From IMG/VR virus record IMGVR_UViG_3300021197_001403, positions 1-36,308 of that record: a DNA stretch of 36,308 bases, one strand, 5' to 3'. The stretch is from a virus. The notes beneath the pieces are model-generated. The model made no database searches. It saw only the letters and a list, made by a program, of their open reading frames with translations, and was not told the DNA's origin. How positions within the stretch are numbered: the first letter of the stretch is position 1; each line of letters begins with the position of its first letter. The translations under genes and the position numbers were made by a program. Below, piece by piece: positions 1 to 36,308 of the stretch.

Positions 1-10
1 GTATTAACAA

Positions 11-16
11 AAGGAG
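11..16 (+). promoter_or_regulatory. Shine-Dalgarno site of the plus-strand ORF
   Basis: The sequence AAGGAG lies 7 nt before the ATG at 24. It is a strong, well-spaced ribosome binding site and is the main reason to accept this short plus-strand ORF as a gene. The promoter that serves it would lie outside the window. Confidence 0.75.
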
Positions 17-23
17 ATACAAT

Positions 24-251
24 ATGATTACTTACATACAAGCAAATAACGGTTCTTTAGAATTCTTCGCCCCTGGTTGGAGATACGTTGGTACATCTAC
101 AAACGTAAAAGAAACCGCTCTAATAATCGATGTTTACGGTATTGAAAGTGGATGTAGCCTTTCATCCTCTATGGACTTTGCAGATGAATATGGTTTCCCT
201 ACTTACCACGCTGCAAAAGATATACTTTACACTGCATTAGCAGAAGCATAA
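24..251 (+). CDS. Small phage protein of unknown function (75 aa)
   Basis: I do not recognise this protein. It is the only credible plus-strand gene in the window. It has a strong Shine-Dalgarno sequence at 11-16, no competing minus-strand gene, and a stop codon that runs directly into a terminator hairpin. The 75-residue product is mildly acidic, with no signal peptide or membrane segment visible; it contains Trp19, a GIESGCSLSSS stretch near the middle and an Ala-rich C-terminal helix. It converges on the major capsid gene, so it belongs to a different transcription unit. That unit is probably early or middle genes, by analogy with T4-like genome layout; this is inference. Its function is unknown. 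Confidence 0.75.
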   Translation: MITYIQANNGSLEFFAPGWRYVGTSTNVKETALIIDVYGIESGCSLSSSMDFADEYGFPTYHAAKDILYTALAEA

Positions 252-317
252 AAAAAGACCGAGCATAAAGCCCGGTCTAGTTTGAATTGGGAGAGGTTTG
301 TTCCTCTCCCTTTTTTT
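250..317. terminator. Bidirectional two-hairpin terminator between convergent units
   Basis: Two hairpins lie back to back. Hairpin A pairs 257-264 with 270-277 (8 positions, one A·C mismatch, 5-nt loop) and is flanked by seven A at 250-256, so on the minus strand it ends with a U7 tract. It would terminate the late transcripts leaving gp23. Hairpin B pairs GGGAGAGG 289-296 perfectly with CCTCTCCC 303-310 (6-nt loop) and is followed by seven T at 311-317. It would terminate plus-strand transcripts leaving the ORF at 24-251. Each direction therefore reads through the other strand's hairpin before or after its own U tract. Confidence 0.88.
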
Positions 318-326
318 GTGTGAAAC

Positions 327-1670
327 TTAAGCGAGAATGTTGTCTACGCGGAAGATTCTGTAGTACTGGTTTGTTTTCACAGCTGCTAAACCATTTGCTG
401 GTGTTGCACCGACGAATGGGTTTGAAGCCATGCCGTACCGTGTTTTAAATCCAATTTTCGGCTGGAATGTATCTTCGCCAACTGCACGTACCATTGTTAG
501 TGGAACGTATGGACAGTAGAATACACCTGCGTCATATGGGTTAGTACCTTTGTAACCAATGTTACAGTAGTCTGCAGTTGCATATGGGTCAATGTAGACC
601 TTCATGCGACCGTTTAACGTACCAGCGAAAGTGTTGCCAGTGTCGTCAACCTGCAAGTTTGTGCTCATTGCTGGAGTGTAGTCCAACATGCCAGAAGCTG
701 AAAGAGCAGAAGCAACGTCAGAAGAACAGATCATGAAGTTACCTTTACCGCGTCTTGTTTCTTTTGCGATAATGTTAGATTCACGTTCCATCTGAACGAT
801 TAGGCCTTTGAACTTTTCTACTGACCATCGACCGTCAGCGTCTGTGCTGAGGTTGAAGATACCGTTAACTGCAGTGTTCGCAGTAGAAGCACCAGATTTC
901 GCTTGAGTGTTAAGCGTTCTAATAACTTCGCGGTTGATCTCTGCAAGGATCTCAGTTGACAGAATGTTAGCTAATTCTGTCTCAGCGTCCAACCCGTGGA
1001 TCGCTTTAAGATCTTGTGCAAGCTCTAAGCTGTATTCAGCTTTTAGCGCTCTACTTTTTGCAGTGACGGTAGATTTCTCAATAGTGAAACCCATTTCACG
1101 GAAAGCAGAGTTAGGATCAGTTGCTGCTGAACCCAAACCTTCAGCGTCGCCCGTAGACATACCACCGCCGAAGATGTTAGTTAGACGTTGGTCGTCAAGC
1201 AAAGAGTCTTGTGCAGCAGAGTCAATACCGAATAGGCCAGAAGCGTTATCGGAATCGTGTGTTGCAGAAGAATCGCCTGAGAAAGTCGTATCAGCTTCGC
1301 CGAATAGTGCTTCAGCTGCGCCAGTTGTACCAGCACTGTAGCGCGATTTCATCGCGAAGATAAGACCAGTTGGACCAGTCATTGGCTGAACGCCACATAC
1401 GTCGTAGGCGATCATGTTTGGAAGTGCACGACGTACAAGGCTAATTAGAACTGGGTTCCAGTTAGCAGCGGACGAAGTTGCGTTTGATGGAGCAGCTTCC
1501 GAAAGGAAGTTCATCTGCTCGCTTTCCTCGCGGAAAGCTATTTCTTGGTTTTCCAGAATTACGGCTGTAACCGCACGTCTGTGTGCGTCTTTAATAGAAC
1601 CAGCTGACTCTTCGTTCAGTACTGGTGCCCATTTTTCGACGAGCTTGTCATATGAGAAATTATTTTGCAT
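327..1670 (-). CDS. 23: Major capsid protein gp23
   Basis: This is the HK97-fold major head protein of T4-like phages, which forms the hexamers of the prohead shell. It has 447 residues against 521 in T4. The N-terminus (KWAPVLNE, HRRAVTAVILENQ) and the central VRRALPNMIAYDVCGVQPM block are typical gp23 sequence. A likely gp21 cleavage site (Leu/Ile-x-Glu rule) is L56-S57-E58 before A59, close to the T4 site after residue 65. The C-terminus ends NQYYRIFRVDNILA, a typical gp23 ending. An AGGAG about 9 nt before the ATG supports the start. It follows gp22 by 15 nt and is the last gene of the late block; no gp24 vertex gene follows. Confidence 0.97.
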   Translation of the reverse strand: MQNNFSYDKLVEKWAPVLNEESAGSIKDAHRRAVTAVILENQEIAFREESEQMNFLSEAAPSNATSSAANWNPVLISLVRRALPNMIAYDVCGVQPMTGPTGLIFAMKSRYSAGTTGAAEALFGEADTTFSGDSSATHDSDNASGLFGIDSAAQDSLLDDQRLTNIFGGGMSTGDAEGLGSAATDPNSAFREMGFTIEKSTVTAKSRALKAEYSLELAQDLKAIHGLDAETELANILSTEILAEINREVIRTLNTQAKSGASTANTAVNGIFNLSTDADGRWSVEKFKGLIVQMERESNIIAKETRRGKGNFMICSSDVASALSASGMLDYTPAMSTNLQVDDTGNTFAGTLNGRMKVYIDPYATADYCNIGYKGTNPYDAGVFYCPYVPLTMVRAVGEDTFQPKIGFKTRYGMASNPFVGATPANGLAAVKTNQYYRIFRVDNILA

Positions 1671-1685
1671 CTCTATGGACTCCTG

Positions 1686-2726
1686 TTATTTAATTGTTTT
1701 CTTTAGGGCTGCGATATACTGATTCATTGTATCAGAAACGTCTGCTGTTGCTTCAGCTTCTTCCTCAATTAGGTCAGTGGTTACGTCAGAAGCTGCTTTT
1801 GCTTTCTTGAAGTAAGACTCTTTAATTGTAGCGACTTTCTCTGAGAAAGTTTCTTCGCTAACAAAATCAATGTCTGCCGACAATTTTACAAGTTTTTCAA
1901 CTTCTGTTTCTGCGAGATCACTTGAGTGTTCTCTAATGACTTCATAACGCTGGAATGTTTCCAACTCTTCAGTCATTGCGATTTGTTTTGCAGTAGATTC
2001 GTTAAGCTTGGTTTCAAGCTTTTCTACTTGCTCTGCAAGATCGTCCACTAGGTCAACTTTGGACTCAGGAACTTCGATGTAAGACTCAGTAAACAAATCT
2101 TTCAATTTGCCCATGAAACCTTCAGCGATTTCCGTACGAAGACCAGATTGTATTGCAACCTTGTTGTCTTCCATCCATTGTTCAACTACGTAGTTAAGAT
2201 AGCCGTCTACCTTCTCGACCATTTGGTCTCTGAAAGTATTGACTTCCTCTTGAAGTTCGGACTTGTAATTATCTTCAAGTCTGTCTACTTCTTCAGCAAT
2301 TTTTGATTTGACTGCTGCTTCAAAAATGATTCCAGCTTTTCCTTTGAACTCATCAGAGAGAGTTGCTTCGGATTCGACTAGAGCGTCTAGATCAGCGTCG
2401 AAGTCAATAGCAGGTGTTTCAGAAATTTCTTCACCTTCTACTGTTTCGAAAGCTTCCATGTTATACATTGCCATTAGGCCCTGCTTATCCATGGTTGCCA
2501 TTTTGCCAACCATTGCAGACATAATACCTGCTTTAGTTTTTGGCATTGGTTCGCTATTCTTTTTGTCGCCCGTGCGAGCTGGAGCCGTGCCAGTTGCATC
2601 ACCAGCTTTATCTACTGATGCCACAGACTGGGCTTCTGCGTTTTTAGGATCGTGACCCTGAGCTTCCTCGATTTCAACTTCGGAAGCTTCAACATCCTGA
2701 TCTTCAATGATTTGATCTTCAGCCAT
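1686..2726 (-). CDS. 22: Prohead core scaffolding protein gp22
   Basis: Its position between the gp21 protease and gp23, and its composition, identify it as the main internal scaffold around which gp23 assembles; gp21 later degrades it. The 346-residue product (269 in T4) has a long acidic N-terminal region (about residues 1-120), then a largely helical, Glu/Lys-rich coiled-coil region with VVEQWMEDNKVAI near residue 180 and VDLVDDLAEQVEKLETKL near 230, matching the usual gp22 pattern. Glu-rich sites such as LIEE near the C-terminus fit gp21 cleavage. An AGGAG upstream supports the start. The extra length is mostly the acidic N-terminal extension. Confidence 0.9.
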   Translation of the reverse strand: MAEDQIIEDQDVEASEVEIEEAQGHDPKNAEAQSVASVDKAGDATGTAPARTGDKKNSEPMPKTKAGIMSAMVGKMATMDKQGLMAMYNMEAFETVEGEEISETPAIDFDADLDALVESEATLSDEFKGKAGIIFEAAVKSKIAEEVDRLEDNYKSELQEEVNTFRDQMVEKVDGYLNYVVEQWMEDNKVAIQSGLRTEIAEGFMGKLKDLFTESYIEVPESKVDLVDDLAEQVEKLETKLNESTAKQIAMTEELETFQRYEVIREHSSDLAETEVEKLVKLSADIDFVSEETFSEKVATIKESYFKKAKAASDVTTDLIEEEAEATADVSDTMNQYIAALKKTIK

Positions 2727-2741
2727 GTTTTGACTCCTATA

Positions 2742-3395
2742 TTAAGATTTTAACAACGAGAGGAAATTCTTAAACTCACGAACCTGTACTTCGTACAGAT
2801 TAGCTTTTGAAGCGGTTTTAATTTCAGTCTCAATTTTTTCAATTTCCTGAGGTTCGATAATGCCATTATTCCATACCCATTCTACGCCTTCCATAACTCC
2901 ATTAACAAATGCGTTAGGTGCAGATGGATCTTGGACGATGTCGACCGTATTTAACATAAAGTCTGGTCCAACATACATAGTGCCATTTCTATTCTCAAGA
3001 CTTCCCATACCACGAGTTGATACGCCTAGTGCAACCTCGCCATCAAGTAGACCTTTAACAATCATACCCATAGGAGTTTCCAATATGCGTGCTTTACCCA
3101 CACAATTACTTCCGTCCATTTTGAGTTCGGTAATTTTGTGAGATACTTTATCCAAGTTAACAGTCGGTCCTGTTGGGTGGTTTAATTCCCCAACCGCTCT
3201 GCCCTTGGAAACCTGTTCATCGACGTATTTTTGTACAGCACCCGTAAGTATCTGTCTTGGGTAAACACGTCCATTTCTATTCTTTTGATCGGCCTGCGCA
3301 AATATACCTTCAATCATATAATTTTTATCACCAGCTGCGGTCTTTTCGACCAGACAGTTGACATTTGATTCAGTATATTCTGTGATGAGTTTCAT
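2742..3395 (-). CDS. 21: Prohead maturation protease gp21
   Basis: This serine protease of the T4 gp21/herpesvirus-assemblin type sits in the prohead core and cleaves gp22, gp23 and other prohead proteins before DNA packaging. It has 217 residues, near the T4 length of 212. Visible signatures are IEGIFAQADQKNRNGRVYP (residues 28-46), the catalytic His73 in GELNHP and the nucleophile Ser126 in LGVSTRGMGS. The ATG at 3395 lies about 34 nt downstream of a perfect TATAAATA late-promoter box, so this gene probably starts a late transcript carrying gp21-gp22-gp23. The T4 gene 68 that would precede it is absent. Confidence 0.96.
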   Translation of the reverse strand: MKLITEYTESNVNCLVEKTAAGDKNYMIEGIFAQADQKNRNGRVYPRQILTGAVQKYVDEQVSKGRAVGELNHPTGPTVNLDKVSHKITELKMDGSNCVGKARILETPMGMIVKGLLDGEVALGVSTRGMGSLENRNGTMYVGPDFMLNTVDIVQDPSAPNAFVNGVMEGVEWVWNNGIIEPQEIEKIETEIKTASKANLYEVQVREFKNFLSLLKS

Positions 3396-3428
3396 TCGTT
3401 ACGCCCCGAAATAATATTTGTATGCTTT

Positions 3429-3436
3429 TATTTATA
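3429..3436 (-). promoter_or_regulatory. T4-type late promoter before gp21
   Basis: On the minus strand this reads TATAAATA, the T4 late-promoter consensus. It lies in the 78-nt non-coding gap between the gp67-like gene and gp21, 34 nt before the gp21 start. In T4 such boxes are read by host RNA polymerase carrying the gp55 sigma factor and the gp45 sliding clamp. That mechanism is assumed here by analogy. Confidence 0.8.
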
Positions 3437-3473
3437 TAAATTAAAGTTTTAAAAAGCAACCTATTTTGAAATA

Positions 3474-3782
3474 TTATTGTTCTTCTTCGGCCTCCGATTC
3501 GTCTTCGGCTTCAAGATTTTCGTCTTCTACGTCAACAACTTCGTCTGCTGCTGCGTCAAGCTCTTCATCAGAGTAATCTTCGTCGCCTTCCAAATCCATT
3601 TCTAATTGGTCTTCGTCGTTACTATTGTAAACTGTGTCTGCCATAGCAACTTTTTCTTGCTCTATTGCATCACCAATTCGTCCTGCCATCAGTTCATTAA
3701 ATATTCCATTTGCCTGATTGAATTCCCCATTTGCGGAGTAATCAATCAAATCACCAATTGCATTTCTCATATCATCTGCCAT
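3474..3782 (-). CDS. 67: Prohead core protein, gp67-like (102 aa)
   Basis: A small, strongly acidic protein sits between the portal and the protease, the place of T4 gene 67 (prohead core peptide precursor). The N-terminal MADDMRNAIGDLIDYS segment is helical, and a Phe-Asn-rich stretch follows (NGEFNQANGIFNELM). The C-terminal half is almost wholly Asp/Glu. I place the start at ATG 3782 rather than the upstream in-frame ATG at 3788. The AGGAG at 3790-3794 is only 1 nt from the first ATG but 7 nt from the second, and related core proteins begin in this style. Either start overlaps the portal gene, so translation is probably coupled. Assignment rests on position, size and charge more than on sequence identity. 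Confidence 0.8.
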   Translation of the reverse strand: MADDMRNAIGDLIDYSANGEFNQANGIFNELMAGRIGDAIEQEKVAMADTVYNSNDEDQLEMDLEGDEDYSDEELDAAADEVVDVEDENLEAEDESEAEEEQ

Positions 3783-5292
3783 TTTCATTCTCCTGTTCTG
3801 GCTCTTCCTGATTTTCAGGTTCTTTATCTTTCTGAGTATCCACTTTCTTCATTTCTTCTTCAGAAAACTTAAGAACGTTTTTCATAACCCATTCTTTTGA
3901 GAAGTAGCCTTCGTCTCCGACATAATTATTAATAGTGTCAAGGGTCTGTAGTCTTTCTCTTAGAATCTCTGCATCTTTTAATTCTGTAAAGTGGTTATCC
4001 CTAGCAAAATCGAATGCCAATTGATATGACCATTCATTCCAATCTTCCTCAGTAATAATACCTTTTAGAATCAGTTGTTTCTTCAAGCATTCTCTAAACA
4101 GTATAGAGAATCTCTGACGAAGCCTATCAATAAACTTCTGGAACTTTAATTCGTCTCTTGAGGTTTCTGTAGATCTACCAAGAGAGAACTGCTGATCCTG
4201 TTCAAGCCGTTGCATAGGAACGTTTAATGATCTATATAATCTTTTTTGGAAGTATACAATATCATCGATCTGACCAAGATTTTCTCCGCCAGGTAGTGTA
4301 CTAATCTCTGTACCTCTACCACCTTCACGACGTGGTAGCCAGAAATCTTCCAGCATAGACATATGTTTTCTATCATCACGGATCGCGCCGGTTGTAGCAT
4401 CATATACAAGTTTATTCCTGTATCGTGCCATAATACCTTTCATGTACTCTTCTGCTTTACCCTTAGGTAGGTTACCAACGTCAATATAGAATATACGACG
4501 CTCGGGCGCACGTGCGAGACGATAGATGACCAAAGAGTCTTCCATCATACGTAACTGGTTAATTGGCTTTAATGCTTTATGAATATATGAAACAACGTGA
4601 CGCTTTGTAGCATCCAAAAGACCTGATGTACAATATACTACAGAATCTTTTGTAAGTTTTACGCCAGAGTTCATCTGTCCAGGCTTTTCCTGGTAAATGT
4701 AATACTCATTTTGTTTCTCAATAATCTTCGCGCCAGTAATAGGATCTTTCGATGTCTTGACCTCTTTTACTTTACGAATCTTACCAGAATCAATTGGTCG
4801 AATGTCTTGAATACCTAACTTAGGGCTTTCTTCATTCACAACCAAGTGATAGTTTAATCTTCCGTCAACATACCATGATCTAGCAATGTCATGCCCTAAG
4901 TCTCTAAACTTAAGCATGTAGAGAATACTTTGGAATTCTTCCTGTATCTTCTTTTTAATAGATTCAGATATTTTAACATTCTCCATGTTTACTGACACAG
5001 GCTCATCGTCCTGCGCAACAATCATTTCGTTAATAATATCTTCGATTGCAGCATCCACTTCAGGATGCATAGCAACGCCGCGATACTTATTAATAAGTGT
5101 AGCGTTGTCTTTTGATTTGTCACCGTCGATGTCTAGGTATTGACCATAATGTGATCCTGATGCTGTCACATATCCAGCACCTTCCGTATCGACTGACGGT
5201 ACAATTGATTTTAATTTGCTTTCGTCTGCTTCAGCCTTTTTGGATCGTTTAATCTCGAATCCAAACAGCGTCAGACCTGTTCTTTCCGCCAT
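3772..5292 (-). CDS. 20: Portal vertex protein gp20
   Basis: The dodecameric portal ring initiates prohead assembly, docks the terminase and later the neck. It has 506 residues against 524 in T4. Diagnostic segments are YRGVAMHPEVDAAIEDIINE (about residues 70-89), the central RRIFYIDVGNLPKGKAEEYM (about 265-285), and VPMQRLEQDQQFSLGRSTE followed by RDELKFQKFIDRLR in the C-terminal third. The first 45 residues are Lys/Glu-rich and likely flexible. A hairpin sits in the 65-nt gap upstream and a Shine-Dalgarno-like AAAGGA precedes the ATG. The C-terminus (EPENQEEPEQENENGR) is acidic and overlaps the next gene. Confidence 0.97.
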   Translation of the reverse strand: MAERTGLTLFGFEIKRSKKAEADESKLKSIVPSVDTEGAGYVTASGSHYGQYLDIDGDKSKDNATLINKYRGVAMHPEVDAAIEDIINEMIVAQDDEPVSVNMENVKISESIKKKIQEEFQSILYMLKFRDLGHDIARSWYVDGRLNYHLVVNEESPKLGIQDIRPIDSGKIRKVKEVKTSKDPITGAKIIEKQNEYYIYQEKPGQMNSGVKLTKDSVVYCTSGLLDATKRHVVSYIHKALKPINQLRMMEDSLVIYRLARAPERRIFYIDVGNLPKGKAEEYMKGIMARYRNKLVYDATTGAIRDDRKHMSMLEDFWLPRREGGRGTEISTLPGGENLGQIDDIVYFQKRLYRSLNVPMQRLEQDQQFSLGRSTETSRDELKFQKFIDRLRQRFSILFRECLKKQLILKGIITEEDWNEWSYQLAFDFARDNHFTELKDAEILRERLQTLDTINNYVGDEGYFSKEWVMKNVLKFSEEEMKKVDTQKDKEPENQEEPEQENENGR

Positions 5293-5313
5293 ATCTATTT
5301 CCTTTAGAAAGTA

Positions 5314-5340
5314 GGATGGGCAAATTTAACCTGCCCATCC
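5314..5340. other. Strong hairpin between gp19 and gp20
   Basis: GGATGGGCA at 5314-5322 pairs perfectly with TGCCCATCC at 5332-5340 across a 9-nt loop. It is not followed by a T tract on either strand, so it is not a standard intrinsic terminator. It lies about 20 nt upstream of the portal start on the minus-strand transcript. A role in mRNA processing, 3' end protection of the abundant sheath/tube message, or damping of portal expression is possible; none can be shown from the sequence. Confidence 0.7.
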
Positions 5341-5357
5341 CTGTATCTATATCTTAA

Positions 5358-5885
5358 TTAAGACGTGGTTCCAGACTCCCAGTATTGAACTTGGAACTCA
5401 ACCTGGAATCTCTCGATATTATCATTGTCACCATAGCTCAAATCGATTGGTGAAACATTCGTTGGGAAACAACCACGGAAGTTGTATGTCTTTAGAATAG
5501 TTTCATCTTTGTCGAGTTGTTCTACAATTAGATCAGCTTGGTAATCAACTGGTGCAGTCAAACCTGAATTGGTCTGGTGCGAGTTCATACCGTTCATCCA
5601 ACGTTCCATAGCGTTACGTACGTTGAAGTCTGTATCATTGATAATGGTAGGTGTCCATGAATCAAAGGTCCTATCGCCAGCGATCTTCAGCTGTCTACCA
5701 CGGAATGGAATAATAATGCTGCCCATAATCGATCCAGGAAGCTGTGCAGCTTCACATAGGAAGGATGTAAGTTCAACATCACCGTTTGCATATCCGGGGA
5801 AGTTAATAGTTGCTTTGAAAAGATTCGGACGTGCGCCACCACCTCTTAACTTGGATTTGAAATCATCTACGCCTAAAATAGCCAT
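5358..5885 (-). CDS. 19: Tail tube protein gp19
   Basis: This protein forms the inner tube of the contractile tail, through which DNA passes. At 175 residues it is close to the T4 length of 163. Recognisable parts are the N-terminal DDFKSKLRGGGARPNLFKATI (starting near residue 7), LCEAAQLPGS and the PFRGRQLKIAGDRTFDSW block (about 60-77), and the C-terminal FPTNVSPIDLSYGDNDNIE followed by VEFQVQYW. GGAGG precedes the ATG. It follows gp18 by 18 nt and is probably on the same transcript from the late promoter at 7823-7830. Confidence 0.96.
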   Translation of the reverse strand: MAILGVDDFKSKLRGGGARPNLFKATINFPGYANGDVELTSFLCEAAQLPGSIMGSIIIPFRGRQLKIAGDRTFDSWTPTIINDTDFNVRNAMERWMNGMNSHQTNSGLTAPVDYQADLIVEQLDKDETILKTYNFRGCFPTNVSPIDLSYGDNDNIERFQVEFQVQYWESGTTS

Positions 5886-5903
5886 TTTTCTATCTCCTCC
5901 AGG

Positions 5904-7760
5904 TTAAACTGTGCCAACAACTTCTTCAAAGTCGACGCCGGTTCTAACTGCAACAAAGTTAAGTGTTACGTAGTTAATTGAACGGGCCGGTTTGATGAAG
6001 ATGGAGCATATGAATTCATTTCTATCAATTACTGCTGCGGTGTTGTTTGTATCGTCACAAACGACTTTGAAGTCAGTAATACCACGTCTGCCTTGAATCT
6101 CTCGTAAGAAAGGCTCAATAACATTTTTAAACTCGGCGCGAGTGAATTCATCGTTGAATTCAAACATAACGTTTCGAGCTGCGATAGCAATCGCCCGTTC
6201 GATACCGAGGAACAAACGGCGTACGTTAATACGGTCGAATGCACTTGGCCGTGCGAGTTTTGTTTTATCGCCAAAGAGAAGTACGCCTTGACCAGGAATG
6301 TTAGCAATTGGGTTAACACCTGCTCTGTAAAGCTGATCTCTTTCTGATTTTTGCGGCGAGTAAGATAGCGCCGTAATACCCAAATACTGACCGCGTCTTG
6401 GACCTGCTGGTGAGAACCACGGAGCAGCTACAAAGTCTGTATTTGCCATGAGGCCCGCAGTAGAAGAAGCTGCTGGAATATGGATGTATTGATCATTGTA
6501 CTTATCATATACTTTTAGGTAGTTATTATCTACGATCAAGTATGATGAATTAGTAAATGTTGCTGCTGTTGTAATAGTATCAGCAACTTGCGTTGCGTTG
6601 TTGATAATATCTGAACGTGCTGGTGAAGTAACTGCGACACAGTCTTTACGTGTTGTCTGTGCAATTGTTACTAGATCATTTACCACTGTTGTTTGATCTG
6701 ACCTACTGTTCATACCTGGAGCAATAAGCATATCGACCTGGATTGTTTCTGGATCATTAAACTGATCGAAACCAGTTGCGTAATCTCCAGCATCCAAGCC
6801 AACAACGTCTCTACCATTAATAAGAGAAGCTGTGTGAACAACGTCACCGCCTGATGTGTAGACGTAGTTAGTACCACTGACTGCAGGTGTACCTGCGAGT
6901 GCAGAGAATTTTCTACCGTTAGCAGTTGTTCCAGGGCCAAAGCTTGCCATCCAAACATATTCGGATGCGTTACTAATAACGTCTGGCGCATAGTTCGTAG
7001 AACCGTCTGCGTTTACTGCGTTTTTGGCTACTGAAAGGTAAGGGAATGTTTCTAGAACTGCCCCTCTTGTTCCTGTGAATAGACCATCTTCGTCGAGAAC
7101 TACAACGTGAATCTCATCATTACTTGCTCCACGATCGGAAGCATATGACGATGTTTTTGGAGCAGCATCGAAACTTGTTCGATATGTCCAAGCACCAAAT
7201 CCTGTAGTAGATTCTGCTGAGTCTGCCCCAACCCACTGGACTGAAAGAGAAGAACCAATATCACCTGCCCATTTGGATAGGAATGTATGAGTAACTGTTA
7301 CTGTTGAAGAACCTTGTACGAAGGTGCTCGATGCTAGGGTTGCTTTTTGATTATCCCAATTATCGTTAGATTTGATAAGTGGTCGACTTGCGGATGGAAT
7401 CGGGAAACTAGCTGAATCTCCTGTGGAGAAAGTGCTTCCGTTACCGACAGCTGCCGTTGCGTCGTATGCGTTTACAGGTAAAGTACCTGTGTTGTTTTCT
7501 GCTCTTACACAGCGTAAGCTGTTAGAGTATCTTAAAAAGTATGCTGCGGAATGCCATTCCACAGTGTTGTCGCTATCTGGACTGCCGTATGCTTCAACAA
7601 GACCTGATTCATTTGAGATTAGAAGTGGGGTATTAATTGGACCCCATTTGAAATCACCAACGAATGCGCCGGTGCTAGTTGTTACATTGGGCACTACACC
7701 AGATAGATCAATCTCCTTGACGACAATCGCCGGAGATTCTGATGGTGTGAATAATGCCAT
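5904..7760 (-). CDS. 18: Contractile tail sheath protein gp18
   Basis: Sheath subunit that polymerises around the gp19 tube and contracts at infection. It has 618 residues against 659 in T4. The N-terminus (ESPAIVVKEIDLSGVVPNV, then GAFVGDFKWGP) and the C-terminal handshake region (AIAIAARNVMFEFNDEFTR, IEPFLREIQGRRGI, then SIFIKPARSINYVTLNFVAVR) are clear sheath hallmarks. The middle (about residues 100-330) is the variable, surface-facing insertion. A perfect late-promoter box lies about 63 nt upstream of the start, and GAGGAAAG serves as ribosome binding site. Confidence 0.97.
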   Translation of the reverse strand: MALFTPSESPAIVVKEIDLSGVVPNVTTSTGAFVGDFKWGPINTPLLISNESGLVEAYGSPDSDNTVEWHSAAYFLRYSNSLRCVRAENNTGTLPVNAYDATAAVGNGSTFSTGDSASFPIPSASRPLIKSNDNWDNQKATLASSTFVQGSSTVTVTHTFLSKWAGDIGSSLSVQWVGADSAESTTGFGAWTYRTSFDAAPKTSSYASDRGASNDEIHVVVLDEDGLFTGTRGAVLETFPYLSVAKNAVNADGSTNYAPDVISNASEYVWMASFGPGTTANGRKFSALAGTPAVSGTNYVYTSGGDVVHTASLINGRDVVGLDAGDYATGFDQFNDPETIQVDMLIAPGMNSRSDQTTVVNDLVTIAQTTRKDCVAVTSPARSDIINNATQVADTITTAATFTNSSYLIVDNNYLKVYDKYNDQYIHIPAASSTAGLMANTDFVAAPWFSPAGPRRGQYLGITALSYSPQKSERDQLYRAGVNPIANIPGQGVLLFGDKTKLARPSAFDRINVRRLFLGIERAIAIAARNVMFEFNDEFTRAEFKNVIEPFLREIQGRRGITDFKVVCDDTNNTAAVIDRNEFICSIFIKPARSINYVTLNFVAVRTGVDFEEVVGTV

Positions 7761-7822
7761 GGACTCTTTCCTCTGAGTTAAATTATAAGCTTATATTGCA
7801 TGATACGGATGTTCAATAATAC

Positions 7823-7830
7823 TATTTATA
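7823..7830 (-). promoter_or_regulatory. T4-type late promoter before gp18
   Basis: The minus strand reads TATAAATA inside the 81-nt non-coding gap between gp17 and gp18, about 63 nt upstream of the gp18 start. It fits strong late expression of the sheath and tube genes, which are needed in high copy. Confidence 0.8.
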
Positions 7831-7841
7831 AGAAACAATAT

Positions 7842-9443
7842 TTACAGTTCGGTATCGTATTCGACCGCCCAACCTAATCTTTCATTGCGTTCTTCGTTCT
7901 CAATCGTATTAATTTGTGCCGATCCGTCATCTATAAAGCCAAATGGTAGCACGTCATCTTCAATTTGTTTCATTTTTTGTTCAAATAACATTTGCTTAAT
8001 GTTAATATCTGTTAGATTTGAAAAGTGCGATGTAGATACAAAGTACCCTAACATTACTAAGTTCATCATTAGGTCGTCGTGGTTACCGTCACTTGCCTCG
8101 TAGGATTGACCTCGTGCAGTGAAAGTACTAATTTCTAATATTGTATTCTCATCGTTGATAGCAAGTTTACCTGTTTCCAGTAGATCTTTCACCCCTGAGC
8201 AACCTAACCTTTTTGTTTTTCGGGTCATTTCAATACCAAGCGCATTTGCTTTTACTGTAGATTCTACGTGCATATTTTCGTATTCTAAATCGTGATATAG
8301 ACCATTACATACCACCCCACCTTGATCATTTGACTCTACAATAATATAAGCCTCATTGTAGACTTTCGCAAACTTATAAATAATATTTGGGAAGAGTATA
8401 GGAGAGATAACATTATTGCGATACACAGCAACCTGTTCAAACGGGCGAGAGCTAATATCGATCACATTAAAAGTAGAATAATCCTGACCTCTTCCCTTCG
8501 ATACATCTACCGTCATAATATACTCGTGCCCTTTGGCAGGCTCTTTGTACACATATAAATCTCCATCTACATGAATCGGGGGCTTTGCCCGGAAGCCCAT
8601 TAATGTTTCTGCATTAATCAGTGTGTCGCCCGTACCAAAGAATGTATTACCAAACTCCTGGTCAAATTGTAGCTGTGACGTGTTTGCAACGGTTTGGTTC
8701 TTCCAAGCCTTATCTCTTCCTGGTACGTCCCACCAGTCTACCCGAAACGGTTGGAAATCGTTAATTTCTTGTGTAGCACCTTCCCAGACCTTATAGAACT
8801 GGTTACCAATACCATTAGCAGTTGATGTGATTATAACCTTGGTTTCTTTACCTGAACTAACAACTGGATATGTTGAGGTGTAGAACTCTGCGGCTCGTTC
8901 GACGAATGCGAACTCGTCAAGATAGAGAAGATTGACAGACATACCACGTATAGAAGAGCCGCTAGTGGCAGCAGCAATGATACGAGAATTATTACTAAAC
9001 TCGATAGATCCTTTGTTGAGAGCTTTGCAACCAGGCTGAAGGAAGAACGGAAGATTCTCCAGAGCCAACGTAACCCTACCAAGCATTTCTCTCGCAGTCG
9101 CGCCCTTGTTCGCGAGAATAGCGATTGTTTTTTCGGGATGGAAGACTGCGTACCAGAGGAGGTAGACCACGGACGATATTGATTTTCCTGACTGTCTGCA
9201 AGCCAGTACAATACTAAACCTATGCTCATTGAAGTGCTCAAACATCCTTTCTTGGTATGGATATAGCTCAAAAGGAACTAATCCACTATCGAGTGAAATA
9301 ATCTTACAATAAGTCTTAGCAAAATAAGCTGGATTTTGCATACACTTACTATATTCAACGACTTGTTCTTGCGTCCAGTCCTGGACAATGCCATCTCGCT
9401 TTACATTAATATTGCCGAGATAGCTATCTTTTTCATGATTCAT
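7842..9443 (-). CDS. 17: Terminase large subunit gp17
   Basis: This is the ATP-driven DNA packaging motor with a headful nuclease. It has 533 residues (610 in T4). The N-terminal ATPase shows the Walker A motif CRQSGKS (82-88), Walker B LLYLDEFAF with D176/E177, and the coupling motif TSTAN (206-210). The C-terminal RNase H-like nuclease shows D313 in TVDVSKGRGQDYSTF, E370 in IIVESNDQGG, and a third acidic cluster in DGNHDDLMMNLVMLGYF. The ATG overlaps the 3' end of gp16 by 11 nt and has no good Shine-Dalgarno of its own, so translation is probably coupled to gp16, which would keep the two subunits in proportion. Confidence 0.97.
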   Translation of the reverse strand: MNHEKDSYLGNINVKRDGIVQDWTQEQVVEYSKCMQNPAYFAKTYCKIISLDSGLVPFELYPYQERMFEHFNEHRFSIVLACRQSGKSISSVVYLLWYAVFHPEKTIAILANKGATAREMLGRVTLALENLPFFLQPGCKALNKGSIEFSNNSRIIAAATSGSSIRGMSVNLLYLDEFAFVERAAEFYTSTYPVVSSGKETKVIITSTANGIGNQFYKVWEGATQEINDFQPFRVDWWDVPGRDKAWKNQTVANTSQLQFDQEFGNTFFGTGDTLINAETLMGFRAKPPIHVDGDLYVYKEPAKGHEYIMTVDVSKGRGQDYSTFNVIDISSRPFEQVAVYRNNVISPILFPNIIYKFAKVYNEAYIIVESNDQGGVVCNGLYHDLEYENMHVESTVKANALGIEMTRKTKRLGCSGVKDLLETGKLAINDENTILEISTFTARGQSYEASDGNHDDLMMNLVMLGYFVSTSHFSNLTDINIKQMLFEQKMKQIEDDVLPFGFIDDGSAQINTIENEERNERLGWAVEYDTEL

Positions 9444-9780
9444 CTAATCTAGGTGTCATATCAATTACGTTTTCATTTTTTTGAGTACTTAAGAATCTTT
9501 GCAGATCTGTAGTAGATCCAACAAACAGATTATTGTTTGTAGTACCATTTATCTGTTTTGGTTCTTCGTTAATGTCTCTATTCTTTTTATTCAGATCCAT
9601 AAGCTTGTCATTAATATCTGCCATGTTCTTCATCATACCAGATAGTACTTCGAACGCCCGCGGGTGCTCGCTCTCGCGTGCGACCTCGATCATTAGTTCT
9701 AGTGATTCTTTTCCTTTTTCTAGGATCTCGTAGTACGTATCTCTAGAATACTCATAGTCTGTTTTTATATTTTCACTCAT
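9433..9780 (-). CDS. 16: Terminase small subunit gp16
   Basis: Regulator of the packaging motor that recognises DNA and stimulates the gp17 ATPase. The 115-residue product is shorter than T4 gp16 (164). It has the helical central coiled coil typical of the family: SRDTYYEILEKGKESLELM, then EHPRAFEVLSGMMKNMADIN with DKLMDLNKKNRDIN (about residues 13-70), followed by an Asn/Thr-rich linker and a short basic-acidic tail. Position between gp15 and gp17 and the 11-nt overlap with gp17 support the call. Confidence 0.94.
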   Translation of the reverse strand: MSENIKTDYEYSRDTYYEILEKGKESLELMIEVARESEHPRAFEVLSGMMKNMADINDKLMDLNKKNRDINEEPKQINGTTNNNLFVGSTTDLQRFLSTQKNENVIDMTPRLDES

Positions 9781-9795
9781 GTCACTTACTTTGTT

Positions 9796-10599
9796 TTATG
9801 GTTTTGCAACCTCAGTCGCACTATCCGCGAATGTATAATTTGTAGTAAATCCAAAATCTGAATCAGGCGAAACATTTAATGGATTCGGTAATACTGTAAT
9901 CTTTGGTTGTGGATAGATTGCGCTACCATTTCCATCGGAATCTTCCATTGCAGCATATAGGTTTGTATCAACCTGACGAATGATTTTAGAATTTGCAATG
10001 CCCTGATAAAACTGTGCGTGCATTAAGAAGTCTAATTGGTAGATAATTGTTCGCCTACCAAAGTTACCTTCATAATCGTCAAGGTAGCTCATACCCTGTA
10101 GAATAATTGGTACATCTTCTTTCACATCACTATAACTAGCAAACGGTTTAATTGTTAATGTATATTGAGGACTAAAGTATGGTAGGATCTGTTCTACAAT
10201 TTGTAGTGCATCATCTTGGGTCTTTGCATATACATTCAACTGAATTGAAATACTATAGGGAACAGGTGAATTAAATTTGGCCCGATTTGTATTTGCATCG
10301 CCTGCTTTTGCAAATTGGCTTTGTTTCTGTAACTGTCTTTGTGCGTCATAGGTGTAACCAATGATTTCGAACGACATACGAGGAAGCTTTATTGCTACCT
10401 TTGTATCTGTATCAAGATCTGGACTTTCACGAATACGTTCTAAGAAGTCACGTTTTGGTGCATATGAAAGTGGAACCTTCTGTGTGTTAATAACTGCGCC
10501 AGAGGAATTTTTACGAAGCACGTATAGGTTATTAAACAGTGAGCCAAACATAGCTACTGTTTTTCTAATTCGTTCGTGATAAAAATATGTACCGAGCAT
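9796..10599 (-). CDS. 15: Proximal tail sheath stabilisation protein gp15
   Basis: gp15 forms the hexameric ring that caps the completed tail and joins it to the neck. At 267 residues it nearly matches T4 gp15 (272). The start MLGTYFYHERIRKTVAMFG and the segment KVPLSYAPKRDFLERIRE are strong family signatures; RMSFEIIGYTYDAQRQLQK and PIILQGMSYLDDYEGNF follow. The start codon overlaps the gp14 stop by one base. The 15-nt gap to gp16 suggests a continuous neck-terminase transcript. Confidence 0.96.
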   Translation of the reverse strand: MLGTYFYHERIRKTVAMFGSLFNNLYVLRKNSSGAVINTQKVPLSYAPKRDFLERIRESPDLDTDTKVAIKLPRMSFEIIGYTYDAQRQLQKQSQFAKAGDANTNRAKFNSPVPYSISIQLNVYAKTQDDALQIVEQILPYFSPQYTLTIKPFASYSDVKEDVPIILQGMSYLDDYEGNFGRRTIIYQLDFLMHAQFYQGIANSKIIRQVDTNLYAAMEDSDGNGSAIYPQPKITVLPNPLNVSPDSDFGFTTNYTFADSATEVAKP

Positions 10600-11510
10600 T
10601 ATTGTGGATCTCCGAATGGATTCGACTCAGAGAAGTCTAAGAAGCTCATATCACTTGCAGTTGTTTCAAGGTCCGTATTTGCTTCATTGTCTGATAGCTG
10701 GTTGTTTTCGCTTACTGTAAGAACGAACGATTTCGATATTGGTTCGCCTGCCAATAGAGTACCAGATGCAGAATCATGCTGAATAAGAACAGATGTAGTT
10801 GGTAAGTGGAATTTGCCATCGTCTGCACCGAAGTTAACAAGACCAAGGATCTTATCAGAATCAGAGTAACGACTAACTTCGCCGCTAAGAATAACCCCAG
10901 ATGCGAATGTTTGCTTAACACCTTGACCAATTTTAAAGTTGCCACCAGAATCAAGTTTGAGCAGATATTCGTAAGAATGATCTTCTTCGATTCCTTGTAT
11001 TTCTCCAATTGATGTATCGAAGTCTTCGCCGCTGAATTCGAATAGCTGCGAACGCATTTTGTAGATTGGTAGATTGTTTAACTGATAGAACGGTTGCTCG
11101 TGTTCTACATGTTGGATCTGGAACATAGATTTTGAAAGAGGCAAGTAAATTAAATCGCCTTCTCGTGGTCGGATTAGACTTGTACCATCGCCATCGAGGC
11201 GAGCTACTGCAGTTGTCCATCTACGTCGAGCAACAACGAATGTTGCCTCATCACGTATCTCAACACCGAACTTCGTAAAGAGATCGCCTTCCCCATCAAA
11301 GCCTTCGATGTTCTCAATGTACATCTCAACCTTATATGCATCATCAAAGCGGGATGATTCAATGTCACCAAGGATCTTGTCTTCGCTTACGATCTCTCTT
11401 GGGAGATAATAAACGTCCTGACCGTATATCTTAATTGATTCCAGAACTATATCTTCATACATCAACTGTGATGCTTGAAGATTCTGATTAAAGTATGGGG
11501 ATAACGCCAT
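10599..11510 (-). CDS. 14: Neck protein gp14
   Basis: gp14 acts with gp13 to complete the head after packaging and provide the surface to which the tail docks. It has 303 residues (256 in T4). The N-terminal MALSPYFN and LMYEDIVLESIKIYGQDVYYL, followed by the acidic VEMYIENIEGFDGEGDLFTK, are typical. The middle VARRRWT and the FQIQHVEHEQPFYQL block (about 135-150) also match the family. The C-terminal region after residue 180 is longer than in T4 and less conserved; it ends MSFLDFSESNPFGDPQ. Confidence 0.95.
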   Translation of the reverse strand: MALSPYFNQNLQASQLMYEDIVLESIKIYGQDVYYLPREIVSEDKILGDIESSRFDDAYKVEMYIENIEGFDGEGDLFTKFGVEIRDEATFVVARRRWTTAVARLDGDGTSLIRPREGDLIYLPLSKSMFQIQHVEHEQPFYQLNNLPIYKMRSQLFEFSGEDFDTSIGEIQGIEEDHSYEYLLKLDSGGNFKIGQGVKQTFASGVILSGEVSRYSDSDKILGLVNFGADDGKFHLPTTSVLIQHDSASGTLLAGEPISKSFVLTVSENNQLSDNEANTDLETTASDMSFLDFSESNPFGDPQ

Positions 11511-11514
11511 TGGG

Positions 11515-12270
11515 TTATCCTACGAACATGTCTGCAGGGAATTCGTTCTCGAGTCTTATTCTTTCTCTTAATCTTTCGATTTCTTGTGTGGCATCGTCAT
11601 ATATCTGTCTGCCATTTAGCGTAACGCCACCTGGTAGCTGTACGCCTTCAAACTTAATTAGGTTTGCACCCCACTGTTGTTTGATTAATGCAGTAGTGTA
11701 TTCTTTTAAAAACATATCATTGTATACTTCAGTGAAAGTTGCTGGATCTATATATTTATATGCTTCATACACAATGTATTCGTTCTTGACAATGTCACCG
11801 TCTTGAAAGTCGCCATGTACATATAATCTGTTTTGTTTACGTGACCAAGTTGTTTGTGGTTGTCCGTTCAGTTTCATATCTAGTAATGAAAGATATTGAT
11901 TTAATTGTTCATAATATGCTAAGTCGCCTGCATAGTTTTGCATATCTGCAATGTCGTTTAACATCATCTGATATTTAATATCAAAAAAGTTAAATGATGT
12001 ATTGAATGCACTAGAGAGCCGAAATAGTTTTGTAATATAAAGAACGTCTGCACCTACATCAATGTAACCATTTGTTAGATCCGAAGCAGTTACCTGATAA
12101 GATACGTATGTTCGTACGGTAGCTTCTGAGTGGTACTCCCGCCAAAACTGAATTGCTTCGTCTACTCTATCGCTCAACTGATCTTCGTCTACATTTACTT
12201 CTATGACTGGATCGCCTAAACGTCTTAAGCTGTAATCAATCAGTGTTTGTCTTGATGTTGGAGTTGCCAT
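11515..12270 (-). CDS. 13: Neck protein gp13
   Basis: Head-completion protein that binds the portal and works with gp14. The 251-residue product is shorter than T4 gp13 (309), as is common in divergent T4-like phages. Family features are YSLRRLGDPVIEVNVDEDQ (about residues 13-31), RVDEAIQFWREYH, and near the C-terminus FLKEYTTALIKQQWGANLIK with GVTLNGRQIYDDATQEIE. It is separated from gp14 by only 4 nt. Confidence 0.95.
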   Translation of the reverse strand: MATPTSRQTLIDYSLRRLGDPVIEVNVDEDQLSDRVDEAIQFWREYHSEATVRTYVSYQVTASDLTNGYIDVGADVLYITKLFRLSSAFNTSFNFFDIKYQMMLNDIADMQNYAGDLAYYEQLNQYLSLLDMKLNGQPQTTWSRKQNRLYVHGDFQDGDIVKNEYIVYEAYKYIDPATFTEVYNDMFLKEYTTALIKQQWGANLIKFEGVQLPGGVTLNGRQIYDDATQEIERLRERIRLENEFPADMFVG

Positions 12271-12280
12271 CCTTTATTCC

Positions 12281-12526
12281 TTAATCGTCTAAATTGTCAA
12301 AGTAAGTTTTGCTCAATTCGCCCACGATAGCGTTCTTATCTACTCGTCTACAGCTTACATATACTTCATGCGTGTGTGCGCCTGAATATGGTACACCGCG
12401 TATTCCTGCTGCTGACTTTTGCCAAAGCGAACGTAGCGGACTACCAACACCAGGATCAGCAGGGTTGTTATCATACTCCCAAAGAGTATTTGTCCCTGTC
12501 TTATTTGTAATTCTAACCCATGCCAT
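12281..12526 (-). CDS. Small virion-region protein of unknown function (81 aa)
   Basis: I do not recognise a named family. The protein is Trp/Arg/Tyr-rich at the N-terminus (MAWVRITNKTGTNTLWEYDN), has PLRSLWQKSAAGIRGVPYSG in the middle and ends VGELSKTYFDNLDD. Comparable short proteins sit next to fibre genes in marine T4-like phages, as I remember it, but I cannot verify this. It lies 10 nt before gp13 and 10 nt after the 785-residue fibre gene, so it is co-transcribed with both. A role as fibre chaperone or small tip subunit is possible but unproven. Confidence 0.8.
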   Translation of the reverse strand: MAWVRITNKTGTNTLWEYDNNPADPGVGSPLRSLWQKSAAGIRGVPYSGAHTHEVYVSCRRVDKNAIVGELSKTYFDNLDD

Positions 12527-12536
12527 CTTGCGTTCC

Positions 12537-14894
12537 TTAGTTCAGAAGTGAGCCTGCCGCATTGTAGACGTTTATCCTGTAATGTGACCCATGTTGGCCA
12601 TCAAGCTTATCTGCATCAAACCCTTTTGTTCCGCCAAAATACGCTAAAAGTTCTGCAGAGTCAATTGCAAGATCTCTTGTAGAAGCGATCGTGCCGCCAC
12701 CTGCTAAACCTATACCAGCTGTAATGCTTACGCCAGAGTGATCAATATGCTCATTGGCTACAAACCCACTTAAGTTGTCATGTACAATTTCACCGTCATT
12801 GGTTTGAATATCATTTGCGTTAACTGTAATACCAGTACCAGCAATGACGTTCAGTGTTCTTGTTGCAGCAATTGTACCACCACCAGTCATACCAGCACCG
12901 GCTGTAATCGTTACACCAGAGTGATCAATATGTTCGTTAGCAACGAAACCGCTTAAGTTGTCGTGAACAATCTCGCCATCGTTTGTTGTAACGTCATTTG
13001 CATTGACTGTAATACCAGTTCCTGCAATAACGTTTAGTGTTCGTGTAGCTGCAATTGTACCGCCACCAGTCATACCAGCACCAGCCGTTATTGTTACGCC
13101 CGAGTGATCGATATGCTCATTCGCTACAAAGCCTGATAGATTATCATGTACAATCTCACCATCGTTGGTCTGAACGTCGTTAGCATTCACGGTAATACCG
13201 GTACCAGCGATCACGTTCAGTGTTCTTGTAGCTGCGATTGTACCACCGCCAGTCATACCTGCGCCAGCTGTCATTGTAACACCAGAGTGATCTATATGTT
13301 CGTTAGCGACAAACCCACTTAAGTTATCATGGACAAGTGAGCTGTTATAATATGTTAAGAGCTCTGCGGAGTCAATGGCAAGGTCTCTTGTGGAAGCAAT
13401 TGTACCTCCACCTTTTAGGCCTACACCAGCTGTAATGCTTACTCCACTATGGTCAATGTGTTCGTTTGCTACAAAGTTTGTTAAATTATCGTGGTCAATA
13501 TGTGGTTCATAATATACTGTGAATTGGTTTGAGTCAATTGCCAATGTTCTATTTGCTGCAATTGTACCGCCGCCGCTTAGACCCGTTCCAGCTGTTATAG
13601 AAACTGAAGAGTGGTCAATGTGTTCGTTTGCTACGAAGCCTGATAGATTGTCGTGAACGATTTGTCCGTCGTTTGTTGCAACGTCATTCGCATTTACAGT
13701 AATACCTGTACCAGCGATAACATTTAATGTCCGAGTTGCTGCTATCGTACCACCGCCGGTCATACCAGCGCCAGCGGTTACACTTACCCCTGAGTGGTCA
13801 ATGTGTTCGTTGGCTACGAATCCGGATAAATTATCATGGACGATTGAACCATTGTAGTAAGCAAGTAGTCCAGCAGAGTCAATTGCAATTGCATCAGCTG
13901 CTACCGAAATGCCTGTACCTGCACCAATGTTTAAAGTTCTACTAGCAGCCAGTGTACCACCGCCAGTAAGCCCACTTCCTGCTACAATTGATCTACCTTC
14001 GAGACCAGCAACATCTACACCATCGACTGTGCCTGATAATGTAACATTACCTTGAACGTCCCAGTTCTTTGTGACTGTAAATTTATCGCCGGATGTAAAA
14101 TATAGTATACTTGGATTCGCGCCGCCTGTAGTACTGAGTTCAATACCACCACCGTTCATACCAGAGCTATCAGCTGCAGCATCTCCAAGTGTGAATAATT
14201 TGTCGTCTATTTGGACCGTGGTTGAGTTAACAGTTGTTTGGGTACCATTAATAGTTAGGTTACCTCCAACAACAACATTACCTGAAGCGTATAGCCCAGC
14301 AAATGTTACTGAGTCTGTTGTTCCAACGGGTTGTCCAATAGCTACGTCGTTTGCGTTTACTGTAACACCTGTACCAGCACCAACTGCAAAGCTTCGACTA
14401 GCTGCAATCGTACCGCCGCCGGTAAGTCCAGCACCAGCTGTAAGTGTTACTCCGCTATGATCTATATGTTCGTTTGCAACGAATCCCGAAAGATTATCGT
14501 GAACAAGCGAAGTATTATAGTATGCTAGAAGTTCTGCTGAATCAATGTTGAGAGTAACGGTAGATCCGTTACCACCTCCACCTAGTCCAACACCAGCTGT
14601 AATAGTTTGATTTGGAGCGGCAATATCTAATACAAGTGCAGAATCTAATCCCCCACCAATAGTGTCCCATGCAGCTGCATGGTAACCTTCGAATGTATTC
14701 GTTGTGGTGTTGTATCTTAGAAATCCTGCTGAAGGACTCCCATCACGTTGAGCTGTTGTCCCCGCTGGAATCGTGGCAGAACCGACTGGAGCAGTGATTT
14801 CGAGTTTGTCACTGTCCAGTGCATTAAAGTTTGCGTCTACCTCATTGTTCGTTAACGGTGAACCTTTAGTACTTCTTAACGTGATGGTTGTCAT
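12537..14894 (-). CDS. Tail fibre protein with eight 60-residue repeats (785 aa)
   Basis: Probable trimeric receptor-binding fibre. Residues 1-30 (TITLRSTKGSPLTNNEVDANF) form the short attachment motif seen at the start of many phage fibre proteins. Residues 190-300 carry a beta-rich insert with the common NGTQTTVNSTTVQIDDKLFTLG type sequence. One repeat precedes this insert and seven follow, each centred on HDNLSGFVANEHIDHSGV and a glycine-rich TAGAGMTGGGTIAATRTL segment, with a unit of about 58-61 residues. The C-terminal domain is short (DADKLDGQHGSHYRINVYN) and ends AAGSLLN, an ending resembling that of the 349-residue protein at 23988-25037. No intramolecular chaperone domain is visible. 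Confidence 0.88.
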   Translation of the reverse strand: MTTITLRSTKGSPLTNNEVDANFNALDSDKLEITAPVGSATIPAGTTAQRDGSPSAGFLRYNTTTNTFEGYHAAAWDTIGGGLDSALVLDIAAPNQTITAGVGLGGGGNGSTVTLNIDSAELLAYYNTSLVHDNLSGFVANEHIDHSGVTLTAGAGLTGGGTIAASRSFAVGAGTGVTVNANDVAIGQPVGTTDSVTFAGLYASGNVVVGGNLTINGTQTTVNSTTVQIDDKLFTLGDAAADSSGMNGGGIELSTTGGANPSILYFTSGDKFTVTKNWDVQGNVTLSGTVDGVDVAGLEGRSIVAGSGLTGGGTLAASRTLNIGAGTGISVAADAIAIDSAGLLAYYNGSIVHDNLSGFVANEHIDHSGVSVTAGAGMTGGGTIAATRTLNVIAGTGITVNANDVATNDGQIVHDNLSGFVANEHIDHSSVSITAGTGLSGGGTIAANRTLAIDSNQFTVYYEPHIDHDNLTNFVANEHIDHSGVSITAGVGLKGGGTIASTRDLAIDSAELLTYYNSSLVHDNLSGFVANEHIDHSGVTMTAGAGMTGGGTIAATRTLNVIAGTGITVNANDVQTNDGEIVHDNLSGFVANEHIDHSGVTITAGAGMTGGGTIAATRTLNVIAGTGITVNANDVTTNDGEIVHDNLSGFVANEHIDHSGVTITAGAGMTGGGTIAATRTLNVIAGTGITVNANDIQTNDGEIVHDNLSGFVANEHIDHSGVSITAGIGLAGGGTIASTRDLAIDSAELLAYFGGTKGFDADKLDGQHGSHYRINVYNAAGSLLN
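12600..13845 (-). repeat. Seven tandem ~180-nt coding repeats of the fibre gene
   Basis: Seven consecutive copies of a unit encoding HDNLSGFVANEHIDHS plus the following glycine-rich segment lie here; an eighth, isolated copy is at about 14350-14504. Protein copies are nearly identical while third codon positions differ freely between copies, so the repeats are old and kept by selection on the protein rather than freshly duplicated. Confidence 0.85.
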
Positions 14895-14926
14895 AATAGG
14901 ATACTACCTTCTTAAAAATCTAGTTA

Positions 14927-15376
14927 TTAGCTGATAGTAATTGTCCAAGTAATAGTAACAGAGTCATCTGCTCCTTTGTTTACTGCGGAAAACACTGTAC
15001 GGCAAAGCATTGTGCCAGAAGAAGATGCGTTTAAAACGGCTGCTTCTGTAAGTGCGCCTGTACCTGTACCAGCTGGGAAAGTCGCAGTGTATACGATTGT
15101 GTTAGTAGAAGGAGCGCCTTCAGCACCAGTAAGTGCAACACGAGCTGATTCTGTTACCAGAGCAGTTTGACCTGCAGCAGCTGAAGTTGTACCTGTACCA
15201 ACAGCCATGTGTGACATATCGGTTGGGATTGAAGTGTCCGTCATTCGAGCGGCAATGTAGGTCAGACCTGCCGTTACGACGAGGTTCTTTTCATTTTGCT
15301 CGGACTTGATGTTTCCATCTTTGTCTCGCAAGACAATTTTCAATTGTCCTGAGGGTTTAAGGGTTTCACTAAGCAT
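14927..15376 (-). CDS. Phage structural protein, probable fibre or collar-type subunit (149 aa)
   Basis: The protein starts LSETLKPSGQLKIVLRDKDGN and has KNLVVTAGLTYIAARM (about 31-46) followed by MSHMAVGTGTTSAAAGQTAL. This combination is widespread in small phage virion proteins that accompany tail fibres; the exact role is not known to me. The rest is beta-rich and ends DDSVTITWTITIS. It is the first gene after a late promoter at 15422-15429 and is followed after 32 nt by the 785-residue fibre gene. A role as a fibre-tip or fibre-associated subunit is inference. Confidence 0.85.
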   Translation of the reverse strand: MLSETLKPSGQLKIVLRDKDGNIKSEQNEKNLVVTAGLTYIAARMTDTSIPTDMSHMAVGTGTTSAAAGQTALVTESARVALTGAEGAPSTNTIVYTATFPAGTGTGALTEAAVLNASSSGTMLCRTVFSAVNKGADDSVTITWTITIS

Positions 15377-15421
15377 GGGTATCTCCTATTAAGTAGTGAT
15401 TATTAAGGGTTGTAGTACTGT

Positions 15422-15429
15422 TATTTATA
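15422..15429 (-). promoter_or_regulatory. T4-type late promoter before the 149-residue fibre-associated gene
   Basis: The minus strand reads TATAAATA in the 72-nt non-coding gap, about 46 nt upstream of the start at 15376. A 7-bp inverted repeat (TTAAGGG at 15403-15409 and CCCTTAA at 15440-15446) brackets it; this may be chance. Confidence 0.8.
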
Positions 15430-15448
15430 TAAAAATAATCCCTTAAAT

Positions 15449-16978
15449 TTATGTAAAGTTGATAAATGTATCTGCATTATATGGGGTTGTTGTATCAAGT
15501 ACGACGTAATCTGCTCCAAAGTAACTTGTTTCAAGTAGTTTACCTGTATCAGCTGCTGATTGAGATTCGCTTTTTACTAGGCCAATCGTTAGTACATCAG
15601 CATCCGCTGCATCTGCAGTATCCGCTTTTCCAAGTGTGGTTGCAATAACTGGTGCGTCTGCTTTCGATGCTGTATCGGCAAATATTCGTAGGAATGATAT
15701 AAGTAGGCTTTCGCTAGCATCAGCAGTGTCACCAACTGGCTTGGCCAATGAGAATACTTTTGCTTCCGCTGCATCGGCTGTATCGGATGGTGTTAGGAAT
15801 GCTGTCCATACTCTTGATAGACTTTCTGCTGCACTTGCACCATCGGCCTTTGTCATAGCATATGTAAACGTAAGCCCATCTGGTACACCAACAAGATCTT
15901 CTGCGTCTGCGGTGTCGCCTAAAGCTTTTGCAATTGTTTGGACTAAGCTTTCGCTAGCATCGGCAGTGTCGTTAAAGCCTTGTCCAGTTACTAAGACAAA
16001 ATTATCAGATGCTGTATTTGAATCGCCAAATGGTTTACTCAGCGCAAGTGCAGGGGTATCAGCAGCATCTGCCGTATGACCAAATGCTGGTTTGTATGTT
16101 ACCACACGAGAGAAGACGTCCCCGGCACTGAGTGCCTCACTTGGATTCTTACCAAATGATATGACTGATGCGTCACTCGTGCCAGATAGAGTATCACCTG
16201 GGGATTCTTCAAAGAGAGAACCAATGGATATCGCAGAGTCCGCGGCAACTACTGTGTCTGAGAATGGTTTACTAATACTAAGGGCTGGGGTATCAACAGC
16301 ATCTAATGCTTCTCCTGGTGCAAGTCGGGCAGTCCATACCTTTGCAAAGTTTTCACTTGCGGTTAAATTCTCTGATTTACCCATTGCAAACTGATACGTT
16401 ATACCATCAGGTACACCAATAAGATCATCAGCATTTACCCCGTCCGCTTTTACTAGGCTTGTAGTAAGTACTTGCGAATCGGCTTTGCTTACTGTATCAG
16501 CTTTAACCAAACTTGTAGTTAATACTTGAGAATCTGTTTGGTTTACAGTTTCGCCAAATGTACGAATGTATGTTACAACTTTAGCGAATGTATCTACAGC
16601 GGTCTGGCCTTCGCTCTTTGCGGTACTAATTACCTTGACAACACCTTCAGACGCTGTAAGAGCTTCTGATTTACCAAGAGCAACAGTAAGTGCAGCATCA
16701 TCAAGACCAGATAATGTTTCCCCAACGGCCTGTACAATATTCAGTGTATCAACGTCGGTTGTGTTCAGACTTTCGCCAAAGATCTTACTTACTGCTAATT
16801 GTAATACCTGTGTAGGATCTACAGTTTCGGCAAATGCTCTATCGTAGATAAATTGTAGTACATCTGAGACTTGTGCACTGTCACCAAAATTAGATAAAAT
16901 ATAGTTGATAAGCCGGAAGTCGGGTTTACGAATAGTATTCGTTCCAAACGGGGTTATTCTTCTGCCAGTGTTTGCCAT
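15449..16978 (-). CDS. Repetitive structural protein with ~20-residue repeats (509 aa)
   Basis: A short unique N-terminus (GRRITPFGTNTIRKPDFRL) is followed by about 20 repeats of roughly 20 residues with the pattern DT-x2-A-x-(D/E)-x6-L-x-K. Examples are GDTADASESLVQTIAKAL and GDTADASESLLISFLRIF. A larger unit is also duplicated: residues 184-240 and 360-416 both run DL(I/V)GVPDG(I/L)T ... WTA ... KP. The C-terminus (ETSYFGADYVVLDTTTPYN) is unique and is the likely partner-binding or tip part. The composition (acidic, Ala/Ser/Thr-rich, one Cys-free chain) and location among fibre genes suggest an elongated virion protein. No enzymatic motif is visible. The short gap to the 112-residue gene implies co-transcription. 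Confidence 0.85.
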   Translation of the reverse strand: MANTGRRITPFGTNTIRKPDFRLINYILSNFGDSAQVSDVLQFIYDRAFAETVDPTQVLQLAVSKIFGESLNTTDVDTLNIVQAVGETLSGLDDAALTVALGKSEALTASEGVVKVISTAKSEGQTAVDTFAKVVTYIRTFGETVNQTDSQVLTTSLVKADTVSKADSQVLTTSLVKADGVNADDLIGVPDGITYQFAMGKSENLTASENFAKVWTARLAPGEALDAVDTPALSISKPFSDTVVAADSAISIGSLFEESPGDTLSGTSDASVISFGKNPSEALSAGDVFSRVVTYKPAFGHTADAADTPALALSKPFGDSNTASDNFVLVTGQGFNDTADASESLVQTIAKALGDTADAEDLVGVPDGLTFTYAMTKADGASAAESLSRVWTAFLTPSDTADAAEAKVFSLAKPVGDTADASESLLISFLRIFADTASKADAPVIATTLGKADTADAADADVLTIGLVKSESQSAADTGKLLETSYFGADYVVLDTTTPYNADTFINFT

Positions 16979-16981
16979 AAT

Positions 16982-17320
16982 CTACGAGATCGTTGTAACG
17001 CCGGGCGTGACGGTTATCATGCCTTCGATTACCCTGTATTTTTCATTAGCAGGTGTTTCAATTAAAACATCATACACATATCGTCCGGCTTTAATAGTCG
17101 CTGTCTGTTCGTCCGTAAGGCTAATTTTGATCTCACCTGCAACTGCTGTAGCTGCTGCAGTAAAGCTTGCAGTAACAGAGGATGACGTGTAAGTCTTTTT
17201 CATCTGTGCTGCGAAGGTATGACTATTAAGGCCATACGCTGCACCATTTGGATCCTTGACACTAACTATATAGGTAAATGAAGATCCTTGTTCAATTTCT
17301 AAGTCTTCGTAAACAGCCAT
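16982..17320 (-). CDS. Small beta-sandwich virion protein, BppU-N-terminal-like (112 aa)
   Basis: The sequence VYEDLEIEQGSSFTYIVSVKDPNG, a central MKKTYTSS strand region, and AGRYVYDVLIET leading to RVIEGMITVTPGVT match the layout of a common small phage domain found at the N-terminus of baseplate or fibre proteins such as BppU and as a free-standing protein in T4-like marine phages. It is probably a structural adaptor for a fibre; this is inference. It lies 4 nt before the 509-residue repeat protein and follows two late-promoter boxes. Confidence 0.82.
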   Translation of the reverse strand: MAVYEDLEIEQGSSFTYIVSVKDPNGAAYGLNSHTFAAQMKKTYTSSSVTASFTAAATAVAGEIKISLTDEQTATIKAGRYVYDVLIETPANEKYRVIEGMITVTPGVTTIS

Positions 17321-17350
17321 GTTTAGTACCTTTTATCATTAATTCTATAC

Positions 17351-17358
17351 TATTTATA
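17351..17358 (-). promoter_or_regulatory. T4-type late promoter before the 112-residue gene
   Basis: A minus-strand TATAAATA lies in the 54-nt gap, about 31 nt before the start at 17320. It separates the adhesin genes 17320-12281 from the upstream glycosyltransferase cassette in terms of transcription. Confidence 0.8.
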
Positions 17359-17374
17359 CTAAAAATACTTTGGC

Positions 17375-18148
17375 TTATTTATAATATTCAAGAAAAAGCT
17401 CCTCAGCAAATTCCCATAGATCATCTTGTGCTGTTACCCCATTCAATATGCAAAATGGAATGTGTGGTGCATGTAATAAACCTACGTCAGGGTTATTTAT
17501 CCATTCACCATTTACTCTTTCAAATCTATACTTCCCCCACCCTTTCTTGTGTTTCATAGCAACAGATACTCCGTATGTACCATAATAATCTTTCATAACT
17601 TCTAAAAATTCTAGATCGTCCCGGACCGTATGCCACAAATATCTACAAACACCTTTATATTCATTCATTACAAAATACGGATTTGCCATAAATGCGTCGT
17701 AAATCTTTTTCATATTATTTGAATGAAAGAACATTATAGAAGAGTTTACTTTTGTGTTGTAGTTATATCCAATGTCGAAAGCAGATGTTTCAACTAATGT
17801 ATCGCTATCAACAAAACATATTTTAATCTTTTGGGGGTTTACATTATCAAAGTAATGTGTTATATTACAATGAATAACAACATCAATATCCAAATATAAT
17901 ACCTTGCCCGGTGTATTATACACGGTCGGATCAAAGACACAGATCTTTGGCCAGAACCCTTTTATTTCAGAATCGGTGTATTCTGATATGTCGTATACTT
18001 GAATTTCAGGATATAGGTCTTCTGGATTTTCTGTAAGGCAGTAAAATTGAAATGGTAAATCCAGATTTCTTTTTACCATTCTATAGAGTCTGTTTACATG
18101 TTCAGCATTGTACTTTGTACCAGACTTAACACATACTACATTGATCAT
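17375..18148 (-). CDS. Putative glycosyltransferase, GT-A fold, GT8-like (257 aa)
   Basis: The N-terminus MINVVCVKSGTKYNAEHVNRL, the segment FYCLTENPEDL (36-46) and VLYLDIDVVIHCNITHYF (83-100) are the nucleotide-sugar-binding pattern of GT8-like enzymes; D87-x-D89 is the metal-binding DxD motif. The downstream FDIGYNYNTKVNSSIMFFHSN resembles the acceptor-side (D/N)xN-S region. It probably transfers a sugar from a nucleotide-sugar; donor and acceptor are unknown. The start overlaps the oxygenase-like gene by 4 nt (ATGA), so the genes are translationally coupled. Phage structural regions rarely carry two glycosyltransferases without a purpose, and virion protein modification is the favoured inference; host glycan or nucleotide modification are alternatives. 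Confidence 0.85.
   Translation of the reverse strand: MINVVCVKSGTKYNAEHVNRLYRMVKRNLDLPFQFYCLTENPEDLYPEIQVYDISEYTDSEIKGFWPKICVFDPTVYNTPGKVLYLDIDVVIHCNITHYFDNVNPQKIKICFVDSDTLVETSAFDIGYNYNTKVNSSIMFFHSNNMKKIYDAFMANPYFVMNEYKGVCRYLWHTVRDDLEFLEVMKDYYGTYGVSVAMKHKKGWGKYRFERVNGEWINNPDVGLLHAPHIPFCILNGVTAQDDLWEFAEELFLEYYK
17376..17383 (-). promoter_or_regulatory. Second, tandem TATAAATA box at the end of the glycosyltransferase gene
   Basis: A second perfect minus-strand TATAAATA overlaps the last codons and stop of the 257-residue glycosyltransferase gene, 25 nt upstream of the box at 17351-17358. It could be a tandem promoter, or chance because TAT AAA TAA encodes the Tyr-Lys-stop ending. Confidence 0.45.
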
Positions 18149-18810
18149 ACTGGATCTTCAATATCCTCGATGATTGATTCCCACATATCTTCTGCTTCCT
18201 GGAAGACATATGCGACAGAGATTCTTAAACAGTTCGTAGCAGCAGAGTGGTAACACAATCGATCTTGTTGGTGGTATCCGCCAAAATATCCCATCTTACA
18301 CTGCCATCCTGGAACATCTTGTACCCGGACTCTTTCTTTTTTATCTAGATCCCAGTAATCAAACCAGCCATCACCATTCTCAGACCATGAGAAGATAACA
18401 TTATATCCAGCAGCATTTGCATTATTGTGCCAACTAATAAACCCTCCTGGAGGATATACAGTAACAAGAGTATTGCGATGTGCAGATAGCTCCGTCATTA
18501 ATTCTACATTTGTTTCCTGGGCAACATCTCTGTATTTCTGAAGCGTACGAACATCAGCATCATCGTCAACCTTACCTGGTTGCAATCCATGAAAAGACTG
18601 CATTGTTTCTGGGAAGCCTTCGTGCTGTTGTCCCATCTGAATAACTCTGTGCATATATTCAGTAGACGTCCAGTCCTTCCAGCTGCTATTCTTACAATTC
18701 AGTTTTAGATCTTTTTTCAATTCCCCGTTTTCCCATTGCTGGGATATAAACTTCTGTAATTTGTCTAAAGTTTTCTGGACTTCTTCATTGTTGATTTTTA
18801 TATCTCTCAT
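18145..18810 (-). CDS. 2OG-Fe(II) oxygenase-like protein (221 aa)
   Basis: Residues 1-110 are helical. Residues 117-205 look like a double-stranded beta-helix core: TVYPPGGFISWHNNANAAG (117-135), YNVIFSWSENGDGWFDYWD, then GWQCKMGYFGG and CYHSAATNCLRISVAYVF. His128 and His188 are the likely iron ligands and Arg196 the 2-oxoglutarate anchor. The usual carboxylate of the HxD motif is replaced by Asn (H128-N-N130), so this is either an unusual facial triad or a two-His iron centre as in aspartyl/asparaginyl hydroxylases. Such phage proteins are found in marine T4-like genomes. It lies between two glycosyltransferases with 4-nt overlaps on both sides. A hydroxylase that prepares acceptor residues for glycosylation is the inference. 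Confidence 0.75.
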   Translation of the reverse strand: MRDIKINNEEVQKTLDKLQKFISQQWENGELKKDLKLNCKNSSWKDWTSTEYMHRVIQMGQQHEGFPETMQSFHGLQPGKVDDDADVRTLQKYRDVAQETNVELMTELSAHRNTLVTVYPPGGFISWHNNANAAGYNVIFSWSENGDGWFDYWDLDKKERVRVQDVPGWQCKMGYFGGYHQQDRLCYHSAATNCLRISVAYVFQEAEDMWESIIEDIEDPV

Positions 18811-19601
18811 ATTCTATAATCCGCTGCTTTGTTCATTGTTGATGAATAATGTATAATGATTGGATCTTTGTCAACTAAGTTATAGCTACCGTCTTCTTTT
18901 TGTCGAAAACTAGTAAACCAGTTCCAACGATAATTGTCTGAGAACCTACCAATCTTAATATCTTTATATTTATCCATTTTGTTTACCATCCACCAAAGAG
19001 TAAACTGATCCCATCTTAGCATAGAATGTGGAACATCATTTGCCCACCATCTTTCGGGCTCATCATAACGAATATCTTTTTTTCTTCTTTGGTAGATTCG
19101 TTCTTGTATTACAAACATCTCCCACCAGTCTATCATAAATTCCTTCATGATTGGTTTGCTATGATCATATAAACATACTCCACCACAAAGGGTAAGGTCA
19201 ACCCTTTCACCGTCACCAAACTCAGCATATACTTCTGCAAAGCTTCCTTGAGATCTTGCATCTTTTTTCAGTTCTACAAATGTTAGATCATTATCGCCTA
19301 ACTCGTCCCAGACACTTATAATGTCTTCGTGAGCGCATTCACAGTCTGCATCAATGTAGAATGTGATATCGTATGGCGTATTTTGCATACCATACATCTT
19401 AGATCTTATATGGTCAGGACAGTCAAAGATATGTTCACACATATCCCTTGCACGGTCATCAACCCAATCATCGTGTGTGAATAAAGTGATCCTTGCATCT
19501 TCGTAGTGATCCAATATTGAATCGATTAGGTTTACTGCTGATGCATAAAATGCCCATTGTTTTGAGGCAACAATTACAAAACCTTTACTTGGGCTGCTCA
19601 T
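18807..19601 (-). CDS. Putative glycosyltransferase, GT-A fold (264 aa)
   Basis: The protein begins GFVIVASKQWAFYASAVNLI and carries YDITFYIDADCECAHEDII (77-95), where D84-A-D86 is a DxD metal and nucleotide-sugar motif at the end of a hydrophobic strand. LTLCGGVCLYDHSKPIM and WWANDVPHSMLRWDQFTLWW follow, as in many GT-A enzymes where a conserved Asp/Trp region contacts the acceptor. It is not closely similar to the second glycosyltransferase at 17375-18148. It overlaps the preceding gene by 17 nt and the next by 4 nt. The substrate is unknown; modification of neighbouring fibre proteins is inference. Confidence 0.8.
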   Translation of the reverse strand: MSSPSKGFVIVASKQWAFYASAVNLIDSILDHYEDARITLFTHDDWVDDRARDMCEHIFDCPDHIRSKMYGMQNTPYDITFYIDADCECAHEDIISVWDELGDNDLTFVELKKDARSQGSFAEVYAEFGDGERVDLTLCGGVCLYDHSKPIMKEFMIDWWEMFVIQERIYQRRKKDIRYDEPERWWANDVPHSMLRWDQFTLWWMVNKMDKYKDIKIGRFSDNYRWNWFTSFRQKEDGSYNLVDKDPIIIHYSSTMNKAADYRI

Positions 19602-20034
19602 TCTCTATTTCATCTTTCAATAACATAACTGTGTAGGCCAATAACTCATATCTGTTTTTGGACTTTCTCATTCTTGCTTTCATTTTACGATTGGTAGAGC
19701 CTTTAATAGTATCAATCTCAAAGACTTCAAGCTTTGCATTAAAAAGCTCTTCCAGTTTCTTCGATTGCTCTTGCTCTTTCCGTTTCATAATATCTGCTTC
19801 ACGACGTTTACGATGTCGCTCTTCACGTTCCGATGTATTGATATCAATCTTCTCGATAGTATTCTGCTTAATAATTTCATCCCAGTCAGGATTCTGCTTG
19901 CCATCTTTTGTGTATTTAAAGATTTTTGCAGTAGAAGAAGATTCTTTACCATCTCCATGGTCAATTACCAATTTGCAGGTAATACGGTCTTTCTGGTAGT
20001 TCTCCCAAAAGGGATGCTTCCATAGTTTTTTCAT
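19585..20034 (-). CDS. Basic, Lys/Arg-rich coiled-coil protein of unknown function (149 aa)
   Basis: I do not recognise a characterised family. The N-terminal third (MKKLWKHPFWENYQKDRITC) is aromatic-rich; residues 60-100 are a highly charged helix (SEREERHRKRREADIMKRK) likely to form a coiled coil; the rest is basic (TNRKMKARMRKSKNRYELL) and ends in an acidic helix. It sits between the four-residue-repeat fibre genes and the glycosyltransferase cassette and overlaps the first glycosyltransferase by 17 nt. It could be a fibre assembly chaperone or an adaptor bringing modifying enzymes to the fibre; both are speculation from position. Confidence 0.85.
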   Translation of the reverse strand: MKKLWKHPFWENYQKDRITCKLVIDHGDGKESSSTAKIFKYTKDGKQNPDWDEIIKQNTIEKIDINTSEREERHRKRREADIMKRKEQEQSKKLEELFNAKLEVFEIDTIKGSTNRKMKARMRKSKNRYELLAYTVMLLKDEIENEQPK

Positions 20035-20049
20035 TTCACTTATTCCTAA

Positions 20050-22452
20050 TTAAGCAATGCGCATATAGAGCGTATAAGTTTCAATTGTTTCATTGGCACT
20101 ATTAATCAATAGCCCGCTATAATCTCCGGTATAATTACCAGTATAGTTTCCGGTGTAGTTGCCTTCGAAATTACCAGTATAGTCGCCAGTAAAGTCCCCG
20201 ACATAATTTCCTGTAAAGTCGCCTACATAGTTTCCTGCAAACGCACCTTCATAGTCTGCACTGTAGTTACCGACATACTCGCCAACATAATCGACTGAAT
20301 AGTTTCCAACGAAGTTACCAGTATATACCCCTTCGTAATCGCCAAGATAATTACCTTCGTAGTTACCAAGATAGTCGGCTACATAGTTGCCGGCATAATC
20401 TTCGCTATAGTTCCCTACATATGCAAGTGTAGAATCGCTGGTTGAATCACGAGTAAATGTACCATCGAAGGTGTCTGTACTATTACGGGTTGACGTTCGT
20501 TGATAATCGACTGTCGATGTTCTTTGTGAGTTTCTAGTATAATCGACGGTCGATGTTCTTTGTGAGTTTCTAGTAAATTGACCATCGTAGTTACCGGTGT
20601 AGTTCCCGGTATAATCACCTAGGAAGTTGCCGCCGACATAGTCCCCTGCAAAGTTACCGGTATAGTCCCCAGTAAAGTCGCCTGTAAAGGCTTGCGTACT
20701 ATCTCTGGTACTCGTTCTCTGGTAGTTTGTAGCTCTTGTTCTCTGGTAGTTTGTAGCTCTTGTTCTTTGAGAATTTCTTGTACTAGTTCTTGTACTAGTT
20801 CTTTGAGAATTTCTTGTACTATTTCTCGTATAATCCCCTGTAAAATCGCCTATGTATTGTGCATAGCCACCACCAGTGTATGGGTTACCAGACTGCGTTC
20901 TAACTCTCCCATAGATGCCAGTATAGTTTCCGGTGAAGTCGCCAGTATAATCGCCTAAGAAGTTACCCGCAAAGTTCCCAGTATAATCACCAAGGAAGTT
21001 ACCAGTGTAATCGCCTAAGAAGTTACCAGTATAATCACCAAGGAAGTTACCCGCAAAGTTCCCAGTAAAGGCTTGCGTGGAATTGCGGGTAAAGTTCTGA
21101 GTGCTATCTCTTGTATAGTTAACAGTAGATGTTCTCTGCGAGTTGCGAGTTGAGACTCTTGTATATTGGCCATCATAGTTACCAGTGTAATCACCTAGGA
21201 AGTTACCGCCAACATAGTTACCGGTATAATCACCAAGGAAGTTACCACCAACATAATTGCCAAGATAGTTACCTTCAAAGTCACCGGTATATGTTCCAAC
21301 GTAGTTACCTTCGAAGTTGCCTACGTAGTTACCAGTGTAGTTACCTTCGAAGTCTAAATTGTAATTGCCAACGTAGTCTACTTCAGAATCTCTAGTTGAC
21401 GTACGCGTGCTTGTTCTTTGGTAGATCCCAGTATAATCAGAAGTACTGTCTCGGGTATATTCACCTGCATAGTTACCCGCGTAGTCGCCCGCGAACTCGC
21501 CCTGGTACGTGCCCACGTAATCGCCTACGAAATCATCGGTAGAGTTTCTGGTAAATGTATCAGTAGAGTTTCTAGTAAAGTTGTCTGTACTATCTCTTGT
21601 GCTTACTCTCGTACTATCTCTCGTACTATCTCTTGTGTAGTTCGTATCAGTTGTAGTTTGCTTTGTATCAGTTGCAGTACCTTGATTTAACCAAGTACCG
21701 GTACCTGGTGCACCGTCTGCAGAAGATCTGAGTTCATATAGACCAGCTTTTGCGTTTGCTATAATTCGATTCTGCGCGTACTTGCCTAACGTATATCCTA
21801 TTTGGCCAACTGTAGCTTCTTGTGCGCCATCGAATGATTGATCTAGATCTGTTTCATCTTTGTATATGCCCTTGGCCTTAACGTACTTGGCTGTAGTAGG
21901 GGCAGTCATTGCAGTACGTTTCCAGATAGTATAATTTACTGCTGTGCCATCTGTTCGGTTATCTGTAAAGACATTTGATAGAGCGGCAGCATAATCACTT
22001 CCTGGTGTACTTGCTGCAAGCTTATATGTTCCAGGATATTGAAAAGTGTGAATACGCGTTACAAGTTCATCAGTCAATAAGTTCAGATCAGAGTCTGCCA
22101 TTTCCCGTAATTGAAAGTTTGGACTATTCTGAAATCCAAATGGGCGCCTAAATCCATCTGAGTCGGTAAGAGAAGTCGTACCACTTTTTTGGTAAATTAC
22201 TGTGTTAGTAGTAGTTGTTGTGAGTGTGCCATGAGATCCTACCGATTGATCGAACTGTGTATCAGTATAAGTACCGATCGCATCACTACCAGCCCCAGAA
22301 GAGTTTATCCTACTAGTAGATGTGTTTGCAATAGTCGATAGTTTTATTCCCGCCTTATAGGCAAGATAGGCCATTTCGTCTGAATCAAATTGTATCAGAT
22401 CGCCATTGGTCCCTTGTAATTTGAGAGGGGTTTGTAAGGTCGTCAAAGCCAT
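20050..22452 (-). CDS. Four-residue-repeat fibre protein, long paralogue (800 aa)
   Basis: Three parts are visible. Residues 1-270 are a unique N-terminal domain shared with the 507-residue neighbour (for example IGTYTDTQFDQSVGSHG, YPGTYKLAAS, LSNVFTDNRTDG). Residues 271-780 are an almost unbroken run of about 127 four-residue units in two interchangeable forms, (Y/F)-x-G-(N/D) and S-T-R-(N/D/T), kept in one register except for occasional GG insertions (VGGNF). One conserved interruption, RVRTQSGNPYTGGGYAQY, lies at 515-533. The last 20 residues (ETIETYTLYMRIA) match the paralogue's end. There are no cysteines in the repeat. A slender, rigid, solvent-exposed fibre shaft is the best guess. Tyr/Asn/Ser/Thr density offers many possible modification sites for the downstream glycosyltransferases and oxygenase. 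Confidence 0.85.
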   Translation of the reverse strand: MALTTLQTPLKLQGTNGDLIQFDSDEMAYLAYKAGIKLSTIANTSTSRINSSGAGSDAIGTYTDTQFDQSVGSHGTLTTTTTNTVIYQKSGTTSLTDSDGFRRPFGFQNSPNFQLREMADSDLNLLTDELVTRIHTFQYPGTYKLAASTPGSDYAAALSNVFTDNRTDGTAVNYTIWKRTAMTAPTTAKYVKAKGIYKDETDLDQSFDGAQEATVGQIGYTLGKYAQNRIIANAKAGLYELRSSADGAPGTGTWLNQGTATDTKQTTTDTNYTRDSTRDSTRVSTRDSTDNFTRNSTDTFTRNSTDDFVGDYVGTYQGEFAGDYAGNYAGEYTRDSTSDYTGIYQRTSTRTSTRDSEVDYVGNYNLDFEGNYTGNYVGNFEGNYVGTYTGDFEGNYLGNYVGGNFLGDYTGNYVGGNFLGDYTGNYDGQYTRVSTRNSQRTSTVNYTRDSTQNFTRNSTQAFTGNFAGNFLGDYTGNFLGDYTGNFLGDYTGNFAGNFLGDYTGDFTGNYTGIYGRVRTQSGNPYTGGGYAQYIGDFTGDYTRNSTRNSQRTSTRTSTRNSQRTRATNYQRTRATNYQRTSTRDSTQAFTGDFTGDYTGNFAGDYVGGNFLGDYTGNYTGNYDGQFTRNSQRTSTVDYTRNSQRTSTVDYQRTSTRNSTDTFDGTFTRDSTSDSTLAYVGNYSEDYAGNYVADYLGNYEGNYLGDYEGVYTGNFVGNYSVDYVGEYVGNYSADYEGAFAGNYVGDFTGNYVGDFTGDYTGNFEGNYTGNYTGNYTGDYSGLLINSANETIETYTLYMRIA
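20113..21642 (-). repeat. 12-nt-period coding repeat tract (long paralogue)
   Basis: About 1.5 kb of DNA follows a 12-nt period encoding four-residue units. Higher-order perfect copies are embedded: a 24-nt duplication at 20714-20761, and a 25-nt segment at 20515-20539 repeated at 20551-20575 (36-nt spacing). A 24-nt unit encoding NFLGDYTG recurs around 20940-21060. Recent duplications like these imply ongoing length change by slippage or recombination. Confidence 0.88.
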
Positions 22453-23976
22453 TTAAGCAGTCCTAACATATAAGGTATAGGTTTCGATTGTTGTGCTTCC
22501 AGCTTGAATTGTTTCCCCAGCATAGTTGCCTACGTAGTTACCCACGTAATTGCCTTCATAGTCTGCAACATAGTTGCCTACAAAATCACCTGTATACTCT
22601 TCATCGTAATTGCCAACATATTCACCTATGAAATCAGGTTCTCCATCATAGGTTGGTACATAGTTACCAGTATAATTCCCGTCAAAGGTACTAGTATAAT
22701 CCCCAACATAGGTTGGCACATAGTCGCCCGCAAATTCTGCAAGATAATAAACTGTAACAGTAGAACCTCTTGTAAAGGCACTCTGAAAATCTCCCTCATA
22801 GTTGCCTTCAAAATTACCGGTGTAAACCGCATAACCAGTCCCAGTAAATGGGTTCGCTGCACCACCATAATTATCCGCTCTTACACGAGTAAAGGCACCC
22901 TGATAATCTGCCTCGTAGTTACCGGTGTAGGTTACAACACCACCAAATCCAGATTCGTAATTACCTACGAAAGCAGCGCCATCAGAGTTTCTTGTAAAGT
23001 TATCCCCGCCTGGTCCGTCATAGTTACCAACATACGCTAATGTAAATGCAGTCCCATCGAAAGATTGAAATCCTACATAATCACCTGCATACGTGCCTGT
23101 GTATGATGTAATATAATCAACCGTACTATTTCGGGTAAAAGGATTTGTTGACGTTCGGGTGGATGTTCGAGTAGAGTCTCGTGTATAGTTTGCATCTGCT
23201 GTAGTGAGTTTCGTATCAGTAGCAGTACCTTTTGCCACCCATGTACCAGATGCAGATGGAGCACCTTGTGCTGATGATCTTATTTGATATGCCCCAATAT
23301 TATCTGTAGAAGACATAATGCGTGTTTTAACACGTTGACCAAAACTAACCTTTGCCTCAGTGTTCGACATACCTTTTAGATTTTGTGTACCACCAGTACC
23401 GCCAGGAACTAACTTTATAGCTTTTACTACAGTTGGTTCAGTCATGGTCTGGCGCTTATAGATGCTATAATTTACAGAGTGACCATCTGTTCTTGTGTCG
23501 GTGAATACATTTGAAAGATGTGCTGTGTATCCCGAAGGCGCACTTGTTGCAAGTTTATATGTTCCAGGATAATCGTTTACAAAGATCTTTCCAATTAATC
23601 GATCTGCGATTGCATCCATCTGAGATGAATTTGCTGCTTCTATTTCACCTGGGAACTTATCATATAGTACAGGCTTTGTAAAGTTTGCTACATTCTCTGA
23701 TGCAGTACCTGTAACCTGTTTAATTGTAACATTGGTAGTAGTTGTACTAATTGCAGATCCAGGATGAGATCCTACCGCCTGATCGAATCTTGTATTTGTA
23801 AATGTACCAATAGTAGTTCCGGAAGATGTGTTAAGAGATGCAACTTCAGATGTTCCAGCGGCTGCTAACTGAAGGCCTGCCTGATAGGCGAGATAGTTTT
23901 CTTCTGTATCCGTAATCTTCTTAAGGTTACCATTTGCGTCTGAAATCTTAAGAAGGGCGTCAGTTGGACCTGCCAT
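22453..23976 (-). CDS. Four-residue-repeat fibre protein, short paralogue (507 aa)
   Basis: Tandem paralogue of the 800-residue protein that follows it without a gap. The N-terminal domain (1-262) aligns throughout with its neighbour: IGTFTNTRFDQAVGSH, YPGTYKLATS, LSNVFTDTRTDG, then GTATDTKLTTADANYTRDSTR. The repeat part (about 263-488) is shorter and more degenerate, with (Y/F)-x-G-(N/D) units mixed with loop-like insertions, such as DGPGGDNFTRNSDGAAF. It carries the same kind of interruption as the long copy (RVRADNYGGAANPFTGTGYAVY, 364-385), and an equivalent C-terminus (TIETYTLYVRTA). Similar ends with different shaft lengths suggest two fibres, or two segments of one fibre, attached and capped in the same way. 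Function is inferred only. Confidence 0.85.
   Translation of the reverse strand: MAGPTDALLKISDANGNLKKITDTEENYLAYQAGLQLAAAGTSEVASLNTSSGTTIGTFTNTRFDQAVGSHPGSAISTTTTNVTIKQVTGTASENVANFTKPVLYDKFPGEIEAANSSQMDAIADRLIGKIFVNDYPGTYKLATSAPSGYTAHLSNVFTDTRTDGHSVNYSIYKRQTMTEPTVVKAIKLVPGGTGGTQNLKGMSNTEAKVSFGQRVKTRIMSSTDNIGAYQIRSSAQGAPSASGTWVAKGTATDTKLTTADANYTRDSTRTSTRTSTNPFTRNSTVDYITSYTGTYAGDYVGFQSFDGTAFTLAYVGNYDGPGGDNFTRNSDGAAFVGNYESGFGGVVTYTGNYEADYQGAFTRVRADNYGGAANPFTGTGYAVYTGNFEGNYEGDFQSAFTRGSTVTVYYLAEFAGDYVPTYVGDYTSTFDGNYTGNYVPTYDGEPDFIGEYVGNYDEEYTGDFVGNYVADYEGNYVGNYVGNYAGETIQAGSTTIETYTLYVRTA
22513..23190 (-). repeat. Degenerate 12-nt-period coding repeat tract (short paralogue)
   Basis: The same four-residue repeat type as the neighbouring gene, but with more substitutions and insertions and no long perfect DNA copies seen. 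It looks older or less actively expanding than the tract at 20113-21642. Confidence 0.75.
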
Positions 23977-23987
23977 AATCTAATCCC

Positions 23988-25037
23988 TTAATTGAGTAAC
24001 GTACCATCTGAATCGTATATATTCGGAATTCTACCATACGTTTCGTTAATAGAAACTACGACGTTTGCCTTTGCAGTGGTAGAAAGTGCCGCCAAGTTAC
24101 CGACTGGTGATGCTGTTACCGATGCGTCTATCACTCCTATAGATCCATGAAGTTCGTTGATTGCCCCTACAAATGTTCCCTTAGTTGATGTTGCCAGAGT
24201 TGAAAGTGGACCATGTTCGCCATGTAGTTCAGCAATTGCAGTACTAACCGTTGATGCAGTTGTTCCAAACGCCCCTGCTGAAATTGTACCTAGCTCCGCA
24301 TCGTGTTCGTTTATTGCGCCTATAAGAGTCTTTAAAGTAGTGTTCAATCCGCCTGATCCAATCGAATCTGAAAGCTCATTTACAGCATCTGATAGTGTGG
24401 TTGCCTCTGTAGTTAAAGCTTGCGCAGGTTCTACTCTTGCATTGAGCGTGTCGATTTCAGCTTCAAGTTCACCGATCGCAGCACCAACTGTTCCTGCTGA
24501 TGTTCCCATCACGCCGGTTGAGATCGTACCAAGTTCTGCATCTAGTTCGTTAATGGCTCCAACAAGGTTTGAGGTAGCAGTTGTAGTAAGTGATCCATGT
24601 GCACCAAGTTCTGTACGAAGCTCTCTTGCTGCAGCTGAAAGATCTGTTGCAGTAAGACCAGTCAAGGTCATATTACCAATATCGCCTTCGTGCTCATTAA
24701 TAGCACCAACAAGATTCTTTACAGAAGTATCCAGTCCTCCTGATCCAATCGAATCGCTAATCTCATTGATTGCAGGTTTAATACCTGTAACGTCTGTTTT
24801 GAGAGCAACTTCGCCAATCGAATCATGTAATTCGTTTATTGCACTTATAAGAGTTGCTGCAGTAGTATTCAGTCCGCCAACGCCTATAGAGTCTGATATT
24901 TCATTCAGTGAAACAACCAGATCGGAATCGGCAGTAGTTTTCAGTAGCGCAAGATCACCAATAAGGTTCCGCTGGGAATTAATCTTATCAACTTGCTGTT
25001 TAAAAGTTGAGAGTAGTGATATGTACGTTTTTGCCAT
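23988..25037 (-). CDS. Repetitive virion protein with ~25-residue AINEL repeats (349 aa)
   Basis: The first 30 residues (ISLLSTFKQQVDKINSQRN) are a helical attachment-like segment. The rest consists of about 12 repeats of 24-31 residues with the core LVGAINELHDSIG or NEISDSIGSGGLNTT. This pattern of alternating short helices and Gly/Thr turns is found in phage tail fibre shafts. It ends GRIPNIYDSDGTLLN, resembling the end of the 785-residue fibre. There is no enzyme motif. It overlaps the 74-residue gene start by one base and precedes the paralogous repeat proteins by 11 nt, all on one transcript. Probably a fibre or fibre-connector protein. Confidence 0.85.
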   Translation of the reverse strand: MAKTYISLLSTFKQQVDKINSQRNLIGDLALLKTTADSDLVVSLNEISDSIGVGGLNTTAATLISAINELHDSIGEVALKTDVTGIKPAINEISDSIGSGGLDTSVKNLVGAINEHEGDIGNMTLTGLTATDLSAAARELRTELGAHGSLTTTATSNLVGAINELDAELGTISTGVMGTSAGTVGAAIGELEAEIDTLNARVEPAQALTTEATTLSDAVNELSDSIGSGGLNTTLKTLIGAINEHDAELGTISAGAFGTTASTVSTAIAELHGEHGPLSTLATSTKGTFVGAINELHGSIGVIDASVTASPVGNLAALSTTAKANVVVSINETYGRIPNIYDSDGTLLN

Positions 25038-25261
25038 TACTGTTTGCCTACTAATTTCTGGAGCATTTGTTTAATATCACTCATATCATTCTTTAATTCA
25101 GAAACGTCAGATTTGAGATTTTCGAAAGTAACTTCTTTCTCTTTTCTCTCTGATTTCATTCTTCTTGCTCTTTCTATTTCCTTTTTATTTATATTAATAA
25201 TAGCGCCAGATCTTGTGTCACGTACAAGGTTTGAGTAACCTTCTACCTTTATTCTTCCCAT
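25037..25261 (-). CDS. Small coiled-coil virion-region protein (74 aa)
   Basis: The protein begins MGRIKVEGYSNLVRDTRSGAI and continues NINKKEIERARRMKSERKEK, then a heptad-like coiled coil (ENLKSDVSELKNDMSDIKQMLQKLV). Proteins of this pattern (a YSNLVRD segment plus a short coiled coil) occur next to large baseplate genes in marine T4-like phages, to my recollection; the function is unknown. A coiled-coil trimerisation adaptor or assembly aid for the neighbouring fibre proteins is plausible. It follows the 1717-residue gene with only 1 nt between them and shares one base with the 349-residue gene. Confidence 0.85.
   Translation of the reverse strand: MGRIKVEGYSNLVRDTRSGAIININKKEIERARRMKSERKEKEVTFENLKSDVSELKNDMSDIKQMLQKLVGKQ
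25186..25193 (-). promoter_or_regulatory. Possible internal late-promoter box
   Basis: A perfect minus-strand TATAAATA lies within the 74-residue gene, about 150 nt upstream of the 349-residue gene. The codons ATA AAT (Ile-Asn) create it, so it may be chance; if active, it would boost the fibre genes from 25037 downward. Confidence 0.3.
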
Positions 25262-25262
25262 A

Positions 25263-28200
25263 TTATACCGCCAATGCTATCACTCGTAAATCCCTTAATA
25301 CTGGTACTTTTGAACTATTGCTTGATTTCATAGCTATCTTAACCTGGAATTCTGTAAAGTCTTCTAGGTCGCCACCAAGTCCGCCTGCAAGGAATTCGTA
25401 ATCTCTAAAGACTCTTCCTGTTTCATCCGAAGCTGGGGTTGCACCTTCTACTGTTACTATAGTAAAGTCCTGGTCAGCAATCTCGCCGTTTGCGTTAGTT
25501 CTGAAATAAACCTCAAGTACCGCGTTTTGTGGTCGGGTAGCAGCAAGTAGGATCTTAAGACCTTTTGCAGATTCTTCTAGACCAATTACGTTTGTAAGAT
25601 GTTTTGCTGCACTTGAACCAGCACTTGGGTCAGTTTCAGCAACGAATGTTGATAGTACCATATCATCGTTTGTTCCCGCCACCCTTGAGTTGGCTGGGTT
25701 GTTAATAATATTATTTGTCATTACCACAGTAGCACGTTGCATATCAAGAACTGGTGAGACCAATGCGTTTGTTGTGCTGAACGTTACTTTACCCGTAAAC
25801 GATCGAACACCAGATCCAAGCTCACTTGTTTCATTTGTGTTATGTGCAATCATACGAGGTGAATTAAATCGGATAAGTGATTTATCTTGGATATCAGCAA
25901 ACGCTGCATCTTTTTGATATGCTGTCTGACCTGATCCACCTACGTGTGCGTAAGATGTACCAGTTGTGAACTTCGCTTCATATTGAAGATCTGTAAGAAC
26001 TGGCATCATTGGTTCGCCTAGGTTTGTAAATGCTGTATCACCCATTGCCTGATGACTTGCGGTAATTGCAGATCCACCACCAACTGCCGAACTCGATGCT
26101 GCTGCACCTGCTGTAAATGTAAGTCCATTCGGATCAATATCTACTACGGTTCTTGCCCCGTTAATGTTTGCTGCAGATATACCGCCAGTAGCAGTTGCGC
26201 CTGCGATTGTAACTTTGTCGCCAACGACATGACCGTGATTTGGATGCCTAAGCTTAACTGTTGCACTTGAGTTAGTAGTTTCAAGTGGGTTATTCAAAGA
26301 CGTTTTACTATATTGGGTTCTACCTGCTAGAAGTGTTGGTGCTAGGTTAACGTTCTCCATTAGCGCAAAGCCAGCACTTGTGCCTGTAACAAAATTCGCT
26401 CTGTGTAGTACGAATGTAAGATCCTGTGTCTGCGATGGCTCCCAAGTACTCGCGTTCTGGGATTTAAAGAGTGAGCCGAGAGTTGGCTGACTGTTAATTC
26501 TTGTCTCAGTGGTTCCAAGTTTAAACTTATAAACCTCTGCAATATAAACTCTATATTTGTTACTATCACTACCAACAACAACACAATGCTCTCCAGCCGG
26601 AAGATAGACTGGTTCGTCGAATGTAAAGGTAGTAGCTGCGGTTGCATCAGTACTTGTAGTAATTGCGCTTGGACCTTTATATTGTGTTGTCCCTGGATAA
26701 ATTTCTGTTGAAGAAGGATAGCCATTTACGACTGGTCGTAGTTGCGCCCATACCGGAACGCCATTTGTTGGTTTTGTTTCAAAGTAAAGGTCTACTTTTG
26801 TTGCAAATATACCAGTAGACTGACTAACCCTAAATGTCTGTGCTAGAGGATCGTAATCCTCCGAAGGTTCAGGGCCTCCCTCAGCAAATACTGTAACAGT
26901 TCGGCTATCGCCAGATCCAGTAAGGGTAACGTGTCTTGTTGATAGGAATGTTCTTTGCCTTGTTTCAATTACGCCAGAGGATAAGAATGTTGTACTTGCC
27001 TTTGAGAGTGCATCAGTTAGACTATACTTAGAAATATCCAACATGGTAAATTCTGCTTCACCACTTCTAAATTTAGTAGTGTCTGTTGCTGGAATAAAGA
27101 AGCTACCAGTAATAGTACCGTTTGTGTCTGATATTAGATTACCTGCACCATCAGGGTGTGATGTTGCTGAAGCGTATTGATCACCGAAGTCTGTAACAGC
27201 ACTCGCGATATTCTGGAACGATTCTTCTCTTACCCAACTATCTACTGGTTTCTTATTAAAGAATGCAAAGTATCTTGTATTCTGTCTTAGCCCTTGAGCT
27301 TTGAAGAACACCTTCAAGCTTCTCATATATGGTACACTTACTCTTGAAACGATCTTATCATCAATGAGCTCATTCGTTGTTTCTTCGCTAGCAATCGAGA
27401 TCGATCCACTAGTATTAGTAAAGGTTCCTCCGCCCATTATCATCGCGTTGGTTGCGCCATTATTGGTAGCACTTTGTGCAACAGTTTGGCCTGCAACAAA
27501 TCCATCGACGTTTACGTCATTGACACTTGTTCCTGCCCAGTTCCATATGTTCTGGTTAGCAAGAAGAGTATCATCTTGTAGAATTTTTGTACCACCTTGA
27601 ACTATTTTATCTGCTTTATACCTTGTTTCTTTCCAGCTATCAGATGATGGTGATAATTGAATTAAACCCTTACCAAGTACAACACTAAATGGATTAACAT
27701 TTTCTGATCCGGATGCAAGAGGTTGACTAATATAAGGTACGTGGGTGTGGTTGAGATATACGTTATCACCTTTGCGAATTACGTTAGAAGAATTTGCTGA
27801 ATCGTATTTCAGTAGAACACTTTTTTCAATCGCACTTGGTTTTATTACTTTACCTTGTGGATCAAGTCCTGCTCTATAGTCTGGGGCATTTACTAATGAT
27901 CGAAGATGATCTGCAAAGTTGTCTACAAATACTCCGGATTTAAATCTTGTGTTGTCTGAAGAATCAAGAACACTGAATGTCTGGGTGCTTAGCTCTAGCA
28001 TACTAAGAGCAGTAAGCTCTTCGATCTCATCAACTCTTTTTTCCAATCGACCAATATCGGCCATGGTATATCTTTTTGCCTCGACCTTCTGAGAAGAGAC
28101 GTCGCTATCATTTACAGTATAGCCATTCATTTTAACTCGGAAGAGTTCTAATTCGCTTGTTGCAGTTTGTGGGAATTGAGGAGTAAGACTTGGCTTACCT

Positions 28201-30416
28201 TCTTTTACTGCTAAGAGCCCGTCTTCGTCAATTGTTAGAATAACATTCTTTGGTAGATAATATTCTACGTCTGCCGTAATAAGATCTGTATTCTGTGGAA
28301 TCTCATTAACTCTAGCACCAGTTCCAGGGTTAAAGTCAGCATTTGAGCCAACTGAAGATCTAAAATCAAGTACGTCTCTTAGGTTAACTACTGATCCATC
28401 TCTATACGTATAATTTGGAATGTCTTCATACTCAACCGCACCAATGTAAGAGTTTCTTGCGAAGAAGTCGCCCGATGCAGCGTGTGTAAAGTGATCATAG
28501 TTTACTGTAACTGCTCTACTTGCTCGAGCTGTTGCTCCGCCTTTTAGTGTTAATTTACCAAGTCCATAGAAATCATCTCTTTGACCATTATCCGTAATGT
28601 ACCGATCTGAAATGTCTGCGCCAGCACTATCTGTAATCGAATTAAATTTGTAGATATCTACTTTTGTAAGATTTACAATTTCATCTGTACCAGGTTGAAT
28701 TGTATCAGTAGCACCTGTTACCAGAGTTTTTTGTCTTGTACTTCCTATGGATTTATTTACATAGTAGAGAACGTGATAAGTGGATGGGTTTGTTGGTAAG
28801 TTTGCGAATGATGCCGATGCTCCACCACTAACAGATATGCTGACGCCAGTAGCAATGGCAGAGTCTGCAACAATCCAATCCGTAGTGTTTGCAAAAGTCT
28901 CTCCAGATGCGGTTAGTGTCAGTAATGGTGTTCCTGCAGTGAATGTTCCATACCTTTGAACTGTAAGAGATATATCTGTTAGCACGTTGGGTCTATCAAC
29001 TGGAAGATCGAAGATTAGATTGTCGAGATCTACCGTTGTATCGAATCTTTTTACCCCGCCAGTTGTAACTACGTTGAAATACTCTGCTGCACCAGAACCA
29101 ATAGATCGAACTGATCTGAATGGGCTACCAGCATTCATTTTTACATCAAAGAGGTACATTCTATAATCTGTACCACCGCCTTGATCTACTGCTTTAACAC
29201 GTGCAGTACCAATTGTACTGCCACCATAGTTTACCGCGCTTCTTAAATTATATAGTTCGAACCGACTAATATCGGGTAATCCTTTGCTACCTGTACCAAT
29301 TACATTTATATAGTTACCAAAATTGGCTGCAGACACTTCGTTGTTTGCTGTCAGTAAAGTTCTTGGTTTTGCTACTGTTACAGTATCGAACTTATCTGTT
29401 GCCGCACGGTAACCGTTTACATATGCAATGCCTGGTTGGACACCAAATTTTAGATTTGCAGAATTATCCGAATCTGTTTCGAAAGAAAGTAGGAAATTCT
29501 TTGCAATGTAGTTACCAGATTCTTCTCTTGTCCTTTTTGCAAGAATATCTCCAAGAGTAGCAAGACTGTCATCTGCTTTTGTCTGATCGACAATTTTACC
29601 TTGCTCCATTGAAGCAATCCAAATAAAGTTTTGGGTACCAGTTAGATCTGCTTTATTAGCAAGAGTAAGACTTATTCTGTATCGATCTGCGCCCGGAGAA
29701 GCTAAGTTCGGGGTTACGCCCTGATTATCAAAAAGACCAGTATCGTCACTTGCAGTTACAATATCTTCTGTAACAATGAAGCCAAGATCTGCATCTGGCG
29801 TAGTAGAATACTTATTTACTACAACTGACTGTGCTGGGGCAAATACAAAGTGATCTTTTACGAAGAACACTCCGTTAGCATTACCGAATTTTTTACCTTG
29901 ACCTACGATTGGTGCTGTTTGACCAGTACCAGTAGATCCAATAGTGAGAGTGTGGCCACCGCCTGTAAGATTCTCACCCTGTGCAACACGGATAGTAGTT
30001 GGTCCTGCAGTTCCCGCAGTTGTATCTGTGTAATTTACAAAAAGAGTCGCAGGATCAGATCCTGATGCAACGAATACTTCTGTAACCTCTACTTTAATAC
30101 CACCTGCACTTGTAAGCTCAACCCCAACCAAAGCAGTTGGATCTGCTGGTAATGCGTTCGTTGCAGTATTTAATTTAATAAATTCTGGTTCGCTTTTACC
30201 AAATCCACCTGGTTCAACCGCTGCACCTTCACCGCCATCAAATACAAATCGACCAAGACGAGCTAATTCTGTCTGAGTTATTGTCTGTGACTGAGTAAGC
30301 TCACGGGCCTGAAGTGCCTTACCACTGTTAAAAAGGATTCTGTGAAAGCCATCGCTATCTTTAAAATCATCTTTATATGTGGAGGTGAAAGTATTTGAAT
30401 TAAATGTATTTGGCAT
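25263..30416 (-). CDS. Very large structural protein with DUF4815-like N-terminus (1717 aa)
   Basis: The largest gene in the window. Residues 5-75 (TYKDDFKDSDGFHRILFNSG, then LQARELTQSQTITQTELARL and GGEGAAVEPGG) match the start of DUF4815-type virion proteins known from T4-like marine phages, where they are baseplate-peripheral or fibre-base proteins. About 700-760 carries VNLRDVLDFRS-like and VEYYLPKN segments; residues 1260-1420 hold a beta-sandwich-like segment (TFDEPVYLPAGEHCVVVGSD). Further on comes a short domain around HPNHGHVVGDKVTIAGA, a motif shared with other phage structural proteins. No lysozyme or protease motif seen. Its position after gp8 is where T4 has gp9/gp10, so it may do their job of linking fibres to the wedge; this is inference. 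Confidence 0.9.
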   Translation of the reverse strand: MPNTFNSNTFTSTYKDDFKDSDGFHRILFNSGKALQARELTQSQTITQTELARLGRFVFDGGEGAAVEPGGFGKSEPEFIKLNTATNALPADPTALVGVELTSAGGIKVEVTEVFVASGSDPATLFVNYTDTTAGTAGPTTIRVAQGENLTGGGHTLTIGSTGTGQTAPIVGQGKKFGNANGVFFVKDHFVFAPAQSVVVNKYSTTPDADLGFIVTEDIVTASDDTGLFDNQGVTPNLASPGADRYRISLTLANKADLTGTQNFIWIASMEQGKIVDQTKADDSLATLGDILAKRTREESGNYIAKNFLLSFETDSDNSANLKFGVQPGIAYVNGYRAATDKFDTVTVAKPRTLLTANNEVSAANFGNYINVIGTGSKGLPDISRFELYNLRSAVNYGGSTIGTARVKAVDQGGGTDYRMYLFDVKMNAGSPFRSVRSIGSGAAEYFNVVTTGGVKRFDTTVDLDNLIFDLPVDRPNVLTDISLTVQRYGTFTAGTPLLTLTASGETFANTTDWIVADSAIATGVSISVSGGASASFANLPTNPSTYHVLYYVNKSIGSTRQKTLVTGATDTIQPGTDEIVNLTKVDIYKFNSITDSAGADISDRYITDNGQRDDFYGLGKLTLKGGATARASRAVTVNYDHFTHAASGDFFARNSYIGAVEYEDIPNYTYRDGSVVNLRDVLDFRSSVGSNADFNPGTGARVNEIPQNTDLITADVEYYLPKNVILTIDEDGLLAVKEGKPSLTPQFPQTATSELELFRVKMNGYTVNDSDVSSQKVEAKRYTMADIGRLEKRVDEIEELTALSMLELSTQTFSVLDSSDNTRFKSGVFVDNFADHLRSLVNAPDYRAGLDPQGKVIKPSAIEKSVLLKYDSANSSNVIRKGDNVYLNHTHVPYISQPLASGSENVNPFSVVLGKGLIQLSPSSDSWKETRYKADKIVQGGTKILQDDTLLANQNIWNWAGTSVNDVNVDGFVAGQTVAQSATNNGATNAMIMGGGTFTNTSGSISIASEETTNELIDDKIVSRVSVPYMRSLKVFFKAQGLRQNTRYFAFFNKKPVDSWVREESFQNIASAVTDFGDQYASATSHPDGAGNLISDTNGTITGSFFIPATDTTKFRSGEAEFTMLDISKYSLTDALSKASTTFLSSGVIETRQRTFLSTRHVTLTGSGDSRTVTVFAEGGPEPSEDYDPLAQTFRVSQSTGIFATKVDLYFETKPTNGVPVWAQLRPVVNGYPSSTEIYPGTTQYKGPSAITTSTDATAATTFTFDEPVYLPAGEHCVVVGSDSNKYRVYIAEVYKFKLGTTETRINSQPTLGSLFKSQNASTWEPSQTQDLTFVLHRANFVTGTSAGFALMENVNLAPTLLAGRTQYSKTSLNNPLETTNSSATVKLRHPNHGHVVGDKVTIAGATATGGISAANINGARTVVDIDPNGLTFTAGAAASSSAVGGGSAITASHQAMGDTAFTNLGEPMMPVLTDLQYEAKFTTGTSYAHVGGSGQTAYQKDAAFADIQDKSLIRFNSPRMIAHNTNETSELGSGVRSFTGKVTFSTTNALVSPVLDMQRATVVMTNNIINNPANSRVAGTNDDMVLSTFVAETDPSAGSSAAKHLTNVIGLEESAKGLKILLAATRPQNAVLEVYFRTNANGEIADQDFTIVTVEGATPASDETGRVFRDYEFLAGGLGGDLEDFTEFQVKIAMKSSNSSKVPVLRDLRVIALAV

Positions 30417-30427
30417 CTAGTACACTC

Positions 30428-31810
30428 TTATATTTGAATAATAATTTTAAGATCATCTGCTTGTCCAGATGATCTGGTGATTGCCGCTCGGTTATCGGTA
30501 TAAAGTAAATTACCAGAGAATGGATTTACTTCTGGAACTAAGTTGTGATGCTGTATCACGCCTGTACCAGAGCCACTTACTTCTGTAACTGTTTCTCCTG
30601 AATCGAACTGTGTAAACCCAGTAGCTTCATCTTGGTGATACCATAGGCTTGTTCCATCAATTTTGTCAACATATGCTTTTGCACCAGATGTTCCGCCGAT
30701 TAAAGTGTTATCTACCGTGTACGCAGTACCCACTGATGAGAAGATCATTTTATAAAGCGCATTGACTGTTGCAGCTGTAACCAGATTACCTGGTGAGTTA
30801 GAATCGAATTCTGTCGGATTTTGAAACAGTCCGATCTGTCTAAAGTCTTGATTAATTAAGAAGTCGCCGCCTTCGTCGCCATCTGGCTTAGAGTTGTACA
30901 TTATAGCTCTTGATCTTAGATCTTCTCTTGCATCTGCACCAAAGCCAAAGCCTGTTGTAGATTTAGGACCAAGAATAGCTCTTGCAGTTGCTGTTGTACC
31001 ACTTGAAGGTGCTGCGATCGAAATATGGGCATATTCGTATCCTTTGCCCATTGTAATAACGCCAGAGGAATCAATTAGTTCAAGTTTAGTTACCTGACCA
31101 CTTGCATCAACTGTTGATGCGAGTCTCGCTCCAGATCCATTTCCTACAATTGTAACTGCAGGAGGTAAAGCTGGATTGTATCCACTACCATTATTTGTCA
31201 TTAATGCGCCTACAATTTCGTGCGCCGAATCTGCTGCGACTTGAATACCAATCTGCTGTACCTGAGAAGCGGTAAGACCTATTGCTGCTGCAGAGTCAGT
31301 TTGTAGTGCGATTGGTTGAAAGTTAGCAGCCAAGAAGTTTGTAGCATCAAGAGAACCAACTGTGTAAAGGAACTTCCAAATATAACCTTCAGTAGTTAAA
31401 AATGGCTCAGTGCCAGTTCCTGTTGGTTTTGTTGTAGAAGTTTTATCTAGGCCAGCATCAGTCCTAGCTTTTTGAATACACACGTACACTTGGTTTTCAT
31501 CAGTCATAACATAGTATGGCTGGGTTGGTTCATTGCCTGCTAGGTTATCGTTATATCCACTATAGATTGCACCAGATGCCCATATGTTACGTGGTACTAC
31601 AAGCGATGAAGCTGTTATTTGTTTCATGGATTGTAGAGAAAGTCTAAGGTTTCTTTGTTCTCTTTCACTTGCAATTGGGGTTGGGGCTGTATCTGTATCG
31701 TCCCATGTGTTACTACGTCCGAGTCCAACATACATGTTTGTGTCAGAGTCTTCAGTTAAAAGCTTCTGAGCTATTAGAAGTTTAGTTGATTGATTAATTA
31801 CTGATGCCAT
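30428..31810 (-). CDS. 8: Baseplate wedge protein gp8
   Basis: gp8 is a dimeric wedge component of the baseplate. It has 460 residues against 334 in T4, the surplus lying in the middle. Conserved features include the opening segment (residues 1-35, MYVGLGRSNTWDD), VVPRNIWASGAIYSGYND, the PYYVMTDENQVYVCIQKA strand pair, TTEGYIWKFLYTV (about 140-152), and the C-terminal GNLLYTDNRAAITRSSGQ then DDLKIIIQI. T4 gp8 ends with a closely similar arrangement (GEMIYMENRPPI ... INILFTF). It is 11 nt from the 1717-residue gene downstream, so co-transcription is expected. Confidence 0.93.
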   Translation of the reverse strand: MASVINQSTKLLIAQKLLTEDSDTNMYVGLGRSNTWDDTDTAPTPIASEREQRNLRLSLQSMKQITASSLVVPRNIWASGAIYSGYNDNLAGNEPTQPYYVMTDENQVYVCIQKARTDAGLDKTSTTKPTGTGTEPFLTTEGYIWKFLYTVGSLDATNFLAANFQPIALQTDSAAAIGLTASQVQQIGIQVAADSAHEIVGALMTNNGSGYNPALPPAVTIVGNGSGARLASTVDASGQVTKLELIDSSGVITMGKGYEYAHISIAAPSSGTTATARAILGPKSTTGFGFGADAREDLRSRAIMYNSKPDGDEGGDFLINQDFRQIGLFQNPTEFDSNSPGNLVTAATVNALYKMIFSSVGTAYTVDNTLIGGTSGAKAYVDKIDGTSLWYHQDEATGFTQFDSGETVTEVSGSGTGVIQHHNLVPEVNPFSGNLLYTDNRAAITRSSGQADDLKIIIQI

Positions 31811-31823
31811 TATTTTTACCCTC

Positions 31824-32861
31824 TTATGCCAATATCACCAAATTACCATGACCGTCTGCAGAATCTAATCCTCGAACATACCAGTTTGATCCCTCCCAGA
31901 CACAGTCTATAGAAGCGTATTGGTTTAAAGCGATTGTCGTTTTTCCTGCCAAGTTTGATGGTGTAATAGTTGATCTTCCTGCACCTTTATTTAGCAATGA
32001 TTTAACATGACCGATACCATACCCATCACCCATTGTCATTGATGTAGCACCACCAGCATTAATAATTGTAAGTGGTACGTTTACACTGATTGCAGTACTC
32101 GATGTAAGTGTTTCATTTCCTAGTCTCTGCGGATCGTTGAATGCGACTGTACCATTACCTTTTGTTTCCAATATCATATTAATATGTGTATCATTACCTG
32201 ATACGCTAAGCTTTGGCCCAGGAGCTGGGTTGGCACTCATTGTTGCAGTTGCTGCGTTTTGAATCCTAAGTTCGTTTACGGCTGAGCTTGTACTGAAAAG
32301 ATTAACAAGTTCTTGTCCAGCTGAATCTTCTATCCCACCGTGTATGATTGGATTCTGAATAACTGGATCAGCTAATGTTTTATTCGATATCGTTTGTGCA
32401 ACAGAATTGAATGTAAACTGATCAGCTGCTGTAATAACTGGTAGTGATACGGCATGTGATGCCTGAAGTGCACCTGGTTCAATTTGATATTTTGAAACTG
32501 CGTTTGCAGAATCTTGGAAGTATGGATTGATCATAGAGGTAGCACTATCAAGTGTCTTACCCTTTATTGTTTGTCCACCACTATCTACAATTAATGTACC
32601 ACTTAATATAGGTAGGTTAATACGAATATCAGTAGAAGGATTACCACCTCGAATAAACGTTTCGTGCGCGTCCGCGAGCGTACCTTCGAATATAATACCT
32701 GCACTGTCAAAGGATACTCCAGTCATAGGAGTATCAGCGTGTCCGCCTAGAATAGTATAAAGTTCTGTAAAATTATCATTGATCTTGTCACCAGCAGTTC
32801 TTAACGTATCGCCAGTGCCATCGTTAGCAGTTGTTCCTATATTAATGGGTTGTCTTGTCAT
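31824..32861 (-). CDS. Short-fibre-like virion protein (345 aa)
   Basis: The N-terminus carries INIGTTANDGTGDTLRTAG and KINDNFTELY (residues 6-35), a motif that recurs at the start of many phage fibre and baseplate-fibre proteins. The body has beta-rich repeats with KGKTLDSATSMINPYFQDS and ISNKTLADPVIQNPI type segments. The C-terminal 60 residues include AGKTTIALNQYASIDCVWEGSNWYVRG, a compact beta domain that could be the tip. It follows a late promoter 26 nt upstream. The gene lies between the gp7-position protein and gp8, unlike T4, where no fibre gene interrupts the wedge genes. Fibre assignment is good; the receptor is unknown. Confidence 0.82.
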   Translation of the reverse strand: MTRQPINIGTTANDGTGDTLRTAGDKINDNFTELYTILGGHADTPMTGVSFDSAGIIFEGTLADAHETFIRGGNPSTDIRINLPILSGTLIVDSGGQTIKGKTLDSATSMINPYFQDSANAVSKYQIEPGALQASHAVSLPVITAADQFTFNSVAQTISNKTLADPVIQNPIIHGGIEDSAGQELVNLFSTSSAVNELRIQNAATATMSANPAPGPKLSVSGNDTHINMILETKGNGTVAFNDPQRLGNETLTSSTAISVNVPLTIINAGGATSMTMGDGYGIGHVKSLLNKGAGRSTITPSNLAGKTTIALNQYASIDCVWEGSNWYVRGLDSADGHGNLVILA

Positions 32862-32886
32862 TGATCTATCCGTTAACTGTTATCTT

Positions 32887-32894
32887 TATTTATA
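32887..32894 (-). promoter_or_regulatory. T4-type late promoter before the 345-residue fibre-like gene
   Basis: The minus strand reads TATAAATA in the 60-nt non-coding gap, 26 nt before the start at 32861. It follows directly on a weak terminator-like hairpin (32898-32913), so it probably begins a new transcript carrying the fibre-like gene, gp8 and the 1717-residue gene. Confidence 0.8.
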
Positions 32895-32897
32895 TAA

Positions 32898-32913
32898 AAA
32901 ACCCAAGGGTTCC
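32898..32913 (-). terminator. Weak terminator-like hairpin ahead of a late promoter
   Basis: On the minus strand GGAACC CTTG GGTTTT forms a short stem (two G-C, two A-T and two G-U pairs) followed by T residues, just after the gp7-position gene. It is weak, and partial read-through is likely. Confidence 0.35.
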
Positions 32914-32921
32914 TGAAATTC

Positions 32922-33908
32922 TTAAGAGTTTTTCGCAACTCCATGTGGTCCATTCGAATCATAAGAAGTATATTCTACCTCATCCATACGCTCTAGTATG
33001 TTGTCCATAGTAATTATACCGTAACCGCCAGCACCTGAATCCTCGTCGAATGTAACTGAGTTTGTTCCAATAAGCTGTGCAATGTTATCGTATGCACTAT
33101 CGAGTAGACCCATACTGATTGCTGCATCGTACTGACCCATCTGCTGGCCAATTGTATTGTTGTCTATTCTTATAATTCCAAGATCAGAATCAGTAGACAT
33201 AATACCGGTTGTATCTGCAACACTTGCCAATGTGAATGCTGCATCACCTTGTGTAGTTCGAACAATGTCTGCTGGAATAGCTGAATCTGTACCAGGGGTA
33301 AGATCCCCGACACTCACCACTTGCACTTGTGATCCGAGGAACATACCTGCAGGATGTACGAATAATTTGTAAACGTGTTCCCAGGCTGCTTGTGGTAATT
33401 CTGATTTAATTAGTACTGCAAAGACTTGGTAAAGTTCTGCATTGGTTATAAATTTCTGCGCCTCATATCCAATTTGGCTTTCGCCTACCATCATCCGATC
33501 TTTCTTTGTATATACAACATCAACGTCAATACCAAAGAACATATTGAAAAACTGCTGAATCGAATACTTTGTACCCTTTGATCTATAAAATGTATTTGAG
33601 ATCTTTGCAGCTGCACGTTTGTTTTTAAATCCACCAAAATACTCTTGGCCAAGTAATAGTTCGTCTTCAAGGAAATCAAGTAGAACATCTGGTGTCTGAC
33701 CAATGTCTCTTGCTACATACATATCCTGGAGCAGATGTGACGGGGATACATCTGAATCTGCCCACTGATAGTATTTTTCCATAAATGTAACAAGCTTTGG
33801 GTACTTTTCCCGATAATATTCTGGTAAAGATTTGTTGACAGTTCTTTGGTCAAGTAAACCAAGGTTTCTTCTACCAATATCAAATTCGGTTAAAGTACTA
33901 TGTGTCAT
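32922..33908 (-). CDS. Baseplate wedge protein in the gp7 position (328 aa)
   Basis: The protein sits where T4 gene 7 would be, right after gp6, with start and gp6 stop overlapping by one base. It has LPEYYREKYPKLVTFMEKYYQW (about residues 29-50) and AAAKISNTFYRSKGTKYSIQQFFNMFFGIDVDV (in pieces, about 100-132), then KLFVHPAGMFLGSQVQVV. The YRSKGT ... F(F)RMFFG pattern recurs in wedge proteins of marine T4-like phages. T4 gp7 is about 1032 residues, so if this is the functional equivalent it is greatly shortened; it might instead represent another wedge protein. It is certainly a conserved virion gene, but the gp7 label is tentative. Confidence 0.7.
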   Translation of the reverse strand: MTHSTLTEFDIGRRNLGLLDQRTVNKSLPEYYREKYPKLVTFMEKYYQWADSDVSPSHLLQDMYVARDIGQTPDVLLDFLEDELLLGQEYFGGFKNKRAAAKISNTFYRSKGTKYSIQQFFNMFFGIDVDVVYTKKDRMMVGESQIGYEAQKFITNAELYQVFAVLIKSELPQAAWEHVYKLFVHPAGMFLGSQVQVVSVGDLTPGTDSAIPADIVRTTQGDAAFTLASVADTTGIMSTDSDLGIIRIDNNTIGQQMGQYDAAISMGLLDSAYDNIAQLIGTNSVTFDEDSGAGGYGIITMDNILERMDEVEYTSYDSNGPHGVAKNS

Positions 33909-35734
33909 TAATTAGTTGCCGTTGTTATGACTGCTTTTACTGATGATTCACCAACATCTTGATTTAATATTTCTTCTCTGTTTGGTACTATCGCACTCTG
34001 ATTAGATGGAACAGCTTTTATTTTCAAGTAACTCACACCGCCAGTAATTGAGGTAGGTCTGAATCCTGATATATTTATAGTCCCGGCGGTAGCGTCAAAG
34101 TTACCAACGTTGTCTACAACAACTGATGCAGAGGTGTCTGAAAATACTTCTAATACGTTCGAGTCCAGCCTGTTTCGAATCCTACAGTTTTCACCGGCAA
34201 AGATAAATCCGGATGATGTAATAATATGATTCACATCGTCTGCTGCTGCGATAGCCTGTGGCATTCGTAATACAATAGCGTTAAGTGCCCCAGTTGTTGG
34301 AGTAAACCTTTGCTGCATCCGAACGTCCATTCTACTTGAAAGAATCGCTGGGCTGAGCTCGTCAATATCTGTCAATAGATTCGATCTACGGAATGCTTCG
34401 CTGAAATCACCGACACTAGAGGTAAAGTAGCTTTCAATTGCATTACTTACTGATGTTCTAGCAGCACTCGAGGAAAGTGTCGTAAGTCTTTGATTAAACT
34501 GGAAGAATGTATCAGTTTCAATAAAGGTTGTAACTGGATCTATAAATTCAATCTCAAAGGAAAGAATAGATAACTGATCTATTAGGTCTGAGATCTGTTG
34601 CTTCAGAGATGCAATTGTTGCTGCATCTACACCTGTATTAAATACAATGGAAGCGAAGGTTGTACCAAACTTGGCTTCGAGATTCTCTTCTCCGCCCCAA
34701 GTTTTTATATCTCGAATAAATGATCCAAAGTTTCTAAGGATCAATGTAGAATAATCCGCTGCTGTAACTGCTCTGTTCTGTGCAGCATATTGGAATGGTG
34801 CATTCTTTCGAATGGATTCCATTGGCTCTTTTAAACTACCACCAGCTGAAGATGATATGGTAGCAGTCGAAAATGAATAGGTTGCTCCGCCAAGTGAAAA
34901 GTCCGTTGATGAAGTAAACCCAGTTGCTTCGTTTGCCGCTGGGCCAGCACTTATTAGATATTCTATTTCGATCTTTGATCCTGCTTTTGGTGCTGTACCA
35001 AGAGTAATACCGTCACCAAAGCTTAATTCAAAGAAACCATTTGGTGTTTCTTTTAAAATATAATTTGTAGTTGCTGCTGAGATAACTGTTGCTTTTATTA
35101 AATCAGTGTAAGTTGCAAACGCTGTAGAGCTTGGTGTTTCATATACTCGAACAACTGCTGTTGATGTATCAAGCTTTGCTTCTGGAATAATATAAACTGA
35201 ATTCTCCGATGGAGCATCTGCAATAAATGTTTTTGTAGCAGTTACCCCTTCGTGGATCTTAATATTTGCTTGGTCATTTCCATCTGCAAAAGAAAATATA
35301 CCTGCACCATTATCGGTTCCAGTTATTCCTTCTCTTGTTGAAAATGTAAATGTAGTACCATCTACTGTTGAAGTAAAGGTCTTACCAGCTGCAATAGAGA
35401 TTGCTGATGGTCTTCCAGATACGCCCGTAAGATCCAAGGTTAAGTTAATAATTGCAGAGGATGGTATACGAGAGTATGGAATATATCCAATACCTTCTGC
35501 AAGAGATACAAGTGAACTTCGAAGTTGTGCGGTATTAATAAACGATTCATTCAAAGCAAAGTTTGCTGTAAGTCCATTGATGTGTGTATTGTATGCTAGC
35601 ACATCGAGTATGTTCGAAAGGCCAGAGGCTTCGAAGTTGTAATCTGCAAACTCTGCTTCGTCTTTTAGAAATACTTTTAAATTGTTTTTAATAGCATTAA
35701 AGTCAAGAGAGGTTGATCGAATTGTTGTTGCCAT
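33908..35734 (-). CDS. 6: Baseplate wedge protein gp6
   Basis: gp6 forms the ring that joins neighbouring baseplate wedges (a baseplate_J-type fold). It has 608 residues against 660 in T4. Supporting sequence: the N-terminal SLDFNAIKNNLKVFLKDEAEF, LDVLAYNTHINGLTANFALNE and INTAQLRSSLVSLAEGIGYIPYS region (residues 8-100), and the middle IRKNAPFQYAAQNRAVTAADY (about 309-330), which is the hallmark of J/gp6-like proteins. The C-terminal part is the wedge-dimer region. The first codon shares one base with the gp25 stop, so the two are coupled. Confidence 0.93.
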   Translation of the reverse strand: MATTIRSTSLDFNAIKNNLKVFLKDEAEFADYNFEASGLSNILDVLAYNTHINGLTANFALNESFINTAQLRSSLVSLAEGIGYIPYSRIPSSAIINLTLDLTGVSGRPSAISIAAGKTFTSTVDGTTFTFSTREGITGTDNGAGIFSFADGNDQANIKIHEGVTATKTFIADAPSENSVYIIPEAKLDTSTAVVRVYETPSSTAFATYTDLIKATVISAATTNYILKETPNGFFELSFGDGITLGTAPKAGSKIEIEYLISAGPAANEATGFTSSTDFSLGGATYSFSTATISSSAGGSLKEPMESIRKNAPFQYAAQNRAVTAADYSTLILRNFGSFIRDIKTWGGEENLEAKFGTTFASIVFNTGVDAATIASLKQQISDLIDQLSILSFEIEFIDPVTTFIETDTFFQFNQRLTTLSSSAARTSVSNAIESYFTSSVGDFSEAFRRSNLLTDIDELSPAILSSRMDVRMQQRFTPTTGALNAIVLRMPQAIAAADDVNHIITSSGFIFAGENCRIRNRLDSNVLEVFSDTSASVVVDNVGNFDATAGTINISGFRPTSITGGVSYLKIKAVPSNQSAIVPNREEILNQDVGESSVKAVITTATN

Positions 35735-36180
35735 TATCTTAGCCTCGCAATCTGTGTTGTTACCGTTACTTCTTCACCGGTGTTTACTACTTTGAATTTA
35801 ACCATTACATCAAGTAAGTTCCGATCAGGATCTGCATTTACGTTTACCTTCATAACCTCTGCTCTCGGCTCGTATGTTTCAATCGCTTGTATTACCCGCT
35901 CGTAAACTTCATATCCCGTACTTTCATCAGCAAGTTCAAAAAGGTAGTATCTTAAATTTCCTCCAAAGAAGGGTTGGAATGGCTTTTCGTAATAATTCGT
36001 CTGCAGCAGATTTGAAACTGCTTGTTTTACTGCAGCTGCATCTTTCTTTTTAAAAATCTCACCAGAAGGTCTATTTGCAAACGCAAGGTCAATATCGCTG
36101 TAAGCTTTAGTCCTTGTTGCAAATACAGTTGACGCTTCTAAATTTCCGTCGTCTACTGATAGTCTTCTTTGAATTGCCAT
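35734..36180 (-). CDS. 25: Baseplate wedge protein gp25
   Basis: Small wedge protein of the gpW/gp25 family that nucleates sheath assembly from the baseplate. It has 148 residues (132 in T4). FATRTKAYSDIDLAFANRPSG, AVKQAVSNLLQTNYYEKPF and QPFFGGNLRYYLFELAD (together residues 20-80) are the diagnostic gp25 sequence, ending with a C-terminal strand VTVTTQIARLR. A late promoter box lies 18 nt before the start, and AAGAGAA may serve as the ribosome site. The C-terminus is joined to gp6 by a one-base overlap. Confidence 0.95.
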   Translation of the reverse strand: MAIQRRLSVDDGNLEASTVFATRTKAYSDIDLAFANRPSGEIFKKKDAAAVKQAVSNLLQTNYYEKPFQPFFGGNLRYYLFELADESTGYEVYERVIQAIETYEPRAEVMKVNVNADPDRNLLDVMVKFKVVNTGEEVTVTTQIARLR

Positions 36181-36197
36181 TCGATTCTCTTTTCATG

Positions 36198-36205
36198 TAT
36201 TTATA
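36198..36205 (-). promoter_or_regulatory. T4-type late promoter before gp25
   Basis: The minus strand reads TATAAATA (preceded by AG) 18 nt upstream of the gp25 start, in the short gap after the partial upstream gene. It would drive gp25, gp6 and the gp7-position gene. Confidence 0.8.
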
Positions 36206-36222
36206 CTAATATTACCAGATCT

Positions 36223-36308
36223 TTAAATAAATTCTGGATATTCTTCTGGTTCTGCTTTTCCTTCTATAAATTCATTTGTCGCTTGCACTTTGTCATTGTT
36301 AGTAGTTT
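36223..36308 (-). CDS. 3' end of an unidentified gene upstream of gp25 (partial)
   Basis: An open frame enters from the window edge and stops at 36223-36225. The 27 visible residues end NEFIEGKAEPEEYPEFI, an acidic, flexible tail. In T4-like genomes the gene ahead of gp25 is often another baseplate gene such as gp53, but nothing here identifies it. The frame is complete to the edge and the tail is not shared with any gene in the window. Confidence 0.55.
   Translation of the reverse strand, partial: TTNNDKVQATNEFIEGKAEPEEYPEFI

Follow-up and report, generated by a model that had tools for sequence, protein, structure and literature searches.

Conserved linkage of a glycosyltransferase and an oxygenase-fold protein to a repeat-fibre family of tailed phages, a possible fibre-modifying cassette

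Among the IMG/VR loci compared, all distinct cases with sufficient flanking DNA tie a core of three genes, ORF149, GT1 and OXY, to a single family of phage fibres. GT1 is predicted to be a glycosyltransferase, and OXY has the predicted fold of a 2OG oxygenase. The three genes, joined in some lineages by a second glycosyltransferase (GT2), probably form a cassette for the maturation or modification of the phage's own fibres. When marine phages encode glycosyltransferases or 2OG oxygenases, the usual assignment is to metabolism or to host LPS or DNA. A gene set tied to one virion protein family makes the question of the substrate directly testable.

Locus and gene order

The window is the whole virus record of 36,308 bases, a fragment of a marine T4-like myovirus with all virion genes on the minus strand (Table 1). 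PHROG matches identify baseplate wedge genes upstream of the cassette and genes for head-tail adaptor, head closure, sheath, tube, portal and protease on its downstream side. These T4-like neighbours agree with the preliminary description, which had placed the cassette directly behind two repeat fibres inside the virion block. Fibre B and ORF149 are separated by 15 nt. ATG, stop and frame are intact in ORF149, GT1, OXY and GT2 (ORF check), and the coordinates confirm the reported overlaps of 17, 4 and 4 nt for ORF149/GT1, GT1/OXY and OXY/GT2, respectively. The four genes had been read as one set in the order glycosyltransferase, oxygenase, glycosyltransferase. GT1 and GT2 do flank the oxygenase-fold protein, but ORF149, the first of the four, has no enzyme match. 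As a unit, only the core ORF149-GT1-OXY is conserved, whereas GT2 stands outside it. Scans for promoters and terminators gave no more signals than shuffled sequences.

Table 1. Fibre genes, cassette genes and downstream neighbour in the window
Feature	Length	Positions	Strand	Characteristics
Fibre A	507 aa	22453-23976	-	N-terminal domain, Y/F-x-G/R repeat shaft, C-terminal ETYTLYVRTA
Fibre B	800 aa	20050-22452	-	N-terminal domain of the same family as fibre A, tetrad shaft [ND][YFS]x[GR], C-terminal ETYTLYMRIA
ORF149	149 aa	19585-20034	-	Charged; invariant W10, K15, L97, F98, R123
GT1	264 aa	18807-19601	-	Predicted GT-A fold, glycogenin/LgtC-like; D84xD86, D198-Q199, H251 invariant in alignment
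OXY	221 aa	18145-18810	-	Predicted 2OG-oxygenase fold with HxN (H128, N130), H188, R196
GT2	257 aa	17375-18148	-	Second glycosyltransferase (phrog_1962), D87xD89; accessory
LtfC-like small protein		16982-17320	-	phrog_1084, phrog_3304; downstream of cassette, usual but not fixed neighbour

Linkage across IMG/VR

IMG/VR was scanned with OXY, GT1, the fibre N-terminus and the DNA of WHNNANA as anchors, and the best 80 of 313 matches for GT1, of 500 for OXY and of 237 for the fibre were evaluated. Each distinct protein was counted once; only identical proteins were merged, so that the copies counted are related. Among the best 80 GT1 matches (L091-L169), the fibre and ORF149 accompanied GT1 in 43/43 distinct cases with more than 2.5 kb upstream. 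OXY was present in 42 of these 43, the exception being L108, whose contig ends in GT1. The fibre was also found in 13 of 16 further loci with less room. Among the best 80 fibre matches, ORF149, GT1 and OXY occurred in all 40 distinct cases with more than 3 kb downstream; in 29 further cases the downstream sequence was shorter, and none of the genes was present in 22 and some in 7. The full set was present in 43 of 44 loci with room among the best 80 OXY matches (L170-L245), and the exception, L234, belongs to a second context with tail-tube or UvsY genes. The WHNNANA set comprises both cassette loci and loci that lack GT1. A co-occurrence test of the cassette with tetrad-repeat fibre genes had been proposed as a check, and the GT1 and fibre counts favour the linkage.

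In the standard gene order, ORF149 always lies between the fibre and the enzymes. Several lineages deviate. The order fibre-ORF149-OXY-GT1 occurs in L034, L036 and L446-L448. A second fibre is inserted in L456-L460 and L462-L464 (fibre-ORF149-GT1-fibre-OXY), and GT1 precedes the fibre in L493 (GT1-LTF-X-fibre-ORF149-OXY-GT2). Loci L488-L492 and L495, retrieved with divergent GT1 queries and with a GT1 of about 35% identity, keep fibre-ORF149-GT1-OXY, with LTF moved upstream. A neighbourhood due to chance would not be expected to outlast such shuffled orders. Beside the fibre, GT1 and OXY almost always occur as a pair and are mostly direct neighbours.

L033/L327 and L060/L353 were counted as having no fibre in the OXY-anchored and WHNNANA sets. 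L060 carries a 2092-aa Tyr-rich protein ending in WTLYVRIA. In L035, with GT1 and OXY scores equal to those of L033, the fibre is located further upstream.

A count of 205 distinct OXY proteins assigned 150 to loci with GT1 and 43 to loci with a tail-tube paralogue and/or UvsY. The remaining 12 had neither; 9 of them were accompanied by LTF, 2 by a fibre and 1 by nothing, several being cut by contig ends. The tail-tube/UvsY loci lie mostly behind the major head gene and are without GT1. Matches in the cellular collection were confined to two places on one contig of a Sphingobacteriales bin. It carries both OXY contexts and looks like a phage contig.

Fibres and shaft repeat

Residues 260-800 of fibre B have a self-identity of 0.35-0.39 at lags 4, 8 and 12, compared with 0.02-0.05 at lags 1-3 and 5. 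The tetrad repeat noticed in the preliminary description is therefore real, although fibre A shows it less strongly (0.21 at lag 4). Fibre B contains 84 tetrads in runs of at least 3, composed mainly of N or D, then Y, F or S, then T, V, L or A, and then G or R. A C-terminal motif like ETYTLYVRTA is found at the end of most fibre relatives. Phage C48C1 harbors a 3347-aa fibre of the same family together with ORF149-GT1-OXY.

Shafts were scored in distinct fibres of at least 380 aa, and 7 of 187 were dropped as shorter. The motif [YF]-x-[GR] was enriched above composition shuffles (z>3) in 178/180 distinct shafts, even in those with a weak period of 4. The two shafts lacking the enrichment are L034 and L036 (z -0.6 and -1.0). 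Frequent occurrence of the cassette without tetrad fibres had been named as evidence against a fibre-modifying system. Such occurrence is confined to the small lineage of L034 and L036, which keeps the fibre family. The relative L448 likewise combines the cassette and the fibre family without the tetrad motif by inspection, the z-scores covering L034 and L036.

Over 48 GT1 clusters, the shafts comprise 11% Tyr, 0.7% Lys, 2.1% Pro and essentially no Cys. Among the tyrosines, 67% have G or R at position +2 and 49% have N or D at position -1. The shaft points to Tyr, Asn/Asp or Ser/Thr as candidate acceptors. An analogy to collagen had been drawn at the outset. The scarcity of Lys and Pro argues against hydroxylysine or hydroxyproline of the collagen type. 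Collagen chemistry on the fibre is unlikely and the analogy is not supported: the enzymes are separate genes, and the shaft unit [ND][YFS]x[GR] is not the lysine-bearing substrate of collagen LH/PLOD-type enzymes. The folds differ as well. OXY is closest to P4H/PHD-type and GT1 to glycogenin/LgtC-type structures, while COLGALT1 appeared only at Foldseek rank 45 for GT1.

Fibre B matched 69 records in all, among them S-RIM2-type cyanophages. In the S-RIM2 record examined, KX349281, the matching protein is unrelated in kind, carries VTGN-type repeats and lacks an adjoining cassette, and it was rejected as a relative. Other S-RIM2 records match at a similar place in like-sized records.

Glycosyltransferases and ORF149

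GT1 (27 rows) had no functional match in PHROGs. Its family profiles in Pfam were limited to weak matches, Glycos_transf_2 in 11/28 members (best 4e-4) and Glyco_transf_8 in 1/28 (8.5e-4). An AlphaFold2 model (pLDDT 92.9) retrieved the GT-A enzymes LgtC, UGGT and glycogenin in Foldseek. Structural alignment to glycogenin (3t7n) gave VIA Z 16.8 (rmsd 4.0, 199 aligned), to LgtC VIA Z 14.5 (rmsd 3.6, 209 aligned) and to the PBCV-1 capsid glycosyltransferase 2p73 VIA Z 13.9 (rmsd 3.2, 180 aligned). The predicted GT-A fold is thus shared with these three enzymes, at an identity of only 12-16%. The DxD and DQ motifs are kept in 158/158 sequences, those below 225 aa having been dropped. By its modelled GT-A fold with DxD, GT1 would resemble glycosyltransferase family 8.

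GT2 matches phrog_1962, a glycosyltransferase, with an E value of 1.3e-14. It is optional, being present in 32 of 150 cases. Fibres beside GT2 have a higher Tyr content (0.134 vs 0.093, p = 5e-4, 18 vs 30 clusters). Just 3 changes on the GT1 tree suffice to explain where GT2 occurs, and the correlation was therefore rejected as independent evidence. PDB profile searches with OXY, GT1 and GT2 retrieved nothing relevant. ORF149 (25 rows) had no functional match in PHROGs; from its position and size, a role as fibre chaperone or adaptor is proposed.

OXY: fold and iron site

OXY could not be assigned to a family in PHROGs or Pfam. In PHROGs, 35 rows were without a functional match, and none of 36 members matched a P4H or 2OG Pfam profile at E 0.1. 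The label of an oxygenase, given in the preliminary description, lacks sequence-family support and rests on the predicted fold. The AlphaFold2 model (mean pLDDT 91.3) has a 2OG-oxygenase fold with the predicted double-stranded beta-helix of the 2OG-Fe(II) superfamily. The P4H of P. putida (4j25) was found by Foldseek with an E value of 1.8e-6 and aligned with VIA Z 10.3 (rmsd 4.0, 155 aligned). Values for PHD2 (3oui) were VIA Z 11.4 (rmsd 3.3, 146 aligned) and for PiuC (9qn4) VIA Z 10.7 (rmsd 2.7, 143 aligned). The fold neighbours are mostly protein hydroxylases. OXY shares the modelled fold with PHD2 and the Pseudomonas P4H-type prolyl hydroxylases, at about 11-12% identity; these carry HxD where OXY carries HxN, and the proposed OXY substrate is poor in Pro. 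The closest viral predicted structure is an 'uncharacterized protein' from an uncultured phage (32% identity, TM 0.85). Hydroxylase activity is putative; function cannot be read off a shared fold.

The iron motif is HxN in 210/210 distinct full-length sequences and HxD/E in none, so that the usual HxD/E...H triad is absent; sequences below 195 aa had been dropped. All 35 rows aligned share H128, H188 and R196. In the model, H128 is the last residue of strand 124-128, and H188 and R196 are the first residues of strands 188-192 and 196-203, respectively; these are the positions of the iron ligands and the 2OG arginine in such enzymes. A basic residue follows the distal His, the pattern H-x7-R being found in 197/210 by a simple pattern search. 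HxN was also found in a third OXY paralogue of phage C48C1 (WHTN). With HxN in place of the carboxylate that normally binds the iron, OXY may differ from a standard hydroxylase. AspH (aspartate/asparagine beta-hydroxylase) is described as a 2OG enzyme active with HXG...H, using only two His ligands, so at least one enzyme does without the carboxylate (PMC12816917), and HxN need not mean inactivity. The comparison of AspH with OXY concerns the iron motif, HXG against HxN.

Proposed function and alternatives

The reading as a fibre-maturation cassette is based on the tight linkage to one virion gene, the OXY paralogue beside a virion gene, the enzyme folds and the fit of the dense shaft motif. 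The closely spaced or overlapping genes would be expressed jointly at a late stage of infection, yielding the fibres with ORF149, GT1, OXY and, in certain lineages, GT2. ORF149 would assist as a fibre-specific chaperone or adaptor. GT1 would transfer a hexose from a nucleotide sugar onto the newly made fibre, and OXY would oxidise its side chains, both most likely at the recurring [YF]-x-[GR] units of the shaft. GT2, where present, may extend the glycans or add sugars. The outcome would be a densely decorated fibre, stiffer or shielded. We infer the fibre as substrate, together with the residue, the sugar and the benefit of the decoration; the presumed hydroxylation before glycosylation is the weakest step. 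Against the cassette reading, L034 and L036 keep the cassette while the motif enrichment of the fibre is absent. The shaft motif may be purely structural, and linkage alone also fits a receptor modification matched to the fibre.

In its coupled form, the cassette would comprise an HxN iron oxygenase of an undescribed class that oxidises hundreds of [YF]-x-[GR] units, which a glycogenin-like transferase then sugars. This is put forward tentatively; if true, a family of tailed phages would carry a glycoprotein fibre whose glycosylation depends on hydroxylation, a new coupled protein modification in bacterial viruses. About as likely is another version of the fibre-modification reading, in which OXY and the glycosyltransferases act on different residues of the fibre or its neighbours in no fixed order. 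Glycogenin sugars a tyrosine directly, and GT1 is closest to glycogenin-type folds. The abundance of Tyr in the shafts and the OXY loci with tail-tube genes but without GT1 also speak for independent action, whereas the near-constant pairing of GT1 and OXY in the fibre context speaks against it. A loss of oxidative function through a degenerate iron site, with OXY left to assist in folding or to bind the fibre and tail-tube proteins, would account for the uniform HxN. It is judged improbable in view of the invariant H128, H188 and R196 and of the activity of AspH on two His ligands.

The main rival outside the fibre-modification readings is a modification of the host surface. The glycosyltransferases would alter the LPS or capsule, so that progeny avoid debris or competitors are excluded, and the linkage would reflect the matching of receptor and fibre. 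For marine myophages (pelagimyophages), GT8 genes of the host-recognition cluster have been read in this way (PMC7029224), and a fibre and a receptor modification could co-segregate. This explanation is unlikely in view of the fold neighbours of OXY, mostly protein hydroxylases, of the paralogue beside the tail-tube gene, and of the linkage to one fibre family without exception where flanking DNA sufficed. Gtr-type O-antigen conversion employs a flippase and a lipid-linked-sugar glycosyltransferase beside the specific glycosyltransferase. Among 30 proteins of the window compared with PHROGs, none matched a flippase or an enzyme of lipid-linked sugars; the window is itself a fragment. The baseplate-to-neck region is reported as variable in marine T4-like phages (PMC7029224), and the genes might be mere neighbours in a plastic region. 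Such hitch-hiking, already disfavoured, is highly improbable for a gene set kept through divergence and rearrangement.

Relation to known systems

A search of the open-licence PMC literature found no description of a hydroxylase and glycosyltransferase cassette dedicated to the fibre of a tailed phage. The cassette points to an oxygenase family that has an unusual iron site and no matching model in the PHROG and Pfam copies searched. If the fibre is indeed decorated, dense chemical decoration would join the ways in which phages tune receptor binding. One survey (PMC9301287) states that the use of prolyl 4-hydroxylase by viruses 'remains cryptic'.

Glycosylated virions have been described for mycobacteriophages (Freeman et al. 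2023 as cited in PMC12619734). The phage glycans are attached to own virion proteins, as proposed for the cassette. The sites are the C-termini of capsid and tail-tube proteins, and the relevant passages of PMC12619734 mention no oxygenase. Mimivirus L230 is described as a fused glucosyltransferase and collagen lysyl hydroxylase, which hydroxylates and glucosylates collagen lysines (PMC9614988). L230, considered with PLOD/LH3, offers the parallel of a virus-encoded hydroxylase and glycosyltransferase acting on a repetitive fibrous protein, which is predicted here from the genes. In contrast to this single fused protein directed at collagen lysines, the cassette consists of separate genes in tailed phages, with HxN, a GT8-like glycosyltransferase and shafts almost free of Lys. 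Mimivirus R699 transfers glucose onto galactosylhydroxylysine (PMC9546862), by a similar logic with different proteins and a different substrate.

Paralogues and neighbouring genes

OXY, the cassette protein with a predicted 2OG-oxygenase fold, has a paralogue in a tail-tube context in phage C48C1 (OQ984149) and in the loci L080, L044, L046 and L068. A second tail-tube (gp19-like) gene is followed, at or close behind it, by the paralogue and then by UvsY, and the major head gene lies nearby. No glycosyltransferase was found beside the paralogue in these loci or in C48C1. This paralogue may act as a modifying enzyme on the tail tube. A third paralogue in C48C1 is more divergent and adjoins a NifU-like gene. 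Both OXY contexts occur on contig JAAXIF010000028.1 (L444, L445), probably a phage, which was binned with a Sphingobacteriales genome; this binning only hints at Sphingobacteriales as host.

Radical SAM genes are located behind the divergent cassettes of both L488 and L489, joined in L489 by a weakly matched methyltransferase. These genes possibly encode further modification enzymes.

Seven tRNA genes (Thr, Asn, Leu, Asp, Tyr, Ser, Ala) are listed within positions 1-100000 of OQ984149, and five of them correspond to the main non-Gly/Arg tetrad residues of the 3347-aa C48C1 fibre. A UDP-glucose dehydrogenase and a nucleotide-sugar epimerase are encoded in the same interval.

In the window, the gene for a repeat-rich protein without a convincing family match separates the LtfC-like gene from the tail genes that come next.

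Coordinates of the additional features
Feature	Location	Remarks
OXY paralogue, tail-tube context	L080:9531-10639; C48C1 17798-18920	also L044, L046, L068
Third OXY paralogue	OQ984149:40130-40804	motif WHTNYDA
Genes behind cassette	L489:11284-14520; L488:12155-13222	
Repeat-rich protein	window:15449-16978	509 aa; recurring DTADA/ESL-type units

Follow-up and report, generated by a model that had tools for sequence, protein, structure and literature searches.

The closest described relative of the two fibre proteins analysed here, A and B, is WJE88074.1, a 3347-aa hypothetical protein of C48C1 (OQ984149.1, Kyanoviridae), the sole annotated phage found to carry this fibre family, and it shares with them the N-domain, the array of four-residue units (tetrads) and the ETYTLYVRVA C-terminus. 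The C48C1 locus also shares the three genes downstream of the fibre (u149, GT264 and OG221) and the upstream 74-aa, DUF4815 and gp8-like genes, but a single, very long gene stands there in place of the pair, its array holds globular-looking inserts and has a leading period of 12, and its product is unannotated. A structural protein of cyanophage S-RIM2 with VTGN/LTGD repeats is similar in its period-four units, which have Gly at position 3 and Asn/Asp at position 4, but its first position is aliphatic, its array is short and its N-terminal region is another one; the downstream trio of genes was not found with this protein. In Alteromonas phage A5, the tail-fibre chaperone gp9 bears β-hairpin 'tentacles', the longest reported there being about 88 Å (PMC10579305). 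By description these resemble the predicted architecture of A and B, in that a long β-hairpin juts out of a folded body and belongs to a phage fibre module, whereas the arms of A and B run to about 110 residues in B and 250 in A and are repetitive and complementary. Mimivirus encodes a collagen together with hydroxylating and glycosylating enzymes, and glycosylation was assayed there (PMC9546862). The likeness, which for A and B would follow from their gene neighbourhood, is that the viral genome codes both for a fibrous protein with repeats and for the enzymes that modify it; the difference is that collagen is a Gly-X-Y triple helix and that the proteins are unrelated to A and B. OG221 itself is comparable to Pseudomonas putida prolyl 4-hydroxylase (4j25) and human PHD2 in its predicted double-stranded β-helix fold and its H...H...R pattern, but differs from them in its low identity (about 8–14%) and in having HxN for HxD.

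Results

Two neighbouring predicted fibre genes with a four-residue repeat

The window, the whole 36,308-nucleotide stretch of IMG/VR record IMGVR_UViG_3300021197_001403, carries gp23-, gp20-, gp18- and gp17-type PHROGs (T4-type major capsid, portal, sheath and terminase) as in Kyanoviridae and other T4-like phages, and its gp23 is 66% identical to that of C48C1. Fibre A (800 aa, ORF 20050-22452) and fibre B (507 aa, ORF 22453-23976) are neighbouring paralogues on the minus strand, exact in coordinates and length, and both contain a period-four array (Table 1). On their strand they follow gp6-, gp8- and gp9/10-like genes as well as a tail-fibre gene, an order kept in many relatives. This location, within a tail/baseplate/fibre gene block, is the one expected of a phage tail fibre and agrees with the fibre reading of the first-pass annotation.

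That annotation had also described a strict four-residue repeat that switches between two forms without changing register. The period holds well beyond composition: identity at lag 4 is 0.36 in the A array (z 21.9) and 0.21 in the B array (z 6.6), identity at lag 8 in A is 0.40 (z 24.2; 500 shuffles for A), and peaks occur at multiples of 4 only. Consecutive Y/F residues stand a multiple of 4 apart in 86 of 92 cases for A and in 35 of 46 for B, and both tetrad forms, (Y/F)xG(N/D) and STR(N/D/T), are found. Strictness and an unbroken register do not hold, since single-residue slips such as YVGGNF give a spacing of 5 (four times in A, twice in B) and the B array is broken up more often than that of A. 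The long stretches of repeat likewise extend, in A, from residue ~270 to ~780 and, in B, from ~264 to ~485, bounded by an N-terminal domain and a C-terminal strand that are both conserved; the remainder is non-array, and the first ~265 residues of each protein form a separate folded domain.

Neither the full protein nor the array matched Pfam, the full protein had no match in a PDB sequence search, and PHROG searches gave no full-length match and weak repeat-level matches only. The repeat thus matches no known family at the sequence level, as had been supposed, and with peaks confined to multiples of 4 and no Pfam match, the expected misfit with collagen and pentapeptide repeats is upheld. In the AlphaFold2 monomer of B, the N-domain and the C-terminal strand are both placed confidently in the same chain, and strands of 27-29 residues flank the array. 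The structural check proposed earlier for a repeat block, run inside the 507-aa B as a monomer, yielded no confident repeat fold (arm pLDDT about 25-40, with an input alignment scrambled in the repeats). A Foldseek search of the B model against PDB and BFVD returned nothing at E<=0.001. VIA aligned 111-118 residues of the B N-domain with the MACPF/perforin-2 C-terminal β-prism (Z 7.0 for 8b6v, 6.2 for 2qp2), a similarity to which Foldseek gave no support.

Table 1. Coordinates of the fibre genes and downstream genes in the window
Feature	Position	Strand	Basis
Fibre A base domain (N-terminal), residues 1-272, its long final strand leading into the array	21637..22452	-	conserved across family; homologous domain of B pLDDT 90-98
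Fibre A outgoing arm, residues 273-515, alternating STR-type and YxG-type tetrad blocks	20908..21636	-	autocorrelation; antiparallel covariation with incoming arm
Fibre A predicted hairpin tip, ~residues 515-533, GRVRTQSGNPYTGGGYAQY, least tetrad-like stretch	20854..20910	-	predicted midpoint 524, centre of least-tetrad window 523
Fibre A incoming arm, residues 534-780	20113..20853	-	r=-0.71 at family register
Fibre A C-terminal strand, conserved, LLINSANETIETYTLYMRIA; predicted packing against base domain	20053..20112	-	antiparallel couplings with pre-array strand; homologous strand of B pLDDT 93-96
Fibre B N-terminal base domain, residues 1-264	23185..23976	-	AlphaFold2 pLDDT 90-98
Fibre B outgoing arm, residues 265-361	22894..23184	-	covariation with incoming arm
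Fibre B predicted hairpin tip, ~residues 362-385, ..RVRADNYGGAANPFTGTGYAVY	22822..22893	-	midpoint 374, centre of least-tetrad window 374
Fibre B incoming arm, residues 386-485	22522..22821	-	r=-0.42, minimum of 201 offsets, at family register
Fibre B C-terminal strand, residues 486-507, ..TIETYTLYVRTA	22456..22521	-	strand E477-505 pLDDT 93-96; antiparallel couplings
u149, 149 aa, directly downstream of fibre	19585..20034	-	fibre neighbour in 106 loci
GT264, glycosyltransferase-like, D84-A-D86 motif	18807..19601	-	weak PF00535 match (E=0.019, weaker than curated cut-off); alignment; fibre neighbour in 103 loci
OG221, predicted 2-oxoglutarate oxygenase of prolyl-hydroxylase fold	18145..18810	-	AlphaFold2, Foldseek, VIA; fibre neighbour in 94 loci
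GT257, second glycosyltransferase, phrog_1962	17375..18148	-	in part of family only

Covariation between the two arms of the array

Among 94-108 non-redundant relatives (effective alignment depth only ~90-100 sequences), the k-th residue from the start of the array covaries with the k-th residue from its end, in a single antiparallel register that is unaffected by array length and reaches >120 residues into the arms. At the base, the top couplings between the C-terminus and the N-domain (mean-field DCA, 103 non-redundant proteins) fall on antiparallel lines, pairing 260-491, 268-479, 258-495, 267-480 and 263-484 in B numbering. With the analysis carried 60 residues into the arms, the antiparallel diagonals 239, 241 and 243 have mean z of 1.41, 1.51 and 1.17, and no parallel diagonal exceeds 0.65. 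When incoming arms were swapped between proteins, z was 21.3 at offset 241 and ~10 at ±12, and none of 300 permutations reached as high. With the tetrad phase fixed, position 3 has an Arg/Gly odds ratio of 0.11 at offset 237 and 0.40 at 241, other phase-preserving offsets giving 0.82-2.0, and Ser-Ser pairs at position 1 number just 2 at each of offsets 237 and 241.

Composition tracks tell the same register: their anticorrelation is confined to offsets of ~240-244, where r averages -0.33 over the family, with values close to 0 at other offsets. It is still -0.36 when both arms are stripped of their first 120 residues, and has its trough at 242 in each of the three clades with most members (38, 15 and 10 proteins). 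A six-protein clade poor in Ser/Arg units lacks the reciprocal pattern. Fibre A is the clearest single case, with Ser/Arg blocks opposite aromatic/Gly blocks throughout, a correlation (r=-0.71) that has its minimum of 201 offsets at the family register, and neither Arg-Arg nor Ser-Ser contacts; B is weak taken alone. In both proteins a non-tetrad segment lies no more than 1-2 residues from the predicted midpoint. Single proteins find the register in about half of cases (48% within ±2), and the direct partner register is resolved to ~2 residues. A DNA inverted repeat as the origin of the mirror pattern is ruled out, no suitable repeat having been found. What is demonstrated computationally in this way is that the arms covary, in one register and to this depth, and that their blocks are reciprocal. 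The first-pass annotation had pictured interchangeable blocks giving a rod an alternating surface chemistry along its length; we reject this on the phase-controlled cross-arm odds ratios. The forms are instead reciprocal across two antiparallel arms, so both tend to be present in each stretch of the ribbon.

Predicted enzyme genes downstream of the fibres

In nearly all relatives with flanking sequence, the fibre is followed in order by u149, GT264 and OG221, and of the oxygenase-seeded loci with enough upstream DNA, 63/64 have the fibre. Its neighbour u149, which also lies beside the fibre in the oxygenase-seeded scan, had no family match in PHROG or Pfam; gene position makes it a possible candidate for a dedicated assembly chaperone. 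In GT264, D84 and D86, which form a motif of the DxD kind expected in GT-A glycosyltransferases, are invariant in an alignment of 16 sequences. OG221 has no Pfam match, and profile-profile comparison with the S-RIM2 oxygenases gave a probability of only 1.2%. Its AlphaFold2 model (pLDDT 88.7) has the double-stranded β-helix fold of the P4H/PHD2 type, the best Foldseek matches being 2OG oxygenases (P4H/PHD2/PolD; E ~1e-4 to 4e-5, prob 1.0) with VIA Z of about 10-11. The residues H128-x-N130, H188 and R196 are invariant in 16 sequences, and the HxD/E...H iron-binding triad is absent, Asn standing for Asp in 16/16. We therefore regard OG221 as a predicted 2-oxoglutarate oxygenase of prolyl-hydroxylase fold whose activity is uncertain because Asn replaces the iron-binding Asp.

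The family is common in uncultured viruses and missing from the curated libraries searched. Across 50,697 phage records, the fibre, GT264 and OG221 each have a full-length match in C48C1 alone, and bacterial genomes gave 39 pattern matches, 0 of which were relatives.

Discussion

We propose that each of A and B is a structural protein of the phage and takes the shape of a giant antiparallel β-hairpin with tetrad forms complementary across the ribbon, a reading that we consider probable. The N-terminal domain (~265 residues) and the conserved C-terminal strand would form the base, from which the chain would leave as a long β-arm of four-residue units, turn at the non-tetrad tip and return antiparallel in register, placing Ser/Arg units of one arm opposite aromatic/Gly units of the other and avoiding Arg-Arg and Ser-Ser contacts. 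Arm length ranges from 65 to >1,500 residues in the family, and a two-stranded ribbon of such dimensions would need oligomerisation or stacking; the ribbon may oligomerise into a fibre on the tail, with the tip as a candidate for binding the host surface.

Pairing is placed here within one chain, and the same mirrored pattern could arise between chains in a domain-swapped or antiparallel multimer, for example if, in a trimer, each subunit paired its outgoing arm with its neighbour's incoming one. Most phage fibres are trimers and covariation is blind to intrachain versus interchain pairing, but the confident placement of the C-terminal strand of B with the N-domain of its own chain, and couplings that run continuously from the base into the arms, are more simply met by an intrachain hairpin, and we think the multimer unlikely. 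Much less credence goes to a known β-fibre of period 8 or 12, such as the octapeptide triple-stranded β-helix of T4 gp5/VgrG, in which parallel subunits would take 2-3 tetrads per turn: lag 8 does slightly exceed lag 4 in A, and in C48C1 lag 12 (0.27) exceeds lags 4 and 8, but the leading higher period varies among relatives in just this way, neither sequence nor fold searches of PDB gave a match, and a helix offers no cause for covariation mirrored at the array midpoint. Nor do we find it at all probable that the array is a low-complexity spacer, disordered or elastic, gaining and losing tetrads by slippage, whose pattern reflects a drift in composition from end to end. The low pLDDT of the array, tandem repeats visible in the DNA, and a family-average composition richer in Ser/Arg at the start and in Tyr/Gly at the end all fit such a spacer; a global gradient, however, would not hold the trough within a few residues of a single register, does not explain reciprocal block switches in A or phase-controlled odds ratios near 0.1, and is at odds with a signal that outlasts removal of the first 120 arm residues.

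Compatible with the giant hairpin, and a matter of its own, is the target of the enzymes. That GT264 and OG221 modify the fibre is likely because the fibre precedes u149, GT264 and OG221 in nearly all relatives, and u149 would then be its putative chaperone. The enzymes might instead act on the host surface or another virion component and be merely co-transcribed with the fibre. Phage glycosyltransferases have many different targets, an OG221 relative in L242 lies away from the fibre, and OG221 has Asn at the usual iron-binding Asp; the near-exclusive co-occurrence with the fibre in fixed order, in the oxygenase-seeded scan and in annotated phages, weighs against such a target, which we entertain tentatively and rate somewhat below even.

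Opinion is evenly balanced on the wider proposal that A and B represent a new class of fibrous protein, a polypeptide whose two arms would zip together along hundreds of residues through a tetrad code of two letters (Ser/Arg opposite aromatic/Gly) and which would vary in arm length while base and tip stay paired, and be hydroxylated and glycosylated by enzymes that its own phage encodes. The giant hairpin, if true, would be a repeat architecture with pairing rules readable from sequence alone, in a family frequent among uncultured phages yet without an entry in Pfam, PDB or PHROGs, weak repeat-level PHROGs matches aside. Such pairing rules could guide the design of β-ribbons, and with a conserved pair of oxygenase and glycosyltransferase-like genes, the post-translational modification of phage fibres would become a directly testable question.

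A pair of tetrad-repeat proteins

The 800- and 507-residue fibre-like proteins of the window, here A and B, have ORFs at exactly the positions given in the first-pass annotation, and their genes abut end to end with no gap. Autocorrelation upholds its period of four, strongly in A (z of 21.9 at lag 4 and 24.2 at lag 8) and clearly in B (z of 6.6), but its description of the repeat as strict was overstated because one-residue register slips occur. The N-terminal regions of A and B are 46% identical and their C-termini match; judged by sequence, the two are paralogues.

Features of the window and of compared loci
Feature	Position	Strand	Observation
785-aa tail-fibre-like protein	window 12537-14894		183-nt (61-aa) tandem repeat in 3.4 copies
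112-aa protein	window 16982-17320		resembles L-shaped tail-fibre assembly protein (phrog_3304) and LtfC (PF23926, below cut-off)
OG221	window 18145-18810		2-oxoglutarate oxygenase-like
A	window 20050-22452	-	800 aa, tetrad array
B	window 22453-23976	-	507 aa, tetrad array
349-aa tail-fibre-like protein	window 23988-25037		repeat length about 23-26 residues (NEL..SIG; z of 4.6 at lag 23); C-terminal end DSDGTLLN, as in upstream genes of relatives
C48C1 3347-aa protein	L001:10007-20050		array with inserts that look globular and are non-repetitive, and with one long segment duplicated in tandem
S-RIM2 structural protein	L002:3372-9110		period-4 VTGN/LTGD tetrads in C-terminal half
OG221 relative	L242:4577-5212		outside fibre cassette, downstream of major-capsid-like gene, adjoining another uncharacterised protein

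Distribution of the family

The window, a virus contig of 36,308 bases, carries a T4-like virion module; its gp23 shares 66% identity with the gp23 of phage C48C1. A tblastn search of 50,697 phage records with A and B yielded a single full-length relative, a hypothetical protein of C48C1 that is 3347 aa long; matches in S-RIM2-type records were restricted to the short VTGN/LTGD repeat. The family is common in IMG/VR, where at least 120 stretches matched a criterion of four perfect aromatic-x-Gly-(Asn/Asp) tetrads, mostly as family members, with some simple repeats in other frames. No member was found in the bacterial genomes searched. We gathered 138 distinct complete tetrad-rich proteins (median length 832 aa), 135 of which carry the N-domain. 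Loci L024, L027, L074, L076, L077, L082, L097, L100 and L131 hold a divergent subfamily, whose units are of the GSRNYAGNYAG type and whose ends read LW(V/I)(K/R)TA; several of these loci have genes like the glycosyltransferase GT257 downstream on the opposite strand.

Antiparallel covariation along the array

Because AlphaFold2 models the N-domain of B (pLDDT 90-98) and its C-terminal strand (477-505) confidently and yields no confident fold between them, the array is, on this model, inserted between two parts that are conserved. By mean-field DCA, the C-terminal strand and the strand entering the array are coupled in antiparallel orientation, and the same diagonal continues when the analysis is pushed 60 residues inwards. 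When residue classes are tested with column composition as a condition, the peak stays within or close to offsets 239-243 for each depth bin as far in as about 200 residues, and its contrast declines in the deeper bins. Swapping incoming arms among proteins abolishes the signal. Since kinship raises every offset somewhat (z about 10 even at distant offsets), we place weight on the sharp peak and not on absolute z. From these statistics, over about 100 effective sequences, we infer a giant hairpin, a reading that leaves free intra- or interchain pairing, oligomer state and exact partner residue.

From the register, the midpoint is expected at 524 for A and at 374 for B, and the least tetrad-like stretch is centred at 523 and 374, respectively; both proteins share the motif RVR...NP(Y/F)TGxGYAxY at this predicted tip. 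Such a stretch lies within 10 residues of the midpoint in 21% of family proteins (4.7% expected), and many long members have several array interruptions.

Complementarity across the proposed ribbon

Once tetrad phase is fixed, an Arg at position 3 seldom faces another Arg on the other arm (odds ratios of 0.11 at offset 237 and 0.40 at 241, against 0.82-2.0 at other offsets), and Ser at position 1 likewise avoids Ser. Drawn as a hairpin, A always sets Ser/Arg blocks opposite aromatic/Gly blocks, the sides being exchanged several times, and at the offsets examined Arg never meets Arg, nor Ser Ser. At the family register the composition tracks of A are anticorrelated (r = -0.71, the lowest value among 201 offsets), to a degree attained by 3 of 235 circular rotations of the incoming arm; B behaves likewise (r = -0.42). 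Across the family, the trough lies at offsets 240-244, is flat elsewhere, appears independently in each of the three largest clades and survives dropping 120 residues per arm. Of 19 clades, many of which consist of one protein, 7 have it inside the expected window, versus 13% by chance; a six-protein clade poor in Ser/Arg units, including L076, has neither trough nor reciprocal pattern.

Downstream cassette and predicted role

The genes after the fibre, encoding a 149-aa protein, the glycosyltransferase-like GT264 and OG221, come in that order at almost every locus for which flanking DNA is available. An OG221-seeded scan, which shared some contigs with the other scans, yielded 64 loci whose upstream DNA reaches 3.5 kb or more; 60 of them hold a tetrad ORF and both other genes, and three more carry a fibre scoring under threshold. 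GT264 conserves D-A-D, its glycosyltransferase match being below threshold. OG221 has a confident predicted structure (pLDDT 88.7), whose best fold matches are the 2OG oxygenases PolD, P. putida P4H and PHD2. Its activity is not assured, because Asn replaces the usual Asp/Glu of the iron site (HxN, not HxD/E; invariant in 16/16 sequences); the iron site may be an atypical one, or hydroxylase activity may have been lost. Linkage suggests that the cassette enzymes act on the fibre, and mimivirus collagen offers a precedent, in principle only, for virus-encoded enzymes modifying a fibrous protein (PMC9546862).

Gene order likewise points to a fibre function, tip binding and a location on the virion. 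An extended chain advances about 3.3 Å per residue, and at that spacing the arms would span roughly 80 nm in A and 35 nm in B. A phage-fibre role would itself be ordinary; the novelty lies in the architecture as predicted.
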